Source of the DNA: Burkholderia lata
GTDB lineage: Bacteria > Pseudomonadota > Gammaproteobacteria > Burkholderiales > Burkholderiaceae
Assembly (NCBI RefSeq): GCF_000012945.1
Contig: NC_007511.1
Span: 2,790,001-2,854,000, forward strand
Direction of reading: 5' to 3'
DNA: 64,000 bases
Of the stretch, positions 1-64,000 are shown one piece after another. Below the pieces are notes generated by a model that saw only the letters and a list, made by a program, of their open reading frames with translations, did no database searches and had not been told where the DNA came from. Position 1 is the stretch's first letter, and every line of letters starts with the position of its first letter. Both the position numbers and the translations under genes were made by a program.

Positions 1-2
1 AA

Positions 3-1088
3 ATCTTCATCTCGCGCGTGTACCTGCGCCCGAGCGCAGGCCTGTCGCGGCAGGCCGTCCGGCCGCTCGGCATCGCACGCGTCGCGACGCGGCTCGGCGC
101 GCTGACGTCGATCTATGCGGGCATCGGCACGATCTACTGGCTGCTGCCCGAATACCACGGCGCGTTCTACCTGCCGTTCTGGTCGCTGTTGCGCTCGCTC
201 GCGCCGTACGTGATCGTCGCCGCGCCGTTCTATTTCGCGTGGATGGACCGCCACCAGCGCGAGACCGACGACGCGTACCTGCTGTGGGGCCGTTACCTGT
301 TCCGCCGCGAGCAGCCCGCGAGCTGGAAGCCGGTGCGCGAGATGCTGGCCGGCTGGGGCGTGAAGGCGTTCTTCCTGCCGCTGATGACCGTCTACCTGTC
401 GAAGGACGCCGATCACCTGACCGCGTCGCTCACGAACGCGATGCACGCGCCGATGACGATCGCGGCCTTCGTGTTCATGTACGACCTGTCGTTCACGATG
501 GACCTGATGTTCGGCACCGTCGGCTACCTGTGCACGTTCCGCATCCTCGACAGCCATGTGCGCACCGTCGAGCCGACGACGCTCGGCTGGGTGGCCGCGC
601 TGATGTGCTACCAGCCGTTCTGGTCGCTGTTCTCGAACAACTACATCCGCTACGAAGGCTCGATGTTCTGGGACAACTGGCTGATGTCGGCGCCGACGCT
701 GCGCGTGATCTGGGGCGCCGTGATCATCCTGCTGCTGCTGACCTACGCGCTGTGCACGATCTCGTTCGGGCTGCGCTTCTCGAACCTCACCAACCGCGGG
801 ATCATCACGTCGGGCCCGTACCGCTTCACGAAGCATCCGGCGTACATCACGAAGAACCTGTCGTACTGGATGGTGTCGGTGCCGTTCGTCGAGCCGCTCG
901 GCTGGCAGATCGGGCTCATGCATTGCGCGGGGCTCGTCGCGGTCAACCTGATCTACTACACGCGGGCGAAGACGGAAGAGCGCCACCTGATGCGCGATCC
1001 CGACTATCGCGCGTATGCCGAATGGATCGCCCAACACGGGCTGTTCGCGCGGATCAAGCAGGCATTCGGGCAGCGCGCGCCGGCCTGA
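3..1088 (+). CDS. ICMT/PEMT-like membrane methyltransferase family protein (5' end outside window)
   Basis: The frame is open to the left edge, so the true start is probably upstream; a GTG at 18 is only a possible internal start. About 361 residues are visible, with many hydrophobic segments. The last third carries the isoprenylcysteine carboxyl methyltransferase-like pattern: GPYRFTKHPAY, then a membrane segment, then EERHLMRDPDYRAYAEW near the C-terminus. Family members are integral membrane enzymes or enzyme-like proteins that bind S-adenosylmethionine near these motifs. The bacterial substrate is unknown. A strong hairpin follows the stop. Function beyond the family is not supported. Confidence 0.7.
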   Translation: MFISRVYLRPSAGLSRQAVRPLGIARVATRLGALTSIYAGIGTIYWLLPEYHGAFYLPFWSLLRSLAPYVIVAAPFYFAWMDRHQRETDDAYLLWGRYLFRREQPASWKPVREMLAGWGVKAFFLPLMTVYLSKDADHLTASLTNAMHAPMTIAAFVFMYDLSFTMDLMFGTVGYLCTFRILDSHVRTVEPTTLGWVAALMCYQPFWSLFSNNYIRYEGSMFWDNWLMSAPTLRVIWGAVIILLLLTYALCTISFGLRFSNLTNRGIITSGPYRFTKHPAYITKNLSYWMVSVPFVEPLGWQIGLMHCAGLVAVNLIYYTRAKTEERHLMRDPDYRAYAEWIAQHGLFARIKQAFGQRAPA

Positions 1089-1101
1089 CGCGGCGGCAAA
1101 A

Positions 1102-1122
1102 GGCGGGGCCTGCGGCCCCGCC
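1102..1122. terminator. Hairpin terminator between convergent genes
   Basis: Nine-base perfect arms (GGCGGGGCC and GGCCCCGCC) enclose a TGC loop. Read on the minus strand the stem is followed by TTTTG, so it fits an intrinsic terminator for the exporter gene ending at 1155. It may also stop the plus-strand gene ending at 1088. Confidence 0.75.
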
Positions 1123-1154
1123 ACTTCACGGAAACGCCGCGCGGCGCTGCATGC

Positions 1155-2387
1155 TCAGTCGAACAAGGCGCCGCGGTCGCGCCCGTCACACGCGCGACCG
1201 GTCGCACGCGTCAGCGCCGTGATCGCGACGAAGCTCGCGAGGCCCATGCCGAAGCAGCAGGCCACCAGCGGCCACGCGGTCGCGCCGTCGAAGACCAGCG
1301 TCGCGAGCGTCCCCACGCCGGTGACGATCATGCCCTGCACCGCGTAGTAGAGCGCAACCGCCTTGCCGGCGGCAGCGCCGAAATCGCGCAGCGCACCGTT
1401 CGCCGACACCGACGACATCAGCACGATACCGACCGCAACCAGCCACATCGGCATCACGAACGTCGCGAACGACGGCTTCGCCAGGACCGTGCAGACGGCC
1501 AGCACGATCGCCCCCGTCATCATCGTGAGCGCCCCTCGCGCAACGCAGCCCGCCTCGCCCCACCTCGACACGCACGTCCCTGCGAAACGAGACACGACAA
1601 CCATCACGATCGCGACGGTCGCAAAGGCCACGCTGAACGCCTCGCGGGAATAGCCGGCACCGCCGACCAGCACGCGCGGCGCGGTGGAGAAGAACACGAA
1701 GAACGCCCCCATCGCGGCGGCAAACGCGAGCGTATGAACCTGAAAAGGCCGGCTGCCGAGAATCGTTGCGACGGACAGCCCCTGCCGGTTCGCCGTCCGC
1801 GGCCGCGTTTCGTGCCAGCGTGGCCACGCGCGGCCGCACGCGAGCAGACCCAGCAGGCCGAGCGTCGCGAAGATCGCGCGCCATCCGCAGGCCGTCGCGA
1901 TGGCCGCGCCCAGCAGCGGGCCCAGCGCGGGCACGAACGCCAGCATCGCACCGAACTGGCTGTAGATCATGCGGCCTTCGGGGCGATCGGCGTAGACATC
2001 GCGAACGGTCGCGAACGTGGCAACGAGGGCGGCCGACGCGCCCAGTGCCTGTAGCACGCGCAGCGCGACGAACAAGCCGCCGCCGGTGGCGATCGCAAGC
2101 GCCAGGGAAGCCGCCGCAAAACACAGTGCGCCGCCCAGCACCACCGGGCGTCTGCCGACGCGGTCCGACAACGGGCCGAAGATCATCTGGCCCAGGCCGA
2201 GGACGACCATGTAGACGCTCAGCGTCAACTGGACGATGGCCGGTGACGTACCCAACGCGGACGGCATCTCCGGGATCACCGGCAGGTACACATCCATCGC
2301 CAGCGACGCGAGGAGATCGAAAGGCGCCATCAGCAGCAGCGCCGACGGCAACGAATAGGCCCAGACGGGCGTGGATTGTTCAGGCAT
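1155..2387 (-). CDS. CmlA/FloR-like MFS drug exporter
   Basis: This 410-residue inner-membrane carrier has the 12-segment layout of the drug:H+ antiporter (DHA1) group. Close resemblance to the chloramphenicol and florfenicol exporters CmlA/FloR is visible at the N-terminus (PFDLLASLAMDVYLP), in motif A (FGPLSDRVGRRPVVLGG), in TFATVRDVYA, and in the motif C region (VPALGPLLGA). Those family members export amphenicols; the substrate of this protein is inferred, not shown. The ATG at 2387 is chosen because it sits just before the conserved N-terminus; no good Shine-Dalgarno is seen. There are no integron or transposon features, so it looks like a resident chromosomal gene. The 5' leader contains two mutually exclusive hairpins. 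Confidence 0.85.
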   Translation of the reverse strand: MPEQSTPVWAYSLPSALLLMAPFDLLASLAMDVYLPVIPEMPSALGTSPAIVQLTLSVYMVVLGLGQMIFGPLSDRVGRRPVVLGGALCFAAASLALAIATGGGLFVALRVLQALGASAALVATFATVRDVYADRPEGRMIYSQFGAMLAFVPALGPLLGAAIATACGWRAIFATLGLLGLLACGRAWPRWHETRPRTANRQGLSVATILGSRPFQVHTLAFAAAMGAFFVFFSTAPRVLVGGAGYSREAFSVAFATVAIVMVVVSRFAGTCVSRWGEAGCVARGALTMMTGAIVLAVCTVLAKPSFATFVMPMWLVAVGIVLMSSVSANGALRDFGAAAGKAVALYYAVQGMIVTGVGTLATLVFDGATAWPLVACCFGMGLASFVAITALTRATGRACDGRDRGALFD

Positions 2388-2420
2388 GACAAGGCATCCG
2401 CTCAGAAAAGGGAATCTGGC

Positions 2421-2490
2421 GGCGATCTGCCTGGTCAGCGAGGGACAACGGGAGATCGCCGCAACGACCGGTTGACGAAGGTCGTTGCGG
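2421..2490 (-). promoter_or_regulatory. Two overlapping hairpins in the leader of the CmlA-like gene
   Basis: Hairpin A pairs GGCGATCT (2421-2428) with AGATCGCC (2453-2460). Hairpin B pairs CCGCAACGACC (2459-2469) with GGTCGTTGCGG (2480-2490), 11 bp with a 10-base loop. They share bases 2459-2460, so they cannot both form fully. They lie 34-103 bases before the start codon. cmlA-type genes are known to be controlled by translational attenuation; that this leader works so is inference, and no convincing leader peptide was identified. The rest of the 2388-2904 gap shows no gene I can support. Confidence 0.4.
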
Positions 2491-2904
2491 CTTAGCGATC
2501 CGTGGACGGGCCGGCTCCCATGGAGGAATCCTTGCGGTGTGCGTTGACTGCGCAGTGTAGTCGGTTCGACTGAGCGGCACCAGCCGCGTGCGCGCTGCCC
2601 GACCGCACCCGCCGGGCCGGCCCGCGTCGCCTTCCGCTCAGGCGGCGGCACGACCTCATGCGGCCAATTGTCGCGAAACGACGCGATTCTTCGCCTTTCG
2701 TCGCTTTTCATCTCCTGTCCGATTGCCCACCGGAATCGCGTCGCGTATGGTGCTGGCCGTCCGCGTGCGATACAGCGCCCGACCCGCGCGCTGTCGCCCG
2801 GACCTTCGACCGTCGTCCCGCACGACGGCCGCGCGGGCCGTGCCCGCCGCTCACCGTCTCCGCGATGCCGCCCTTCGGCGCCGCGCATTCATGAGGAGAG
2901 AGAC

Positions 2905-2991
2905 GTGATCCACAAAGTCCTGATCCTGTTCGCACTCTGCATCGCGGGCCTCGCCGCGATCGCCGCCGGTTTCCAGCACATCCCCAGCTGA
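2905..2991 (+). CDS. Small hydrophobic membrane peptide (28 residues)
   Basis: A GTG start at 2905 follows a good ribosome binding site (GAGGAGAGAG, 2892-2901). The 28-residue product begins with a short charged stretch (MIHK), continues with about 18 hydrophobic residues (VLILFALCIAGLAAIAAG), and ends in FQHIPS, which fits a single-pass inner-membrane peptide. A strong terminator starts four bases after the stop. Together these make it a likely real small gene. No known family is recognised. An upstream ATG at 2891 is in another frame. Confidence 0.55.
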   Translation: MIHKVLILFALCIAGLAAIAAGFQHIPS

Positions 2992-2994
2992 TTC

Positions 2995-3030
2995 GCGGCC
3001 CCGGCTCGCTTCGCCGAGCCCGGGGGCCGC
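2995..3030 (+). terminator. Intrinsic terminator after the small membrane peptide
   Basis: Outer arms GCGGCCCC (2995-3002) and GGGGCCGC (3023-3030) and inner arms GGCTCG and CGAGCC form a long GC-rich stem. A pyrimidine- and T-rich run (about 3034-3051) follows. Confidence 0.75.
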
Positions 3031-3097
3031 ACCCATTCCTTTCCCCCTTTTGCGATGAACCACTTTCTCGGACCGCCCGGGACGGGCGACCTTTGCC

Positions 3098-3679
3098 ATG
3101 CGTATCGACGTACAGCATTCCCAGCACGACATCGACGATGAACTCGACACGCTCTACGCGCGTCTCCACCAGCCGGGCCATCGCCTGCACGGCCTGCCGG
3201 CGGTCGCGCTCGGCTGCTCCGGCCTGATCGTCCGCCACCGCGAAGCGGACGGCGAATACTTCCTGTATGTCGAAGATCCGGCCGCGCGCCAGCTCGCCGG
3301 CTATACGGTATTCAACCGCCTGCCTGAAATCCCGCGTCGCGCCGACCGCTACCTGCGCGCGCCGCATACGCGGCTGCGCGGGTCCGCGCAACGCAAGGGT
3401 GTCGCGACGACGCTGTATCGCTGGGGGCTCGGCGCGGGCCTGTGCCTGATCAGCGGCGCGCGCCAGTCGGTCGGCGCCGCGCAGTTGTGGACGGCGCTCG
3501 CGCAGGATTACCGGCACGGCTTCGTCGATATCGACGGGCGTGCGTTGCGTTATCTCGGTGAAACCGTCGCCGACGACGTGCACGGTGCGCTGCATACGCG
3601 GCGGCTGATGCTCGGCAATGGATGGGGAATCGGGGAATTCGCGCGCGTGACGGGGATGGCCGGTGCCGCCGGCATGTGA
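3098..3679 (+). CDS. Hypothetical protein, weakly GNAT-like
   Basis: A 193-residue soluble protein with an acidic N-terminus (HDIDDELDTLYARLHQ). The central stretch RGSAQRKGVATTLYRWGLG loosely resembles the acyl-CoA binding loop of GNAT acetyltransferases (R/Q-x-x-G-x-A/G), and some related proteins are annotated as N-acetyltransferases, but no complete GNAT fold can be read by eye. No signal peptide or membrane segment is seen. The start ATG has only a weak ribosome binding site. It stands alone between the small peptide gene and a converging hypothetical gene. Function unknown. Confidence 0.6.
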   Translation: MRIDVQHSQHDIDDELDTLYARLHQPGHRLHGLPAVALGCSGLIVRHREADGEYFLYVEDPAARQLAGYTVFNRLPEIPRRADRYLRAPHTRLRGSAQRKGVATTLYRWGLGAGLCLISGARQSVGAAQLWTALAQDYRHGFVDIDGRALRYLGETVADDVHGALHTRRLMLGNGWGIGEFARVTGMAGAAGM

Positions 3680-3705
3680 GCGTTCATGCACCGGGCAACG
3701 CCGCG

Positions 3706-4602
3706 CTAGATCGCGATGCCCGTTCGTTCGCTGAACGCCGCACGCAAGAGGTGTGCGTCCGTCATCTCCATCCGGGCGAGCTCGGCGAGCACCGACGGAA
3801 GCAGCCATTCGATGTTCGGATCGACACGCTTCATCTGCTCGACCAGCGCGGCCGTGAACGCCGCATCCTCGTGTGCGCCCGACTCTCCGGCCTGACGGCG
3901 CTGCCGGTACAGCACGCCGACCCAGTAGCCGATTCGCTCCGGCACGATCCAGCCGGCATACGTACGCGGGAACTCGGCCTTGCGCAGCGCATCGCGCACG
4001 ACGTCTTCCGGATCGCGCGTCGCGGGCGAGAAACACATTTGCTCGCTCTGCACGAGCAACGCTGAGGTTGCATTGTCGTACGCCGCATAGGTCTCGCTGC
4101 AGACGCCCGTGTCGGGATCGAAGCGATAGCCGACGTGGACGGTCACTCGCCCGTCCGGCATCGCGAACGTCCGGTTCGGCGGACACAGCGCGTGACGCTC
4201 GGCGAGTGTCAGGAACGCGCCGGTCGCATGCGAATACTCGCGTTCGCGCTGGCGATTGAGCGTCGGATCGATGACCCAGACGACCAACGTCGCCGTGTCG
4301 GGACGATCGCGCGCCGTTAGATAGCTTTCTGCCGGAATCGCTGCCACAACCGTCGGCGGCAGGTCGGCATGGCCGATGCGTTTGCGGAACGGCATCGACG
4401 TCACTGTCGCTTGCTGTTCAACCGGCGTGCAACGGCACGACGCCTGGCCGTACCCCCACACCTGATTGCAGCGCACGGCGCTGCCACAGTCGTTCCGGAA
4501 CACTGGTTCATGCCAGCCCCCTGTTGTTTCATTCCGTTTCCAGGCATCCGCCCTCTCACGCGTACGGGATCGATCCCAGCGATTGTAGCGGTAGCTGTTC
4601 AT
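3706..4602 (-). CDS. Hypothetical protein of unknown function
   Basis: About 298 residues from the ATG at 4602. In-frame starts also exist at 4689 and at 4395 (MPFRKRIGHAD), and none has a clear ribosome binding site, so the N-terminus is uncertain. The first 95 residues are rich in Arg and Cys and may not be translated. The remainder (AESYLTARDRPDTATLVVW onward) looks like a compact soluble domain with mixed alpha/beta content, including AGWIVPERIGYWVGVLYRQR and a helical C-terminus. No signal peptide or known family is recognised. The gene is divergent from the FMN reductase gene. Confidence 0.55.
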   Translation of the reverse strand: MNSYRYNRWDRSRTRERADAWKRNETTGGWHEPVFRNDCGSAVRCNQVWGYGQASCRCTPVEQQATVTSMPFRKRIGHADLPPTVVAAIPAESYLTARDRPDTATLVVWVIDPTLNRQREREYSHATGAFLTLAERHALCPPNRTFAMPDGRVTVHVGYRFDPDTGVCSETYAAYDNATSALLVQSEQMCFSPATRDPEDVVRDALRKAEFPRTYAGWIVPERIGYWVGVLYRQRRQAGESGAHEDAAFTAALVEQMKRVDPNIEWLLPSVLAELARMEMTDAHLLRAAFSERTGIAI

Positions 4603-4691
4603 GCGCAGCGCGGCTCGAACACCGGTGCGATAATCCGTGCGATCCGCGCGACGCTCGCCGCTACGCCACGCGCCAACCGACACGCACATCG

Positions 4692-5264
4692 ATGACCACC
4701 GATCCCCGCCCCCACGCCGACCGCCATCTCGACATCGTCGCGCTGTGCGGCAGCCTCCGCGCGCAGTCGTACAACGCCGCGCTGCTCGATGCGGCCGCGC
4801 TCGTCGCGCCGCGCGGCATGCGCATCGTGCGCTTCGATCGTCTCGGCGAATTCCCGCTGTTCAATCCCGACGCCGAATTTCCGTCGCCGGCCGCCGTGCG
4901 GGACCTGATCGACCGCGTGAATGCCGCCGACGGCCTGCTGATCGCGAGCCCGGAATACGCGCACGGCGTAACGGGCGTGATGAAGAATGCGCTGGACTGG
5001 ATCGTGGGGTGCGACGCCGTCGTGTACAAGCCGGTCGCCGTACTGAATGCGTCGCCGCGCGCGACGCATGCGGACGCGGCACTGCGGGAAACGCTGTCGG
5101 TGATGTCGGCGAACATCGTCGAGCGCGCGTCGATCACGCTGCCGATCCTCGGAAGCCAGCTCGACGCAGCCGGGATCGCCGCGCATCCGCCGTTCGCGTC
5201 GGCGCTGGCCGATGCGTTGCATGCGCTGCGCGCGGCAATCACGGAAGGCGAGCCATCACCCTGA
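4692..5264 (+). CDS. NADPH-dependent FMN reductase family protein
   Basis: This 190-residue flavodoxin-fold protein should reduce FMN or quinone-like substrates with NAD(P)H in the cytoplasm. The N-terminal flavin phosphate loop is visible as LCGSLRAQSYNAALL, followed by the isoalloxazine-binding motif SPEYAHGVTGVMKNALDW typical of the NADPH-dependent FMN reductase family. Length matches the family (about 180-200). The ATG at 4692 is just before the first beta strand. It is transcribed away from the neighbouring hypothetical gene. Physiological substrate cannot be assigned. Confidence 0.85.
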   Translation: MTTDPRPHADRHLDIVALCGSLRAQSYNAALLDAAALVAPRGMRIVRFDRLGEFPLFNPDAEFPSPAAVRDLIDRVNAADGLLIASPEYAHGVTGVMKNALDWIVGCDAVVYKPVAVLNASPRATHADAALRETLSVMSANIVERASITLPILGSQLDAAGIAAHPPFASALADALHALRAAITEGEPSP

Positions 5265-5344
5265 CGCTGCACATTCAAAAAACATGTCGCAGTCCGGAAT
5301 AATCGGACATGACGCCGGTCGAAAGGCATCATGTCCGGCCCGGC

Positions 5345-5662
5345 TCATCGTCCCCGATAGATCGGCAGTTCGCGGGCAATCGAGCCCGATTCGCTCGCCG
5401 TCGGCGACATCGTCCCGTATCCACTCGTATCGGCCGTCGACGGCCCGTTCGAACCAATCTTCGTCAGCGCCTCCGAGAGGCGCGCCGGATAGTGCGGGTC
5501 TTCGCCGGTCTGACGGTAGCCGGCCGCACGCACGGCAGCCAGTTCGGCCGTGACCTCCGCGCGCGTCACGGTGGATTCCGGCGCGGCCCATGCGGATGCG
5601 GAAATGGAAACGGAGGCGGTCGCGGCAACTGTCGCGAGAACATACAGGGCAAGCTTGTTCAT
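5345..5662 (-). CDS. DUF4148 family exported protein
   Basis: A 105-residue protein with an N-terminal signal peptide (MNKLALYVLATVAATASVS, cleavage near SAWA-AP), then the DUF4148 pattern TRAEVTAELAAVRAAGY and ARLSEAL. DUF4148 proteins are small exported proteins, abundant and multi-copy in Burkholderiales, with no defined role. The start at 5662 has a good ribosome binding site (CAGGAGAGATC). The gene is monocistronic. Confidence 0.85.
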   Translation of the reverse strand: MNKLALYVLATVAATASVSISASAWAAPESTVTRAEVTAELAAVRAAGYRQTGEDPHYPARLSEALTKIGSNGPSTADTSGYGTMSPTASESGSIARELPIYRGR

Positions 5663-5902
5663 CTGATCTCTCCTGAGCGTCGACGACGTTGTCGACGGAG
5701 AGTGAGTCGATCCGCCAGCGCAAAGATGACACGCGCCCGCTGAATTTTTTCGGCATCGTGCCGCCGTGCGGCAGTCGGGCGTCCTGCCCGATGCATACGG
5801 CGTGCGCAAGCGAATGCCGACCGGGTGTCAGATTTTGCCGGCCCGTGCGACTACAGGGTTGTGGCCTTGCGCCAACCACCGTTCTCGCTCATGGGGTCCG
5901 AT

Positions 5903-6406
5903 ATGAAAACCAGAATCTGGATGCTGATCGCGTCGCACGTCGCGACGGGGCTCGTTGCATTCGCCGCCGGCATCTACGTCCTTCCGATCCTGACGGCATC
6001 GGAAGGCGCAAGCGCCGTCGAACTGCAGGTGGCCGCCGAAAACGCACGTCATACCAGCCGTTTCGAACGCGACCTGCCGGGCAGCGATGCGCTGCACTGG
6101 GCCGACGGCAAGCTGACCATCACCGATTCGTCGATCGCCTTCGAAGGCGACATTGCGCCGGGGCCCGATTACAAGATCTATCTCGTGCCGGAATTTGTCG
6201 ATACCCGGGCGTCGTTCCTCGCGATCAAGGCGCGTGCCGCACGAGTGGCTGACCTGAAGACATTCGGCAATTTCGTCGTGCCGCTTCCCGCCGACGTGAA
6301 CCCGGCGCAGTACACGTCGGTCGTGATCTGGTGCGAGCGCTTTTCGAAGTTCATCAGCGCGGCCCGGTATCGGAACGCGACGACGTCGGGCCGTGTGTCG
6401 ATGTAA
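5903..6406 (+). CDS. DM13 domain membrane-anchored protein
   Basis: The 167-residue product has one N-terminal membrane segment (LIASHVATGLVAFAAGIYVL), acting as signal anchor, and a periplasmic DM13-like domain: HTSRFER, HWADGKLTITDSS, GPDYKIYLVP, LKTFGNFVVPLP, and YTSVVIWCERFSKFISAARY. DM13 domains are thought to take part in redox reactions or electron transfer in extracytoplasmic proteins; the conserved Cys in VIWCERF is present. An in-frame ATG 12 bases upstream (5891) is an alternative start. It stands alone, without other redox genes, so no pathway can be named. Confidence 0.8.
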   Translation: MKTRIWMLIASHVATGLVAFAAGIYVLPILTASEGASAVELQVAAENARHTSRFERDLPGSDALHWADGKLTITDSSIAFEGDIAPGPDYKIYLVPEFVDTRASFLAIKARAARVADLKTFGNFVVPLPADVNPAQYTSVVIWCERFSKFISAARYRNATTSGRVSM

Positions 6407-6439
6407 CGGACTCCGATCGCCGCCGCATGCGGTCGCACG

Positions 6440-7045
6440 CTAGCGGCTCTTGCCGCGCGTGCCCTTCTTCACCGCCTTCGCGCGCGGCGCTTCCTTCTCG
6501 GGCTGCGCGCCGCCGCCGGCGAGATCCTCGAGCCACGCGAGCGCGTCGACATACGACAGGAACTGCTGCAGATAAGCCGGCGACAACTCGCGCATCGTCG
6601 CGAGCGACCGGTGCACGAGACTGTTCGAATTGAGCGGCCCCGCGTTACGCGGCACCTGGTCGAGCGACTGACGGTACTGCTGTTCCGTGCGGACTTTCGA
6701 CCACATCGTGCGGAAGTAGTCGACCAGCTCGGGATCGAGCCCGCGCCGGTCGGCCTGCGCATCGCGCGCGAGCCGCTCGACGAGTGCCGCCAGCGCGCCA
6801 CGCGCGGGCGCCTCTACCGCGGCGCTTGCGGTGGCCGTTTCACCAGCGCACGCCACCACCTCCGCGAAGCCTTCGAGCAACGTCGCCAGCCGTGCGTCGA
6901 GCAACGCGCGTGCATCGCCTTCGAGCGCGGCCGCGCGCCGTTCGAGCGCGTCGATCCGGTGAAAGCGCACCGGATCGAGCCGGTCGGCACCTTGCTCGCG
7001 CCAAGCGTCGAGCGTCGTGCGGACGTGCGTCGCGTCGCCGGTCAC
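6440..7045 (-). CDS. DUF2894 family protein, last gene of the stator-like operon
   Basis: A 201-residue soluble protein with a helical N-terminal half (DALERRAAALEGDARALLDARLATLLEGF), a conserved-looking core (YFRTMWSKVRTEQQYRQSL, then NSNSLVHRSLATMRE and SPAYLQQFLSYVDALAWLE), and a Lys/Arg-rich tail (AKAVKKGTRGKSR). This matches DUF2894, a Burkholderiales family of unknown function. The start codon overlaps the OmpA/MotB-like gene by four bases (ATGA), so translation is probably coupled. The core suggests a cytoplasmic partner of the stator proteins; the basic tail could bind nucleic acid or phospholipid. Both statements are inference. Confidence 0.8.
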   Translation of the reverse strand: MTGDATHVRTTLDAWREQGADRLDPVRFHRIDALERRAAALEGDARALLDARLATLLEGFAEVVACAGETATASAAVEAPARGALAALVERLARDAQADRRGLDPELVDYFRTMWSKVRTEQQYRQSLDQVPRNAGPLNSNSLVHRSLATMRELSPAYLQQFLSYVDALAWLEDLAGGGAQPEKEAPRAKAVKKGTRGKSR

Positions 7046-7686
7046 TGCGCCTTCCCTCCGTTCGATGCCGATTTGCGCGGCACCGGCGCGATCTCCACGC
7101 GGCGGTTCTTCGCGCGGCCTTCATCGTCCGCATTCGAGCTGACCGGCTGCTCGGAGCCGAACGCGGCCGCGAACACCGACGACGCCGGCACGCCGGCGTC
7201 GATCAGCGCACGCGTGACCGTCAACGCACGCTTGGCCGACAGTTCCCAGTTGTCCGTGAACTGGCGGTTGCCCGCATGCACCTGCTGGTCGTCGGCGAAG
7301 CCGCTGATCATCAGGATCTCGTCGCGTGTCTTCAGGTAGGCGCCCAGCGGCGCGGCCAGCGTCTTCAGCAGGTCGCGGCCCGCAGGCTGCAACTGGTCGG
7401 AGTTCAGCGCGAACAGCACGTTGCCGCTGATGCCGATGCGGCCGTTCACGAGCGTCACGCGGCCGGCCGCGAGCGGCCCGGCGAGCGCCTGCTCGAGCGA
7501 CTTGCGCTGCTGCGCTTCCTGCTGGCGCGCGCGCACGGCTTCCTCGAGCTTCGACGTGAGCTGAAGCTGCATGCCGATCACGCCGACGAGGATCAGCACG
7601 AACGCGCCGAGCAGCACCGACATCAGGTCGGCGAACGCGGGCCATACCGGTGCGGAGGACGCGCCGCCGTCGATTTCGTCGTGCAT
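7042..7686 (-). CDS. OmpA/MotB-like peptidoglycan-binding stator subunit (ZorB-like)
   Basis: The 214-residue protein has a short cytoplasmic N-terminus, one membrane helix (about 17-38) with Asp20 in FADLMSVLLGAFVLIL, the position of the proton-carrying Asp of MotB, then a coiled linker (about 40-70) and an OmpA-like domain. In that domain NWELSAKRALTVTRALIDAGV and GRAKNRRVEI hold the Asp/Arg-type peptidoglycan-binding region. With the upstream DUF802 protein this makes a MotA/MotB-type pair in the inner membrane, anchored to the cell wall. The gene starts three bases after the DUF802 stop. Architecture is as in ZorB, but no Zorya effector gene is adjacent. Confidence 0.85.
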   Translation of the reverse strand: MHDEIDGGASSAPVWPAFADLMSVLLGAFVLILVGVIGMQLQLTSKLEEAVRARQQEAQQRKSLEQALAGPLAAGRVTLVNGRIGISGNVLFALNSDQLQPAGRDLLKTLAAPLGAYLKTRDEILMISGFADDQQVHAGNRQFTDNWELSAKRALTVTRALIDAGVPASSVFAAAFGSEQPVSSNADDEGRAKNRRVEIAPVPRKSASNGGKAQ

Positions 7687-7689
7687 GCG

Positions 7690-10600
7690 TTACGCTCCGA
7701 CGCTCGCCCGCCGGCCGGCGAGCTGCTGCAGGTCTTCGACGATCTGCTTCTGCGACATCATGCTCAGGTCGATCACTTCGCGCGCCTGCGCGACGTAGTA
7801 CTCGAGCTGCTCGTCGCTGCGCGCGAGCGACTTCTCGAGCGCGGCCTCGATGCGTTGCAGATGGGTCAGCAGCTTGTCGTTCGACTCGCCGAATACCTGC
7901 ACGGCCATCCCGAACGCATCGCCGAGGCTCGCGACTTCGACAGCGCCCGCCGTGACTTGCGCGGCCACCGAGTCGAGCTTGCGCGTTTCGGCATCGACGG
8001 TGTCGTTGAAGCGCGCGCCGACGCGGTCGAGCAGGTCGGCCGACGTGCTGACGAGCGCGTCGATCGCGGTGCGCTGTTCGGTCGACGCGTGGTTGACCGC
8101 ACCGAGCAGCGTTTCGAGCGTCGCGAGCAGGCGGCTGCGTTCCTCGAGCATCGCAGTGTCGTGCACCAGGCTGTCGGACAAACGCTGGCGCAGCTCGGCG
8201 ACGACGTCGGCCGCGGCCTTCGGCGCCTCCGATGCAGCCTGCACGAGGCGCGCGATCTCGTTGATCGTGTCGCTCGCATGCACCTGCGCCTGCGCGGTGA
8301 TGTCGTTCGCGGTGCGGGCCAGCGTGTCGCAGATGTCCTGCTGACGCGTCGCGGCCTGCGCGCTCGTCTGCGCCCATTCGTCGCGCAGCGCGGCGGCCAT
8401 CGCGGCGAGCGAGTCGTTCCATGCGGACAGGCGCTGTTCGTCGCGCGCGGCCAGTTGCGTCTGCAGGCCGGCGTGCGAATCGCGAATCGTCGACAGCAGC
8501 TCGTTCGAGCGTTGTTCGAAGGTCGATGCCTGCGTGGTCAGGTCGCGCGTCGTTTGGGCGAGTGCGTCGCAGATTTCCTGTTGACGGCCTGCGCTGTGCA
8601 CGCCTGCGCGCTGCCATTCGTCACCAAGCTTCGTGGCCATCGCGGCCAGCGAATCGTTCCATGTCGACAGGCGCTCTTCATCGCGTGCGGCAAGCTGCGT
8701 CTGCAGGCCCGTATGCGAATCGCGAATCGTCGACAACAGATCGTTCGAGCGTTGTTCGAAGGTCGACGCCTGCGTGGTCAGGTCGCGCGTCGTTTGGGCG
8801 AGTGCGTCGCAGATTTCCTGCTGACGGCCCGCGCTGTGCACGCCTGCGCGCTGCCATTCGTCACCAAGCTTCGTGGCCATTGCGGCCAGTGAATCGTTCC
8901 ATGCGGTGAGACGTTCTTCGTCGCGCGCCGCCAGTTGCGTCTGCAGGCCCGTATGCGAATCGCGAATCGTCGACAGCAACTCGTTCGAGCGTTGTTCGAA
9001 CGTCGATGCCTGCGTAGTCAGATCGCGCGTCGTTTGTGCGAGTGCGTCGCAGATTTCCTGCTGACGGCCCGCACTATGCACGCCTGCGCGCTGCCATTCG
9101 TCGCCGAGCTTCGTGGCCATCGCGGCCAGCGAATCGTTCCATGCCGACAGGCGTTCTTCATCGCGTGCGGCAAGCTGCGTCTGCAGGCCCGTATGCGAAT
9201 CGCGAATCGTCGACAGCAGCTCGTTCGAGCGTTGTTCGAACGTCGAAGCCTGTGCCGTGAGATCGCGCGTCGTTTGCGCCAGTGCGTCGCAGATTTCCTG
9301 CTGACGGCCGGCACTGTGCACACCTGCGCGCTGCCATTCGTCGCCGAGCTTCGCGGCCATCGCGGCCAGCGAATCGTTCCACGCAGCGACGCGCTGTTCG
9401 TCGCGCGCCGCCAGGTCGGACTGCAACCCCGCGTGCGACTCTCGCATCGCGGCGAGCGTCGCGCCGGAATGACGTTCGAACGTCGCGGCGGCGTCGCCCA
9501 GCGCGCGCGCATGCTGGCCGGCCAGCGTCTCGCCGACCTGCTCCTGGCGCGACAGCGCATCGCGCCATGCGTCCGACAGGCGGCTTTCGGTCGATTCGAG
9601 GCGCGTCGCCACGCCGTCGAGCAGGTCCGTCGAACGCTGCGAGAACGTATCGGTGAACTGGCCGAGCGTCGTCTGCAGCTGCTGCGCGACGGCGTCGCCC
9701 GCGCGGCGCTGTTCGTCGAGCGCGCGGTTCCAGACGGCCGTCACGTTGCCGGTGGTCTTCTCGAAACCGTCCGTCAGCCCGTCGAGCTGACGCTGCACGG
9801 CGCCCGTCACGGTATCGCGCAGCGCGGCCATCTCCTGCGCGAGCCCCGTCATCGTCGCGGCGACGACCGGCTGCAGCGCGGCACCCGCCACGCGCGCGCT
9901 TTCGGCGGCGCTTTCCTTCAGCGCGTCGCCGACATTCGACGCGAGGCCCGCATACGCGCGCTCGGTCCGGTCGAAAAACGCCTGCTGGCTTTCGATCTGG
10001 CGATCGTGCAGCGCGACGCTGCGCGCCTCGAGCGACGTCATCATCGTCTGCAGACGATCGACCAGCGCCGGCATCACGTCGGCCTGGCGCTGCAGCAGCC
10101 GGAACGATTCGTCGCGCTGGTGCGCGGACGAATGCACGCGCAACGTCGTCGCGATCTTCGCGTCGAGCTGCTGGGCCGCGTCGATCCGCTCGCGGCGCAC
10201 GAGCGCGGACAGCAGGCCGAGCATCGCGGACGTCGCGACGCCGGCGATCGACGTGCCGAACGCGAAACCGAGGCCCTTCACCGGCGCGATCAGCGACGCG
10301 CGGATCGCGTCGAGATCGGTCGCGCTTTCGAGCGCGGCGCCGGTGCCCTTCAGCGTGACGACCATCCCGAGCAGCGTGCCGAGCATGCCGAGCAGCACGA
10401 GCAGGCCGACGAGGTAAGGCGTGAGCGACGGGCCCGGCAGCGCGACGCGCGCGCCTTCGACCCGTGCGCGCACGGCGCCACGCAGGCCCGGATGCAGCGT
10501 GTCGAGCCACGTGTCGAGCTTCGCGGGCGACTCGCTCAGGCCGGCGACCGCGCGCGACAGCGTTGCGGTGGCCTGCCGGTAGCGCAGCAGCTCCCATGCG

Positions 10601-10737
10601 CCGGCGACGTAGCACGCGGCGATCAGCAGCGTGACGGCCGACGCCAGCGGGTTCGACGCGACATAGCCGACGCCGATCCAGCCCACAGCGAGCAGACCGG
10701 CGACGAAGACAACGAGATCAAGGCGAATTCTGGACAT
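7690..10737 (-). CDS. DUF802 protein: MotA/ExbB-like channel with very long repeated cytoplasmic tail (ZorA-like)
   Basis: This 1015-residue protein has four predicted membrane helices (about 8-28, 31-51, 107-129, 153-180). Helix 3 reads LLVLLGMLGTLLGMVVTL and helix 4 GTSIAGVATSAMLGL, the conserved pore pattern of MotA/TolQ/ExbB proton channels; Thr121 and Thr162 are candidate pore residues. About 830 residues of mainly helical, Gln/Ala/Arg-rich sequence follow, predicted coiled coil, with four 80-residue repeats (452-771) and flanking half repeats. DUF802 is a repeat family of unknown function. The downstream gene supplies a MotB-like partner. Family knowledge suggests an ion-driven 5:2 complex; the long tail would reach deep into the cytoplasm, as in ZorA. 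Its output is unknown. Confidence 0.85.
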   Translation of the reverse strand: MSRIRLDLVVFVAGLLAVGWIGVGYVASNPLASAVTLLIAACYVAGAWELLRYRQATATLSRAVAGLSESPAKLDTWLDTLHPGLRGAVRARVEGARVALPGPSLTPYLVGLLVLLGMLGTLLGMVVTLKGTGAALESATDLDAIRASLIAPVKGLGFAFGTSIAGVATSAMLGLLSALVRRERIDAAQQLDAKIATTLRVHSSAHQRDESFRLLQRQADVMPALVDRLQTMMTSLEARSVALHDRQIESQQAFFDRTERAYAGLASNVGDALKESAAESARVAGAALQPVVAATMTGLAQEMAALRDTVTGAVQRQLDGLTDGFEKTTGNVTAVWNRALDEQRRAGDAVAQQLQTTLGQFTDTFSQRSTDLLDGVATRLESTESRLSDAWRDALSRQEQVGETLAGQHARALGDAAATFERHSGATLAAMRESHAGLQSDLAARDEQRVAAWNDSLAAMAAKLGDEWQRAGVHSAGRQQEICDALAQTTRDLTAQASTFEQRSNELLSTIRDSHTGLQTQLAARDEERLSAWNDSLAAMATKLGDEWQRAGVHSAGRQQEICDALAQTTRDLTTQASTFEQRSNELLSTIRDSHTGLQTQLAARDEERLTAWNDSLAAMATKLGDEWQRAGVHSAGRQQEICDALAQTTRDLTTQASTFEQRSNDLLSTIRDSHTGLQTQLAARDEERLSTWNDSLAAMATKLGDEWQRAGVHSAGRQQEICDALAQTTRDLTTQASTFEQRSNELLSTIRDSHAGLQTQLAARDEQRLSAWNDSLAAMAAALRDEWAQTSAQAATRQQDICDTLARTANDITAQAQVHASDTINEIARLVQAASEAPKAAADVVAELRQRLSDSLVHDTAMLEERSRLLATLETLLGAVNHASTEQRTAIDALVSTSADLLDRVGARFNDTVDAETRKLDSVAAQVTAGAVEVASLGDAFGMAVQVFGESNDKLLTHLQRIEAALEKSLARSDEQLEYYVAQAREVIDLSMMSQKQIVEDLQQLAGRRASVGA
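8425..9384 (-). repeat. Four 240-bp tandem repeats inside the DUF802 gene
   Basis: Units at 9384-9145, 9144-8905, 8904-8665 and 8664-8425 each encode 80 residues beginning AWNDSLAAMA and containing GVHSAGRQQEICDALAQTTR and FEQRSNELLSTIRDS. Only a few residues differ between copies, so DNA identity is very high. Degenerate half units flank both sides. The period keeps frame, so gain or loss of units would only change tail length. Confidence 0.95.
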
Positions 10738-10747
10738 AGCGTGTTGA

Positions 10748-11527
10748 TTAGCTGGTGCGAAGGGCCGCGAGCAGCCCGTCTACCGTTTGAAACCGGACTT
10801 CGAGTTCGGCAAGCAGGATGCTTTGCATCTCGTCGCGAAACGTATCGAGCCATGCGCCGGGCACGATCGCCGCGACGGCCGTGCCATCGGCCACTACCGC
10901 GCCGTCATCGGCCGGGTCGGCCGTTGCTGCGGCTGCGGCCGCGGATTCGGCATCGGCCAGCGCCTGCCGCTCCGCGTCGCGCAGCCGCCCGAAACGCGTG
11001 CCGAGCAGCGCGGGAATGGCCGAGAGCAGGCTGCGCTCGCGCGCGCCGAGCACGCGCTCCATGATCGCGTCGAGCGTCGCGAGCCGCGCCATCCCGGACG
11101 AGCGCGCGGCGACCGCGACCCGCAGGCGGCCGCGCAACTGGCCGATCGCCGTTTCCATGTCCTGCTGCAGGGACAGATAACGCTGGCGGAAGTCCGCGAA
11201 ATCGGCCGTGTCGGCAGCCGGCGGCGGCGGATCGCCGGGCCGGCGCCGCGCTCGCGGCCGGTTGGTGGCCGTGATCGCCTGCGCGAGCTCGTGGCGCACG
11301 CGCGCGCCGTCGCGCTCCGCGTCGTAGCCGCGCACGCCGGCCGCGACGCCCGGCGGGCTCGCATTCAGTGCGGACGACAGCGTGATCGCGTCGGTCCAGC
11401 CGAGCCACTGGCTCAGCCGGTCGGACAGCGTCTGCCGGGATTCCGCGACGTCGGCATCGGCCAGGCGCGCGAGCAGCCGGACGAGCGCCGGGCCGCTCAG
11501 CGCCGGGCGCGGAGGTGCTTGCACCAT
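10748..11527 (-). CDS. DUF3348 family protein, first gene of the stator-like operon
   Basis: A 259-residue soluble protein. It opens with a helical region (LVRLLARLADADVAESRQTL), has a Pro-rich linker (about 110-122), then a helical core (FRQRYLSLQQDMETAIGQLR, ATLDAIMERVLGARERSLL) and ends in WLDTFRDEMQSILLAELEVR. This matches DUF3348, found next to DUF802 genes in Burkholderiaceae, function unknown. The ATG at 11527 is chosen because the family-like sequence starts there, though its ribosome binding site is poor. The frame remains open to a GTG at 11899, which would add a Gly-Glu, Gly-Lys and Gly-Asn repeat. It ends ten bases before the DUF802 gene starts, so the four genes look cotranscribed. 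Confidence 0.8.
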   Translation of the reverse strand: MVQAPPRPALSGPALVRLLARLADADVAESRQTLSDRLSQWLGWTDAITLSSALNASPPGVAAGVRGYDAERDGARVRHELAQAITATNRPRARRRPGDPPPPAADTADFADFRQRYLSLQQDMETAIGQLRGRLRVAVAARSSGMARLATLDAIMERVLGARERSLLSAIPALLGTRFGRLRDAERQALADAESAAAAAATADPADDGAVVADGTAVAAIVPGAWLDTFRDEMQSILLAELEVRFQTVDGLLAALRTS

Positions 11528-11689
11528 GCTGCAAACCGTCAAAAAAGGCAGCAGTTTACACGTCGCCGGGAGGTCGGCCGCCAGAATCGGGGAAGCGGCG
11601 CCGTTCGGCGCGGCGCGCGACACACGCGAACGCCCGCCGCGCAAGGCTTGGCGGGCGACCGGGGGTGGCTGCGGCGACGGTCCGGCCGC

Positions 11690-11894
<205 letters not shown>

Positions 11895-12058
11895 ACCACG
11901 TCGCCCGCCGGTTGCGAATATCGTCCGACGATACCTGCCGCGTTGCGCTACCATCGCAGCACCCGTCGAGCCACGCGTGCCGGCCGCGGGTGACGCCCCT
12001 GAGAGCGGGCGCCACCGACCCACAACGACAACAGACGGGCCCGGCCCGACCGCCCACG

Positions 12059-13270
12059 ATGCTTGCCAATCTCGTCACGCGCCTGCGCGACCGTTTCGGC
12101 AAACCGCCGACCCCGCAGGCCTTCGCCGAACGCCTGATCGCCACGCTGCGCGCATCGGGCGACACCCGCACCTGGCGCCACGAGGACGACAAGGGCTGTC
12201 TCGTCCAGTCGGATGTCCCGTCGAACATCATCAACCTGAACAACCTGTTTCGCGACTATGCGGCCGCGAAGCCGTCCGAGCGGGACACCGTGCTGAAGCG
12301 GCAGGCGAACGCGATGATGCAGCACGAGATCCCGGCGGATTTCGCCGCCGCGCGCGCGAAGCTGCGCCCCGTGATCCGCAGCGCGACCGAACGCTGCGTG
12401 ACCGCACTGCAACTGGCCGGGCAGCCCGGCATACTGGCGCTGGCGTTCCGGCCGCTGTGCGAGAACATCGAGATCGGCATCGCGTACGACGGCGAGTTCA
12501 ACATCGCGCGCCTGCCGACCTCGACGCTCGACCAATGGGGCGTCTCGTTCGACGAAGCCTGCGCCATCGCGATCGACAACCTGCGGGCCGCATCGTCGAC
12601 GCCGTGGGCCGCGCTGCCGAACGGGGTATTCCTGTCGCAATTCGACGATTCCTACGACGCGGCACGGCTGCTGCTGACCGACCTGCTCCACCGGCAGCCG
12701 ATCGCCGGCGCGCCGGTCGTGATGGCGCCGAACCGCGCGGTGCTGCTGCTCACCGGCGACCGCAATCCGGCCGGGCTCGCCGCCATGGTCGACCTCGCCG
12801 AACAGGCGCAGGCGCAGCCGCGCGCGCTGCCGCCGCTGATGCTGCGCTGGGATGGCACCGCCTGGCAGCGCTTCGTGCCGGCAGGGCTCGAAGCGAAGCT
12901 GCATGCGCTGCGCATCGGCGAGCTCGCGGGCGACTACCAGGATCAGCGGATGCTGCTCAACGACGTGCATGAGCGCGACGGCACCGACATCTTCGTGGCG
13001 AGCTACTCGGTGTACAAGCGCCAGGACGGCAGCCTGTTCAGCGTCGGCGTGTGGAGCGAGGGGGTGCCGTCCCTGCTGCCCGAGACGGATATCGTCGCGC
13101 TCCATCGTGAGTCGACCGGACAGTCGGCCTACGTGCCGATGACCGAGTTGCTGCGCACCTGCGGCGACCTGATGACGGCCACCGGGCATCGCCCGGTGCG
13201 CTATGAAGTGAAGGCATTTCCGGACGACACGCGGTTCGCGGCGCTGCTGGCACGGTTCAGCGAAGCGTGA
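12059..13270 (+). CDS. DUF1444-like protein of unknown function
   Basis: A 403-residue cytoplasmic protein. The opening (ANLVTRLRDRFGKPPTPQAF, ERLIATLRASG) and NIINLNNLFRDYAAA resemble DUF1444 (YtpQ-like) proteins, whose role is unknown. Later parts contain FRPLCENIEIGIAYD, a run of paired strands and helices, and VFVASYSVYKRQDG-like sequence (DIFVASYSVYK) near residue 320. No membrane segment or signal peptide is present. The ATG at 12059 is the first in frame after the hexanucleotide tract. It is divergent from the stator-like operon, so a functional link is possible but not shown. Confidence 0.65.
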   Translation: MLANLVTRLRDRFGKPPTPQAFAERLIATLRASGDTRTWRHEDDKGCLVQSDVPSNIINLNNLFRDYAAAKPSERDTVLKRQANAMMQHEIPADFAAARAKLRPVIRSATERCVTALQLAGQPGILALAFRPLCENIEIGIAYDGEFNIARLPTSTLDQWGVSFDEACAIAIDNLRAASSTPWAALPNGVFLSQFDDSYDAARLLLTDLLHRQPIAGAPVVMAPNRAVLLLTGDRNPAGLAAMVDLAEQAQAQPRALPPLMLRWDGTAWQRFVPAGLEAKLHALRIGELAGDYQDQRMLLNDVHERDGTDIFVASYSVYKRQDGSLFSVGVWSEGVPSLLPETDIVALHRESTGQSAYVPMTELLRTCGDLMTATGHRPVRYEVKAFPDDTRFAALLARFSEA

Positions 13271-13357
13271 TGCCGATGCGCGTTCGCGCGGTGCGCGCCG
13301 GCAGCCAGCCACGGGAATGGCCGGCCGCCGTGCGATGTGGATACGGAATGGAAGCGG

Positions 13358-13996
13358 TCAGATGCCCGCTTTCGGTGCATTCAGGATCAGTCGAAGACCG
13401 AGCAGTGTGATCGCACCGGCGGCGACGCGGTCGACCCACTTCTTCGCGCGCAGGTAAAGCTCGCGCGGCCGGCGCGTGGAAAAGCACAGCGCGACGATCG
13501 TGTACCATCCGAACTCGACGCCGAACACGAGCGGCGGCAGCGCCAGATAGCACCACAGCGGCGGATGCTGCGGGAGCAGCGCCGCGAAGATGCTGCCGTA
13601 CCAGATTGCCGTCTTCGGGTTGCTGAGCTGGGTCGTGAGGCCCGTCCAGAACGACTTGCGCGCGCTGCCGCCGGCCATCGCCTGCGGATCGTCCATCGCG
13701 ATCGGCCGGTCAGCGCCGCGCCAGATCTTCGACGCCATGTAGATCAGGTACGCGCCGCCCGCCAGCTTGAGGCCCACGTACAACCATTCGACCGCCTGCA
13801 GCAGCGTGTAGAGCCCGGCCAGCGCGACGCCGCCGAACACGATGCCGCCGATGCCCATGCCGAGCGCGGTGGCGAGCCCGTCGCGGCGCGACAGCCCGAT
13901 CGAATTGCGGGCAACCAGCACGAAGCTCGGGCCCGGAATCATCGCGCCGAGAAACAGCGCAGCCAGGATGGCGAGTACGGCAGCCGATGCAGTCAT
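13358..13996 (-). CDS. LysE/RhtB family amino-acid exporter
   Basis: A 212-residue inner-membrane protein with about six membrane segments. The N-terminal LysE signature is clear: LFLGAMIPGPSFVLVARNS, followed by GLATALGMGIGG. A second typical motif is FWTGLTTQLSNPKTAIWYGS. LysE/RhtB proteins export amino acids or their derivatives. The start at 13996 has a strong ribosome binding site (CCAAGGAGACTTCG). The substrate cannot be predicted. It is divergent from the GNAT gene. Confidence 0.9.
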   Translation of the reverse strand: MTASAAVLAILAALFLGAMIPGPSFVLVARNSIGLSRRDGLATALGMGIGGIVFGGVALAGLYTLLQAVEWLYVGLKLAGGAYLIYMASKIWRGADRPIAMDDPQAMAGGSARKSFWTGLTTQLSNPKTAIWYGSIFAALLPQHPPLWCYLALPPLVFGVEFGWYTIVALCFSTRRPRELYLRAKKWVDRVAAGAITLLGLRLILNAPKAGI

Positions 13997-14147
13997 CGAA
14001 GTCTCCTTGGTGAGCGACGCCGAATCGCCGACGCCTGCGTGTCGTTTCCGACGGTCGAAGCGCTGATTCTGGCACGCTTCGCACATGGCCGAAAGCCGCC
14101 GTGCGCTGCTATGCTGGCCCTCTTTCCCGTCATTCGCGCCGCCCCCC

Positions 14148-14612
14148 ATGATCGAGATCCGCGCCGCCCGCTATCCCGACGACGCCCGCGTCGTCGAGGC
14201 GATCTTCCGCGAGTACATCGCGAGCCCCACCGTCAGCCTCGAATTCCAGGACTACGAGCCCGAGATCGCCGCGCTTCCCGGCAAGTACGCGGCGCCGCGC
14301 GGGCTGCTGCTGCTCGCCTGGCACGGCGAACGCGTGGTGGGCTGCGCGGCGTTTCGCGAGATCGACGACACGACGTGCGAGATGAAGCGCGTCTACGTGC
14401 GCCCCGAAGCGCGCGGGCTGAACGTCGGCCGCCAGCTCGTCGAACGGCTGCTGCACGACGCGAAAACGGCCGGCTATGCGCGCATGTGCCTCGACGTGCT
14501 GCCGGAGTTCGTCGCGGCCAGGAAACTGTATGCATCGCTCGGCTTCACGCCCGCGCCGCCGGTCGCGTTCAATCCGGTGCCGGGCACCGAGTTTCTCGGG
14601 CGGGACCTGTAA
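14148..14612 (+). CDS. GNAT family N-acetyltransferase
   Basis: A 154-residue cytoplasmic acetyltransferase. The acetyl-CoA site is visible as MKRVYVRPEARGLNVGRQLVE (motif A, with R-x-x-G-x-G-like loop RGLNVG), followed by CLDVLPEFVAARKLYASLGF (motif B, typical end of the fold). Length matches single-domain GNATs. The ATG at 14148 directly precedes the first strand (IEIRAARYPDD). The acceptor substrate is unknown. The exported protein gene downstream starts 50 bases after the stop and may be cotranscribed. Confidence 0.88.
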   Translation: MIEIRAARYPDDARVVEAIFREYIASPTVSLEFQDYEPEIAALPGKYAAPRGLLLLAWHGERVVGCAAFREIDDTTCEMKRVYVRPEARGLNVGRQLVERLLHDAKTAGYARMCLDVLPEFVAARKLYASLGFTPAPPVAFNPVPGTEFLGRDL

Positions 14613-14661
14613 CCGCCACGCCATCGGCACCTCTTTCTTCATTTCGACCGGACACCCCGTG

Positions 14662-15240
14662 ATGCGCGTTTCCCGCCTGCCCTTCGTGCTCCTCCCGCTG
14701 CTCGCCGCGTTTTCGTTCAACGCCCGCGCCGGCGACCTGCCGAAATCGATCGCCGCGCAGTTGCCGCCCGGCTACCAGCCGCTGCTCGCGCATGCCGGGC
14801 CGGAGCTCGACAACGGGCGGCACAGCTTTCTCGTCGTCGTGCATCGGGCGGTCGATACGCGCGAACAGCCGTCGCCGCGCCCGCTGCTGATCTTCGAGGA
14901 GCAACCGGATCACGCATTCCGGCTCGTCGCGCGCAACGACCACGTCGTGCTGCGCGCGAATGAAGGCGGCCAGTGCGATCCGTTCGATCCGGAAGACGCC
15001 GCCGACAACGGCTTCGCGATAAAAGGCCGCTATTTCACCGTGCAGAACTTCGTTGCGTGCGGGCAGCACTGGAGCGACTACGTGACGTTCCGCTACGACC
15101 CGCGCACGCACGGGTGGCTGTTTTCGAACCGGATCGTCACCCAATCGTTTCCGCTCGACGACCAGCCCGACCACGTCACCGTCACGCGCGCCGACGCGCA
15201 CCGGCCGGTGTCGTTCAGTCAGTGGCAACGCAAGGACTGA
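14662..15240 (+). CDS. Exported protein of unknown function
   Basis: A 192-residue protein with a signal peptide (MRVSRLPFVLLPLLAAFSF, cleavage near ARA-GD). The mature part has KSIAAQLPPGYQPLLA, then HSFLVVVHR, a central acidic patch with one Cys (GGQCDPFDPEDAADNGF), FTVQNFVACGQHWSDYVTFRY, and a beta-rich C-terminus. The two Cys may form a disulfide in the periplasm. Similar proteins are annotated only as hypothetical exported proteins. No function is proposed. Confidence 0.7.
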   Translation: MRVSRLPFVLLPLLAAFSFNARAGDLPKSIAAQLPPGYQPLLAHAGPELDNGRHSFLVVVHRAVDTREQPSPRPLLIFEEQPDHAFRLVARNDHVVLRANEGGQCDPFDPEDAADNGFAIKGRYFTVQNFVACGQHWSDYVTFRYDPRTHGWLFSNRIVTQSFPLDDQPDHVTVTRADAHRPVSFSQWQRKD

Positions 15241-15448
15241 CGCGGCCGGGGCAACGCGCTGCAACCGGTTGCGTCGCACGCCGGCCGGCGCGGGCGCGGC
15301 CGGACCCAGTCATCCCCCGCTTCTCCCGCACTCGCGAGCACACGCCAACAGGACTACCATAAGCGCTCGCCGTCGCGCGACCGTGCGCCGGCCCCGCACG
15401 CGGCTCGCCCGCACGCGTTCCCTCGCTGCACCCGCACAGGAGGACGTC

Positions 15449-16828
15449 ATGACGCAACACTTCGACGCGATCGTCATCGGCACCGGGCAGGCCGGGCCGC
15501 CACTCGCCGCGCGGCTGTCCGCCGCCGGCATGAAAGTCGCGATCATCGAACGCGGCCGCTTCGGCGGCACCTGCGTGAACACCGGCTGCATCCCGACCAA
15601 GACACTGATCGCGAGCGCGTACGCCGCGCACCTCGCGCGGCGGGGCAGCGAATACGGCGTGTCGGTCGGCGGCCCTGTCACCGTCGACATGAAAGCCGTG
15701 AAGGCGCGCAAGGACCAGATCTCCGGCCGCTCGAACCAGGGCGTCGAGCAATGGGTGCGCGGCCTCGCGAACACGACCGTGTTTCAGGGTCACGCCCGCT
15801 TCGAGCGCGCCGATGCGGTGCGCGTGGGCGACGCGCTGCTCGAAGCGGAACGCATCTTCATCAACGTCGGCGGGCGCGCGCAGGTGCCGGCCATGCCGGG
15901 CCTCGACACGGTGCCGTACCTGACCAACTCGACGATGATGGACGTCGACTTCCTGCCCGACCATCTCGTGATCGTCGGCGGCAGCTACATCGGGCTCGAA
16001 TTCGGCCAGATGTATCGCCGCTTCGGGTCGAAGGTCACGATCGTCGAGAAGGGTTCGCGCCTGATCCGGCGCGAGGACGAGGACGTGTCGCAAGCCGTGC
16101 GCGACATTCTCGAGAAGGAAGGAATCGACGTGCAACTCGATGCGACCTGCCTGAGCGCACGGCGCAACGGCGACGGCATCGCGGTCGGCCTCGACTGCGT
16201 GGGCGGCGGCCGCGAGGTCGCAGGCTCGCACCTGCTGCTCGCGGTCGGACGCGTGCCGAACACCGACGATCTCGGGCTCGACCGTGCGGGTGTCGCGACT
16301 GACGCGCGCGGCTATATCGAGGTGGACGAACAGTTGCGCACAAACGTGCCCGGCATCTGGGCGCTCGGCGACTGCAACGGGCGCGGCGCGTTCACGCACA
16401 CCGCGTACAACGACTTCGAGATCGTCGCGGCCAACCTGCTCGACGGCGATCCGCGCAAGGTGTCCGATCGCATCGCGGCGTACGCGCTGTACATCGATCC
16501 GCCGCTCGGCCGCGTCGGCATGACGTTCGCGGAAGCGAAGCAGACGGGCCGCCGGCTGCTCGTCGGCACGCGCCCGATGACGCGCGTCGGCCGCGCGGTG
16601 GAAAAAGGCGAGAGCCAGGGTTTCATGAAGGTGATCGTCGACGCGGACAGCCACGCGATCCTCGGCGCATCGATCCTCGGCGTGACGGGCGACGAAGTCG
16701 TGCACGGGATGCTCGACGTGATGGCCGCCGGCGCGCCGTACACGACGATCAGCCGCGCGATGCACATCCACCCGACCGTATCGGAGCTCGTGCCGACGCT
16801 GCTGCAGGATCTGCATCCGGTCGAATGA
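15449..16828 (+). CDS. FAD-dependent pyridine nucleotide-disulfide oxidoreductase (mercuric reductase-like)
   Basis: This 459-residue flavoprotein belongs to the dihydrolipoamide dehydrogenase, glutathione reductase and mercuric reductase superfamily. FAD binding is seen at residues 9-16 (VIGTGQAG), the redox disulfide as Cys42 and Cys47 (GGTCVNTGCIPTKT), the NAD(P)H site as VIVGGSYIGLEFGQ, and the FAD-contacting WALGDCNG. The C-terminus carries MHIHPTVSEL, the active-site His-Glu region. No HMA domain or vicinal C-terminal Cys pair is present, so mercury reduction is unlikely, and no lipoyl-complex genes are near. The ATG at 15449 has a ribosome binding site (CAGGAGGACG). The true substrate is unknown. 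Confidence 0.85.
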   Translation: MTQHFDAIVIGTGQAGPPLAARLSAAGMKVAIIERGRFGGTCVNTGCIPTKTLIASAYAAHLARRGSEYGVSVGGPVTVDMKAVKARKDQISGRSNQGVEQWVRGLANTTVFQGHARFERADAVRVGDALLEAERIFINVGGRAQVPAMPGLDTVPYLTNSTMMDVDFLPDHLVIVGGSYIGLEFGQMYRRFGSKVTIVEKGSRLIRREDEDVSQAVRDILEKEGIDVQLDATCLSARRNGDGIAVGLDCVGGGREVAGSHLLLAVGRVPNTDDLGLDRAGVATDARGYIEVDEQLRTNVPGIWALGDCNGRGAFTHTAYNDFEIVAANLLDGDPRKVSDRIAAYALYIDPPLGRVGMTFAEAKQTGRRLLVGTRPMTRVGRAVEKGESQGFMKVIVDADSHAILGASILGVTGDEVVHGMLDVMAAGAPYTTISRAMHIHPTVSELVPTLLQDLHPVE

Positions 16829-16919
16829 CGCGCGGCCCGACGGGCGGTCACGCGCGGGTGTCGTATCGGTGGCGAGCGGTATGCGAAGATGGCCGCTCGC
16901 CACGACACCCGGGAAAGCC

Positions 16920-17822
16920 ATGGACCGCCTGCAAGCGATGCAGATCTACGTACAGATCGTCGAGCGCGGCAACTTCACGCAGGCCGCCGACGCGCTGCAG
17001 CTGCATCGGCCGGCCGTGACGAAAGCCGTGCAGCAGCTCGAGCAGGAGCTCGGCGTGCGGTTGCTGAACCGCAGCACGCGGCGCGTCAGCGTGACCGCCG
17101 AAGGCGAGGCGTTTCATGCGCGCTGCGTCCAGCTACTCGGCAGCATCGACGACGCGTTCGCGTCATTCCCGAAGCAGCGCGCGATACCGAAGGGCCGGTT
17201 GCGCATCGACATCGCGCTCGCGCTGGCGAAGACGGTCGTGATTCCGGCGCTGCCCGATTTCCAGCAGCGTTATCCGCAGATCGAGCTCGTGCTCGGCGCG
17301 AGCGACCAGCCGGCCGACCTGATCGGCGAAGGCATCGACTGCGTCGTGCGGGTCGGCAAGCTGAAGGATTCGAGCATGGTCGCGCGCACGGTCGGCGCGG
17401 TGCCGATGGTCACGTGCGCGTCGCCCGCCTATGTGTCCCGCCACGGTTTGCCGCGCACGCTCGACGACCTTCGCACGCATCGCGCCGTGAACTTCTTTAC
17501 CGGCAGCAATCGCAAGCTGCTCGAATGGACGTTCCGCCCGCACGGCGAAACGGTCTCCGTGAAGCTCGCGAGCAGCCTGCTCACGGACAACTCGGAAGCG
17601 CTGCTGTCCTGCGGGCTGGCCGGCCTCGGCATCGTGCATGGGTTGCGGCCCGCGCTGCAGCCGAGCATCGATTCGGGCCAGCTGATCGAGCTGCTGCCCG
17701 GCGTGCCGGCAGAGCCGAAGCCGGTGTCGGTGCTGTACCCGAACCGCGCCCATCTGTCCGACAAGGTACGCGCGTTCATCGACTGGCTGACCGAGCTGTT
17801 TGCGCGGCGTTATCCGGCGTAG
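16920..17822 (+). CDS. LysR family transcriptional regulator
   Basis: A 300-residue regulator with an N-terminal winged helix (MDRLQAMQIYVQIVERGNF, TQAADALQLHRPAVTKAVQQ) and a periplasmic-binding-like effector domain (from about residue 90). It resembles the LysR subgroup that controls small oxidoreductases (CrgA/DmlR type). It lies on the same strand just upstream of a quinone oxidoreductase-like gene, with a perfect 11-bp inverted repeat between them, so that gene is the likely target. The effector is unknown. Confidence 0.9.
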   Translation: MDRLQAMQIYVQIVERGNFTQAADALQLHRPAVTKAVQQLEQELGVRLLNRSTRRVSVTAEGEAFHARCVQLLGSIDDAFASFPKQRAIPKGRLRIDIALALAKTVVIPALPDFQQRYPQIELVLGASDQPADLIGEGIDCVVRVGKLKDSSMVARTVGAVPMVTCASPAYVSRHGLPRTLDDLRTHRAVNFFTGSNRKLLEWTFRPHGETVSVKLASSLLTDNSEALLSCGLAGLGIVHGLRPALQPSIDSGQLIELLPGVPAEPKPVSVLYPNRAHLSDKVRAFIDWLTELFARRYPA

Positions 17823-17837
17823 AACAGGTGTGCGTCG

Positions 17838-17860
17838 ATTGTTATTCGTCGAATAACAAT
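17838..17860. promoter_or_regulatory. 23-bp palindrome, candidate operator of the oxidoreductase gene
   Basis: ATTGTTATTCG, a single T, then CGAATAACAAT: two perfect 11-bp arms around one central base. It is much more AT-rich than its surroundings and sits 86 bases before the oxidoreductase start, directly after the LysR gene. It contains T-N11-A spacing as in LysR sites. No T run follows, so a terminator is less likely. Confidence 0.65.
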
Positions 17861-17945
17861 CAATGATCGGGTCGCGCGTTTATCCGGCGCGGGTACCCGC
17901 CTACAGTGCTCCTTCATCGACACCTGTTCATTGAAGGAGCCCTCC

Positions 17946-18935
17946 ATGTCCCGCATCGTTCGTTTCCACCGCGTCGGCGGCCCCGACGTCCTGCAGATCG
18001 ACACCGTCGACGTGCCCGCGCCCGGCCCCGATGAAATCCAGCTGCGCGTGAAGGCAATCGGCCTCAATCGCGCGGAAATCATGTACCGCAGCGGCGAATA
18101 CACATTCATGCCGCATTTCCCTGCAGCGCTCGGCTACGAGGCATCGGGCATCGTCGCGGCGCGCGGCTCCAACGTGACGGCGTTCGCCGAAGGCGATGCG
18201 GTGAGCGTCGTGCCGGCGTTCTCGTTCGCCGACTACGGAATGTACGGCGAGGTCGTCAACGTGCCCGTGCATGCTGTAGTTCGGCATCCGGCAGGGCTGT
18301 CGTTCGAGGAAGCAGCCGCGACGTGGATGATGTTCGTCACGGCCTGGGGCGCGCTGATCGAGCTCGGCGGGCTGCAGCGCGGCGACGCGGTGCTGATCGG
18401 CGCCGCGTCGAGCAGCGTCGGGCAAGCGGCGATCCAGATCGCGAACCACGTCGGCGCGGTGCCGATCGCGCTGACGCGCGGCGAATCGAAACGCCAGGCG
18501 CTGCTCGACGCGGGTGCGAAGCACGTGATCGTCGGCAGCCCTGCCGACCTGCCGCAGCACGTGGCGGACCTCACCGGCGGCACCGGCGCGCGCCTCGTGT
18601 TCGATCCGGTCGGCGGCCCGGATGCGGCGAACCTGCTGCGCGCGCTGGCCACGAACGGCACGTACTTCCAGTACGGCGCGCTCGACACGCGCGACATCCC
18701 GGTGCCCGTGATGGACCTGCTCGCGCGCCACCTGACGCTGCGCGGCTACGAGCTGTTCGAAATCACCGGCGATGCGCAGCGGCTCGAACGCGCGAAGCGC
18801 TTCATCGTCGACGGGCTCGCAGCCGGTGCGCTGAAGCCGCTGATCGATCGCACGTTCGCGTTCGACGACATTGCGGAAGCGCATCGGTACATGGAAGCCG
18901 GTGCGCAGGTCGGGAAGATCGTCGTCACGGTCTGA
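17946..18935 (+). CDS. Zinc-type alcohol dehydrogenase family / quinone oxidoreductase
   Basis: A 329-residue cytoplasmic medium-chain dehydrogenase/reductase. The GroES-like N-terminus carries VRFHRVGGPDVLQIDTVDVP and GYEASGIV; the nucleotide-binding half has LIGAASSSVGQAAIQIA (Rossmann motif) and RLVFDPVGGPDAANLL. The zinc-binding Cys cluster of true alcohol dehydrogenases is not visible, so NADPH:quinone or enone reduction is the best guess. The ATG at 17946 follows AAGGAG with good spacing. It is probably controlled by the upstream LysR protein through the palindrome in between. Confidence 0.85.
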   Translation: MSRIVRFHRVGGPDVLQIDTVDVPAPGPDEIQLRVKAIGLNRAEIMYRSGEYTFMPHFPAALGYEASGIVAARGSNVTAFAEGDAVSVVPAFSFADYGMYGEVVNVPVHAVVRHPAGLSFEEAAATWMMFVTAWGALIELGGLQRGDAVLIGAASSSVGQAAIQIANHVGAVPIALTRGESKRQALLDAGAKHVIVGSPADLPQHVADLTGGTGARLVFDPVGGPDAANLLRALATNGTYFQYGALDTRDIPVPVMDLLARHLTLRGYELFEITGDAQRLERAKRFIVDGLAAGALKPLIDRTFAFDDIAEAHRYMEAGAQVGKIVVTV

Positions 18936-18944
18936 ACGTAGCAA

Positions 18945-18981
18945 GGCGGGCGTGCCGTTCGACAACGACGGCACGCCCGCC
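18945..18981. terminator. Bidirectional hairpin terminator
   Basis: A 14-bp perfect stem (GGCGGGCGTGCCGT at 18945-18958 and its complement at 18968-18981) with a nine-base loop lies between two convergent genes ending at 18935 and 18995. No long T run follows. Confidence 0.75.
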
Positions 18982-18994
18982 GCGCGCCGCATGC

Positions 18995-19888
18995 TCAGCT
19001 TTCGAAATACCGCGGCCGGTCGATATCGGCCAGCAACCCCGGCTGCGTCGGCGCCCAGTCGAGCAACGCACGCGTGCGCTCGCTCGTGGCCGGCGCATCC
19101 ATCCCCGCGAACATCGCGAACCAGCCGAAGTGTTCGCCGGCTTCAGCCGCCGTTTTCGCGACGACCGGCACGTTCAGCCGCCGGCCGATCACCTCCGCGA
19201 TTTCCCGGAACCGCACGCCCGTATCGTCGACCGCGTGATAGCGCGCGCCGGCCGCGCCGCGTTCGATCGCGAGCCGATAGACGCGCGCCGCGTCGAGCCG
19301 GTGCACGCCCGGCCAGCGGTTGCCGCCATCGCCGAGATAGGCCGATGCCCCCTTCTCCCTCGCGAATGCAATCAGGCGCGGCACGAAGCCGTGATCGCCG
19401 TCGCCGTGTACCGACGGCGGCAGGCGCACGACCGATGCGTGCACGCCGCGCGCTTCGAGCGCGACCGCGGTCGCTTCGGACGCACGCGGGTAAGTCGACG
19501 ACACCGGCACGTGCGGATCGTCTTCCGTCGCCGCGCGCCCGGGTGCGACGAGCGCGAGGCCCGACGTGACGACCAGCGGCCGCGCCGAGCCCGCGAGCAC
19601 CGCACCGATCGTCTCGATCGCATGACGGTCGAGCTCGCAGTTCTGCGCGAAGCGCGAGAAGTCGTGATTGAATCCCGTATGGATCACCGCATCGGCGGCT
19701 TCGGCGCCGCGCGTGAGGCTGTCGAGATCCTCCAGCGACCCGCGATGGACGTCGGCGCCCGCCGCCGCGACCGACGCTGCGGCCGCATCGGACCGCGCGA
19801 GACCGAGCACCGCGTGGCCAGCGGCAATGAGTTCGGCCACGACGGCAGAGCCGACGAACCCCGACGCTCCAGTAACAAAGACACGCAT
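18995..19888 (-). CDS. NAD-dependent epimerase/dehydratase family (extended SDR)
   Basis: A 297-residue protein with the extended short-chain dehydrogenase fold: [20 protein letters not shown] (NAD(P)-binding TGASGFVG), AAVIHTGF-like region ([12 protein letters not shown]), and [14 protein letters not shown]. The usual YxxxK is represented by YPRASE, so the Lys is replaced by Ser-Glu and catalysis may differ. A ribosome binding site (GGAGGTG) precedes the ATG at 19888; a GTG at 19897 is possible. It is divergent from an MmyB-type regulator gene, which probably controls it. Confidence 0.85.
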
Positions 19889-19956
19889 GTTCAACACCTC
19901 CGGATGGCATGGAGGCTTACTATCTGTCGACGGCCGCTCGCGGTGAAGTCGTGACG

Positions 19957-19970
19957 GTTTACCGGTAAAC
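19957..19970. promoter_or_regulatory. 14-bp perfect palindrome, candidate operator
   Basis: GTTTACCGGTAAAC, a perfect palindrome in the 95-base divergent gap, 14 bases before the regulator start and 69 bases from the epimerase start. Position suggests autoregulation and control of the epimerase gene by the regulator; this is inference. Confidence 0.6.
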
Positions 19971-19983
19971 GAATTAACAGGAT

Positions 19984-20841
19984 ATGGCTGACGCCCCCGA
20001 CAACCTGCTCGGCGCGTACCTGCGGGACCGCCGCGAGAAACTCGACCCGGCCGCGCTCGGGCTGCCGGCCACGCGCCGCCGCACGCCTGGCCTGCGGCGC
20101 GAGGAGGTCGCGCAGCGCGCGCACGTGAGCGCCGCGTGGTACACGTGGCTCGAACAGGGGCGCGGCGGTGCGCCGTCGGCCGACGTGCTCGACCGGCTCG
20201 CCCGCGCGCTGCTGCTGAACGACGCCGAGCGCGAACACCTGTTCCTGATCGGCGTCGGCCACCTGCCGGAAGTGCGCTATCACGCTGCCGACCATGTGTC
20301 GCCGCGCGTGCAGCACGTGCTCGATTCGCTCGACGCGAGCCCCGCGATCGTGCGCTCGGCGACGTGGGACGTCGTCGCGTGGAACGATGCGGCGGCCGCG
20401 ACGCTGACCGACTACACGACGCTGTCGCCGGAACGGCGCAACATCCTGCGGCTCATCTTCGTCGATCCGCATGTGCGCGGCGTGCAGGCGAACTGGGAGC
20501 GCGTCGCGCGGTTCGCGGTGGGCGCGTTTCGCGCCGACGTCGCACGCGGCGGCGCGACGCAGGCCGTGCAGGCGTTCGTCGACGAGATGCGCGCGACGAG
20601 CGCCGAGTTCGACGCGCTGTGGCGCGACCACGATATCCGCTCGCACGAGGAAGGGACCAAGGAGCTCCACCATCCTGCCGTCGGGCGAATCGCGCTCGAA
20701 TACTCGGCGTTCGCGGTGAGCGGCCGGCCCGACCAGACGCTCGTGATCTTTACGCCGGAAACGGCAGCCGATCGCGCGCTCGTCCGGACGCTGGTGGCCG
20801 CACGCAAGCAAGCGCTGGCCGAGCGGATGCCCGTCGCATGA
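19984..20841 (+). CDS. XRE-type regulator with MmyB-like ligand domain
   Basis: A 285-residue regulator. The N-terminal helix-turn-helix is the typical [34 protein letters not shown] and WYTWLEQGR pattern of the MmyB family. The C-terminal MmyB-like PAS-type domain (from about 100) includes [30 protein letters not shown] and [22 protein letters not shown]. In characterised relatives this domain binds fatty-acid-like or steroid-like ligands. The gene is divergent from the epimerase gene, with a palindrome in the gap, so a repressor-target pair is likely. Confidence 0.9.
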
Positions 20842-20854
20842 CGGCGCCCGTTTC

Positions 20855-20870
20855 GCCTGACTCGTCAGGC
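20855..20870 (+). terminator. Weak hairpin after the MmyB-type regulator
   Basis: GCCTGA, loop CTCG, TCAGGC, fourteen bases after the stop codon. It is followed by A residues, not T, on this strand, so termination is uncertain. Confidence 0.35.
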
Positions 20871-21056
20871 AAAAGCGCCGTCGCACCGTATCGCCCACCC
20901 CGCCAGCTGCGCCCATCCGGCCCCATCGCCCCGGGTGAACCCATCGCATTCCGCACTGATTCCCAGTCGAATATTTAATTTTCACCTGGCGTAGCGCGCG
21001 CTTACCCTTTCGGCATCGCATCACCGGGCCCCCGGCCCCCTCCCTGGAGCATCCCG

Positions 21057-22286
21057 ATGTCCGACCCCGGCACCGCGCAAGCCGTCCACCGCCCGCATGC
21101 GGCTTCCGTGTCCTATGGCGCGCTCGCGCTGCTGGTGCTGGCCGGCCTCAACCTGCGACCGTTCCTGACCGCGTTCGGCCCCGTGCTCGACGTCGTGCGC
21201 GCCGACACGGGCCTCGGCTTTCGTGCGGCCGCGCTGCTGACCACGCTGCCGTTCGTGCTGATGGGGGTCGTCGCCGGAGTCGGAGTCGGGCTCGCGCGAC
21301 GCTTTGGCGAACAGCGTGCGCTGACGGTCGCGCTGGCACTGATCGCGGCAGGCTGCACGGCGCGCCTGTGGACCGGCGGCAGCGCGGGCCTGATCGCGAC
21401 CGCGATCGTCGCGGGCGCCGGCGTCGCCGTGATCCAGGCGCTCGTGCCCGGCCTCGCGAAACGCTGGTTCGTCGACCGGCTGCCGCTCGCGATGGGCCTC
21501 TACTCGGCTGCGCTGGTCGGCGGCGGCGCATTCGGCGCGGTCGCGAGCCCGTGGCTCGCCGCGCATGGCGGCTGGCATCTCTCGCTCGCCGTGTGGGCCG
21601 TGCCCGCGCTCGTCACCCTCGCGCTGTGGCGTGCGAAGGCGCCGCGCGACACGGTGCACGCGACGGCCGTATCGGCCCCGATCACCGCGTTCGCCCGCAT
21701 TCCACGCGCGTGGCAGCTTGCGCTGTTCTTCGGGCTCAGCAACAGCGGCTACGCCAGCCTCGTCGCATGGCTGCCCGCGTTCTACCGCAGCATCGGCATG
21801 AGTCCGCAAGCAAGCGGCAACCTGCTCGCGTGGATGGCGCTGTTCCAGGCGACCGGCGCACTCGCGATGCCGATGCTTGCAAAACGCTCGCCCGACCGCC
21901 GCGCCGTGCTGTGGCTCACGCTCGCGCTGCAGGCAGCCGGCTTCATCGGGTTCGCGACGCTGCCCGCGGTCGCACCGTGGTTCTGGGTCGCGAGCGTCGG
22001 CCTCGGTCTCGGCGGCTTCTTCTCGATGAGCCTGATCGTCACGCTCGACCACCTGCCCGATGCACGGCTCGCAGGCGCGCTCGCCGCGTTCGTGCAGGGC
22101 ATCGGCTTCCTGACGGTCGCGGCGAGCCCCTGGCTGATCGGCTGGCTGCGCGACGCGGGCGGCGGCTTCGCGATCGCGTGGTGGATGCATCTCGGCGTGA
22201 TCGCCGCAATGGCCGCGCTGAATGCCGCGTTCTCGCCCGCCGGCTACCGGCACAGCATGGCGCGCATCACCGGCGCCGCTCGATAA
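21057..22286 (+). CDS. CynX/NimT-family MFS transporter
   Basis: A 409-residue inner-membrane carrier with about 12 membrane segments. The first segment (LALLVLAGLNLRPFLTAFGP) and LLTTLPFVLMGVVAG are typical of the cyanate permease CynX / nitroimidazole resistance NimT group. No cyanase (cynS) or carbonic anhydrase gene is nearby, so cyanate is not supported as substrate. The ATG at 21057 follows a weak CTGGAGCATCCCG site. The next gene encodes a periplasmic binding protein, separated by 134 bases. Confidence 0.85.
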   Translation: MSDPGTAQAVHRPHAASVSYGALALLVLAGLNLRPFLTAFGPVLDVVRADTGLGFRAAALLTTLPFVLMGVVAGVGVGLARRFGEQRALTVALALIAAGCTARLWTGGSAGLIATAIVAGAGVAVIQALVPGLAKRWFVDRLPLAMGLYSAALVGGGAFGAVASPWLAAHGGWHLSLAVWAVPALVTLALWRAKAPRDTVHATAVSAPITAFARIPRAWQLALFFGLSNSGYASLVAWLPAFYRSIGMSPQASGNLLAWMALFQATGALAMPMLAKRSPDRRAVLWLTLALQAAGFIGFATLPAVAPWFWVASVGLGLGGFFSMSLIVTLDHLPDARLAGALAAFVQGIGFLTVAASPWLIGWLRDAGGGFAIAWWMHLGVIAAMAALNAAFSPAGYRHSMARITGAAR

Positions 22287-22420
22287 CTTTCCCTTCGAAT
22301 CCGGGCGAGCGCCTTCGGCACTCGTCCAGCCGCCCGCGCATGGCCGGGCGCGGGCAGTCACGCCCATCGGCCGCTGGTTCGCTTCAAAACAAACTACATC
22401 AATCGGTATTGGAGACAGAC

Positions 22421-23191
22421 ATGAAAAAGCTCGTCCTGGCCGTTGCGCTCGCGCTGACGGCCGGCGCCGCCGCCGCGAAAGACCCGGCGGTCCTGCGCCT
22501 CGGCGTCGACCCCAGCTATGCGCCATTCGAATCGCTCGCGCCCGACGGCAAGCTCGTCGGCTTCGACATCGATCTCGGCAATGCGATCTGCGAACGGATG
22601 AAGGTGCGTTGCGTGTGGGTCGAGAACGCGTTCGACGGGATGATCCCGGCGCTGAAGGCACGCAAGTTCGACGGCGTGCTGTCGTCGATGAGCGTGACCG
22701 AGAAGCGCCTCGCGCAGATCGCGTTCACCGACAAGATCAACAACGTGCCGCCCCGGCTCGTCGCACGGCGCGGCTCGAACCTGCAGCCGACGCCCGAATC
22801 GCTGCAGGGCAAGAGCGTCGGCGTCGAGCAGGGTTCGACGCAGGAGACGTATGCGCGCACGTACTGGGAGCCGAAGGGTGTGATCGTCCGCACGTACCAG
22901 ACGCAGGATCTCGTCTACCAGGACCTGCTGTCGGGGCGGCTCGACGCGTCGCTGCAATCGTCGGTGCAGGCCGACCTCGGGTTCCTGAAAACCGCGAAGG
23001 GGGCGAACTTCGAATTCGCGGGGCCGCCGCTGCATGACCCGAAGACGCTCGGCGTGGGTTCGGCGATCGGCGTGCGCAAGGATGACGACGCGCTGCGCAC
23101 GCAGATCAACCAGGCGCTGGCGAGCCTGATCCAGGACGGGACTTACCAGCGGATCTCGAAGAAGTATTTCTCGTTCGATATCTATAACTGA
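22421..23191 (+). CDS. Periplasmic amino-acid binding protein (ABC family 3)
   Basis: A 256-residue exported protein with a signal peptide (MKKLVLAVALALTAGAAAA, cleavage before KDP) and the family 3 solute-binding fold: LRLGVDPSYAPFESLAPDGK, LVGFDIDLGNAICERM, SSMSVTEKRLAQIAFTDK and GSTQETYA. This is the pattern of lysine/arginine/ornithine/histidine binding proteins (ArgT/HisJ type). No permease or ATPase gene follows, so it is an orphan that must work with a remote transporter. The ribosome binding site is GGAGACAG. A strong terminator follows. Confidence 0.9.
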   Translation: MKKLVLAVALALTAGAAAAKDPAVLRLGVDPSYAPFESLAPDGKLVGFDIDLGNAICERMKVRCVWVENAFDGMIPALKARKFDGVLSSMSVTEKRLAQIAFTDKINNVPPRLVARRGSNLQPTPESLQGKSVGVEQGSTQETYARTYWEPKGVIVRTYQTQDLVYQDLLSGRLDASLQSSVQADLGFLKTAKGANFEFAGPPLHDPKTLGVGSAIGVRKDDDALRTQINQALASLIQDGTYQRISKKYFSFDIYN

Positions 23192-23212
23192 CGGGCGGGA
23201 ACGGATAACGCA

Positions 23213-23246
23213 AAGAGGCGTCACGCATGAATGCGCGACGCCTCTT
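23213..23246. terminator. Strong bidirectional hairpin terminator
   Basis: AAGAGGCGTC (23213-23222) pairs with GACGCCTCTT (23237-23246), with a further inner pairing CGCAT/ATGCG. It lies between the convergent binding-protein gene and the zinc-ribbon-like gene. Confidence 0.8.
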
Positions 23247-23269
23247 CTTCGCTCACCGAATAATGTCGA

Positions 23270-23653
23270 CTATGCCGCTCGCTGCAACAGGTCCGTTGCG
23301 AAAGAATTCGCATGCGCGACGGCCTCTTGCGCGTCGCCGAACACACCGAGCTCATCCCAGTGTTCTTCGGCCGCATACGTTCCCCTCACGGCGAGCGCCC
23401 GCTGAACGCTCAACTGTGCTGCGTATTTGCCATCCTGCAGCGGCCGGGCCGTTGCAACAACCTTGTGCGGAGGGCTGGCGCGCTCCGGCTGAACCAGCTC
23501 GACGGCGCCACCGGCCACGTCGACATACATCAACTCATTCCTCGTTTTGCAGTCCGGGCAGTAGAAGCACCATCCTGAGTCCTCTTGATGGGGTCTGACC
23601 TGCCCGCGAGCCAGCACGGCGCGGCATGCAACGTTTTCGCAGATGAACGGCAT
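23270..23653 (-). CDS. Hypothetical protein with possible zinc-binding Cys motifs
   Basis: A 127-residue soluble protein. The N-terminal third has Cys pairs (CENVAC and CFYCPDC), which together could bind zinc in a small ribbon. The remainder has VDVAGGAVELVQPE, a basic stretch RGTYAAEEHWDELG and a helical C-terminus (AVAHANSFATDLLQRAA). No known family is recognised. The ATG at 23653 follows a plausible site (TCGGAGACTGCC). It stands alone between two terminators or promoters. Confidence 0.6.
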   Translation of the reverse strand: MPFICENVACRAVLARGQVRPHQEDSGWCFYCPDCKTRNELMYVDVAGGAVELVQPERASPPHKVVATARPLQDGKYAAQLSVQRALAVRGTYAAEEHWDELGVFGDAQEAVAHANSFATDLLQRAA

Positions 23654-23856
23654 GGCAGTCTCCGAAGTTGTTTGTCGGAAATCCTAGCATGTCCGTCGGC
23701 GGTCAACCACCGGCATCGGCACGATTGCCTTGCGGTCGATCAGATTCGGGCACACACGCCCCTGGCACGGCTCGCACGCAGGTCGGCCCGGCGCTCGCAA
23801 GCCTCCCGTCAGCCGGGATAAACTGTCTGCCCGACCCACGAACCCAGCCATCCTCC

Positions 23857-24378
23857 ATGTTGATCCGCGTTGCTACGCCGTCCGATGCCATCCCGCTTGC
23901 CGAATTGAAGCGCGACACGTTTCGCGAAACCTTTCTGCATGACGGATTCAATATCGACTACCCGCCGCACGATCTGGCTGCGTACGAGACCAAGACCTAC
24001 TCGGTAGAAGCGATCACGGGCCAGCTCAACGATCCCCAGTGCCGCACGTGGGTCGCCGAAAGCGATGACGGCCAGTTGGTGGGATATGCGCAAGCGGGGC
24101 CGTGCAAGCTCCCGCACCCGGACGTTGCCGACGGTTCCGGGGAGATCCATCAGATCTACCTTCGGCGCGGGACGCAAGGGACCGGCGCCGGGCGTGCGTT
24201 GTTCGATTCCGCACTGGACTATCTGGCCACGGAGCGCCCCGGCCCGGTGTGGCTCGGCGTGTGGTCCGGCAACGCGAAGGCCATCGCCTTCTACGAGAAA
24301 GCAGGTTTCAAGCGCGTCGGCACGTACGATTTCAAGGTCGGTGAAGCGACCGACCTGGAGTTCATCTACCGTCGTTGA
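23857..24378 (+). CDS. GNAT family N-acetyltransferase
   Basis: A 173-residue acetyltransferase with a complete GNAT pattern: MLIRVATPSDAIPLAELKR at the start, EIHQIYLRRGTQGTGAGRAL (motif A, QGTGAG loop) and WLGVWSGNAKAIAFYEKAGF (motif B). RDTFRETF near residue 25 resembles spermidine- or amino-group acetyltransferases of the PaiA type, a weak hint. The chosen ATG lies right at the first strand. Substrate unknown. Confidence 0.88.
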   Translation: MLIRVATPSDAIPLAELKRDTFRETFLHDGFNIDYPPHDLAAYETKTYSVEAITGQLNDPQCRTWVAESDDGQLVGYAQAGPCKLPHPDVADGSGEIHQIYLRRGTQGTGAGRALFDSALDYLATERPGPVWLGVWSGNAKAIAFYEKAGFKRVGTYDFKVGEATDLEFIYRR

Positions 24379-24543
24379 TGCCGTGGATGGAAACGCCGGA
24401 GCAATCGACACGCCGCGGCCGATCGGATTGTCCTGATCGTGAGTCGCTTGACCTGATTTCGAACCGACGCGACACCGGGCCCTTTCGTTCCCGTGGCATC
24501 ACGCGCATTACGATGCACGTCATCCTCAATTCCGTGGACATCC

Positions 24544-25629
24544 ATGAAAACGCGTGCCATTGCGCTAAACGCGGCGCTCATTGCGCTTTTCGCCGGCATA
24601 GCCGTCCCGCTTGTCGCCAAGGCAACGCCTCCCCAGGAGACCAGCGCGGCCAGCTACGACACCTACAAGTCGTGGTGGGTCGCGTGCGACAACGGCCTGA
24701 CCTGCGAAGCGAAGGGTTTCGCGAGCGGTGGTGAAGCCAGTGCGGACCTGCGCTTCATTCGGGCCGCCGGGCCGGACGGCTCGCTCGAAGCGCGGCTGCA
24801 GGTCGTCACTCATGCCAGTATCGATCTCGATGATTTGCGTGTAGATGGAAAGCCGCTGCGGTTGGACGCGTCGGCCTGGAGCGTGAACCTCGACTCCACC
24901 AACGATATCGCGACGTTGTCGACAAAGCGGCCGGCAGCCGTGGCAGCCTTCGTATCCCGGCTTCGCAACGGCGCCAGGCTCGAGGTCGGTTCGGATACGA
25001 ACGCTTATGTTCCCCTCGACGGCCTGGCCGCCGCCCTGTTGCGCATCGATGACCGGCAGGGGCGCATCGGCGGTGTTAGCGCGTTGATCCGCAAGGGCCT
25101 CGCGCCCGCCTCACAAGTGACGCCCGCACCTTCACTACCGGTCGTACCGGCACGGAAGATCGCTGCGCAGTTGTCCGATCAGGAGGAAGCGCGCCTGATC
25201 GCGCGCACGAAACGTATCCAGGACGCCAGCAGCTGCGAAGAGAATGCGTCGGCGCATCTCGAAGAAGCCGCCTATGCGCTCGACTCACGGAATGCGCTGG
25301 TCTTTCTTCCCTGCATCGCGGGTGCCTACCAGGGATCGTCGGACGTGTTCATCGCGCCACGCACCGGTGGCGGCGCACCGCAGCCGATCAAGCTGGGGGG
25401 CCCTGTGGGAGGCGTGATGGATCCCTCGCTGGTCGAACCACACTTTGACCCGGCTACCGGCACCCTGTCGACTTTTGCCAAGGGGCGCGGTCTGGCCGAC
25501 TGCGGTTTTCAGGCCGAATGGATCTGGGACGGCCGGGCATTTCAGATTTCGGCCGCGTCGCAGCAGGAGACGTGCGGCGGTACGGCACCGGGCGACTGGC
25601 CCACACTCTATCGGTCGCGAAAGAAGTAA
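24544..25629 (+). CDS. DUF1176 exported protein
   Basis: A 361-residue exported protein. Signal peptide MKTRAIALNAALIALFAGIA with cleavage near AKA-TP. The mature part has DTYKSWWVACDNGLTCEAKG, matching DUF1176 proteins, which are periplasmic or lipoprotein-like with unknown function. Six Cys (CDNGLTC, SSCEEN, LPCIAG, DCGFQ, ETCGG) may form disulfides. The C-terminal half (ALVFLPCIAGAYQGSSDVFI) is also typical. The gene converges on a GNAT gene. Confidence 0.8.
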   Translation: MKTRAIALNAALIALFAGIAVPLVAKATPPQETSAASYDTYKSWWVACDNGLTCEAKGFASGGEASADLRFIRAAGPDGSLEARLQVVTHASIDLDDLRVDGKPLRLDASAWSVNLDSTNDIATLSTKRPAAVAAFVSRLRNGARLEVGSDTNAYVPLDGLAAALLRIDDRQGRIGGVSALIRKGLAPASQVTPAPSLPVVPARKIAAQLSDQEEARLIARTKRIQDASSCEENASAHLEEAAYALDSRNALVFLPCIAGAYQGSSDVFIAPRTGGGAPQPIKLGGPVGGVMDPSLVEPHFDPATGTLSTFAKGRGLADCGFQAEWIWDGRAFQISAASQQETCGGTAPGDWPTLYRSRKK

Positions 25630-25687
25630 GGCAGCGATCTCGTTCGGTGTTGGCGGCTCGATGCGCTCGCTTTTCCGCCATCGAACC

Positions 25688-26221
25688 TCAGCGAATGACG
25701 AGGCTCGCCAGGTCGTCCCACGCAAAGACGAGATTGTGCGACGGCCAGACCGCCCCCGGATCGACGTACTCGCCGACCTGCCGCCCGTTCAGCGCTTCAT
25801 AGAATGCGATCGCGGGCGCGTTTTCCCTGACGACGCTCAACGCGGCGCCCCGATACTGCGCGCTCGTCAAATGAAGCGCGAGCCGAGAAAGCAACGTGCG
25901 GCCGATACCGTGACGCTTGAAATCGGAATCGACATACAGCGACCTGATCGCGCCACGGCCACCGTATTCGGGTTTCGATGATTCGCCTGCGGCGCCCATG
26001 CCGACTATCCTGCCGGCCAGCTCTGCCACGAGCACGATCAGCGTGCCATCGTTGGCGGACAGCTTGGCCGTCCACATCTTGCGGCGATAGGGCACGTCGA
26101 GGGTCGCATACGCGTGCGGCGGCGCCAGATTCCGATAGGTATGCCGCCATGATTTGACGTGAAATTCGGCGACCGCCTGTACATCGTCGAGACCGGCCGA
26201 CCGGATGGCGATTTCATTCAT
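25688..26221 (-). CDS. GNAT family N-acetyltransferase
   Basis: A 177-residue GNAT. VQAVAEFHVKSWRHTYRNL at the start is common in the acetyltransferase group that follows the RimI/PhnO pattern; IRSLYVDSDFKRHGIGRTLL is motif A with the KRHGIG loop; ALSVVRENAPAIAFYEALNGR is motif B. The ATG at 26221 follows CGGGAGCATGCCCG, a plausible site. The substrate is unknown. The 26222-26404 gap upstream shows no gene. Confidence 0.87.
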   Translation of the reverse strand: MNEIAIRSAGLDDVQAVAEFHVKSWRHTYRNLAPPHAYATLDVPYRRKMWTAKLSANDGTLIVLVAELAGRIVGMGAAGESSKPEYGGRGAIRSLYVDSDFKRHGIGRTLLSRLALHLTSAQYRGAALSVVRENAPAIAFYEALNGRQVGEYVDPGAVWPSHNLVFAWDDLASLVIR

Positions 26222-26404
26222 CGGGCATGCTCCCGGGGAGTGCCGCCACGCTGGGGGCGGCCGACCGGCGCATTGTCGACGATCCGGGCGGCGTTGTCGA
26301 ACGAACGGGCCGACCTCGTCGACCCGCCGCCGCGCCATTGCCTCGGCCGGCCCGTTCGTGCAGCGACGGCGATTGGTGCATGACTGGCCGTCAATCGGCC
26401 GGCG

Positions 26405-26869
26405 TCACTTGTAATTGAACGCGTCCGGGTGGTTCTCGAGGCTACCCGTCAGTGCCGCATACAAGATCGTCCGTCCGTCGATCGATTCGCTGCCGCCGCC
26501 GATATTGAGCCAGGTCAGCTTCTCGGTGCCGTCCTTCGGACCCGCGACGGACAGCACACCGTACATCACCTTCTTCTGCGGGTCGTACAGCACCGCGATG
26601 CGCTCCGAGCCGCAGTTGTGCGGCTTGCAGGCCGTCATCACGTAGACGTCGTGCCCGCCGAACACGACCGTGGTTCCCGGAGATTCAGTGCCGCTCGTCA
26701 CCCATGCCGGCACCGTGTGACCTTTCTTCATGGCGGCGAACGCGTCGCTCGCCGCGCGATCGCCGGGGATGGCGCTCATCGCCCAGGCTTTCGTCGGCGC
26801 GGGGCCTGCGGCCGATGCGGCCTGGGCGAGGATCAGCGCGACAGCGGCGAGAGGAATCCTGAATTTCAT
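26405..26869 (-). CDS. ivy: Ivy-type periplasmic lysozyme inhibitor
   Basis: A 154-residue exported protein. Signal peptide MKFRIPLAAVALILAQAASA, then the Ivy (inhibitor of vertebrate lysozyme) fold. The key lysozyme-inserting loop is present as Cys81-KPHN-Cys86, the Ivy CKPHxC motif whose His enters the active site of c-type lysozyme; the two Cys form a disulfide. The C-terminus (AALTGSLENHPDAFNYK) also fits. It would protect peptidoglycan in the periplasm from host lysozyme or from the cell's own lytic enzymes. It is a single-gene unit. Confidence 0.85.
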   Translation of the reverse strand: MKFRIPLAAVALILAQAASAAGPAPTKAWAMSAIPGDRAASDAFAAMKKGHTVPAWVTSGTESPGTTVVFGGHDVYVMTACKPHNCGSERIAVLYDPQKKVMYGVLSVAGPKDGTEKLTWLNIGGGSESIDGRTILYAALTGSLENHPDAFNYK

Positions 26870-26952
26870 TTAACGCTACTCCTGGCGATGGGGGGATTCG
26901 TTAGTGCCGCACCACCGCAAGGAGTTCTGCCCGTCGTGTCAACTTTTGTCAA

Positions 26953-28425
26953 TCAATAGCGGCTCCGCCCCCACAGCGTCTTCGGTTCGTCGAGCAAATG
27001 ACGTAACCCGCTGCGCTCGATCGTGAGTTCCGCGACTTCGTTCACCCGCTCGAGCACCGCGCCTTCATCGACCGACAACACGCGCCGATCCTCCATCAGC
27101 ACCCTTCCGCCGACCATCGTCATGCACACGTCCGCAGCATTCGCGAAGCACGTCACGCGATAGACGGGCATGTTCATCGGCATCATGTGCGGCCGGAACA
27201 GGTCGACGAGGATGATGTCGGCGAGCTTGCCGGCTTCCAGCGAACCGACCTCGTGATCGACCGACAGCGCCTTCGCCGCGTCGATCGTCACCATCTCCAG
27301 CACCTTGCCGTGCGGCAGCACGTCCGGATCGCGGAAATGACGGCGGTGGTAGTGCATGCACTGCCACATGTGGCGGAACATGTCGTAGCCGCGATCGGGC
27401 GCCGCGCCGTCCGATGCGATCGCCACCGTTACGCCCGCATCGATCAGCTCGGGCACCGGGCAGCGCCCGATGATCGACATGATCGCGCTCGGGTTGTGGA
27501 CGATCGCGGTGCCGGTCTCGACGCACGCTGCGATGTCGTCGTCGGTCAGGTCGATGCTGTGCGACATGAACGACGTCGGGCCGAGCAAGCCGAGCTCGCG
27601 ATGCGCGAACGCGAGCGTGCCCGCGCGGTGGCCGTCCTGCGTGAACGTCAGCCCGCGCTCGCGCGCCAGCGCGCCGTAGCGCGCGGCCTGGTCGCGGAAT
27701 TCGTGCTCGTACTGTGCGAGTTCGGGATCATGCTCGGGCCCGTACACGGGCAGCGTGAGCGCGATGCGGATCCGGCCATCGGCATCGCCGTGGCATTCGT
27801 CGATGATGCGCTCGCACACTTCATACATCGTGTCGAAATCGATGTCGCGCGTGTCGTTGCCGTCCGGCGTGTGGCGCGTATAAGCACGCGGCGCGGGCGG
27901 ACGCGACGGGCCGACCGCGACGATCGAGCGCGTACCGGTGCGCACGACCGCATCGCAATGGCGCCGTGCATAGACCGGATCGTCGACGCGCATGATCGAG
28001 TTGCCGCCGCCGAGCAGCGACACGCCCGTCGTCACGCCGGCCTTCAGCCGTTCGAGCGCGGCAAGGTGCGACTCGGCCTCCCAGAACGCCTCGTCGGACG
28101 CACGCGTGTAGATCGTCTCGGCTGCGGCCGACCATGCGTCGCCGTCCGCGCCGCCGATCGTGCGCAGCATCGCGTGGCCGGCATGCGCATGTGCATCGAT
28201 CAGCCCCGGCAGCACGGCCTTGCGGCGTGCGTCGATCGTGCGCGCGGCGCGGTAGCGCGCCTGCAATTCATCGGTGCTGCCCACGGCGACGATACGATCG
28301 CCCTTCACGGCAACCGCGCCGTGCTCGATCACGCGCCGCTGCGGGTCCATCGTGATCACGCAGCCGTTCGCGATCAATGTGTCGATCGCTTCGCGGTTGT
28401 CCGCTCGCTTGTCCTCGGTAGTCAT
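26953..28425 (-). CDS. TRZ/ATZ-type metal-dependent amidohydrolase
   Basis: A 490-residue hydrolase of the amidohydrolase superfamily, subtype of atrazine chlorohydrolase, guanine deaminase and cytosine-type deaminases. Metal ligands are visible: His79 and His81 (DAHAH after VLPGLI), a later His in MSHSIDL, and the catalytic Asp in IASDGAAP. The N- and C-terminal beta-sandwich segments (TLIANGCVITMDP and GGRVLMEDRRVLSVDE) are present. It is the last gene of a set with a sodium symporter, DUF3311 and porin, so it probably deaminates or dechlorinates the compound imported by that symporter. The actual substrate is unknown. Confidence 0.85.
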   Translation of the reverse strand: MTTEDKRADNREAIDTLIANGCVITMDPQRRVIEHGAVAVKGDRIVAVGSTDELQARYRAARTIDARRKAVLPGLIDAHAHAGHAMLRTIGGADGDAWSAAAETIYTRASDEAFWEAESHLAALERLKAGVTTGVSLLGGGNSIMRVDDPVYARRHCDAVVRTGTRSIVAVGPSRPPAPRAYTRHTPDGNDTRDIDFDTMYEVCERIIDECHGDADGRIRIALTLPVYGPEHDPELAQYEHEFRDQAARYGALARERGLTFTQDGHRAGTLAFAHRELGLLGPTSFMSHSIDLTDDDIAACVETGTAIVHNPSAIMSIIGRCPVPELIDAGVTVAIASDGAAPDRGYDMFRHMWQCMHYHRRHFRDPDVLPHGKVLEMVTIDAAKALSVDHEVGSLEAGKLADIILVDLFRPHMMPMNMPVYRVTCFANAADVCMTMVGGRVLMEDRRVLSVDEGAVLERVNEVAELTIERSGLRHLLDEPKTLWGRSRY

Positions 28426-28473
28426 CGCACAGTGTCCTGTTGTCGTTCGATTGATTTCATTGCCGTCCAGCCG

Positions 28474-29952
28474 TCACGCCGAACCGACCGGCGCCGCGAT
28501 CCGCGCCTTCAGCTTGCGCTGCACCGCGCTGATCACGATGAACACCACGGCATTCACCGCGAGCGCGACGAGCCCGGGGTTGATCGACGTCACCGTATTC
28601 GACGCGCCCGGGAACAGCGACGCGAGCGTCACGCCATAGTAGTTCGTCATCGCGATCACGATCGCGCCGGCGACGATGCCCGCGAACGCGCCTTCACGCG
28701 TGCCGAACGGCCGCTTCAGGAAGCTCGATGCGAGCATCGGCACGAGCTGCGTGAGCAGGCTCGACGAGAAGATCGCGAGCGTGACGAACGTCGCACCGCC
28801 GCGCAGCACGAAGTAGACGACCACCAGCGTGAAGATCGGCAGCGCGATCCGCGCGACGCGCGTCACCTCGCGGTCGGTCGCGTTCGGCGCGAAGCCTTCG
28901 CGGTAGATATTGCGCGCGATCGTCGTCGATGCGTTCAGCATGATCAGCGAGCCCGGCACCAGCGCGGTCAACAGGCCCGTGCCGCCGACAATGCCGACGA
29001 ACCATGCGGGGAAGGTCTGCTTCACGAGTCGCAGCAGCGCGAGATCGGTCTGCGCGCCTTCGAGCCCGTGCACGGTCATCACGGCCGCGAAGCCGACGAG
29101 GAACAGGAACGCGATCAGCACCTGGTACAGCGGCATCAGGATCACGTTGCGGCGCAGCGCGCGCTCGTCCTTCGCGACGTAGATCGCGGTAAAGCCGTGC
29201 GGATACAGGTAGTAGCCGAGCGACGTGAGCAGGATCGTCGAGTTGTACCAGCTCAGGTTGAAGCCGTGCTCGGGCATGCGCAGCAGTTCGGGATGCGCGG
29301 CGTCGATCCTGGCGAACATCTCGCCGAGGCCGCCGTAGTAGTGCATCGGCAGATACAGGCCGAGAAAGATCGCGATCGCGAGGATCAGCACGTCCTTGAA
29401 GATCGCGATGCTCGCCGAGCCGTGGATGCCCGATACGACCATGTACACGGCCATCAGCGTCGCGGCGATCCAGATCGCGGCCGCCTGCGGAATCAGCCCG
29501 TACGACATCTCCGACACGATCACGCCGAGCCCGCGCAACTGGATCATCAGCAGCGACACCATCGCGAACACCGCGACGATCGACACCAGCACGCCGATCG
29601 CGCGGCTGTCGTACTTCGCCGCGAAGTAGTCGGCGAACGACACGAGCCCGCGCTCCTTCGCGTAACGCCAGATCGCCGGCAACATCCAGTAGCCGATCAC
29701 GAACGCGAGGCAGCCGTACGACAGGATGTAGAACGCGGGCACGCCCTTGCTGTAGGTCCAGCCGCTCGCGCCGAGGAACGAGAACGTCGAGAACGCCTCG
29801 CCGGCCATCAGCAGGAACGTCAGCAGCGAGCCGAAGCCGCGCCCGCCGACCGCCCACTGCTCGAGCGTGAGCTTGCGGCCGCGGCGCGCCATCACGCCGA
29901 TGGCGAGCGCGAACACGGCGAACGCCGCGATGATGATGATCGAAGCGTTCAT
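28474..29952 (-). CDS. Sodium:solute symporter family protein
   Basis: A 492-residue inner-membrane carrier with about 13 membrane segments. The family pattern is clear: RRGRKLTLEQWAVGGRGFGS near the start, GEAFSTFSFLGASGW, and LGYYLYPHGFTAIYVAKDE. SSS proteins import solutes (sugars, amino acids, nucleobases, organic acids) with sodium. The start overlaps the DUF3311 gene by four bases, the usual pairing of a DUF3311 subunit with such symporters. The amidohydrolase gene lies 48 bases downstream. Confidence 0.9.
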   Translation of the reverse strand: MNASIIIIAAFAVFALAIGVMARRGRKLTLEQWAVGGRGFGSLLTFLLMAGEAFSTFSFLGASGWTYSKGVPAFYILSYGCLAFVIGYWMLPAIWRYAKERGLVSFADYFAAKYDSRAIGVLVSIVAVFAMVSLLMIQLRGLGVIVSEMSYGLIPQAAAIWIAATLMAVYMVVSGIHGSASIAIFKDVLILAIAIFLGLYLPMHYYGGLGEMFARIDAAHPELLRMPEHGFNLSWYNSTILLTSLGYYLYPHGFTAIYVAKDERALRRNVILMPLYQVLIAFLFLVGFAAVMTVHGLEGAQTDLALLRLVKQTFPAWFVGIVGGTGLLTALVPGSLIMLNASTTIARNIYREGFAPNATDREVTRVARIALPIFTLVVVYFVLRGGATFVTLAIFSSSLLTQLVPMLASSFLKRPFGTREGAFAGIVAGAIVIAMTNYYGVTLASLFPGASNTVTSINPGLVALAVNAVVFIVISAVQRKLKARIAAPVGSA

Positions 29953-30161
29953 CGCGCGTCTCCCGGGCGGCCGGCGCGGGCCGCGTCGCGCTCGTCGAGA
30001 TGGAACAGGATCGCGAGGATCGCGGCGGTGGCCGCCATCCAGACCAGGTTCCAGACGAGCAGGAACGGCAGCCCGAACAGCAGCGGCCGCACCTCGGCGA
30101 GCGAGCCACCCGCATACATCCCGACGAACGGCAACGCCGCCAGCAACAGTTTGAGTTTCAT
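29949..30161 (-). CDS. DUF3311 small membrane protein (symporter partner)
   Basis: A 70-residue protein with two membrane segments (LLLAALPFVGMYAGG and LLFGLPFLLVWNLVWMAATAA) and a charged C-terminus (FHLDERDAARAGRPGDAR). DUF3311 proteins are encoded directly before sodium:solute symporters in many proteobacteria. The four-base ATGA overlap with the symporter gene suggests coupled translation. The ribosome binding site is CGGAGGAGGCACTC. Confidence 0.85.
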   Translation of the reverse strand: MKLKLLLAALPFVGMYAGGSLAEVRPLLFGLPFLLVWNLVWMAATAAILAILFHLDERDAARAGRPGDAR

Positions 30162-30200
30162 GAGTGCCTCCTCCGGAAGACGCGCGTGTGCGTCAGAACA

Positions 30201-31328
30201 TCAGAACTTCTGGCGGATGCCGACCACCACCGCCACCTGCGACGTCGTCGACGACGCGCTGTCCGTGCCGTCGATCCACGCCTGCCCGACACCCGATGAC
30301 GCCTTCTGGTAGAAGCCGTTCACGTACACGTCGGTGCGCTTGGACAGCAGGTACTGCATGCCGGCCGATACCTGGTGGTAGTGGCCGGTGTCGCTGGCGC
30401 GCGCGACCTGCGTATAGGTGTAGCCGGCCGCCGCCATCAGCGCCGGCGTGATCATGTAGCGCAGGCTGCCTTCGTAGTTGTTAAAGCGCAGCGCGCCGCC
30501 CGTCGCCTGCCCGAAGTTCGAGCCCGTGTACAACAGGCCGAGCGTCGCCGGCCCGATCGCGTAGCTGCCGCCCGCGCCCCAGATCTGCTGGCGGATCGCG
30601 TTCCCGAGGCTCGCACCGAACACCGATTCCGACGCCGGATAGTAGTTATCCGAAGCAACGGCGCCGCTCGCGCTGACCGCCGGATGGTTCACGCGCGCAT
30701 ACGCGGCGCCGGCGTTGAGCGGCCCGTTCACATACGTGACGCCCGCGCTCCAGCTGTTGTCGTTCGCGAAGCCGGTCGAGTTCGAGAAGCCATACACGAG
30801 GTTCGCCTGCAGGCCCGCGATCGTCGGCGACACGTACTTCACCGCGTTGTTGGTGCGGAACGTGTTGTTGATGTCGTCGTTGTCGAACGGGTGCGTCGAG
30901 TACTGCGCGAGGAAGCTGCTCATCTGCAACGAGCCGAGGATGTCCTGCGTCGAGTTGTACTGGCGGCCGAGCGTCACCGCGCCCCAGTTCGCGCCGCTCA
31001 GGCCGACCCACGCCGAACGCCCGAACATCCGGCCGCCCTGCCCGAGCGCGCCGTTCGCGACGTTGAAGCCGTTCTCGAGGCGGAAGTTCGCCTTCAGGCC
31101 GCCGCCGAGATCCTCGGTGCCGATCAAGCCAAAGCGCGGGCCCGATTCGTTGCCGCCCGTGAATTGCCACAATGCATGACCCTTCGCGTTGTTCGTGTAG
31201 GTCACGCCCGCGTCGACGATCCCGTACAGCGTCACCGTCGACTGCGCGTGCGCGGCGCCGGCAAACAGCATTGCAACGGCTACGCCCACGCCTGCGGCGC
31301 CCGCCTTCCCACCCTTCATTCGCACCAT
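30201..31328 (-). CDS. Gram-negative porin (OmpC-type)
   Basis: A general trimeric outer-membrane porin of the Burkholderia Omp family. From the ATG at 31328 (ribosome binding site GAGGAGAAGACGGAG) it has 375 residues; a start at 31358 or 31319 is possible. The signal peptide ends at AHA-QS, followed by TVTLYGIVDAGVTYT. Strands include GLIGTEDLGGGLKANFRLE and the loop-3 region. The C-terminus is VAVVVGIRQKF, ending in the Phe needed for BAM insertion. It lies upstream of the DUF3311-symporter-amidohydrolase set, so it likely supports uptake of the same solute. Confidence 0.9.
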   Translation of the reverse strand: MVRMKGGKAGAAGVGVAVAMLFAGAAHAQSTVTLYGIVDAGVTYTNNAKGHALWQFTGGNESGPRFGLIGTEDLGGGLKANFRLENGFNVANGALGQGGRMFGRSAWVGLSGANWGAVTLGRQYNSTQDILGSLQMSSFLAQYSTHPFDNDDINNTFRTNNAVKYVSPTIAGLQANLVYGFSNSTGFANDNSWSAGVTYVNGPLNAGAAYARVNHPAVSASGAVASDNYYPASESVFGASLGNAIRQQIWGAGGSYAIGPATLGLLYTGSNFGQATGGALRFNNYEGSLRYMITPALMAAAGYTYTQVARASDTGHYHQVSAGMQYLLSKRTDVYVNGFYQKASSGVGQAWIDGTDSASSTTSQVAVVVGIRQKF

Positions 31329-31417
31329 CTCCGTCTTCTCCTCTCCAAACCTGTTCATCGATGTGTTGTGTTTTTTTGATCCTGCCCATACGCCCGATCA
31401 GGTTGTATAGACAGTCG

Positions 31418-31432
31418 CTGGATGGTATCCAG
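31418..31432. promoter_or_regulatory. Inverted repeat upstream of the porin gene
   Basis: CTGGAT, GGT, ATCCAG in the 423-base gap 31329-31751, about 90 bases before the porin start. It may bind a regulator of the porin set. The rest of the gap shows no gene I can support. Confidence 0.35.
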
Positions 31433-31751
31433 CCGCAATCACATCAAGAAATGAAATGTTCAACTGGGCGGCAGTTGGAAAACGAATGGCGGGGAGATGA
31501 GCGGGGACGATGCGCCCCTGCAAGAGAAACGAAAGCGCGCAGGTCCGCTGGACGCGGCACGCTTTGCTCAGACGTGAATGGCTCGCGTAAGCAAGCTGAC
31601 GAAACGGCGACGCGTGATGCGCCTATGCGGTTTTCCCGGATAGCCCGTGCATCGCGCTATCGCAGTGCGACTTCGGCCCGATCGCCGACGCGATCGAGGA
31701 GCGGCGACGCAACGCCGCCCCTCTCGCCGGGCACATCGCTGTCGCGGCGTG

Positions 31752-33101
31752 CTACCGCAGCCGGTCGTCGACCGCGCGCGCCACCGCGCTCAACGCATCG
31801 CCGCGTTCGAGCGCCGCGCGCGGCCGTGTGGATGCGCCGTGCGCATCGAGCGAGCGCGGCGCGAAGTCCGGCGACGACGAGAACTTGACGATCGTCAGCG
31901 CATGCGTCGGATCGACGAGGATCGACTGGCCGAACCGCCCCGCCGCCGCGAACGAGCCGTCGCCGTCGTTCACCTGGTACCAGTAGTCGCGATACGCATA
32001 GCCGTCCTTGCCCGCAATCACGTTGCCCTTCGCGAACAGCGCCGCGTTGTGCGCGGGCTGCAGCGCCGCACGAATCGTCGCGGCGGGCAGCGCGCCGCGT
32101 GCCCCGCCGAGCCCCGTGCGCACGCGCTCGGCGAAGCGCGCGGCATCGCGCAGCGTCGTGTACAGCCCGCCGCTCGCCATCGCCATCGCATTGCGGTCGA
32201 CGACGACGTACGCATCGTCTTCCGCGAAATCGCGCCACAGCCACCGCTCGACCAGCGCGCTCCACGGCTGCCCCGTCGCGCGCTGCATCGCCCACGCGAC
32301 GGCTTCCGGCGAACCGTTCTGGTAGAACCACGTGCCGCCGGGCGCCACGTCCGGCACACGCTGCACGGTCAGCAGGAAGTCGGCGATGCTGGCCGGCGCG
32401 CCTTCACGGTGGGGCACCAGCCCGACCGCGCCGAACAGGCCGAGATCGGGCGGGATGCCCGGCGCGTACGCGGTCGGCACCTCCATGTCCAGGTTCTGCT
32501 GCAGCGTCGCACCGCCGAACGGCGTGTCGGCGAGTTCCGGCACCGTGCGCGCAAGCGGCGCGCCCGCGTCGAGCACGCCGGATTCGATCATCTGTGCGGC
32601 CAGCAGGCCCGTCACCGATTTCGTCATCGACGCCCATGCGTGCGGCTGGTCGGGCCGGAAGCCGTCGAAGTATCGCTCGTAGACGATCCGGCCGCGCTGC
32701 ACGACGATGAAGCCGTCCGTATGCGTCGCGCGCAGGTAGGCGTCGAGCGTCAGCGTCTCGCCGCCGATCGTCACGGGCAGCGTGTCGAGACCGGATGCCG
32801 GCTGCTCGGGCAACAGCATCGGCGTGGTCGCATGCCGGATGCCGGCCGTCGGCGCGAGCAGCCGCGTATTGCCCAACGCCCAGCGCAGGCGCGCCGGCGT
32901 GAATGCGTTCGCCTTGTTGACGACCTGGTCGGCCGGCGGCGGGAAGCCGTGCATCATGCCCGGCATGACGGTGTCGGTTGCAGCGGGTGCAGCGGGCACC
33001 GCGTGTGCGATCGCGGCGAGTGCGAGCCCACCGGCCAGAACGAAGGCGCCGGACAACCGGCGAATGCGCCGGGCGGCGGTAAAGCGTCGAGGAATTCGCA
33101 T
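31752..33101 (-). CDS. NylB-like serine hydrolase (beta-lactamase fold)
   Basis: A 449-residue exported hydrolase. A signal peptide or anchor is predicted near residues 18-35. The catalytic Ser158-x-x-Lys161 (SMTK), Tyr260-x-Asn262 (YQN) and the overall pattern (DGFRPDQPHAW, YERYF, QQNLDMEVPTAY) resemble 6-aminohexanoate-dimer hydrolase (NylB) and EstB-type carboxylesterases rather than true beta-lactamases. It would hydrolyse esters or amides in the periplasm. It is the last gene of a seven-gene operon with acyl-CoA catabolic genes, so it may release the acid that the operon degrades. That link is inference. Confidence 0.8.
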   Translation of the reverse strand: MRIPRRFTAARRIRRLSGAFVLAGGLALAAIAHAVPAAPAATDTVMPGMMHGFPPPADQVVNKANAFTPARLRWALGNTRLLAPTAGIRHATTPMLLPEQPASGLDTLPVTIGGETLTLDAYLRATHTDGFIVVQRGRIVYERYFDGFRPDQPHAWASMTKSVTGLLAAQMIESGVLDAGAPLARTVPELADTPFGGATLQQNLDMEVPTAYAPGIPPDLGLFGAVGLVPHREGAPASIADFLLTVQRVPDVAPGGTWFYQNGSPEAVAWAMQRATGQPWSALVERWLWRDFAEDDAYVVVDRNAMAMASGGLYTTLRDAARFAERVRTGLGGARGALPAATIRAALQPAHNAALFAKGNVIAGKDGYAYRDYWYQVNDGDGSFAAAGRFGQSILVDPTHALTIVKFSSSPDFAPRSLDAHGASTRPRAALERGDALSAVARAVDDRLR

Positions 33102-33147
33102 CGAATCATGTCTCGTAGTGGAAAGAAAACGACCTTGTGTCCGGCCA

Positions 33148-33537
33148 TCACGGCTGCTGGCCGTCGATGCGCAACAGGTTCGACACCGACGCAACCCCGT
33201 CGACGCGCCGCGCAACCGCCGCCGCGAGCGTCACCTGGTTCGTATCCGTGACCGAGCCGCTGAGCGTCACGCTGCCGTCGCGCACCCGCACGAGGATGCG
33301 CGTGACGTTGAGGTTCTTCGTGCGCGCGAGCGCCGTGCTGACGCGGCGTTTCAGCTTGCGGTCGGCCGCCTTGCGTTGTGCCGGAGACAGGTCGGCCGGC
33401 ACCGGTGCCGACGCCTGTACGGCCGCCTCCGCCGATGCCGGGATCGCCGCGCTCGCGGCATCGGGTTGTCCGTGGGCGGTGACGGTCCAGCATGCCGCCG
33501 TCAGCAACGCCACAGTCAGTCGGGATGAAGTACGCAT
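33148..33537 (-). CDS. BON domain exported protein
   Basis: A 129-residue protein. Signal peptide RLTVALLTAACWTVTAHG, an Ala/Pro-rich linker, then one BON domain (RRVSTALARTKNLNVTRILV, VRDGSVTLSGSVTDTNQV, VARRVDGVASVSNLL). BON domains bind phospholipid and occur in OsmY-like periplasmic proteins. It sits between a porin and a serine hydrolase gene in the same operon, 37 and 46 bases from each, so a role in keeping the envelope stable during uptake is possible but speculative. Confidence 0.85.
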   Translation of the reverse strand: MRTSSRLTVALLTAACWTVTAHGQPDAASAAIPASAEAAVQASAPVPADLSPAQRKAADRKLKRRVSTALARTKNLNVTRILVRVRDGSVTLSGSVTDTNQVTLAAAVARRVDGVASVSNLLRIDGQQP

Positions 33538-33574
33538 GATCGAATCACACTCCTGAAAAATCGTTGAAAGGCAC

Positions 33575-34633
33575 TCAGAACTGCGTCATCAGCCCGATCG
33601 ACACCCCGGTCGTCGCGCTCGCCCCGCGCCGCAGGTTCAGCGCCGCGATCGTTGCCGGGTCGCGCATGTACGCCCCGGTCATCCCGTTACGGTCGACCTC
33701 GACATACAGCTCCGTGCGTTTCGACAGGAAGTATTCGGCGATCGCGTAGGTCGTCAGCTTGTGACCGTCCGCGCCCGACACGTTGCCGAGATTGCGCGCG
33801 CGGTCGTAGAACGCGGCCGCGCTCAACTGCACCGACGGCAGCGGCTGCACAACCACGCCGAACGACGGAATGTCATCGCGCCGCGACGGCGCGCCGGCCT
33901 TGTTCGCGCTCACGTTCAGCGACGCGTAGCTCACGTAGAAGCGCGTACGGCCGAGCTGCAGCGTGCCGCCCGCCTGGATCGTCTGCGCCGACTGCGAGCC
34001 GTCCGGGCTATACGTCTTCGCATACGACACGCCGCCCATCAGGTCCGAATACGTGTACATCGCGGCCGTCGAATAGCTGGTGCCTGCATGCGAGCTGCCG
34101 GCGACGCCGCCGGGCGAATAGTTCGCGCCGAACCGCAGGCCGCCCACCTGCCCGAGATACTTGATCGTGTTGTTGAAACGCGAGTCGAGCGTGAAGAAGT
34201 TGCCGTCGAATTGCACGCCCGGCTCGACCGCGAGCGATTGCCCGCGCCCGCCGAGCGGATCGAGCGCGATGCCGAGATCCTCCGCGGCGTTGAACTGGCG
34301 GCCGAGCGTCAGGCGGCCGAAATCGCCGGCCAGGCCGACGTACGCGGCCTGCGAAAACAGCGTACCCGACGTTTTGAGCGCACCGGTACCGCTGTTGAAC
34401 GCGCCGTCGAGCACGAACAGCGCCTTCAGCCCGCCGCCGAGATCCTCCCTGCCGCGAATGCCGAACTCGTTGCCCGCGATGATGTTGTTGTTGTAGCCGA
34501 CCTGGCTGCCGCCCGGCAGGCCGTTGACCCAGCGCACGCCGCCGCCGATCCGGCCGAACAGCGTCACGCTCGACTGCGCGTGCGCGCTCCCCCACAGCGC
34601 GCCGATCAGCGCCGCCGCGATCATCTTCTTCAT
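33575..34633 (-). CDS. Gram-negative porin (OmpC-type)
   Basis: A 352-residue outer-membrane porin. Signal peptide MKKMIAAALIGALWGSAHA-QS, then SVTLFGRIGGGVRWVNG, GIRGREDLGGGLKALFVLDG and a C-terminus GVSIGLMTQF ending in Phe. It differs clearly from the other two porins in the window. The ribosome binding site is GGAGGAGACATG-like (AGGAGGAGAC). It follows the MFS gene in the operon, so it probably widens uptake of the substrate handled by the CoA-dependent enzymes. Confidence 0.9.
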   Translation of the reverse strand: MKKMIAAALIGALWGSAHAQSSVTLFGRIGGGVRWVNGLPGGSQVGYNNNIIAGNEFGIRGREDLGGGLKALFVLDGAFNSGTGALKTSGTLFSQAAYVGLAGDFGRLTLGRQFNAAEDLGIALDPLGGRGQSLAVEPGVQFDGNFFTLDSRFNNTIKYLGQVGGLRFGANYSPGGVAGSSHAGTSYSTAAMYTYSDLMGGVSYAKTYSPDGSQSAQTIQAGGTLQLGRTRFYVSYASLNVSANKAGAPSRRDDIPSFGVVVQPLPSVQLSAAAFYDRARNLGNVSGADGHKLTTYAIAEYFLSKRTELYVEVDRNGMTGAYMRDPATIAALNLRRGASATTGVSIGLMTQF

Positions 34634-34748
34634 GTCTCCTCCTGCCGCGTCGTCGCGCGGCGTATCGTGGTACTGCTTCCCGTCGAAAGGCGCCGCGGCC
34701 CGGCTGGCGGGCCGTACGCCGAATGCGATGCGATGTACGCGGCAGGCG

Positions 34749-36047
34749 CTAGCGGCCGCACGCGCCGACCGGCGGCGCGGCGTGCGCCGTGTCGCCCGCG
34801 AGGCGCCGCAGCGAGCGCTGCGGATCGAGGCACCACGCGCCGAGCACGCCGCACGCGATCAGCACGACGCCGCACACGACGCTCGCCTGTTCGAAGCCGC
34901 GCGCGACCGACGCGCCGCTCGCCTCGATCAGCATCCCGGTGACGACCGGCGCACCGAGGCCCGCGAGCGACGCGAAGCCGTTGCTCAGCGCGAGCACGCC
35001 GCCGCGCTGCGCGTCCGGCGTCACCTCGGCGAGCATTGCGGGGCCGACCGAGTACATCGTCAGCGTCAGCCCGCTGCCGAGCGTCAGAAGCACGAGCTTC
35101 GCCGCGCGCGGCACCTCCGGCACCGGCAGCAGGGCCAGCATGGCGCCGGCGATGGCGAGCGTGACGGCGATGAACGTGCCGCGTCCGTGCCGCGACGGCA
35201 TGCCGCGCGCGAGCAAGGTTTGCGACAACCAGGCCAGCGCGAGACTCAGCGGCGACGTGACCGCGACGAACAGCGCGAACATGCGCCCCGCCTCGTGCGG
35301 CCCGAAGCCGAGCCCGAGCTGCAGGTAGGTCGGCATCCACGTGAGCGTCATCGCGAGAATCCAGTTCGCCGCGAAATGGCCGAGAAAGTTGCCGAGCACC
35401 GTGCGGTCGGTCAGCAGCCGCCCGTACGGCACGCGTTCGCCGCCCGCCGCGCGCGGGCCGCGCGACAGCGTGCCCTCCTCGCCGACCACCGCCCACGCGA
35501 TGCACCACACGGCCCCGAGCACCGCCAGCAGCGCGAAGTTCGCTCGCCAGCCCCAGTGCGACGTGACGACCGGAATCCCAAGCCCCGCGATCAGCAGGCC
35601 GAGCGCGCTGCCCTGGTGCAGCAGTGCGACCGGGAGATTGCGCCGCGTATCGGGAAACCATTTGTAGATCGCATGCGTCGCGACCGGCGACGCCGGCCCC
35701 TCGCCGATGCCGAGCAGCACGCGGCACGCGATGACGACCCAGATCGAGCTCGCGGCGAGCATCGGCAACTGCAGCAGCGCCCATGCGGCCGCCATCGCGA
35801 ACAGCAGCCATTTCGCGGGCCAGCGGTTCGCGGCAATGCCGCCCGCGACCGCCGCGACCGCGAACAGCCAGTTGAGGCTGCCGCCGATCACGCCGAACTG
35901 CGTCGGGCTTAGATGCAGGTCGCGCATCATCGGCACCGACACGAGGCCGAGCACGACCTTGTCGAGAAAATTCACCAGCATCATCAGCGCGAGCATCGTC
36001 GCGATGGACCACGCCCGTCCGGGGCGGTACTGCGCACCATTCGTCAT
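34749..36047 (-). CDS. MFS transporter, anion:cation symporter type
   Basis: A 432-residue inner-membrane carrier with about 12 segments. The start (NFLDKVVLGLVSVPMMRDL, LSPTQFGVIGG) and RVLLGIGEGPASPVATHAIY are typical of the ACS group that imports organic anions such as glucarate, phthalate and 4-hydroxyphenylacetate. It sits between the CoA-transferase gene (44 bases) and a porin gene (115 bases). This places it as the importer for the acid activated by the operon's acyl-CoA synthetase. The ribosome binding site is CAGGAGACAGCC. Confidence 0.88.
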   Translation of the reverse strand: MTNGAQYRPGRAWSIATMLALMMLVNFLDKVVLGLVSVPMMRDLHLSPTQFGVIGGSLNWLFAVAAVAGGIAANRWPAKWLLFAMAAAWALLQLPMLAASSIWVVIACRVLLGIGEGPASPVATHAIYKWFPDTRRNLPVALLHQGSALGLLIAGLGIPVVTSHWGWRANFALLAVLGAVWCIAWAVVGEEGTLSRGPRAAGGERVPYGRLLTDRTVLGNFLGHFAANWILAMTLTWMPTYLQLGLGFGPHEAGRMFALFVAVTSPLSLALAWLSQTLLARGMPSRHGRGTFIAVTLAIAGAMLALLPVPEVPRAAKLVLLTLGSGLTLTMYSVGPAMLAEVTPDAQRGGVLALSNGFASLAGLGAPVVTGMLIEASGASVARGFEQASVVCGVVLIACGVLGAWCLDPQRSLRRLAGDTAHAAPPVGACGR

Positions 36048-36091
36048 GGCTGTCTCCTGTTTCGTTATCGTCGGCGGCCGGTGGCGTCGCG

Positions 36092-37237
36092 CTATCCGCC
36101 GCCGTGCTCGCCGGGCGCCGGCACCCGGTCGTCGCCGTCCGGCAGGCCGAGCGAGAATTTCACCGGGAAGCGCACCGCGAACGACCGGTCGGCCGTCACT
36201 TCGCGTGCGACGCCGCGCGCGCGCACGTGCGGATCGTCGAACACCGCGCCCGCGTCGGGCACGCGCGACACCGGCAGCCCGAGCGCGCCGAGCACGCGCA
36301 TCCAGTCGTCCTGCGTGCGCGTCGCGAAAGTCGCGCGCAGCAGCGCGCCAAGCGCGTGACGATGCTGCTGCCGGCCCGCGCGCTGCGCGAAACGCGGCTC
36401 GCGCAGCGCCGGATACGCGTCGCCGAGCGCATCGGCGAACGCAGCCCAGAACTTGTCCTCGAGCGTCGCGAGCACGATGTGCCGGCCGTCGGCGGTCTCG
36501 AACAGATCGTTGTCGGGCATCACCCAGCGCGCCGTGTCGTGCGAATCGCGACCGGTGCGCAGCGCCCACGCGGCCGGCGCGGTCCACGCGAAAATCGCGT
36601 CGTGGATCGACACGTCGAGATGCTGGCCGCGCCCGCTCGCGCGGGCGCTCATCACGGCAACCGCCAGCGCGAGCGCGGCATGCAGCGCGGCCGCGTGATC
36701 GGCCAGCCGCACGCGCGGCCGTGCAACGGTGTCGTGCAGTTGCGCAGGCACCGACCAGTAACCGGCATCGGCAAGGAAGTTCAGGTCGTGGCCGGGACGG
36801 TTCGCATACGGGCCGTCCTGCCCGTAGCCGGTGATCGAGCACAGCACGACGCGCGGGTTCGCGTGCGCCAGCACGTCGTAGCCGAGCCCGAGCCGCGCCA
36901 TCACGCCGGGCCGGTTGCCTTCGACCACCGCATCGGCCTCGCGCACGAGATCGAGAAAGCGGGCGCGGCCGTCGGGTGTTTTCAGGTCGAGCACGATCGA
37001 GCGCTTGCCGCGGTTGAACTGCGCGAACGTGTCGTCACCGAACTGCCGCAACGCGTCGCCGCCCGGCGGCTCGACCTTGATCACGTCGGCGCCGAGCTGA
37101 CGCAGCAACGCGCACGCATGCGGCCCGGGCAGCAGCTGGCCGGCATCGACGATCCGCACGCCGCGCAGGCACGACCAGGCCGGCGCGTCGCCAGCGGCGG
37201 CGGGCCACGCGTCGCGTGCGTCGTCGGGCGCCGTCAT
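36092..37237 (-). CDS. CaiB/BaiF (class III) CoA transferase
   Basis: A 381-residue cytoplasmic enzyme. Class III pattern: RGVRIVDAGQLLPGPHACALL, GADVIKVEPPGGD, FNRGKRSIVLDLKTPDGR, EGNRPGVMARLGLGYD, and Asp180 (RLAD), the position of the catalytic Asp that forms the glutamyl/aspartyl anhydride. These enzymes move CoA between organic acids. The start overlaps the acyl-CoA dehydrogenase stop by four bases, so the two are coupled. The acid is unknown; carnitine-, formate- and aromatic-acid-type transferases all share this pattern. Confidence 0.88.
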   Translation of the reverse strand: MTAPDDARDAWPAAAGDAPAWSCLRGVRIVDAGQLLPGPHACALLRQLGADVIKVEPPGGDALRQFGDDTFAQFNRGKRSIVLDLKTPDGRARFLDLVREADAVVEGNRPGVMARLGLGYDVLAHANPRVVLCSITGYGQDGPYANRPGHDLNFLADAGYWSVPAQLHDTVARPRVRLADHAAALHAALALAVAVMSARASGRGQHLDVSIHDAIFAWTAPAAWALRTGRDSHDTARWVMPDNDLFETADGRHIVLATLEDKFWAAFADALGDAYPALREPRFAQRAGRQQHRHALGALLRATFATRTQDDWMRVLGALGLPVSRVPDAGAVFDDPHVRARGVAREVTADRSFAVRFPVKFSLGLPDGDDRVPAPGEHGGG

Positions 37238-38421
37238 GCGCCGCCTCCCGCGCCGGCCGGTTCGAGAATCGCCTTCGCGATCGTGTTGCGCTGGATCTCG
37301 CTGGTGCCGGTCAGGATCCGGAACATCCGCAGCTTGCGAAACGTCTGCTCGACCGGATGGCCGCGCGTGACGCCGACGTTGCCGTGGATCTGCACGGCCT
37401 TGTCCGCGACCTCGAAGCAGCGCTCCGACACGTACAGCTTGCAGGCGGCGGCCGTCATCCGCAGGTCGGCGCCCGCATCGGCGAGCGCGGCCGTATGCGC
37501 GATCATGCTTTCGCATGCCCACAGCGCGGCGGCCATGTCGGCCAGCATGTGCTGGATCGCCTGGAACCGCGCGATCGGTCCGCCGAACTGCCGGCGCGTG
37601 CGTGCGTAATCGAGCGACGCCCGGTACGCCGACATCGCGAGGCCGAGCATCGTCGGGCAATGCAGCAGCCGGTTCACGTTGATGCGCGACATGCCGAGCC
37701 GGAAGCCGTTGCCGAGCCCGCCGAACACGTTCTCGCGCGGCACGCGCACGTCGACGAAGCGGATGTCCGCATCGATGTGCTGGCCGGACATCGGCACGTA
37801 CTCATGCTCGACGCTCACGCCCGGCAGGTCGAGATCGACCAGCACGGCCGTGATCTGCGGCGGCGTCGTGGACGCATCGGTCACGCACATCACGATCGCG
37901 AAATCGGCGAACGGCGCGCCGCTGATGTAGTGCTTCGTGCCGTTGATCACGAGCGCATCGCCATCCTCGACCGCCGTGGTGCGGATGCTCATTGCATCCG
38001 AGCCCGAGTGCGGTTCGGTCAGCGCGAAGCACGTCGATTTCTCGCCGCGCATCACCGGCTTGAAATAGCGATCGAGCTGCGCGGGCGTCGCGTACTTCAG
38101 CATGTTGCCGACGCGCGGCGGCCCGCCGAGTTCGCCGAGCACGTGCGGCGCGAGTGCCGCGCCGCACGCGGCGAGGTCGGCCTTCAGCGCACACACCTCG
38201 GCGATCGACAGCCCCTGCCCGCCGATCTCGACGGGCAGGCTCGCGGTATAGAAGCCGAGCGCGGCCGAGCGTTGCCAGACGCGGCGCAGCACGTCGCGCG
38301 GCCACACGTCTTCCGAGTCGAGCCGCAGCTCGCGCTCGATCGGGCGCAGTTCGTCGTCGACGAAGCGCAGCACGGCCGCGCGCAGCGCGACGAATTCAGG
38401 GCGTTGCAGATGATCGAACAT
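37234..38421 (-). CDS. Acyl-CoA dehydrogenase family protein
   Basis: A 395-residue flavoenzyme with the full acyl-CoA dehydrogenase pattern: FALTEPHSGSDAMSIRTTA (FAD and substrate), GTKHYISGA, RRQFGGPIARFQAIQHMLAD and QIHGNVGVTRGHPVEQTFR. Near the C-terminus the motif is ILTGTSEIQRN, where many relatives have a catalytic Glu before GT (YEGT); here it is Thr, so the base must be elsewhere or the reaction differs. It overlaps the CoA transferase gene by four bases and is 11 bases from the synthetase gene. It should oxidise the CoA ester made by the neighbours. Confidence 0.9.
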   Translation of the reverse strand: MFDHLQRPEFVALRAAVLRFVDDELRPIERELRLDSEDVWPRDVLRRVWQRSAALGFYTASLPVEIGGQGLSIAEVCALKADLAACGAALAPHVLGELGGPPRVGNMLKYATPAQLDRYFKPVMRGEKSTCFALTEPHSGSDAMSIRTTAVEDGDALVINGTKHYISGAPFADFAIVMCVTDASTTPPQITAVLVDLDLPGVSVEHEYVPMSGQHIDADIRFVDVRVPRENVFGGLGNGFRLGMSRINVNRLLHCPTMLGLAMSAYRASLDYARTRRQFGGPIARFQAIQHMLADMAAALWACESMIAHTAALADAGADLRMTAAACKLYVSERCFEVADKAVQIHGNVGVTRGHPVEQTFRKLRMFRILTGTSEIQRNTIAKAILEPAGAGGGA

Positions 38422-38432
38422 GGCGGGCTCCT

Positions 38433-39986
38433 TCAGTTGACGCGGCGCGCGACACCGCGCCAGTACTGCTCGCGCACGAGCTTGCGGGCGATCTTGCCGT
38501 TCGCGTTCTTCGGCAGCTCGGCGACGAAATCGATGGAGCGCGGCAGCTTGTAGTCGGCGAGTTGCGCGCGGCAATGCACGACCAGATCGTTCGCCTGCGC
38601 GTCACGGCCGGCGCGCAGCACGACCACGGCCTTCACGGCCTCGCCCCACTTGTCGTCGGGCACGCCGACCACGCAGGCCTCGAGCACGCCTTCGTGCCGG
38701 TAGAGCGCCGCTTCGACTTCGGTCGGATACACGTTGAAGCCACCCGAAATGATCATGTCGTGCTTGCGGTCGACCAGATAGATGAAGCCGTCGCGATCGG
38801 TGCGCGCGAGGTCGCCCGTGTGCAGCCAGCCGTCGACCAGCACCTCGCGCGTCAGCTCCGGTGCATTCCAGTAGCCCTGGAACACGTCCGCGCCGCGAAT
38901 CACGATCTCGCCGATCGCGTCGCCTTCGACTTCGCGTCCGTCGGCATCGACCACCCGCACCTCGGTTTCGCCGAGCGGCCGGCCGCACGACGCGAGGCGT
39001 TCGCGGTCGTGCAGCAGCGCATGCGCGTGGTCGGCAATGCCGAGCCGCGTGACGCCCGACGTCGATTCGCTCGCGCCATAGCCTTGCGACAGCACGGGGC
39101 CGATGCGCGCCCAGGCTTCCTCGATGCGCGCCGGCGCCATCGGCGCCGCGCCGTAGCCGAGCACCTTCAGGCTGCGCAGGTCGGCCTGCGCGAGCTCCGG
39201 CGCGTTCAGCAGCATGTTGACCATCGCCGGCACCATGAACGTGTGTGTGATGCGCTGGCGCGCGACATCGGCGAGGAAATGCGCGGGCTCGAACGCGTCG
39301 AACAGCACGAGCGTCGCGCCGCAGAACAGGTACGGCTGCATCAGCATCCCGGACGCATGCGTGATCGGGCCGATCAGCGCGAGCCGGTCGCCGGGCTGCA
39401 CGGGGCGGTCCATTCCCAGCACGATCTTGCGCAGCGACGCGAGCCGGTTGCCGTAGCTCTGCATCGCGGCCTTGATGCGCCCCGTCGAGCCGGACGAGAA
39501 ATGCAGCACGGCGAGATCGTCCGGCGCCGGCTGGTAGTCGGGCGGCGTATCGCTGCCCTTGGCGACCAGCGTGTCGTAGTCGAGATAGCCGGTCGTCGCG
39601 CCGCCGATCGACACGAACCGCTCGACCGACGAAAAGCCCGGCGAATCGGGCGTGTAATCCGTGTAGCCGCGCCCGCCGATGAACGCGGCGGGTGCGCAGT
39701 TGCCGACGACGTCGGCGGCCTCGGCGGCCGTGAAGCGCGGGTTCAGCGCGGCTTTCACGAGGCCGGCCTTGTACAGCGCGCACTCGATCTCGACGAGCTC
39801 AATGCAGTTGCGCGCCTGCACGGCAATGCGGGTGCCGGGCGCGAAGCCGAGGCCGCGCAGCGCATTCGCGAGCCGGGTCGAGCGCTCGTCGAGCTGACGG
39901 TACGTGACGGCGCGGTCGCGGTGGATCACGGCGGGCTGGCTGCCCCAGTAACGGGCCGCGCGCCGCAGAAAGTAGGCGAAGCTCAA
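38433..39986 (-). CDS. AMP-forming acyl-CoA synthetase
   Basis: A 517-residue ligase that activates a carboxylic acid with ATP and CoA. Core motifs are present: HFSSGSTGRIKAAM (A3 phosphate loop), GYGASES (A5), DGWLHTGDLARTD (A7), LVDRKHDMIISGGFNVYP (A8) and PKNANGKIARK (A10 Lys). The start is taken as TTG at 39986 because CAGGAG lies seven bases upstream and the fold begins there; an ATG at 40043 would run into the promoter. It is the first gene of the seven-gene operon and divergent from a LysR gene. Substrate unknown. Confidence 0.88.
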   Translation of the reverse strand: MSFAYFLRRAARYWGSQPAVIHRDRAVTYRQLDERSTRLANALRGLGFAPGTRIAVQARNCIELVEIECALYKAGLVKAALNPRFTAAEAADVVGNCAPAAFIGGRGYTDYTPDSPGFSSVERFVSIGGATTGYLDYDTLVAKGSDTPPDYQPAPDDLAVLHFSSGSTGRIKAAMQSYGNRLASLRKIVLGMDRPVQPGDRLALIGPITHASGMLMQPYLFCGATLVLFDAFEPAHFLADVARQRITHTFMVPAMVNMLLNAPELAQADLRSLKVLGYGAAPMAPARIEEAWARIGPVLSQGYGASESTSGVTRLGIADHAHALLHDRERLASCGRPLGETEVRVVDADGREVEGDAIGEIVIRGADVFQGYWNAPELTREVLVDGWLHTGDLARTDRDGFIYLVDRKHDMIISGGFNVYPTEVEAALYRHEGVLEACVVGVPDDKWGEAVKAVVVLRAGRDAQANDLVVHCRAQLADYKLPRSIDFVAELPKNANGKIARKLVREQYWRGVARRVN

Positions 39987-40024
39987 AACGATTCTCCTGG
40001 TCGAACAGTGCCGCCAGTCTGTAA

Positions 40025-40038
40025 GATGCCCAGGCATC
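40025..40038. promoter_or_regulatory. 14-bp inverted repeat in a divergent promoter
   Basis: GATGCC, CA, GGCATC lies in the 101-base gap between the synthetase operon and the LysR gene. It is a reasonable operator for the LysR protein, controlling both directions. Confidence 0.5.
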
Positions 40039-40087
40039 ACCACAATGCATCACCGGATATAAAGTCATAACCAACAGGAATCCCTCG

Positions 40088-40978
40088 ATGGACACGCGCG
40101 ATCTGGAGTACCTGCTGGCCGTCGAGCGGCACGGCAGCATCGGCAAGGCCGCCGAGGCGCTGGGGCTGTCGCAGCCGGCGCTCACGAAAGCCGTGCAACG
40201 GCTGGAAGCGCAAGTCGGCGTGACGCTGTTCGAGCGCACCGCGAACGGGATGACGCCGACGCCGGCCGGCGCACGCTTCGTCGCGCGCGCGCAGCGGATC
40301 GCGCTCGAGTTCGACGACGCGATGCAGGAGATGCGCGCGATCCGCGGCGGCGAACAGGGCGTGGTGCGGATCGGCTACTCGCCGACCGTGCCCAACGCGT
40401 TCGTGCTCGGTGCGTGCCGGCAGTTGATCCGCGAACGGCCGGCCGCGCGGCTGCGGCTTCGCTGCCGGCTCGCGCGCGAACTGCTCGACCTGCTCGCGGC
40501 CGGCGAACTCGATCTCGTCATCGCGCCCGAGCCGCAGCAGCAGGACGCCGGCCTCGACACCATCGCGCTGTTCGACGACCGGCTGACCGTGCTCGCCGAC
40601 GCCGCGCACCCGCTGCAGCGCAAGCGCGGACTCACGCTCGCGGATCTCGCCGATCAGGAATGGCTGCTGCCGGAAGCGACGATTCCCGTGCGGCACCGGA
40701 TCGACGACGCGTTCCGCGCACGCGGCTTGCCCGCGCCGCGCCTGCGCATCGAGACGGACTTCGGCAATACGTCCCTGCTGCAGCTGTTGCGCGGCACGCC
40801 GCTGCTGTGTGTCGGCGGCACGGATGCGCTCGACCAGGTGACCGGCTTGCGCGCGCTCGACCTGCGCGCCGGCGAGCTCGAACTCGATCGCCGCATCGGC
40901 GCGATGCATCGGGCAGGCGCGTACGTGCCGCCACTGGCGCAGCGGATGATCGCGCTGCTGCGGGAAAGCGTGGGCTAG
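40088..40978 (+). CDS. LysR family transcriptional regulator
   Basis: A 296-residue regulator. The helix-turn-helix is DTRDLEYLLAVERHGSIGKA and LGLSQPALTKAVQRLEAQ; the effector-binding domain follows from about residue 90 (VVRIGYSPTVPNAF). It is divergent from the acyl-CoA synthetase operon with a short gap that contains an inverted repeat, so it very likely controls that operon. The start ATG follows CAGGAATCCCTCG. The MHS carrier gene downstream is on the same strand but 144 bases away. Confidence 0.9.
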   Translation: MDTRDLEYLLAVERHGSIGKAAEALGLSQPALTKAVQRLEAQVGVTLFERTANGMTPTPAGARFVARAQRIALEFDDAMQEMRAIRGGEQGVVRIGYSPTVPNAFVLGACRQLIRERPAARLRLRCRLARELLDLLAAGELDLVIAPEPQQQDAGLDTIALFDDRLTVLADAAHPLQRKRGLTLADLADQEWLLPEATIPVRHRIDDAFRARGLPAPRLRIETDFGNTSLLQLLRGTPLLCVGGTDALDQVTGLRALDLRAGELELDRRIGAMHRAGAYVPPLAQRMIALLRESVG

Positions 40979-41122
40979 GCGCGGGGAAGCGGCGCGACCA
41001 TCATTTGCGGGAGTGATGACCCTCCCCTTTTTCTGCGGATTTGACCGGGGGCACGGTGCCGACAACACTAGCCCGCAGTGCTGCACAGACGGCACGCGCC
41101 CGCCTCCCCTTCAGAGTCCGCC

Positions 41123-42460
41123 ATGTACCCGACCGACACCGTGCAATCCCCGAGCGCCGCCCGGCCGCTCGCCGACCGGCAACTGCGCCGGATCGTCATC
41201 GCCTCCGTCGCCGGCAACGCGATGGAGTGGTACGACTTTTTCGTGTACGGCACGGCCGCGGCGCTCGTGTTCGGCCATGTGTTCTTTCCGCCAGGCGCGT
41301 CGCCGCTGGCTGGCAGCCTCGCCGCGTTCGCGGCCTTCGCGCTGGGCTTCGTCGCGCGGCCGCTCGGCGGGATCGTGTTCGGCCACGTCGGCGATCGCTA
41401 CGGGCGCAAGGCGTCGCTCGTGTGGACGCTGCTGATCATGGGCGCATCGACCTTCGCGATCGGCCTGCTGCCGACCTATGCGCAGGTCGGCGTGTGGGCG
41501 CCGGCCGCGCTCGTCGTGCTGCGCCTGCTGCAAGGCGTTGCGTCCGGCGGCGAATGGGGCGGCGGCGTGCTGATGATCAGCGAGAACGCGCCGCCGGAAC
41601 AGCGCGGCTACTACGCTGCGTGGAGCCAGCTCGGCGTGGGCGGCGGCTTCGTGCTGTCGTCGGCTGCGTTTCTCGCCGCGCAGGCGCTGCCGGACGACGC
41701 ATTCCGCGCGTGGGGCTGGCGGCTGCCGTTCCTCGCGAGCATCGTCATCTTCGCGATCGGCATCTATATCCGCCGCCACCTGCCGGAAAGCCGCGACTTC
41801 GAGCAGGCCGGCAAGCGCGGCGCGCACACGCACCTGCCGATCGTCGAATGCATCCGTCGCCATCCGAAGGAAATCCTGCTCGCGATGGGGCTGCGCGTGG
41901 CCGAGAACGGCGGTGCGTACATCTTCCTCGCGTTCTCGCTCGTCTACGGCAAATACGTCGGCATCCCGAACGGCGTGATGCTGACCGGCGTGATGATCGC
42001 GATGATCGTCGAGATGGGCGCGATGCTCGCGTGGGGCCGGCTGTCCGACCGGATCGGCCGCAAGCCCGTGTACCTGATCGGCGCGCTGAGCCTCGTCGCA
42101 TGCGCGTTCCCGTTCTTCTGGCTGCTCGATACGCGCGTGACGCCGCTCGTGTGGCTCGCGCTCACGGTCGGCACCGCCGTGAGCCACGGCGCGATGATCG
42201 GCACGCTGCCCGCGCTCGTCGGCGAGCTGTTCAGCACCGAGGTGCGCTACTCGGGCGTCGCGCTCGGGCATGAAGTCGCGTCGATCTTCGCGGGCGGGAT
42301 GTCGCCGCTGATCGCGACCGCGCTGCTCGCGCACTATCACGCGTCGTGGCCCGTTTCGCTGTTCCTCATTGCGCTCGGGCTCGTGACCGTCGCGACGCTG
42401 TGCGTGATGCGCGAGACGCGTGCCGCACCGGCCGCCGATACGCGCGGCGATACGGCATGA
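41123..42460 (+). CDS. MHS-family MFS transporter
   Basis: A 445-residue inner-membrane carrier with 12 membrane segments. The metabolite:H+ symporter family is shown by ASVAGNAMEWYDFFVYGTA near residue 30, GHVGDRYGRKASLVWTLL (motif A), RLLQGVASGGEWGGGVLM and a second motif A, GRLSDRIGRKPVYLIG. MHS members carry organic acids such as 2-oxoglutarate, citrate, shikimate and proline/betaine. It lies convergent to the 3-hydroxyacyl-CoA dehydrogenase gene, with a tandem hairpin repeat between them. Confidence 0.9.
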   Translation: MYPTDTVQSPSAARPLADRQLRRIVIASVAGNAMEWYDFFVYGTAAALVFGHVFFPPGASPLAGSLAAFAAFALGFVARPLGGIVFGHVGDRYGRKASLVWTLLIMGASTFAIGLLPTYAQVGVWAPAALVVLRLLQGVASGGEWGGGVLMISENAPPEQRGYYAAWSQLGVGGGFVLSSAAFLAAQALPDDAFRAWGWRLPFLASIVIFAIGIYIRRHLPESRDFEQAGKRGAHTHLPIVECIRRHPKEILLAMGLRVAENGGAYIFLAFSLVYGKYVGIPNGVMLTGVMIAMIVEMGAMLAWGRLSDRIGRKPVYLIGALSLVACAFPFFWLLDTRVTPLVWLALTVGTAVSHGAMIGTLPALVGELFSTEVRYSGVALGHEVASIFAGGMSPLIATALLAHYHASWPVSLFLIALGLVTVATLCVMRETRAAPAADTRGDTA

Positions 42461-42491
42461 GCATGTGGCCCGCGCCGGCCACCAAGTCCGT

Positions 42492-42683
42492 GCCCTTGCC
42501 CCTGCCGGCGGGTGAGCGACACATCGGTTCACGGTGCCACGTGCGCGCTTGCGCGGCACCGCGAACGCACGCGACCGCGACGGCCGGGCCTTTGCCCTTG
42601 CCGCCGGGTGCGCAACACGCCGGTTCACGGTGCCACATGCGCACTTGTGCGGCACCGCGAACGCACGCGGCCGCGACGGCCGG
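42492..42683. repeat. Two tandem 96-bp repeats with hairpins between convergent genes
   Basis: Units at 42492-42587 and 42588-42683 are very similar. Each contains a hairpin closed by GGTGCC and GGCACC (42533-42560, 42629-42656), with an inner stem GCGC/GCGC in unit one and GCAC/GTGC in unit two. The G-C to A-T change is compensatory, so the paired structure appears selected. They lie between stops at 42460 and 42685 and probably act as a bidirectional terminator. Confidence 0.85.
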
Positions 42684-42684
42684 G

Positions 42685-43695
42685 CTACGCGTCCCAGTCG
42701 CGCCGCCCGCCATCGAACACCGGCGCCAACCCCAGATGATCGAGCAATCGCGCGAATTCGCCGAGCCGCTGCCCCATGTACGCGGGCACGTCCACGTTCG
42801 CATAGTCGTGGAAGCCGGCACCCGTGCGTACGCCATCACGCCCGGTTTCCATGTTGCGCACGACGCTCGCGGCCGGCGCGAAACGCGGGCCGATCTCGCC
42901 TGCCAGGTACTTCGACGCGTAGTACAGGATGTCGCAGCCGCCCCAGTCGATGAATTCGAGCAGCCCGAGCACCGCGAAACGCGGGCCGAAGCCCGTGCGG
43001 ATGGCCGTGTCGATATCTTCCGCGCTCGCGACGCCTTCCTCGACCATCCGCGCGGCCTCGTTCATCGCGAGCGCCTGGATGCGCGGCACGATGTAGCCAG
43101 GCGCCGGCCCGCAGATCACCGGCTTCTTGCCGACGCGTTCGAGCAGCGCGGCGAGCGCATCGACCACCGACTGGTCGGTTGCGTCGCTACGGCTGATCTC
43201 GACGAGCGGCATCAGCAACGCCGGGTTCAGCCAGTGCGCGTTCAGCATCCGTTCGGGGCGCACGACATGGCGCTGCAATTCGGTAACGACGAACGTCGAC
43301 GTGGTCGACGCAATCGTTGCGCGCGCATCGACGTGCTCGCCGAGCCAGCGCAACGCATCGGCCTTCGCGTCGAGCACTTCGGGAAGTGCTTCGAACACGA
43401 TGTCTGCATCGCGCACGGCTTCCGCAGCACCGTCACGCGCAACGATCGCGATGCGTGCGACGACCGCATCCGCCTGCGCGGCATCGATGCGGCCGAGCGC
43501 GACCTGCGCGTGCAGCGGCCTGGCAATCTCGTCGCGCGTACGATCGTCGAACGCGCTTTGGCCAACCGCATCGCGCCGCTTGAAGTCGATCAGCGTCACA
43601 TCGATCCCGGCAAACGCGAACACGAGCGCGATCCCCTGCCCCATGCGTCCCGCGCCGAGTACGTGGATGCGCGTCACCTCGGCGGCCGCGCTCAT
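42685..43695 (-). CDS. 3-hydroxyacyl-CoA dehydrogenase family protein
   Basis: A 336-residue NAD-dependent dehydrogenase. The Rossmann motif is IHVLGAGRMGQGIALVFA; the catalytic region is LNAHWLNPALLMPLVEI (His) and the C-terminal domain has GPAPGYIVPRIQALAMNEAA. Length and pattern also fit carnitine or other beta-hydroxy acid dehydrogenases of this family, so a free 3-hydroxy acid or a CoA ester may be the substrate. It overlaps the opine dehydrogenase-like gene by four bases (ATGA), so the two are cotranscribed. Function in this set is unknown. Confidence 0.85.
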   Translation of the reverse strand: MSAAAEVTRIHVLGAGRMGQGIALVFAFAGIDVTLIDFKRRDAVGQSAFDDRTRDEIARPLHAQVALGRIDAAQADAVVARIAIVARDGAAEAVRDADIVFEALPEVLDAKADALRWLGEHVDARATIASTTSTFVVTELQRHVVRPERMLNAHWLNPALLMPLVEISRSDATDQSVVDALAALLERVGKKPVICGPAPGYIVPRIQALAMNEAARMVEEGVASAEDIDTAIRTGFGPRFAVLGLLEFIDWGGCDILYYASKYLAGEIGPRFAPAASVVRNMETGRDGVRTGAGFHDYANVDVPAYMGQRLGEFARLLDHLGLAPVFDGGRRDWDA

Positions 43696-44807
43696 GCGGC
43701 GACTCCGGCGACTCCCTTGTCGAGCAGCGCCCGCATCGCGCCCTTCGACAGCGCCGCGATCCCGAGCCGCTCCAGCGTGCGGCCTTCCGCATACAGGTCG
43801 CGCACCGCAACCGCGCTCGCGATGCTCAGCAGCCCCTGTGCAACCGGTGTCGGCACACCGGCCCAGCGCCCGCACGACACGATGAACGACAGCCCGAGCC
43901 GGGTGTCTTCGAGCATGTAGCGATGAGACCGCAGATCGATCTTCTCGCGCCAGTCGCCGCTATCGGTCAGCTTGCCGTGCGCGCCGCGCCCGTACATCCA
44001 TTCGTCGCCTTCCGCCGCGTAGTGATCCGCAAGCGGGAAATGCGGCGCACGGTAGCCGAGCGCTTCACGCACCGCGATGCGTTCGGCGTCGAGCGCGTTC
44101 GTCACGCGGCGGATCGACGGCTGCGTGCCTTCGTTGTGGATGTCCCATGCGTCGAAATGTTCGAGCGGCCCGGCGTTCATCAGGATCAGCGGCGGATGGA
44201 TCACGGGCCCCGCGTTCATCAGCGCACCGGACAACGCATCCTCGACCGGCTCAACCGACGGATAGCCCGCACGCAGCACGTCGAACGCCCAGCCGGCCGC
44301 ATTCGCTGGCAACACACCGGTCGGCAAGCGCGTCGCGTACGCGCTGATCACGACGTCGTTGTCGCCATGCTTGCGCACCAGGTACGGCAGCGTGCCCGTC
44401 TCGGCGAATGCGACGCGCGAACGGTTACCGGCGTCGGCCGCCGCCTGCGCAAACACGAAGCTGCCGAACGTGCCGGGCGGCAGGAACACGACCTGGCCGT
44501 CCTCCAGCAACGGCGCGACCTGCGCGGCGAGCGCGTCGTGCGACGTGGCAGGCAGCGGCACCACGACGAGTTGCGCACCGCGCAACGCGGCCGCGAGATC
44601 GCCGGTCAGGCGGATCGCACCCGGCGCATCGCCGAGCGGCACCGCGCGCGTGCCGCGATAGTCGGTCACATTCAGCACGCCGAGCTCGCGCAACCGCGCA
44701 TGCGGCTCGCGGTCGCGCCGCCACCACGTCACGTCGTGGCCCTTCTCGAGCAGGTCGATTGCCGCCGCATGGCAGCCGTGGCCGCCGCCCAGAACACATA
44801 CCTTCAT
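43692..44807 (-). CDS. Opine dehydrogenase-like (octopine/nopaline dehydrogenase family) protein
   Basis: A 371-residue NAD(P)-dependent enzyme. The nucleotide-binding start is MKVCVLGGGHGCHAAAIDLL and the C-terminal octopine dehydrogenase domain has NAGPVIHPPLILMNAG and HFDAWDIHNEGTQPSIRR, where His and Asp/Asn side chains form the active site. Family enzymes reductively join a keto acid with an amino acid, or run the reverse. With the neighbouring dehydrogenase and MHS carrier, breakdown of an opine-like or N-substituted amino acid is possible. The ribosome binding site is CGGGAGAAGACG. It is divergent from the AraC gene. Confidence 0.85.
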   Translation of the reverse strand: MKVCVLGGGHGCHAAAIDLLEKGHDVTWWRRDREPHARLRELGVLNVTDYRGTRAVPLGDAPGAIRLTGDLAAALRGAQLVVVPLPATSHDALAAQVAPLLEDGQVVFLPPGTFGSFVFAQAAADAGNRSRVAFAETGTLPYLVRKHGDNDVVISAYATRLPTGVLPANAAGWAFDVLRAGYPSVEPVEDALSGALMNAGPVIHPPLILMNAGPLEHFDAWDIHNEGTQPSIRRVTNALDAERIAVREALGYRAPHFPLADHYAAEGDEWMYGRGAHGKLTDSGDWREKIDLRSHRYMLEDTRLGLSFIVSCGRWAGVPTPVAQGLLSIASAVAVRDLYAEGRTLERLGIAALSKGAMRALLDKGVAGVAA

Positions 44808-44956
44808 CGTCTTCTCCCGGTGATTGAGTGCTACCGAGACTACGCGGCCGCCCCCGCCGCGTCGCTTCAAAACGCGCAACGGCACGCCCGTTCGCGCAAC
44901 GCAATCGCGGCGATGCGCATGCCGCCGCGCCCCCGCATCCGCTACGAGGTCCGTCA

Positions 44957-45931
44957 ATGGATATCGCCCTGTCCCGCCATGCGCTGAACCGGCTCGGCAC
45001 GCTGCACGCCCCCGACGAAGTCGAACGCGCGGTCGCGCACCGTCTCGGGCCGCACCGGATGGCCGCGCGCGGCCGCGATCCGTTTCATGCGGAGCTGTAC
45101 GAAGTGCCGCTGCATCACGGCGCGCTGCTCGAACTCTGCTACGGCCGCGAAACGCGCATCGACTTCGGCGACGATGCCGAACACTTCCTGTTCAGGCTGA
45201 CGCTCGCCGGCGCATGCGAGCTGCAGGCCGGCAGCGTCGTCGCGCGCGCCGGCCCCGGCGAGCTGACCGTGTCGTCACCCGCGCTCGCGAGCCGGCTGAG
45301 CACGAGCCCCGATTGCCGCAACCTCGTGCTGCGGCTCGAACGCGGCGCGCTCGAACGCAAGCTGCAGGACATGCTGCAGGCCACGCTCACGCGGCCACTG
45401 CAGTTCGATCTCGCGGCCGGCGGTGCCGGCGCGGGCGCGGCGCTGCTGCTGCCGACCTTCGAATACCTGTGCCGGCTCGGCGCGCAACCGGGCATCGGCA
45501 CGGCCGCGACGACCTTCGGCGCCGACCTCACCGCGTGGCTGATGTCGCTGCTGCTCACGCACCTGCCGCATTCGTACAGCGATGCGCTCGCGCGCGGCAC
45601 GCCGCCGCTACCGGCGCACGTGCGTCGTGCGTGCGATCACGTCGACGCGCACCTCGGCGAACCGCTCGCGCTCGCCGCGCTGGCGGCCGTCGCGGGCGTC
45701 GCGCCGCGCACGCTGCAGCACGCGTTTCGCGCGTTCCTGCACACCACGCCGGCCGCCTACGTGCGCGATCGCCGGCTCGCCGCCGTGCACGCGGCGCTGC
45801 AACGCGGCGACGCGCGCAGCGTGACCGACGTGCTGATCGCACACGGCATTCATGGCTTCGGCCATTTCGCGAAGGCGTATGCGCGGCGTTACGGCCACGC
45901 GCCTTCCGTCACCGCGAGGCAACCCCGATGA
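44957..45931 (+). CDS. AraC family transcriptional regulator
   Basis: A 324-residue regulator. The N-terminal half is a beta-rich sensor of the AraC-binding-like type (DEVERAVAHRLGPHRM, HGALLELCYGRETRIDF). The C-terminal AraC domain has both helix-turn-helices: LALAALAAVAGVAPRTLQHA and DVLIAHGIHGFGHFAKAYA. The first half resembles the AraC proteins that control aromatic or alkyl catabolism (for example XylS-like domain arrangement). It overlaps the LysR gene by four bases. It is divergent from the opine dehydrogenase-like gene and probably regulates it. Confidence 0.88.
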   Translation: MDIALSRHALNRLGTLHAPDEVERAVAHRLGPHRMAARGRDPFHAELYEVPLHHGALLELCYGRETRIDFGDDAEHFLFRLTLAGACELQAGSVVARAGPGELTVSSPALASRLSTSPDCRNLVLRLERGALERKLQDMLQATLTRPLQFDLAAGGAGAGAALLLPTFEYLCRLGAQPGIGTAATTFGADLTAWLMSLLLTHLPHSYSDALARGTPPLPAHVRRACDHVDAHLGEPLALAALAAVAGVAPRTLQHAFRAFLHTTPAAYVRDRRLAAVHAALQRGDARSVTDVLIAHGIHGFGHFAKAYARRYGHAPSVTARQPR

Positions 45932-46962
45932 CGCACTCCGCAACCGGCCGCCCGGCGGCCCCGACCCGCGCCGAATCCGCGCCGCACGACAACGATCCAT
46001 CCGAACTGCGCGTGCAGGATCTCGATCTCAACTTGCTGAAGACCTTTCGCGCGGTCTATGAGGAACGGCACGTCGGCCGCGCGGCGCTGCGGCTCGGCGT
46101 CACACAGCCGTCCGTCAGCTATGCGCTCGGCCGGCTGCGGCTGATGTTCCGCGACGCGCTGTTCGTGCGCACCGGCACCGGCGTCGAGCCGACGCCGCGC
46201 GCGCAGCGGCTCGCGGTGTCGGTCGACAAGGCGCTGGCGATCCTGCAGGACGTGCTCGACGAAGGCTCGCGCTTCACGCCCGACAGCACGCAGCGCGTGT
46301 TCCGCCTGCACATGAGCGATTTCGCGGCGAGCGCGTTCCTGCCGACACTGCTCGGCGCATTCGACCGCCGCGCACCGGGTGCCGTGATCGAAACGCTGCA
46401 CGTCGACGAGTGCCAGCTCAACGTCGCGCTCGAATCAGGGCGGATCGACTTCGCGCTCGGGCATTTCGCCGATGCGTCAAGCCACTTCCAGCGCGCCGCG
46501 CTGCTGCACGAGCGCTGCGTGCTGCTGATGCCGCGCCGTACCGCGCAGCGCGTCGGGCTACCCGACGATTACGTGCTCGATGGCGAGGCGCCCGATACGC
46601 TGCGCTTCGTCGCGGTCACGTCGCATCCGCAATCGATGCAGCTGCTGGAGCGGCACGGGCTGATGCCGCGCGTGCGCGCGGCGCTCCCCGATTTCATGGT
46701 TGTGCCCGCGCTGCTGCAGGACGGCGATTACGCACTGATCCTGCCGGAGACGATCGCGATCACGTTCGCGGCGCGGCAGCCGTGCGCGCTGTACGAGATC
46801 GCCGGTGCCGGCGAATGGGCCGTCAACGCTTACTGGCACCGGCGCTTCGACGCCGACCCCGGCCATCGCTGGCTGCGCGCGCTGCTGCTCGAACTGTTCA
46901 ACATCGGCGAACTGGCGCCGTTCGACGCATGGCTCGCGCCGCAGCCGCCCGCCTGCGCATAG
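45928..46962 (+). CDS. LysR family transcriptional regulator
   Basis: A 344-residue LysR protein of the NodD/LinR subgroup: an extra N-terminal tail (about 30 residues), then LDLNLLKTFRAVYEERHVGRA and LGVTQPSVSYALGRLRLMF, with VFRLHMSDFAASAFLPTLL leading the effector domain. The start overlaps the AraC stop (ATGA), so both are cotranscribed. A tandem AraC-LysR pair is unusual and suggests dual control of the set. It is convergent with a porin gene, 44 bases away. Confidence 0.9.
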   Translation: MTHSATGRPAAPTRAESAPHDNDPSELRVQDLDLNLLKTFRAVYEERHVGRAALRLGVTQPSVSYALGRLRLMFRDALFVRTGTGVEPTPRAQRLAVSVDKALAILQDVLDEGSRFTPDSTQRVFRLHMSDFAASAFLPTLLGAFDRRAPGAVIETLHVDECQLNVALESGRIDFALGHFADASSHFQRAALLHERCVLLMPRRTAQRVGLPDDYVLDGEAPDTLRFVAVTSHPQSMQLLERHGLMPRVRAALPDFMVVPALLQDGDYALILPETIAITFAARQPCALYEIAGAGEWAVNAYWHRRFDADPGHRWLRALLLELFNIGELAPFDAWLAPQPPACA

Positions 46963-47006
46963 CGGCGCAAGCGGAAAGGCACGCGGACTCGGGCCGGCCC
47001 AAACGG

Positions 47007-48125
47007 TCAGAACGCCGTGAGCATGCCCACGACGATCGAGCTGGCGGTCGCGCCGGGCTTGGCGACCGCGACGCCGCCGCCCGCCGCACCGTTGACGACG
47101 AAGCGCGCATGCGCGCCGTTGCGCACCATCGCGGCACCCGTGTACAGCACGGTACGCTTCGACAGCGGATAGTCGAAGCGGATGCCGTACGAATCGGCGT
47201 TGCCGTCGCTGTCCGCGACCTTGCGGTAGTGGCCGACGCTCAGCAGCAGCGACGCACGCCCGATCGGCACCGTCGCGCTCAGCTCCATGATGTCGCTGTG
47301 CGGATATGCGCTCTGGCTGTCGATCGCGGTCGCGACGTCGGGGCCGCCGCGATGGCGCATGTACAGCGCGGCCACCTTCACGACGCTGAAATCGTACGAG
47401 ATCGCGCCCAGCGTGTAGTTGCCGTTCGCGGCCGGGCTCGAGTCGCCGAGCGAGGACGCGGCCACCGGGCTGAACTTCTGCTGCATGTAGTCGACGTCGA
47501 CCGACAGCCCGCCTTGCACGTAGTTGAGCCCTGCCCCGTACGTATCGCCGAGCGTCGCCGGCTGCCCGGCCGCGCCGTTGGTACCGCGCGCGGCCATTGC
47601 ACGCAGCATGAAGCCCGCGTAGCGCGGCGACGTGTAGCGCATCGAGTTGCGCACGCGCAGGAACGCGGGCCCGACGAAGTTGTTCGTCGCGTTGCCCCAC
47701 GCAAGCCCCGCGCCGAGGCCCGGCAGGCTGTACGTGACGAGCGTCGTATGCAGGATCGTGTACAGCTCGCCGAACTGCACGCCGCCGAACGGCCCCGTGA
47801 TGCCGACCCACGCTTCGCGGCCGAACAGCGCGCTACTGTTCGACAGCGCGCCGCTTGCCGCGTTGAAGCCATCTTCCAGCTTGAAGATCGTCGCGTAGCC
47901 GCCGCCGAGATCCTCGACGCCCTTCAGCCCCCACTGCGACGCGAACAGGTTGCCGCTGCCCATGCGCGTCACGTGGTTCGGCCCGGCGTTCGCGTATTCG
48001 ATCGCGGTGTCGACGCGGCCGTAGAGCGTCACGCTCGATTGTGCGAATGCGGGCAGCGCCGCGCAGGCAAGCAGCGCGGCAAGCGGTACGGCAAGCCGGT
48101 CGGCCCGCCCGTTCGGTTGGTTCAT
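47007..48125 (-). CDS. Gram-negative porin (OmpC-type)
   Basis: A 372-residue outer-membrane porin. Signal peptide LAVPLAALLACAALPAFA-QS, then SVTLYGRVDTAIEYANAG, GVEDLGGGYATIFKLEDGF and the C-terminus SSIVVGMLTAF. It is divergent from an MFS gene across a 411-base gap with a palindrome, so it may be co-regulated with that carrier and with the auxin genes. The ATG at 48125 is followed by a basic stretch, as in other signal peptides. Confidence 0.9.
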   Translation of the reverse strand: MNQPNGRADRLAVPLAALLACAALPAFAQSSVTLYGRVDTAIEYANAGPNHVTRMGSGNLFASQWGLKGVEDLGGGYATIFKLEDGFNAASGALSNSSALFGREAWVGITGPFGGVQFGELYTILHTTLVTYSLPGLGAGLAWGNATNNFVGPAFLRVRNSMRYTSPRYAGFMLRAMAARGTNGAAGQPATLGDTYGAGLNYVQGGLSVDVDYMQQKFSPVAASSLGDSSPAANGNYTLGAISYDFSVVKVAALYMRHRGGPDVATAIDSQSAYPHSDIMELSATVPIGRASLLLSVGHYRKVADSDGNADSYGIRFDYPLSKRTVLYTGAAMVRNGAHARFVVNGAAGGGVAVAKPGATASSIVVGMLTAF

Positions 48126-48266
48126 CGTCGTCGTCCCGTAGAGTTTCCGGCGCAGTTCGGCGTCGCGCCGCGTGGTGTGATGCGCGTTCGCCGCGAAGGG
48201 CCAACGCTGCCGATCAAAAACGGGCCGAGTCTAGGAACGACAATTTCGGACGTCGACGCAATGCGC

Positions 48267-48283
48267 TCTATAACGCTTATAGA
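48267..48283. promoter_or_regulatory. 17-bp palindrome between porin and MFS genes
   Basis: TCTATAA, CGC, TTATAGA: seven-base perfect arms, AT-rich in a GC-rich region, within the divergent gap 48126-48536. A candidate operator for porin or MFS control. A TCTAGGAAC element is at 48230-48238. The remaining gap shows no gene I can support. Confidence 0.5.
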
Positions 48284-48536
48284 TGCGCCACATGATGGGC
48301 GCGCGCCCCGCCGCACGCGCGCTGCGCGGCGGCCGGCGCGCGAGACCCTGGTGTTTTCTTTATCCGGGTCGGTAAATGCCCGTGTGGTGCGGCTGTCACT
48401 CCGGCTATGGCGGCCGAATTTGGCCGACTACGCTGCGTCTCCGACACGTGCCCCCGCACGCTTTCGCGCCGCGACGGCGCCCGGCCCGCCAAGGCCGCTG
48501 CCGCGCTTTTCCACCGCCCGCTCCTGGAGAATCCGC

Positions 48537-49934
48537 ATGTCCGCATCCACGGCCCGCGCTGCCGACGGCAAGCGCTATACGTACGAATGGTATGTCGTCG
48601 TCATCTGCATGCTCGCGTACGTCTTTTCGTTCGTCGACCGCCAGGTCCTCGTGCTGATGATCGAGCCGATCAAGCGCGACCTGCACCTGTCCGACACACA
48701 GTTCAGCCTGCTGAACGGCTTCGCGTTCTCGCTGTTCTATGCGGTGATGGGGCTGCCCGTCGCCTATCTCGCCGACCGTTACGCGCGCCCGCGGATCATC
48801 GCGCTCGGCATCGCGCTGTGGAGCGTCGCGACTGCTGCATGCGGGCTCAGCCAGCATTTCGTGCAGATGTTCATCGCGCGGATGGGCGTCGGCGTCGGCG
48901 AAGCCGCACTGTCGCCCGGCGCGTATTCGATGCTCGCCGACTACTTCCCGAAGGAGAAGCTCGGGCGCGCGATCGCCGTGTATTCGCTCGGCTCGTTCAT
49001 CGGCGGCGGCGTCGCGTTCCTGATCGGCGGCTACGTGATCGCGCTGCTCAAGCATGCGAGCGCGTTCACGTTGCCGGTGGTCGGGCAGGTGCATGCGTGG
49101 CAGGTCACGTTCCTGATCGTCGGGCTGCCGGGGATCCTCGTCGCGCTGCTGTTCGCCGCGACCGTGCGCGACCCGCAGCGCAAGGGGCTCGCGCAGGATC
49201 GCTCGGGCGCCGTGCGGCGCGTGTCGATGCGCGATTCGCTGCGCTTCGTCGGCACGCATCGCGCGACTTTCTCGTGTCACTACCTCGGCTTCTCGTTCTA
49301 CGCGATGACGCTGTACTGCCTGCTGAGCTGGACGCCCGCGTTCTATATCCGCCACTTCGGGATGACGGCCGTCGAAGCTGGCTACACGCTCGGCATCGTG
49401 CTGCTGGTGGCGAACACGGCCGGCGTGTTCTGCGGCGGCTGGCTCAACGACTGGCTGCTGCGGCGCGGCCGCGAGGATGCGCCGATGCGCGCCGGCGCGA
49501 TCGGCGCCGCGTGCATGGTGATCCCCGCGACGCTGTTCACGCAGCTCGACTCGCTGCCCGCGTCGCTCGCGACGCTCGTCGTCGCGATGTTCTTCGCGTC
49601 GTTCCCGATGCCGACGTCGACCGCCGCGATGCAAACGCTCGCGCCGAACCAGATGCGCGCGCAGATCTCCGCGCTGTTCCTGCTCGTGTCGAACCTGATC
49701 GCACTCGGGATCGGCACGACCGTCGTCGCGCTGTTCACCGATCGCGTGTTCGGTGCGCCGGCGGCGGTCGGTCATTCGATGTCGATCGTCAACGTCGCGG
49801 CCGCCACGCTCGCCGCGCTGCTGCTCGCCGCCGGCTGCCGGCACTATCGCCGCAGCCTCGATCGCGAACGCGGCCATGCGCCGGCAGCCGCGCCGCATGC
49901 GGCCGAGGCCGGCAACGCGATCGCCGCGCGCTGA
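48537..49934 (+). CDS. MFS transporter, candidate auxin importer
   Basis: A 465-residue inner-membrane carrier with about 12 segments. VFSFVDRQVLVLMIEPIKRD and MGVGVGEAALSPGAYSMLAD match the spinster/ACS-like MFS group that imports organic acids. The ATG at 48537 follows CTGGAGAATCCGC. It lies upstream of iacF with a 167-base gap. Carriers of this type accompany iac clusters in other Burkholderiaceae, so import of indole-3-acetic acid or a related acid is plausible, inferred from position. Confidence 0.82.
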   Translation: MSASTARAADGKRYTYEWYVVVICMLAYVFSFVDRQVLVLMIEPIKRDLHLSDTQFSLLNGFAFSLFYAVMGLPVAYLADRYARPRIIALGIALWSVATAACGLSQHFVQMFIARMGVGVGEAALSPGAYSMLADYFPKEKLGRAIAVYSLGSFIGGGVAFLIGGYVIALLKHASAFTLPVVGQVHAWQVTFLIVGLPGILVALLFAATVRDPQRKGLAQDRSGAVRRVSMRDSLRFVGTHRATFSCHYLGFSFYAMTLYCLLSWTPAFYIRHFGMTAVEAGYTLGIVLLVANTAGVFCGGWLNDWLLRRGREDAPMRAGAIGAACMVIPATLFTQLDSLPASLATLVVAMFFASFPMPTSTAAMQTLAPNQMRAQISALFLLVSNLIALGIGTTVVALFTDRVFGAPAAVGHSMSIVNVAAATLAALLLAAGCRHYRRSLDRERGHAPAAAPHAAEAGNAIAAR

Positions 49935-50000
49935 ACCCCGGGCGCGATCGGTCATAATCGGTCGCCCGACCATCATCCATCCCACTGATTCAGGCATCGA

Positions 50001-50016
50001 TTTTTAATCGATTTGA
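50001..50016 (+). promoter_or_regulatory. Motif shared with the iacC promoter, upstream of iacF
   Basis: TTTTTAATCGATTTGA ends 86 bases before the iacF start. A closely similar element ends 85 bases before iacC. It overlaps an ATCGAT-N5-ATCGAT inverted repeat (49996-50012). A candidate site for the LysR protein encoded nearby. Confidence 0.5.
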
Positions 50017-50101
50017 TTTATGCGATGCCCATCCCTATTCTCGATCGCATGACGGCGCGGTGTCTGCCGCGCCGCGTTTCCCCTACCCCACGGATTTCCC
50101 C

Positions 50102-51094
50102 ATGCAAGCGAACCGCCACCAAGTCCGGATCGACGCGCTGATCGACGCGGCGCAGGACATCCGCTGTTTCCGGGTGTCGCGCGTCGACGGCCAGCCGTTC
50201 GACGCATACGAACCGGGCGCCCATATCGACGTCACCGCCCCGTCGGGCATCACGCGGCAATACTCGCTGTGCGGCAACCCCGACGAACGCGGCAGCTACC
50301 TGTTCGCGGTGAAAAAGGAAGCGCAGTCGCGCGGCGGCTCGCGTTCGCTGCACGACGACGTGCAAGTCGGCGCCGAGCTGTCGATCGGCGCGCCGCGCAA
50401 CCTGTTTCGTCTGACGGATGACGCGAGCGAGCACGTGCTGATCGCGGCCGGCATCGGCATCACGCCGCTGCTGTCGATGGCGTATGCGCTGCACCAGCGC
50501 GGCGCAAGCTACCGGCTGCACTACTTCGCACGCAGCCGCGAGCATGCGGCCTTCGTCGCCGAACTGTCGGCCGAGCCGTTCGCGTCGCACGTGACGTTCC
50601 ACTACGGCATCGAGCCCGCAGCGCTCGCGGCCGAGCTGGGCCGCTGCGTCGAATCGGTGGACGCGCGCGCACACGTCTATACGTGCGGCCCGGGGCCGTT
50701 CATGGATGCGGTCGTCGCGGCAGCCGCGACGCGCTTGCCTGAAGATTCGATCCATCTCGAACGCTTCGCGGCGGAACCGGCCGCCGCCGATGCGGGCCAT
50801 ACCGATGCGGGCGCCGGCCCGGCCACCGACGGCTTCGAAGTGCGCCTGCAGCGCAGCGGGCAGTCGGTGCGCGTCACGCCCGACACGTCAATCGTCGACG
50901 CACTCGCCCGCATCGGCATCGAGGTCGACACGTCATGCGGCGAAGGCGTGTGCGGCACCTGCATGGTGCCCGTCATCGACGGCGAGCCCGATCATCGCGA
51001 TCACTGTCTCAGCAAGGCCGAGCGCGCGAGCAACACGGTGATCTGCTGCTGCGTGTCGCGTGCGCGCTCGGCGGTGCTCGTTCTGGATCTCTGA
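50102..51094 (+). CDS. iacF: IacF, PDR/VanB-type ferredoxin reductase for the Rieske oxygenase
   Basis: A 330-residue electron-transfer protein of the phthalate dioxygenase reductase family. It has an FMN domain (ITRQYSLCGNP, about 55-66), an NAD domain (VLIAAGIGITPLLSMAYAL and YTCGPGPFMDAV) and a C-terminal plant-type [2Fe-2S] domain with Cys ligands in SCGEGVCGTC and a later DHCL. It should pass electrons from NADH to the Rieske oxygenase IacCD, giving catechol at the end of auxin breakdown. It is on the same strand as iacCD but separated from it by the LysR gene. The start ATG is the first before the FMN domain. Confidence 0.82.
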   Translation: MQANRHQVRIDALIDAAQDIRCFRVSRVDGQPFDAYEPGAHIDVTAPSGITRQYSLCGNPDERGSYLFAVKKEAQSRGGSRSLHDDVQVGAELSIGAPRNLFRLTDDASEHVLIAAGIGITPLLSMAYALHQRGASYRLHYFARSREHAAFVAELSAEPFASHVTFHYGIEPAALAAELGRCVESVDARAHVYTCGPGPFMDAVVAAAATRLPEDSIHLERFAAEPAAADAGHTDAGAGPATDGFEVRLQRSGQSVRVTPDTSIVDALARIGIEVDTSCGEGVCGTCMVPVIDGEPDHRDHCLSKAERASNTVICCCVSRARSAVLVLDL

Positions 51095-51145
51095 TTACCG
51101 ACGCGCGCGGCACGAGCGACGCCGGTTCAGGACGTCTCGCCCCGG

Positions 51146-51281
51146 CGAATGGCTCGACAAACTCGGCGAGCAACGCGCACATCCGCGCGTTGCCCTCGTC
51201 TTCATGGGTCACGCGTCGTCGAAGCGCTCGTCGATCTCCACCAACGGCTCGCCCATCCGCGCGTTACCTCCGCCCCACGAA
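51146..51281 (-). repeat. Two decayed extra copies of the LysR gene 3' end
   Basis: Downstream of the LysR stop, the minus strand can be read twice more as its tail. The real tail is HEDEGNAWMRTLLTELVERF-DDA-stop. The nearest copy (about 51208-51280) reads GGNARMGEPLVEIDERFDDA-stop; the next (about 51146-51208) reads HEDEGNARMCALLAEFVEPF. Copies are diverged, so they look like old tandem duplications or remnants of lost LysR paralogues. Confidence 0.75.
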
Positions 51282-52202
51282 TCACGCATCGTCGAACCGC
51301 TCGACGAGCTCAGTCAACAGCGTGCGCATCCACGCATTGCCCTCGTCTTCATGGAAATGCTCGTGCCAGTGCATCGTCACCGGCGCGGGCGGCAACGTGA
51401 CCGGGAGGTCGTAAAGCCGGAACGCGTTGTCGCGGTTCAGGATCTGCGCGAGCCGCTTCGGCAGCGTCGCATAGAGATCCGTGACCGACAGCACGCTCGG
51501 CAGCGCGACGAAGTGCGGCACTTCGAGCGCGATGTTGCGGCCCACGCCTTGCGCGCGCAACGCATCGTCGAGCGCGTGGTGGCTGTGCTCGACCGATTTC
51601 ACGTTGACGTGCGCGGCGCGCACGAACTGGTCGAGGCTCAGCGCGGTGCCGCTCGGCACTCCGCGCCGGCGGCCCGTCATGCACACGTAGGTTTCCTCGA
51701 ACAGCACCTGGTGGCGCGTGCGCGGCATCAGTTCCGGCAGGTTGCCGATCGCGAAATCCAGCCGGCTCGCGCGCAGCGCTTCCTCGATCTCCTCGACCGG
51801 CAGCGGCTGCACGCTCAGCGTCACGCGCGGCGCGCGCTCGCGCAGCGCCTGGCAGATCGCCGGCAGGTACGCCATCTCGCCCGCATCCGACAACGACAGC
51901 CGGAACGTGCGCGTGCTGGTGGCCGGATCGAAGCGCTCCGCGTAGCGCAGCGCCACACGCACCATGTCGAGCGCCTTGCCGACGATCCCCGCGAGTTCGA
52001 GCGCGACCGGCGTCGGCTGCATGCCCGAGCGTGTGCGCACGAACAGCGGATCGTCGAACAGTGTGCGCAACCGGCCGAGCGAATAGCTGACGGCCGGCTG
52101 CGACAGCGCGAGCCGCTCGCCGGCCTTCGTCAGGCTGCGCTCCTCGACGATCGCCTGGAATACGCGCAACAGGTTCAGATCGAGATGATCGACCGATGTC
52201 AT
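51282..52202 (-). CDS. LysR family regulator of the auxin-degradation genes
   Basis: A 306-residue LysR protein: VDHLDLNLLRVFQAIVEERS and LALSQPAVSYSLGRLRTLF form the DNA-binding part, and RTFRLSLSDAGEMAYLPAIC starts the effector domain. It belongs to the NodD/NahR-like subgroup that responds to aromatic acids. The ATG at 52202 has GGAGG five bases upstream. It lies between iacF and iacCD and is divergent from iacC, with a motif in the gap that is repeated upstream of iacF; it is the obvious candidate regulator of both. Confidence 0.9.
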   Translation of the reverse strand: MTSVDHLDLNLLRVFQAIVEERSLTKAGERLALSQPAVSYSLGRLRTLFDDPLFVRTRSGMQPTPVALELAGIVGKALDMVRVALRYAERFDPATSTRTFRLSLSDAGEMAYLPAICQALRERAPRVTLSVQPLPVEEIEEALRASRLDFAIGNLPELMPRTRHQVLFEETYVCMTGRRRGVPSGTALSLDQFVRAAHVNVKSVEHSHHALDDALRAQGVGRNIALEVPHFVALPSVLSVTDLYATLPKRLAQILNRDNAFRLYDLPVTLPPAPVTMHWHEHFHEDEGNAWMRTLLTELVERFDDA

Positions 52203-52240
52203 CCTAGCCTCCATCATTTGCCGTATTTATTGACCTGCCA

Positions 52241-52257
52241 ATTTTAGATCAATTTGA
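52241..52257 (+). promoter_or_regulatory. Motif shared with the iacF promoter, upstream of iacC
   Basis: ATTTTAGATCAATTTGA ends 85 bases before the iacC start, in the divergent gap with the LysR gene. It matches the iacF element at almost the same distance. Candidate LysR activator site. Confidence 0.5.
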
Positions 52258-52341
52258 CGGATATGTAGTGGGAGACGAGACTGGGTACTCGAAACCGCGC
52301 GCTGCGCGGCCCGATTTCGCGACTCTTTCCCCACGACAACG

Positions 52342-53625
52342 ATGAGCGACATTTCCTACCAGACGATCGACACCAGCGCGTTGCATGGTTTCGCGCAACC
52401 CGACCGCATCGCGCCCGCGATGTATCACGATCCCGCGCTGTTCGAAGCCGAGCTCGACCGCATCTTCTACCGCACCTGGATCTGGGTCGCGCACGAGAGC
52501 GAGCTGCCGAACCCGGGCGACTTCATCACGACGACGATCGGCCGCCAGCCGGTGATCGTCGTGCGCGACAAGACCGGTGAAATCAACGTGCTGCAGAACC
52601 GCTGCCGCCATCGCGGCGCGACCGTGTGCGAATCGCACAAGGGCAACGCGAAGGGTTTCACGTGCCCGTATCACAGCTGGTCCTACGCGCTCGACGGCAC
52701 GCTGCGCGCACTGCCGTACGGCGACGGCTACGAGGGCGTGTGCGAGAAAGGCGACCTGCCGCTCGTGAAGCTGCGCGTCGGCGTGTACCAGGGGCTGATT
52801 TTCGCGAGCTTCAACGACGCGATCGAACCGCTCGAGGATTTCCTCGGCGGTGCAAAGCCGTGGATCGACCTGTTCATGAAACAGGGCGCCGGCTACCCGA
52901 TCAAGGCGAACGGCGAGCACAAGTTCAAGTTCAAGGGCAACTGGAAGATCCAGCTCGAGAACACGACCGACCTCTATCACTTCCCGGTCGTGCACAAATC
53001 GTGGATGAAGTCGATCGACGACGAGACGGCCGCCGCGATCACGAGCTTCATGACGAGCGAGGACGCGTTCTGCCGCGGGCTCGGCAACGGCCACAGCCTC
53101 GCGGTGCTGATGCCCGAGCTGATCGACCTCGACGAAGACGACGGCGCACCGCTGGCCGAGCGCTTCGCACCGCTCGCGGCGAAGCTCGCCGAGCGCCACT
53201 CGCCGGAAGAAGTGCGCCGCATCGTGCGCTCGCTGATGGGCGTCGGCTTCAACCTGAACCTGTTCCCGAACCTCGCGTTATCGATGGCGTTCTTCCGCGT
53301 GCTGCGGCCGATCTCGGCGAGCGAAACCGAGATCCGCCACGTCGCGCTCGCGATGGACGGCGGCCCCGACGAAGCGAACCGCGAGCGGCTGCGCATCCAC
53401 GAGCACTTCCAGGGCCCGTTCGGTTTCGGCAGCCCCGACGACGCGGAAGCATGGGAACGCGTACAACGCGGTGCGCATGCGGGCCCCGATGTGCCGATCC
53501 TCGTGAATCGCGGGCTGAACCGCGAGACGACCGCCGCGAACGGCGAAAAGACCGCACATGCGACCGACGAGACCGGCATGCGCGAGGCCTACCAGCAATG
53601 GCGCAAGATGATGGAGCAACAATAA
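52342..53625 (+). CDS. iacC: IacC, Rieske aromatic ring-hydroxylating oxygenase large subunit
   Basis: A 427-residue alpha subunit. The Rieske centre is Cys88, His90, Cys108 and His111 (NRCRHRGA and TCPYHSWSY). The catalytic iron site is seen as ENTTDLYHFPVVH with Asp210, His213 and His218. With IacD and the reductase IacF it hydroxylates an aromatic ring; in auxin-degrading bacteria this late step yields catechol. It overlaps iacD by one base (TAATG). It is divergent from the LysR gene, its likely activator. Confidence 0.9.
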   Translation: MSDISYQTIDTSALHGFAQPDRIAPAMYHDPALFEAELDRIFYRTWIWVAHESELPNPGDFITTTIGRQPVIVVRDKTGEINVLQNRCRHRGATVCESHKGNAKGFTCPYHSWSYALDGTLRALPYGDGYEGVCEKGDLPLVKLRVGVYQGLIFASFNDAIEPLEDFLGGAKPWIDLFMKQGAGYPIKANGEHKFKFKGNWKIQLENTTDLYHFPVVHKSWMKSIDDETAAAITSFMTSEDAFCRGLGNGHSLAVLMPELIDLDEDDGAPLAERFAPLAAKLAERHSPEEVRRIVRSLMGVGFNLNLFPNLALSMAFFRVLRPISASETEIRHVALAMDGGPDEANRERLRIHEHFQGPFGFGSPDDAEAWERVQRGAHAGPDVPILVNRGLNRETTAANGEKTAHATDETGMREAYQQWRKMMEQQ

Positions 53626-54125
53626 TGGACGACCGCAACGCCCTCTTTTCCGAGCAGACCTTCGCCCGCGCGGTCGAATTCGTGTGGCGCGAGGCCGAGA
53701 TGCTCGACCGCCGCGACTATCGCGCGTGGCTCGACCTGTGGGATCCGGCCGGCCACTACGTGGTGCCGATCGATCCCGACACGACCGATTTCGCCGCCAC
53801 GCTGAACTACGTGTTCGACGACCAGGACATGCGCGAGAAGCGCGTGCAGCGGATGGTGTCGGGCTATTCGGCGTCGGCGACCGACGCGGCGCGCACGGTG
53901 CGCACCGTATCGCGCTTCACGCTGGAGAGCGGCAGCGCCGACACCGTCGAGCTGAAATCGGCACAGGTCGTCGTCGCGTACAAGCGCGGCGTCGCGACGC
54001 TGTTCGCGGCCGACGTCACGCACAAGCTGCACGTCGACGCCGAAGGCGAGATGCGGATCGCCGAGAAGGTCGTGCGCCTGATCGATTCGACCGAAGCGCT
54101 CAGCGCGATCGGCTTCCTGCTGTAA
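53625..54125 (+). CDS. iacD: IacD, aromatic ring-hydroxylating oxygenase small subunit
   Basis: A 166-residue beta subunit of the Rieske oxygenase, with the NTF2-like fold: FVWREAEMLDRRDYRAWLDL, GHYVVPIDPD and QRMVSGYSASATDAARTVR, then LFAADVTHKLHVDAEGEMRI. Beta subunits build the alpha3beta3 core and influence substrate choice. The start overlaps the iacC stop (TAATG). The stop codon is the first part of a 58-bp tandem repeat. Confidence 0.88.
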   Translation: MDDRNALFSEQTFARAVEFVWREAEMLDRRDYRAWLDLWDPAGHYVVPIDPDTTDFAATLNYVFDDQDMREKRVQRMVSGYSASATDAARTVRTVSRFTLESGSADTVELKSAQVVVAYKRGVATLFAADVTHKLHVDAEGEMRIAEKVVRLIDSTEALSAIGFLL

Positions 54126-54297
54126 GCGGCCGCCGGGTTGCCGTCGCCGGCGCAACGGTGAGCCGGTCACCTTCACCCGTGAGCGGCCACCGGTTCGCCC
54201 ATCGCCAACGCAACGGTGAGCCGGCCACCTTCACCTGTAAGCGGCCACCGGTTCGCCCATCGCCAGCGCAACGGTGAGCCGGTCACCTTCACCTTTC
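54125..54297. repeat. Three tandem 57-58-bp repeats after iacD
   Basis: Units at 54125-54181, 54182-54239 and 54240-54297 all contain AGCGGCC and CGCAACGGTGAGCCGG and end in CCTTCACC. The second and third are almost identical, the first is more diverged and begins at the last base of the iacD stop. The repeat fills the gap to the tautomerase gene. Confidence 0.95.
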
Positions 54298-54306
54298 CGG
54301 ACGACC

Positions 54307-54693
54307 ATGCCCACACTCGAAGTTTTCCTGCCGGCCGGCCATGACGACGCCCGCAAGGCCGAACTGATCGCACGGCTGACCGGTGCGACCGTCGATTCGA
54401 TCGGTGCACCGATCGAATCGGTGCGCGTGCTGCTCACCGAATTGCCCGCGACGCACATCGGCCTCGGCGGCCGCAGCGCCGCGGACGGCGCGCCGCCGTC
54501 GCTGCCCGTGATCGTCGCGATCCTGATCGCCGGCCGCACCGACGAACAGAAGCGCGCGCTGATCGCCGCGTTGTCGGAGACGAGCGCCAGCGTGCTCGAT
54601 GCGCCCCTGCAAGCCACCCGCGTGATGATCAAGGACATCCCGAACACCGATTTCGGCATCGGCGGGCAAACCGCACGGGCGCTCGGGCGCTGA
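54307..54693 (+). CDS. Two-domain 4-oxalocrotonate tautomerase family protein
   Basis: A 128-residue protein made of two fused tautomerase domains. Pro2 after the initiator Met is the usual catalytic base of domain one (MPTLEVFLPAG, with HDDARKAELIARLTGATV). Domain two starts at Pro67 in LPVIVAILIAGRTDEQKRAL, but its Pro is internal and cannot be an N-terminal amine. It would act on a keto/enol intermediate. It lies directly after iacCD, divergence being from the sensor kinase gene downstream, so it probably serves the auxin pathway; an isolated tautomerase has no assigned step there. Confidence 0.82.
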   Translation: MPTLEVFLPAGHDDARKAELIARLTGATVDSIGAPIESVRVLLTELPATHIGLGGRSAADGAPPSLPVIVAILIAGRTDEQKRALIAALSETSASVLDAPLQATRVMIKDIPNTDFGIGGQTARALGR

Positions 54694-54770
54694 TCATGCG
54701 CTGCGCGCGTGCCTGCCCGCTCATGCGCAACGGCCGCCGAGCGGCCGCGGCATCGAGCGTTCGCCCGCGA

Positions 54771-56261
54771 CTAGGCGTCCGCCTGAGCCTTCGTCCCGGC
54801 GAGCGGCAGCGTCACGCGGCAGTCGAGCCCGCCGCCATCGGCCGGGCTTGCAGCGATCCGGCCACCGTGGCGCGTGACGATGCTCTTGCACAGCGACAGC
54901 CCGATTCCGTTGCCGCCGGCCTTCGACGACGAGAAGCCGTCGAACAGCCGGTCGTGCGCGCCCACCGCGATACCGGGGCCGTTGTCGATCGCGCGCAACT
55001 CCGCATGCCCGTCAACGTTCGCGGTGCCGAGCGTCAGCGTGCGCGGCACGCGTTCGCAACCGGCGAACGCCTCGATCGCGTTGAACGCGAGATTCAGGAT
55101 CACCTGCCCGATCAGCACGCGCTCGCAGCGGATCGGCAGCGGCACATCGGCCTGCACGATCGTGACCGTCACACCGGCCTCCTTCGCGCGCAGCTCGATG
55201 AAGTACGCGACGTCCGCGAGGATGTCGCGCAGGTCGGCGAGCGCGACGACCGGCTCGCGCTTCACGATGAATTCGCGCACGCTCTTGATGATCAGCGCCG
55301 CATGCTCGGCCTGCCGGTCCGCGCTGCGCAGCCCCCAGATCGCGTCGTCGATGGCGCCGCGCGCGTTCAGCCGCTGCACCGCGCCTTCGATGAAATTGCG
55401 CACGGCCGCGAGCGGCTGGCTCAGCTCGTGCGCGATCACGCTCGCCATCTCGCCCATCGCGTTGTAACGGCCCGCGTGTTCGAGCATGCGCGCTTCGGCA
55501 CGGCGGGCGTCCTCGATCGCGACCTCGTCGCTCACGTCGCGGAACTGCACGAGCAGCCCGTCGAGATCGTCCTCGATCTCGACCTGCCGGCACAGGATGC
55601 GCAGCCAGCACGGCGAGCCGTCGCGCCGCACGATCCGGTAGCGCTGCGGCGCGGACGGATACGCGGACGGCGCATCGCGCAGTTGCGCGACGAGCCGGTC
55701 GCGATCGGCCTCGGAGCAGTAGTCGAGCACCTCGCCGAGCGCTTCGTCGGGCGCGAGCCCGAGCACGCGGCGGCCCGACTCGCTGATGAACTGCACCCCG
55801 CCGTGCGGCGTGACGACCGCGATGCCTTCGTCGAGGTCCTGCATGAATTCGCGCAGCCGCGCCTCGTAGCGGCGCAACTGCTGGCGCACCGCTTCTTCCG
55901 CGCTGATGTCGCGGAACTGCACCATCACGACGTCGCGCCCGCGCAGCGGCACGTAGGTGGCGGTCGCCTCGGACAGCATGTCGACGCCCGTGCGCGACCG
56001 GTAGCACCACTCGTACACCTGCGGCCCGTCGACAAGCGCGCGGTCCCACGCGCTCACGGCGATCTCGCGCTGGTATTTCGGTTCGGGGCGCGTCATGTCC
56101 GGCGCCTTCAGTGGCAGCAGTTCCTCGACGGAAAAACCGAGCGCGATGCACGCGGCGCGGTTCGCCCACACGATCGCCTTGGTATGCGCGTCATGCAGCA
56201 GCACGCAGGTCGTCAGCGCGTCGAGCAGCCGGTGGAAATCGTCTTCGTCGGGGAAACTCAT
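54771..56261 (-). CDS. Soluble PAS histidine kinase (FixL-like)
   Basis: A 496-residue kinase with no membrane segments. PAS domain one (about 5-120) and PAS domain two (about 125-245) precede the histidine kinase core: H-box with His278 (ASVIAHELSQPLAAVRNF), N-box (LNLAFNAIEAF), G1 (IDNGPGI) and G2 (GGNGIGLSLCKSIV). The pattern is like FixL or StyS/TodS-type aromatic sensors. It probably senses an indole compound or redox state in the cytoplasm and signals to the FixJ-like regulator at 60765. It is divergent from iacA. Confidence 0.9.
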   Translation of the reverse strand: MSFPDEDDFHRLLDALTTCVLLHDAHTKAIVWANRAACIALGFSVEELLPLKAPDMTRPEPKYQREIAVSAWDRALVDGPQVYEWCYRSRTGVDMLSEATATYVPLRGRDVVMVQFRDISAEEAVRQQLRRYEARLREFMQDLDEGIAVVTPHGGVQFISESGRRVLGLAPDEALGEVLDYCSEADRDRLVAQLRDAPSAYPSAPQRYRIVRRDGSPCWLRILCRQVEIEDDLDGLLVQFRDVSDEVAIEDARRAEARMLEHAGRYNAMGEMASVIAHELSQPLAAVRNFIEGAVQRLNARGAIDDAIWGLRSADRQAEHAALIIKSVREFIVKREPVVALADLRDILADVAYFIELRAKEAGVTVTIVQADVPLPIRCERVLIGQVILNLAFNAIEAFAGCERVPRTLTLGTANVDGHAELRAIDNGPGIAVGAHDRLFDGFSSSKAGGNGIGLSLCKSIVTRHGGRIAASPADGGGLDCRVTLPLAGTKAQADA

Positions 56262-56412
56262 GATCGGCTTCGGATGACGCCGCGCGGCATCGCGCGACCG
56301 GAAACCCAACATAGCACCGGCGCGCGCCGCCCGCATCTGAAGATTTCTTTAGTGCGGCACGGAACGTCACCAGTCGCACGGCCTTTCGTCCCAATTGCTG
56401 CGTGTTTTCGGC

Positions 56413-56421
56413 GTTTCTAGA
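56413..56421. promoter_or_regulatory. TCTAGAAAC-type element upstream of iacA
   Basis: GTTTCTAGA, 72 bases before iacA; its complement TCTAGAAAC resembles TCTAGGAAC at 48230-48238 (porin/MFS gap) and the TCTAGGTAGAAC before iacG (61587-61598). A possible site for the FixJ-like regulator, but the motif is short. Confidence 0.25.
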
Positions 56422-56492
56422 CTGGTTGCAATGTCATGCGATGCGCATGCGACCCAAGCAATCGAACCCCATTCGCCCCCCAGGAGACAGCC

Positions 56493-57686
56493 ATGCCCCA
56501 CGCCGCCCTCGCCCTCGACACCGCACCGAGTGCTCCCCACGCGGCCAGCGAACCGGCCGCCCGGCTGTCGCCGCTCGACGCCGTGATCGAGACCGTCGCC
56601 GCGCGCCGCGAAGAATTCGACCGCCTGTCGCACGTGCCGCGCGACGTGATCGCGCTGTTCAAGCAGGCCGGCATCTATCGCGCGGGCACCCCGCGCCGTT
56701 TCGGCGGCGATGCGCTCGCGCCGACCGCGTTCCTCGACATGATCGAACGGATCGCGACCGCCGACGGCTCGGCCGCGTGGGTCGCGAGCTTCGGCTCCGC
56801 GAACGTGTATCTGGCCGCGCTGCCGCTCGAGACCCAGGCCGAGTTGTACGCGAGCGGCCCCGACCAGGTGTTCGCGGGCGGCCTGTTTCCCGTGCAGCCG
56901 GCCCAGCCCGCGCCGGGCGGCTGGCGCGTGAACGGTACGTGGAAATTCGCGAGCGGCTGCAAGGGCGCCGACTGGCTCGGCGTCGGCATCGCCGTGCCGG
57001 GCGCGCAGGACGCCGCGCCGAACAAGCCGCGCACGGCCGTGTTCCGCGCCGACCAGGTCGAGATCGTCGAGAACTGGAACGTGGTCGGCATGCAGGGCAC
57101 CGGCAGCCACGACCTGCGCGTCGACGATCGCTTCGTGCCCGAAGCGTGGACCTTCGTGCGCGGCGGCGAGCCGACCGTCGACGAGCCGCTGTACCGCTAT
57201 CCGACCGTCGCGTATGCGGCTCAGGTGCTGGCCGTCGTGAACCTCGGCCTCGCGCGCGCGGCGCTCGACGTCGTGAACCGGATGTCGGGCGGCCGGCAGA
57301 CGACGACCGGTGCACCGCGCCTCGCCGATCGCGCGTACTACCGCATCGAACTCGCGAAGGCCGAAGCGCAGCTGCGCTCGGCACGCGCGTTCTTCTACGA
57401 CGCAACCGACGGCGTGTGGCAATCGATCCTCGCCGGCAACCCGGTGACGCCCGACCAGGTCAGCCTGCTGCGGCTCGCGGCCACGCAGATCGCACGCGAA
57501 GGCGCGAGCGTCGTCGAACGCGCGTACCGCCTCGGCGGCACGGCGGCGATCTATCGCACGCACCCGCTGCAGCGGCTGCTGCGCGATGCGATGGTCGTCA
57601 CGCAGCACGCATTTCTCGGCGAAGGCAACTTCGACGGCGCCGGCGCGGTGTTCACCGGCGTCACGCCGTTTCCCGGCTATCTGTAA
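56493..57686 (+). CDS. iacA: IacA, flavin-dependent indole-3-acetate monooxygenase
   Basis: A 397-residue enzyme with an acyl-CoA dehydrogenase fold but used as a flavin monooxygenase (DszC/HpaB-like). Typical parts are HVPRDVIALFKQAGIYRAGT, RFGGDALAPTAFLDMIERIA, GTWKFASGCKGADWLGVGIA and RLGGTAAIYRTHPLQRLLRD. In auxin-degrading bacteria IacA, with reduced flavin from IacG, adds oxygen to the indole ring of indole-3-acetic acid, the first step. It opens the operon iacABIHE and is divergent from the sensor kinase gene. The ribosome binding site is CAGGAGACAGCC. Confidence 0.88.
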   Translation: MPHAALALDTAPSAPHAASEPAARLSPLDAVIETVAARREEFDRLSHVPRDVIALFKQAGIYRAGTPRRFGGDALAPTAFLDMIERIATADGSAAWVASFGSANVYLAALPLETQAELYASGPDQVFAGGLFPVQPAQPAPGGWRVNGTWKFASGCKGADWLGVGIAVPGAQDAAPNKPRTAVFRADQVEIVENWNVVGMQGTGSHDLRVDDRFVPEAWTFVRGGEPTVDEPLYRYPTVAYAAQVLAVVNLGLARAALDVVNRMSGGRQTTTGAPRLADRAYYRIELAKAEAQLRSARAFFYDATDGVWQSILAGNPVTPDQVSLLRLAATQIAREGASVVERAYRLGGTAAIYRTHPLQRLLRDAMVVTQHAFLGEGNFDGAGAVFTGVTPFPGYL

Positions 57687-57791
57687 CCTGCGCCTGACCG
57701 GCGCTGTTTTTCTGAACGTGCATGACGCCGATGCCGAAGCGCTCTCGCCTGCCGGCTCGTGCACTCAACCGATTCTTCTGGAGAACCCACG

Positions 57792-58169
57792 ATGTCCGAT
57801 TCGAATCCGCTGCCGCTGCGCGTCCTGTTCTGCTGTGGCGTGTCGCAAAACTTCTTCGACCTGCCGCGCGAAAAGATCGGCGAAGTGTGGCAGGCGTACG
57901 GCGCGATGCTGGCTGCCGTCGAAGCGATGCCCGGCGTGCGCGTGCTCGGCGTAATGGATGACGACCGTCTCGTGGTCGGCCAGGCCGACGGCGCGCCGTG
58001 GACCTTCTACATCATGGCCGACGTCGCCGACTTCGACACGACGGTCGCCGTGTGCAACCTGTATCGCACGACGCCGGTCGGCGAATACAACCTGTGGCGC
58101 TACGGCAAGATCGAAGCGCGCGTCGGCCGTGCGCTGACCGTGCCGCCGGCCGCGAAGCCCGCGGCGTGA
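57792..58169 (+). CDS. iacB: IacB, small protein of auxin degradation
   Basis: A 125-residue protein resembling IacB, with VLFCCGVSQNFFDLPREKIG, AMPGVRVLGVMDDDRLVVGQ and TPVGEYNLWRYGKIEARVGR. Its role is not defined; knockouts and assignments in other bacteria place it in the pathway after IacA. It lies 105 bases after iacA and eight bases before iacI, in the same order as in known iac clusters. The ribosome binding site is TGGAGAACCCACG. Confidence 0.8.
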   Translation: MSDSNPLPLRVLFCCGVSQNFFDLPREKIGEVWQAYGAMLAAVEAMPGVRVLGVMDDDRLVVGQADGAPWTFYIMADVADFDTTVAVCNLYRTTPVGEYNLWRYGKIEARVGRALTVPPAAKPAA

Positions 58170-58177
58170 GGCGCGCG

Positions 58178-58699
58178 ATGACCGACCTGTCTCCCGGCCT
58201 GATCGACACGCTCGCGCAGCGCCTGGCGGCGCTCGACGCCGAACGCGCGGTGCGCGCGACGATCACGCGCTACATGGCGCTGTGCGACGTGCCCGAGGAT
58301 GCCGGCGACGGCCCGTCGCTCGCCGGGCTGTTCACGCCCGATGCCGTGTGGGAAGGCATCGGCCCGCAGTATGCGCACAAGTTCGGCCGTCTCGAAGGCA
58401 CGGCCGCGATCGTCGCGATGCTGGGCCGCTACCTGCCGCCCGATCCGCACTTCTCGGCGAACCTGCACTTCCTGACGTCGGAGTCGATCGAGATCGGCGC
58501 CGGCAACGCGAGCGCGCGGGGCCGCTGGATCATGCTGCAGGCGTCGCGCTACGCGGACGGCTCGGCCGAACTGATCGCCGCACGGCTGACCGTCGATTTC
58601 GCACCGGCTGGCGATGGTTCGACCTGGCTGATCCATCATTTCCGCACCGAGCGCGTGCTCGACGGCCCCTGGCCGCTCGCCGCCGCGCCACGGTCCTGA
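58178..58699 (+). CDS. iacI: IacI, SnoaL/NTF2-like protein of auxin degradation
   Basis: A 173-residue protein with the NTF2/SnoaL-like fold, similar in fold to Rieske beta subunits: ERAVRATITRYMALCDVPED, LFTPDAVWEGIGPQYAHKFG, HFSANLHFLTSESIEIGAG and TWLIHHFRTERVLDGPWPL. IacI is needed for growth on indole-3-acetic acid in other bacteria but its reaction is not fixed. It follows iacB by eight bases and precedes iacH, as in known clusters. Confidence 0.83.
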   Translation: MTDLSPGLIDTLAQRLAALDAERAVRATITRYMALCDVPEDAGDGPSLAGLFTPDAVWEGIGPQYAHKFGRLEGTAAIVAMLGRYLPPDPHFSANLHFLTSESIEIGAGNASARGRWIMLQASRYADGSAELIAARLTVDFAPAGDGSTWLIHHFRTERVLDGPWPLAAAPRS

Positions 58700-58730
58700 C
58701 GCTTTCCAACGCTTGCCCACGATACCGACC

Positions 58731-59855
58731 ATGACAGGCTTCATCGACACCTTCACGCTCGGCGGCCCCGGCCCCACGATCGCGATCAAGGACACGATCG
58801 ACATCGCAGGCTATCCGACCCGCGCGGCGAGCCGGGCGCTCGCCGATGCACCGCCGGCCACTCGGCACGCGGACGTGGTCCGCCTGCTTCTCGACGCGGG
58901 CTGGCAGATCGCCGGCAAGGCGAACATGCACGAGCTCGCGTTCGGCATGACCGGCATCAACGACTACACTGGCACGCCCGTCAATCCGCAGGACGCGACG
59001 CGCATTCCGGGCGGCTCGTCGAGCGGTTCCGCTTCGCTCGTCGGGCTCGGTACCGTCGATGCTGCGCTCGGCACCGATACCGGTGGCTCGATCCGCGGGC
59101 CGGCCGCCTGCTGCGGCGTGGCCGGGCTGAAACCGACGTTCGGCCGCGTGTCGCGGCGCGGCGTCTCGCCCATCGAGACGACGCTCGATTGCGTCGGGCC
59201 GTTCGCACGCGATATCCGCACGCTGGTTGCGGTGATGGCCGCGATCGCGCCGGGCTTCGATCGTGTGCAAGCCGCGGCCTCTGCCGCAGGCTGCACGGTT
59301 GCGCACATCACGGTCGATGCCGATCCGGCAATCGCTGCCGCGCTCGACGCGGCCGTGCGCGCATCGGGCCTGCGTTCGCACGCGGTCGTGCTCGACGAAA
59401 TGCCGGCGTCGTTCGCGGCGGGGCTCACCGTGATCAATGCGGAAACGTCGCGCGCGTTCGGCCATCTGGTCGCGACCGGCAAACTTGGCGCCGACCTCGA
59501 TGCGCGATTGCGTGCGGCCGCAACGACCACGCCTGCGGCATTGAAAGAAGCCGAAGCCGTGCGCACACGCTTCACCGCACAAGTCGATGCCGCGCTTGAA
59601 CACGCGGACGTGCTCGTATTGCCGACGCTGCCCGCGCTGCCGATCACGCTGCAGCAGGCGCGCGACGGCGTATCGGTGATCGCGATGTCGTCGCTGATCC
59701 GACCGTTCAACCTGAGCGGACATCCGGCGCTCAGCCTGCCGTTGCCGCTGGCCGGTTCGCCGCTGAAGGCCGGCCTGCAGATCGTCGGGCGCAAGGGCGC
59801 GGACGAGCAGGTCTGCGCGATCGCGGCACACTTCGAAGCGGCACTTGCCGCATGA
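58731..59855 (+). CDS. iacH: IacH, amidase signature enzyme of auxin degradation
   Basis: A 374-residue amidase. The Ser-cisSer-Lys triad is visible: Lys20 (AIKDTID), the cis-Ser in PGGSSSGSA (about 96-98) and the nucleophile Ser120 in TDTGGSIRGP. IacH is expected to cleave an amide bond in a ring-opened auxin intermediate. The ATG at 58731 is preferred over a TTG at 58713 because the fold starts there. It overlaps a possible iacE start at 59852 and lies 31 bases after iacI. Confidence 0.84.
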   Translation: MTGFIDTFTLGGPGPTIAIKDTIDIAGYPTRAASRALADAPPATRHADVVRLLLDAGWQIAGKANMHELAFGMTGINDYTGTPVNPQDATRIPGGSSSGSASLVGLGTVDAALGTDTGGSIRGPAACCGVAGLKPTFGRVSRRGVSPIETTLDCVGPFARDIRTLVAVMAAIAPGFDRVQAAASAAGCTVAHITVDADPAIAAALDAAVRASGLRSHAVVLDEMPASFAAGLTVINAETSRAFGHLVATGKLGADLDARLRAAATTTPAALKEAEAVRTRFTAQVDAALEHADVLVLPTLPALPITLQQARDGVSVIAMSSLIRPFNLSGHPALSLPLPLAGSPLKAGLQIVGRKGADEQVCAIAAHFEAALAA

Positions 59856-59914
59856 ACCACGATGCGGGCGCGGCTGTATCCAGCACGCGCTCGCGAACCA
59901 GGGAATCACGCACC

Positions 59915-60658
59915 ATGTCAGACCGAGTCGTCCTCGTCACCGGCGCCGCGCGCGGGCTCGGCGCCGTCATCGCCGAACGTTTTCATGCGGCCGGCTACCG
60001 CGTCGCGCTGGCCGATATCGCGGCCGACGCCATCCAGGCGCATGCACGCGAACTCGACCCTAGCGGAGAGCGCGCGATCGCGCTGCCGCTCGACGTCACG
60101 TCCAAACGCGATTTCGAAGCCGCGCGCGATGCGCTCGTCGCGCGCTGGGGCACGATCGACGTGCTCGTGAACAACGCGGGTGCATCGAAGGTCGTGCCTG
60201 CGATGGAGATCACGGCCGAGCAGTTCGACCAGGTGATCGACGTGAACCTGCGCAGCGTGCTGTTCGGCTGCCAGGTGTTCGGCCAGTACTTCGCGACGCG
60301 CGGCGCGGGCCGTATCGTCAACATCGCGTCGCTCGCCGGGCAGAACGGCGGCTCGGCGACGGGCGCGCATTACGCGGCCGCAAAGGGCGGCACGCTGACG
60401 CTGACCAAGGTATTTGCGCGCGATCTCGCCGCCCAGGGGGTGACCGTCAACGCGATCTCGCCGGGCCCGCTCGATTTGCCGATCGTGTATGAAAGCGTCG
60501 CACCGGAGAAACTGCGCCAGGTGCTCGCGAGCCTGCCGGGCGGCAAGCTCGGGTCGGCCGGCTTCGTGGCGGATGCGGCCGTGCTGCTCGCGTCGGGCGA
60601 TGCTCATTTCGCAAACGGCGCGTGCTGGGACATCAACGGCGGGTTGTACATGCGCTGA
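59915..60658 (+). CDS. iacE: IacE, short-chain dehydrogenase of auxin degradation
   Basis: A 247-residue SDR with TGAARGLGAVIAERF (cofactor), NNAG, NIASLAGQ (Ser) and HYAAAKGGTLTLTK (Tyr-x-x-x-Lys). In related pathways IacE acts on the dioxindole-acetate intermediate, and no added NAD(P) is needed in some in vitro work. The start at 59915 is taken because the Rossmann strand begins a few residues later; an ATG at 59852 overlaps the iacH stop and would add 21 residues. It is the last gene of the iacABIHE run. Confidence 0.84.
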   Translation: MSDRVVLVTGAARGLGAVIAERFHAAGYRVALADIAADAIQAHARELDPSGERAIALPLDVTSKRDFEAARDALVARWGTIDVLVNNAGASKVVPAMEITAEQFDQVIDVNLRSVLFGCQVFGQYFATRGAGRIVNIASLAGQNGGSATGAHYAAAKGGTLTLTKVFARDLAAQGVTVNAISPGPLDLPIVYESVAPEKLRQVLASLPGGKLGSAGFVADAAVLLASGDAHFANGACWDINGGLYMR

Positions 60659-60764
60659 ACACGACGGCCTCGTCGCGTCTCCTGCGACGCTCGGGGCCGG
60701 TTCACGCCAACGGCAGCCTATGCGCCGGCCCGCGAACGAACTTCTCAGGACAGGGGAACGTACG

Positions 60765-61397
60765 CTAGCGCGACGCTTCCCCGTCATCGCCCCACACCAC
60801 CATCACGTCGCGCACGAGCGCGGCGATCGACGTCGCGCCGAGCTTCTCCTTGATGCTCGCGCGATGCACGTCGACGGTCTTCACGCTGATCGACAGATCC
60901 GACGCGATCTGCTTGCTGCCCTTGCCGTCCACCACGCCGCGCAGCACCTCCTTCTCGCGTGCAGTCAGCGCATCGAGCCGCTGGCGCAGCTCGCGGTGAC
61001 GCTGGCTCACCGCATGCCGCTGCTGCGCGAGCCGCAGCGCGCGTTGCACGCGCTCGAGCATCTGCTGCGAGTTGTACGGTTTCTCGACGAAATCGATCGC
61101 GCCGTTCTGCAGCGCGCGCACGGACATCGGGATATCGCCGTGCCCGCTGACGAAAATCACCGGCAGCGTCGCGCCGCGCGCGTTGAGCTCGGCCTGCACG
61201 TCGAAGCCGCTCTTCTCCGGCATCCGCACGTCGAGCACCAGACACGCGGGCAGGTTCACGTCGAAGCGCGCGAGAAAATCGGTCGCGTTCGCGAATCCTT
61301 CGGACGCGATGCCGACCGATTCGAGCAGCCACGCGAGCGACGTCCGCATGCCGTTGTCGTCGTCGACGATGTATACGATCGGTGCGGGTGACGTCAT
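60765..61397 (-). CDS. FixJ-type response regulator
   Basis: A 210-residue regulator. The receiver domain has acidic residues VDDDN (11-15), phospho-acceptor Asp56 (LVLDVRMP) and Lys106 (FVEKPY). The C-terminal LuxR-type helix-turn-helix is LTAREKEVLRGVVDGKGSKQ and LSISVKTVDVHRASIKEK. It matches the FixJ/NarL-like regulators that pair with soluble PAS kinases, so the kinase at 54771 is its likely partner although the iacABIHE genes lie between them. It probably activates the iac promoters. Confidence 0.9.
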   Translation of the reverse strand: MTSPAPIVYIVDDDNGMRTSLAWLLESVGIASEGFANATDFLARFDVNLPACLVLDVRMPEKSGFDVQAELNARGATLPVIFVSGHGDIPMSVRALQNGAIDFVEKPYNSQQMLERVQRALRLAQQRHAVSQRHRELRQRLDALTAREKEVLRGVVDGKGSKQIASDLSISVKTVDVHRASIKEKLGATSIAALVRDVMVVWGDDGEASR

Positions 61398-61750
61398 CGC
61401 GGGTGTCTCACTGAATATCGGTATGGGTATCGCACGCGCCGCATTCAGGGCCGGGTGCCGGCTCGTCGCGCGCGTCGTTCGCTGGGGGTGTGCGGCACAT
61501 CATAACGAGCCGAAAACCCGCTGAAAACCCCTTCACGGGCCACACGAACGCGCAATCCCGATTTTTTTCGCGCGGTGCGCCGCGCATCTAGGTAGAACCT
61601 TTAGACGCGTTGGCGAGAACGCCATCTCCATCGTCAATCGTGCGAATGGTCGCCGGCATTTTCGCGACGTACGCTTGGGTCATCGTCGGCGATCCGGCGC
61701 GGCACCGGCAGTGCCGCACGATCGCCGCTTTCGTCCACTCAGGAGCGCCC
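61398..61750. promoter_or_regulatory. Divergent promoter region of response regulator and iacG
   Basis: This 353-base gap holds no gene I can support. It includes the imperfect inverted repeat TCTAGGTAGAACCTTTAGA (61587-61605), about 146 bases before iacG, and a T run (ATTTTTTTCG) at 61561-61570. It probably contains the promoters for both genes. Confidence 0.45.
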
Positions 61751-62296
61751 ATGTCTTCCACGACCGATATCCAGCGACCGGCACGCGTCGAACCGACCGA
61801 CGCGCAGAAGGCCTTCCGGCAAGCGATGGCCCACCTCGGCGCGGCCGTCAACGTGATCACCACCGCCGGGCCGCATGGCCGCTGCGGGATCACCGCAAGC
61901 GCCGTGTGCTCCGTCACCGATACGCCGCCGACGCTGCTCGTGTGCCTCAACCGGTCGAGCGCGATGCGTGCGACGTTCGAACGCAACCGCCACGTTTGCA
62001 TCAACGTGCTGCCGGCCGAACACGAACAACTCGCGCGGCATTTCGCGGGGCTCACCGACCTGCCGATGGAGCGCCGCTTCGACCTGCCCGTGTGGGATCG
62101 CGGCGAGCAGGACGTGCCCGTGCTGCGCGACGCGCTCGCGAGCCTGCAGGGCACGATCGCCGACATGAAGGAAGTCGGCTCGCATTCGGTGATGTTCATC
62201 GAGGCGACGTCGATCCGCGTGCGCGACGACGGCGACAGCCTGATCTACTTCAGCCGCGCGTTTCATCGCGTGTCGCGCACGGCGTGCGTGCGATGA
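61751..62296 (+). CDS. iacG: IacG, flavin reductase partner of IacA
   Basis: A 181-residue flavin reductase of the DIM6/NTAB (HpaC-like) family: QAMAHLGAAVNVITTAGPHG, GITASAVCSVTDTPPTLLVC, and HSVMFIEATSIRVRDDG. It reduces FMN or FAD with NAD(P)H and supplies it to the monooxygenase IacA. The gene is separated from iacA by the response regulator and lies after it, unlike clusters where iacG ends the main operon. The ATG at 61751 follows CAGGAGCGCCC. Confidence 0.86.
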   Translation: MSSTTDIQRPARVEPTDAQKAFRQAMAHLGAAVNVITTAGPHGRCGITASAVCSVTDTPPTLLVCLNRSSAMRATFERNRHVCINVLPAEHEQLARHFAGLTDLPMERRFDLPVWDRGEQDVPVLRDALASLQGTIADMKEVGSHSVMFIEATSIRVRDDGDSLIYFSRAFHRVSRTACVR

Positions 62297-62316
62297 AAGG
62301 CGCGTATCGCGCGTGA

Positions 62317-63585
62317 TTACGCGGCGGCCCGCAATGCGCGCTGCCCGGCCGCGAGCACCGCGCCCGCGAACAGCGTCAGCGCCGAATACACGAGCCCGCG
62401 CGCGAGCCCCGCGCTGTCCGACACCCAGCCGATCGCAACCGGCCCGGCAATCTGCCCGAATGCGAAGACCGTCGTGAATGCGCTGATTCCTTTTGCCCAG
62501 CCGTCGGGCGGCAGGTTGTGACGCACGAAGGCCGTCGTCGATGCGACGGCCGACAGGAACGTCGCGCCGAACAGCACGCCCGACGCAAACGCGGCCACCG
62601 GATGCACGAACATCGCCGGCATCAGCGTCGCGATGCCGAGCAGCGCGTTGAGCACGGCGAGCGCCTGGCCGCCGCGCATCCGGTCGAGCAGCCCCGACCA
62701 CAGCCGCGCCGACACGACGGTCGCGACACCGAGCATCACGTAGAACGCGGCGACCACCGTACCGCTCATCCCCGCGCCGCGCAGCAGCGCGACGATGAAC
62801 GTCATGTAGCCGATATAGCCAACACCGAACAGGCCGTAGCCGGCCAGCGCGAGTGCGAAGCGCGCGGGGCTCGCGGTCGCGGCCGGCGCCGCGCCATCAC
62901 GCGGCGCGGTCGGTGCCGCGTGCACGCGCTCGATGCGGCGTGCGGCCGACACGGCCACCGCCGAGAACAGCACGCACGCGAACGCGAGCGCGAACCACGC
63001 AGGCTGCCAACCGTGTACACCGTGTGAGAGCGTCGCCGGCACGAGCAGCGACGATGCGACGATGCCCCATCCCGTGCCGCCGTAGTAGAGCCCGAGCAGC
63101 AACCCCGCATCGCGCGGCGACGCCGACGCGAGCCGCGCAGCCAGCACGCCGCCGCTGATGAAGATCAGCGCGCTGCCGACGCCGGTCGCGAGCCGCTGCA
63201 CGAGCAGCGCATGCATGCCGGACGTGACCCCGCACGCGGCCATCAGCAACGCGGTCAGCACGCACCCGGCCGCCAGCAGCGAGCCTGCTCGCCAGCGCCG
63301 CGACAGCAACGGAAACGCGAGTGCACCGACCAGGTAGCCGGCCGCGTTCGCCGTGTTCAGCGCGCCGGCCTGCGCGAACGTCCAGCCGAGATCGGCCTTC
63401 ATCGGCGGCAGCAGCAGCGCATACGAAAAGCGCGCGAGGCCAAGCGCGATCGCGCTGCCGAGCGACAGGCAGATCGCGAGCCGCCATGCAGCCATGCGAT
63501 TGGGGTCACGGTCGGGGTAGGTGCCGGTCGCGCCGGTGTCCGGCCGCGACGGGCCGGCATGCTCCGGTTGCGGCGCTGCGCGCAT
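62317..63585 (-). CDS. YbfB/YjiJ-type MFS transporter
   Basis: A 422-residue inner-membrane carrier with about 12 segments. The first segment pattern (AIALGLARFSYALLLPPMKA, DLGWTFAQAGALNTANAAGY) identifies the YbfB/YjiJ MFS group, mostly annotated as sugar or drug efflux without proven substrate. The ribosome binding site is CAGGAGACATGCG. It converges on iacG with only 20 bases between the stops. It could export a toxic intermediate or be unrelated. Confidence 0.85.
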   Translation of the reverse strand: MRAAPQPEHAGPSRPDTGATGTYPDRDPNRMAAWRLAICLSLGSAIALGLARFSYALLLPPMKADLGWTFAQAGALNTANAAGYLVGALAFPLLSRRWRAGSLLAAGCVLTALLMAACGVTSGMHALLVQRLATGVGSALIFISGGVLAARLASASPRDAGLLLGLYYGGTGWGIVASSLLVPATLSHGVHGWQPAWFALAFACVLFSAVAVSAARRIERVHAAPTAPRDGAAPAATASPARFALALAGYGLFGVGYIGYMTFIVALLRGAGMSGTVVAAFYVMLGVATVVSARLWSGLLDRMRGGQALAVLNALLGIATLMPAMFVHPVAAFASGVLFGATFLSAVASTTAFVRHNLPPDGWAKGISAFTTVFAFGQIAGPVAIGWVSDSAGLARGLVYSALTLFAGAVLAAGQRALRAAA

Positions 63586-63812
63586 CGCATGTCTCCTGTT
63601 TCGTTCGAAGCCGCGGCAGGTCGTGACGGCGGAACCGGTGTTCCGCATGCGCCAATCCCGACTGTCGAGGCTTCCGATTCTGTCGACCGATCATACTTGA
63701 GCCGTCGCGGGCCGGCATGCGTCGGCAACAGGCATCCGGCCTCAGCAGCGGGATCACCCATGCATCGCCCGCCGCAGGCCATCGCGGGAGCACGTCGGGC
63801 CACTTGCCGACG

Positions 63813-64000
63813 CTACCCCCGCAATCCCGTCATGAAGGCGGTGAACAAAGCGCGTCCCTCGGGCCATTCCGCCAATCCCGCTTCCGTATTCAGATGGCCG
63901 CGCGGGCCGAGCAGCAACGGCGTCGCACCACGCTCGCTTGCCCACGCAATGCCGCGTCCTGACGGGTCGTACCCGTCATCCGAACTGGCAATCGCCAGCA
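63813..64000 (-). CDS. RBBP9/YdeN family alpha/beta hydrolase (C-terminal part)
   Basis: Only the last 62 codons are in the window; the 5' end lies beyond 64000. The visible part reads IASSDDGYDPSGRG, GATPLLLGPRGHLNTEAGLA and EWPEGRALFTAFM. This matches the RBBP9/YdeN family: catalytic Asp in SSDD-like and catalytic His in GHLN. These are small serine hydrolases of unclear substrate. The 63586-63812 gap shows no gene. Confidence 0.75.
   Translation of the reverse strand, partial: LAIASSDDGYDPSGRGIAWASERGATPLLLGPRGHLNTEAGLAEWPEGRALFTAFMTGLRG

Follow-up and report, generated by a model that had tools for sequence, protein, structure and literature searches.

A Zorya type III operon of Burkholderia lata with core-gene behaviour in its genus and a ZorA rod that varies in steps

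A four-gene operon on contig NC_007511.1 of Burkholderia lata is, judged by its sequence, a Zorya type III system and thus of a known kind: all four predicted proteins match PADLOC models, with E values of 0 to 2e-83. An initial annotation of the same DNA had recognised a ZorA/ZorB-like stator, its long rod and its peptidoglycan-binding partner, in a single operon that also encodes DUF3348 and DUF2894 proteins, and had proposed that the whole might be an undescribed machine. The right machine had been seen, though not by name, but it is not undescribed: the type was published in 2021 and the PADLOC models ZorA3, ZorB3, ZorF3 and ZorG3 match its four proteins. As the system has already been published, the operon adds no new machine. 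What the analysis adds to the published type III is that the operon behaves like a core gene within the genus and that the length of its rod changes in quantised steps; the core-gene behaviour and the register-locked modular rod are leads worth keeping.

The window, meaning the whole stretch of 64,000 nucleotides that was analysed, lies on the contig labelled C3 of a host genome of 8.68 Mb in three contigs. On its minus strand the genes follow each other in the order DUF3348, ZorA, ZorB and DUF2894 (Table 1), with a 10-base gap, a 3-base gap and finally a 4-base ATGA overlap; the coordinates 6440..11527, both gaps and the overlap proved to be exactly those that the initial annotation had given for a tightly spaced four-gene operon. 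A promoter scan of the operon found none, and its terminator-like sites numbered 3 against 4.0 expected. Among named relatives, DUF3348 is closest to that of Burkholderia puraquae (97%), followed by B. aenigmatica and B. lata (96% each), in a comparison from which records very close to the window's own genome were possibly left out.

Table 1. Features of the Zorya type III operon, in coordinates of the window
Feature	Position	Strand	Evidence
DUF3348 protein, 259 aa	10748..11527 (ATG at 11527)	-	Pfam PF11828 1.8e-86; PADLOC ZorG3 2e-95
ZorA3 / DUF802 protein, 1015 aa: MotA/ExbB-like channel and helical rod of about 820 residues	7690..10737	-	PADLOC ZorA3 E=0; Pfam DUF802 2.2e-26
Tandem array within the ZorA rod: 4.3 copies of a 240-base (80-residue) unit	8374..9414	-	Tandem Repeats Finder
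ZorB3, 214 aa: Asp20-bearing membrane helix followed by an OmpA-type peptidoglycan-binding domain	7042..7686	-	PADLOC ZorB3 1.4e-114; Pfam OmpA 1.7e-18
DUF2894 protein, 201 aa: conserved C-terminal motif and basic tail	6440..7045	-	Pfam PF11445 2.3e-55; PADLOC ZorF3 2.4e-83

According to the definition in PMC8565338, Zorya type III, named in 2021, consists of a zor gene pair flanked by DUF3348 and DUF2894 genes, of which 6,401 cases were counted there; the pair is printed 'zorBC' in that definition, and the discussion of the same paper names ZorA, ZorB, ZorF and ZorG. PMC11890865, too, gives the name Zorya type III to ZorAB with DUF3348 and DUF2894 on its flanks. In the window ZorAB is flanked by these two genes, and set against the type as defined (PADLOC 2021, PMC8565338), the same four families are adjacent and nothing differs in kind. 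With Zorya types I and II, as described in PMC11890865, the operon has in common the ZorA/ZorB stator, the predicted peptidoglycan binding and the long cytoplasmic rod, but it is without ZorC/D or ZorE, and rods of type III change length stepwise. That the partners are DUF3348 and DUF2894 instead of ZorC/D/E had been noted before; none of ZorC, ZorD and ZorE gave a PADLOC match in the four operon proteins at E 1, and none did so at 1e-5 in the 10 frames next to them. ZorA also matches PADLOC ZorA1 (9.6e-16); on the other side, the NCBIfam ZorA models score under their cut-offs on it (17 vs 190 bits). The names of the two partners are swapped between sources: in the text of PMC8565338, DUF3348 is ZorF and DUF2894 is ZorG, and the models of PADLOC-DB 2.0.0 have them the other way round.

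Sequence analysis revealed that ZorA combines a MotA/ExbB-like channel and conserved polar pore residues with a long cytoplasmic rod, and that ZorB combines a membrane helix bearing an Asp with an OmpA-type domain predicted to bind peptidoglycan. The motifs GMLGTLLGM and GTSIAGVATS, by which the channel had been recognised, are present in the DUF802 protein with their key residues invariant, and the description of the next gene as MotB-like, with Asp20 and an OmpA domain, also stands. In alignments of the window proteins with fetched relatives, residues T121, T128, T162, S163 and S170 of ZorA are invariant in 71/71 rows, three of them cut C-terminally by contig ends, and Asp20, D145 and R153 of ZorB, the latter two in the OmpA domain, in 68/68 rows; the motor reading, which the initial annotation had tied to conservation of Asp20 and the pore Thr residues, is left unharmed. 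In types I and II, a conserved ZorB Asp lies within a ring of ZorA Ser/Thr residues (PMC11890865), and Asp20 of the window ZorB and the Thr/Ser residues of its ZorA probably occupy the same positions as these ion-path residues. Residues 109-184 of the ZorA channel show a weak sequence match to the solved ZorA-like chain 8vvn_C (E=0.046).

The same channel pattern and OmpA-type domain are common to the MotAB/PomAB stators, and the operon might in principle encode a flagellar-type or gliding motility stator with a C-terminal extension, as the match of the OmpA domain of ZorB to PDB MotB chains (3khn, 2e-17) and low-scoring matches to NCBIfam MotB/MotD models would suggest. However, the MotB-type models stay far under their cut-offs (MotD 85.4 vs 283 bits), with no flagellar MotB cut-off reached among the best 25 of 42 NCBIfam families, and a family that does pass its cut-off (387.8 vs 194) is the uncharacterised NF006547. 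Given that ZorA has matches to ZorA3 models and none, at 0.01, to a MotA family of Pfam, and that the window system differs from these stators in its rod and in having DUF3348 and DUF2894 as partner genes, we regard a role in motility as highly improbable.

The best explanation overall is very likely a wall-anchored, ion-driven Zorya III motor, the rod of which would relay to DUF3348/DUF2894. Hu et al. (Nature, 2025) reportedly studied Zorya types I and II. By analogy with these types, five ZorA and two ZorB subunits would assemble in the inner membrane into a rotary motor driven by ions, in which the OmpA domain of ZorB would grip the peptidoglycan and Asp20 of ZorB, ringed by the Thr/Ser residues of ZorA, would carry the ion. 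Where the wall is locally disturbed, for instance by the injection of phage DNA, ions would flow and ZorA would turn or rearrange; the five-helix ZorA rod would take this change into the cytoplasm, and DUF3348 and DUF2894 would serve as receiver and effector, replacing ZorC/D/E. It is from types I and II, in which changes in peptidoglycan binding, rod or ion flow impair defence (PMC11890865), that we infer the 5:2 assembly, the ion flow and the wall sensing at the window locus. The periodicity of the rod and the lengths of its repeats are in keeping with an uninterrupted helical bundle and count in favour of this explanation; if each chain formed one continuous helix, the 820-residue rod would measure about 120 nm. 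Speaking against it, infection of B. cenocepacia K56-2 by one phage altered no more than the first gene or two of the predicted Zorya I and III operons, nor does Zorya appear in the list of systems that the authors of that study call transcriptionally active (PMC12584637).

The predicted structure of DUF3348 is helical (pLDDT 71.5), that of DUF2894 is poorly predicted (pLDDT 58.2), and fold searches with both gave no confident match, with nothing at E <= 0.001, which weighs against the explanation above. Alignment of 28 sequences revealed in DUF2894 a nearly invariant QxLDQVPxNAGPLNS stretch and a basic C-terminal tail, and from its sequence the protein may touch nucleic acid. Since none of the operon proteins matches a nuclease family in Pfam or PADLOC, our guess is that DUF2894 would act by binding, whereby the injected DNA or the cell would be stalled, and not by cutting. 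As to the roles that we infer for the two proteins, our guess is that DUF3348 would be the partner of the rod and DUF2894 the part that meets nucleic acid.

The distribution of the operon bears on what the machine is for. A rather unlikely reading, to our mind, is that the motor senses disturbance of wall or turgor in ordinary life, and that phage protection is a side effect of plasmid expression in E. coli. It shares the identity of the system with the wall-anchored Zorya III motor set out above and differs on purpose, and the likelihoods of the two are not to be added up to certainty. In its favour, DUF3348 (PF11828) occurs once in each of 64/64 genomes of the genus, one match being partial only (G050, 830 contigs), and in 30/31 genomes of another genus of the family (g11), where the sole miss is a 1.2-Mb genome. 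The neighbours point the same way: a pyridine nucleotide-disulphide oxidoreductase (window 15269-16828) recurs in 29/30 named Burkholderia loci, a LysE-type translocator (13358-14149) in 26/30 and an FMN reductase frame (4524-5264) in 22/30, several of these loci being cut short by contig ends. The pairwise divergence of ZorB and DUF3348 tracks that of the flanking oxidoreductase, with Spearman coefficients of 0.72 and 0.75 (28 sequences; 0/999 permutations each). Furthermore, DUF3348 had no match among phage records, and ZorB was found in 27/72,556 plasmid records at a limit of 1e-40, all of them large (0.37-3.5 Mb; 20 non-mobilizable and 7 mobilizable by type). The 10 neighbouring frames had no PADLOC match at 1e-5. 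The patchy spread, defence neighbours and mobile elements typical of mobile defence islands were not seen here; such traits are common, but Zorya is not defined by them.

Against this reading, the Zorya III operon of a relative, Stenotrophomonas nitritireducens, reduced the plating of at least one phage when carried by E. coli (PMC8565338). Core defence systems also exist, for the Zorya III of R. solanacearum is given in PMC13064858 as a named example of a highly conserved defence system, and conservation as such has therefore been noted before. The spread of the three Zorya types is called typical of anti-phage systems in PMC11890865. Outside the family the system is sparse. DUF3348 was matched in 23/299 genomes of the order draw (6 in the family and 17 outside it, two of the latter, G368 and G481, showing none of the four genes once fetched) and in 9/377 of the class draw, with the window's own genome counted in; all these distribution counts are of DUF3348 (PF11828) and not of the whole operon.

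Within the family draw, DUF3348 was found in 247/349 genomes and in 11/25 genera; of the 102 misses, 20 are listed, and 17 of these are under 3 Mb. The 14 control genomes gave no DUF3348 match in the genus, family, order and class draws. The four genes form a conserved block, as the initial annotation had suggested looking for, kept on the same strand and in the same order in 67/72 fetched loci (with the DUF2894 gene of L076 cut by a contig end), far from chance; of the other five loci, a contig end interrupts three, and L125 and L126 show none of the four genes. Forty loci outside the Burkholderia set are without the neighbours described above, apart from a single match of LysE type in L111 and from three further frames that are matched in 13, 3 and 1 loci, which argues that the block is fixed in place in this genus and lies elsewhere in other genera. 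The operon thus looks like a core gene of the genus. A defence system apparently fixed in a whole genus raises the question of the 'day job' of Zorya III. As an observation that speaks against a defence role, the core distribution of the operon is unlike that of most defence systems.

The rod of ZorA is the second lead. The hydrophobic period of the window ZorA tail is 3.65 residues, a power reached by 0/500 shuffles, and three parts of the tail gave periods of 3.67, 3.63 and 3.57; the array of 80-residue tandem units covers ZorA residues 442-787. In all 28 uncut Burkholderia loci (two more loci are cut) the rod, taken as the stretch between the channel motif and the stop, is 616, 696, 776 or 856 residues long, and the lengths hence differ in steps of 80. 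In a second set of 28, from genus genomes of 2-7 contigs and overlapping with the first, 21 rods lie on this 80-step series, three are offset by 3 (619, 619 and 699) and four lie off it (635, 788, 941 and 951); steps of 80 alone accordingly do not account for every Burkholderia rod. An 87-step series from 539 was tried for other genera and fitted only in part: 3/6 in g20 and 2/4 in g10, 2/14 exactly and 9/14 one residue short in g3, and 0/8 in g11, where one further locus has no anchor motif. Fast change of rod length in the manner of phase variation is not supported either, as lengths were equal within 6/6 species, with small numbers of two or three strains each and two C. metallidurans records that are possibly the same strain.

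Taking the best-scoring array per rod, 95/128 rods carry a repeat array and 33/128 do not by the criteria used. In genera other than Burkholderia the unit is 87 residues mainly in g3, g20 and g10 and 62 in g11, and the rarer units of 29, 44, 51, 69, 73, 94, 131 and 149 residues occur in one to three loci each. Altogether the 95 rods, from loci that are related, hold 14 distinct unit lengths, all of them whole codons. Treated as helix phases, the 14 lengths agree at 3.636 residues per turn with a resultant of 0.924; in controls with a jitter of up to 5 on each length, the best value averaged 0.447 and 0/5000 reached 0.924. Without the multiples 102, 153 and 160, the remaining 11 lengths give 0.922 at 3.630, with 0/5000 for each of three jitter widths, and the six lengths found in at least two loci give 0.975, a value reached by 9/5000 controls. 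Taken singly, the lengths 44 (12 turns at 3.667 residues) and 94 (26 turns at 3.615) fit least well. As the unit lengths fit near-whole turns, the repeats appear to preserve the register, as expected for a continuous helical bundle.

These data could serve as a natural experiment, because the rods of related species differ by exact units while their ZorB and partner proteins are closely similar; the permitted lengths reveal the helical register, and whether rod length or register matters for signalling becomes testable. No title on Zorya or ZorA tandem repeats or tail length was found among the matches listed, and the rod and tail text in PMC11890865 is without mention of repeats. A tentative proposal, possible but short of probable, is that Zorya III works in the Burkholderia family as a core rotary machine for sensing the envelope, with a register-locked, extendable ruler rod, which different lineages would lengthen by different tandem units (29 to 149 residues, and also 113), each of about whole helical turns at about 3.636, tuning its length without breaking the signalling bundle. 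The unit of 113 residues was met afterwards, in Paraburkholderia caribensis and P. largidicola, and corresponds to 31 turns of 3.645.

In the ZorA protein (DUF802) of the window, each repeat of the helical rod carries one cysteine at an identical position, namely residues 483, 563, 643, 723 and 803. Besides these five, Cys42 is the sole cysteine of the protein. In the two loci from Cupriavidus metallidurans (L200 and L201), the rod repeat is 80 residues long, equal to the Burkholderia unit.

Searching genomes with the DUF3348 profile also yielded two weak matches, G481 at 5.4e-6 and G368 at 4.1e-5, the latter under the cut-off; the reading frames that contain them are 460 and 453 residues long. 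Within the 20 kb fetched around these matches (loci L125 and L126), no relative of any of the four operon proteins was found.

The labels ZorF and ZorG are reversed between the PADLOC-DB models (PDLC00652–PDLC00658) and the 2021 PADLOC paper (PMC8565338): the models assign DUF2894 to ZorF3, whereas the text of the paper names DUF3348 as ZorF.

Upstream of the operon, a six-base array is placed between the DUF3348 gene, the first of the operon, and a divergent DUF1444-like gene. Among the 32 relatives examined, one of which has only 158 bases upstream, a similar long array is present in L062 and L065, and a short version adjoins a seven-base array in L064; the others have either no array or unrelated repeats. 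The array might influence expression.

Coordinates of the repeat features in the window
Feature	Position	Description
ZorA rod repeats	8374-9414	tandem units
Six-base array	11689-11893	G/A-rich, GGGCAA type, about 30 copies
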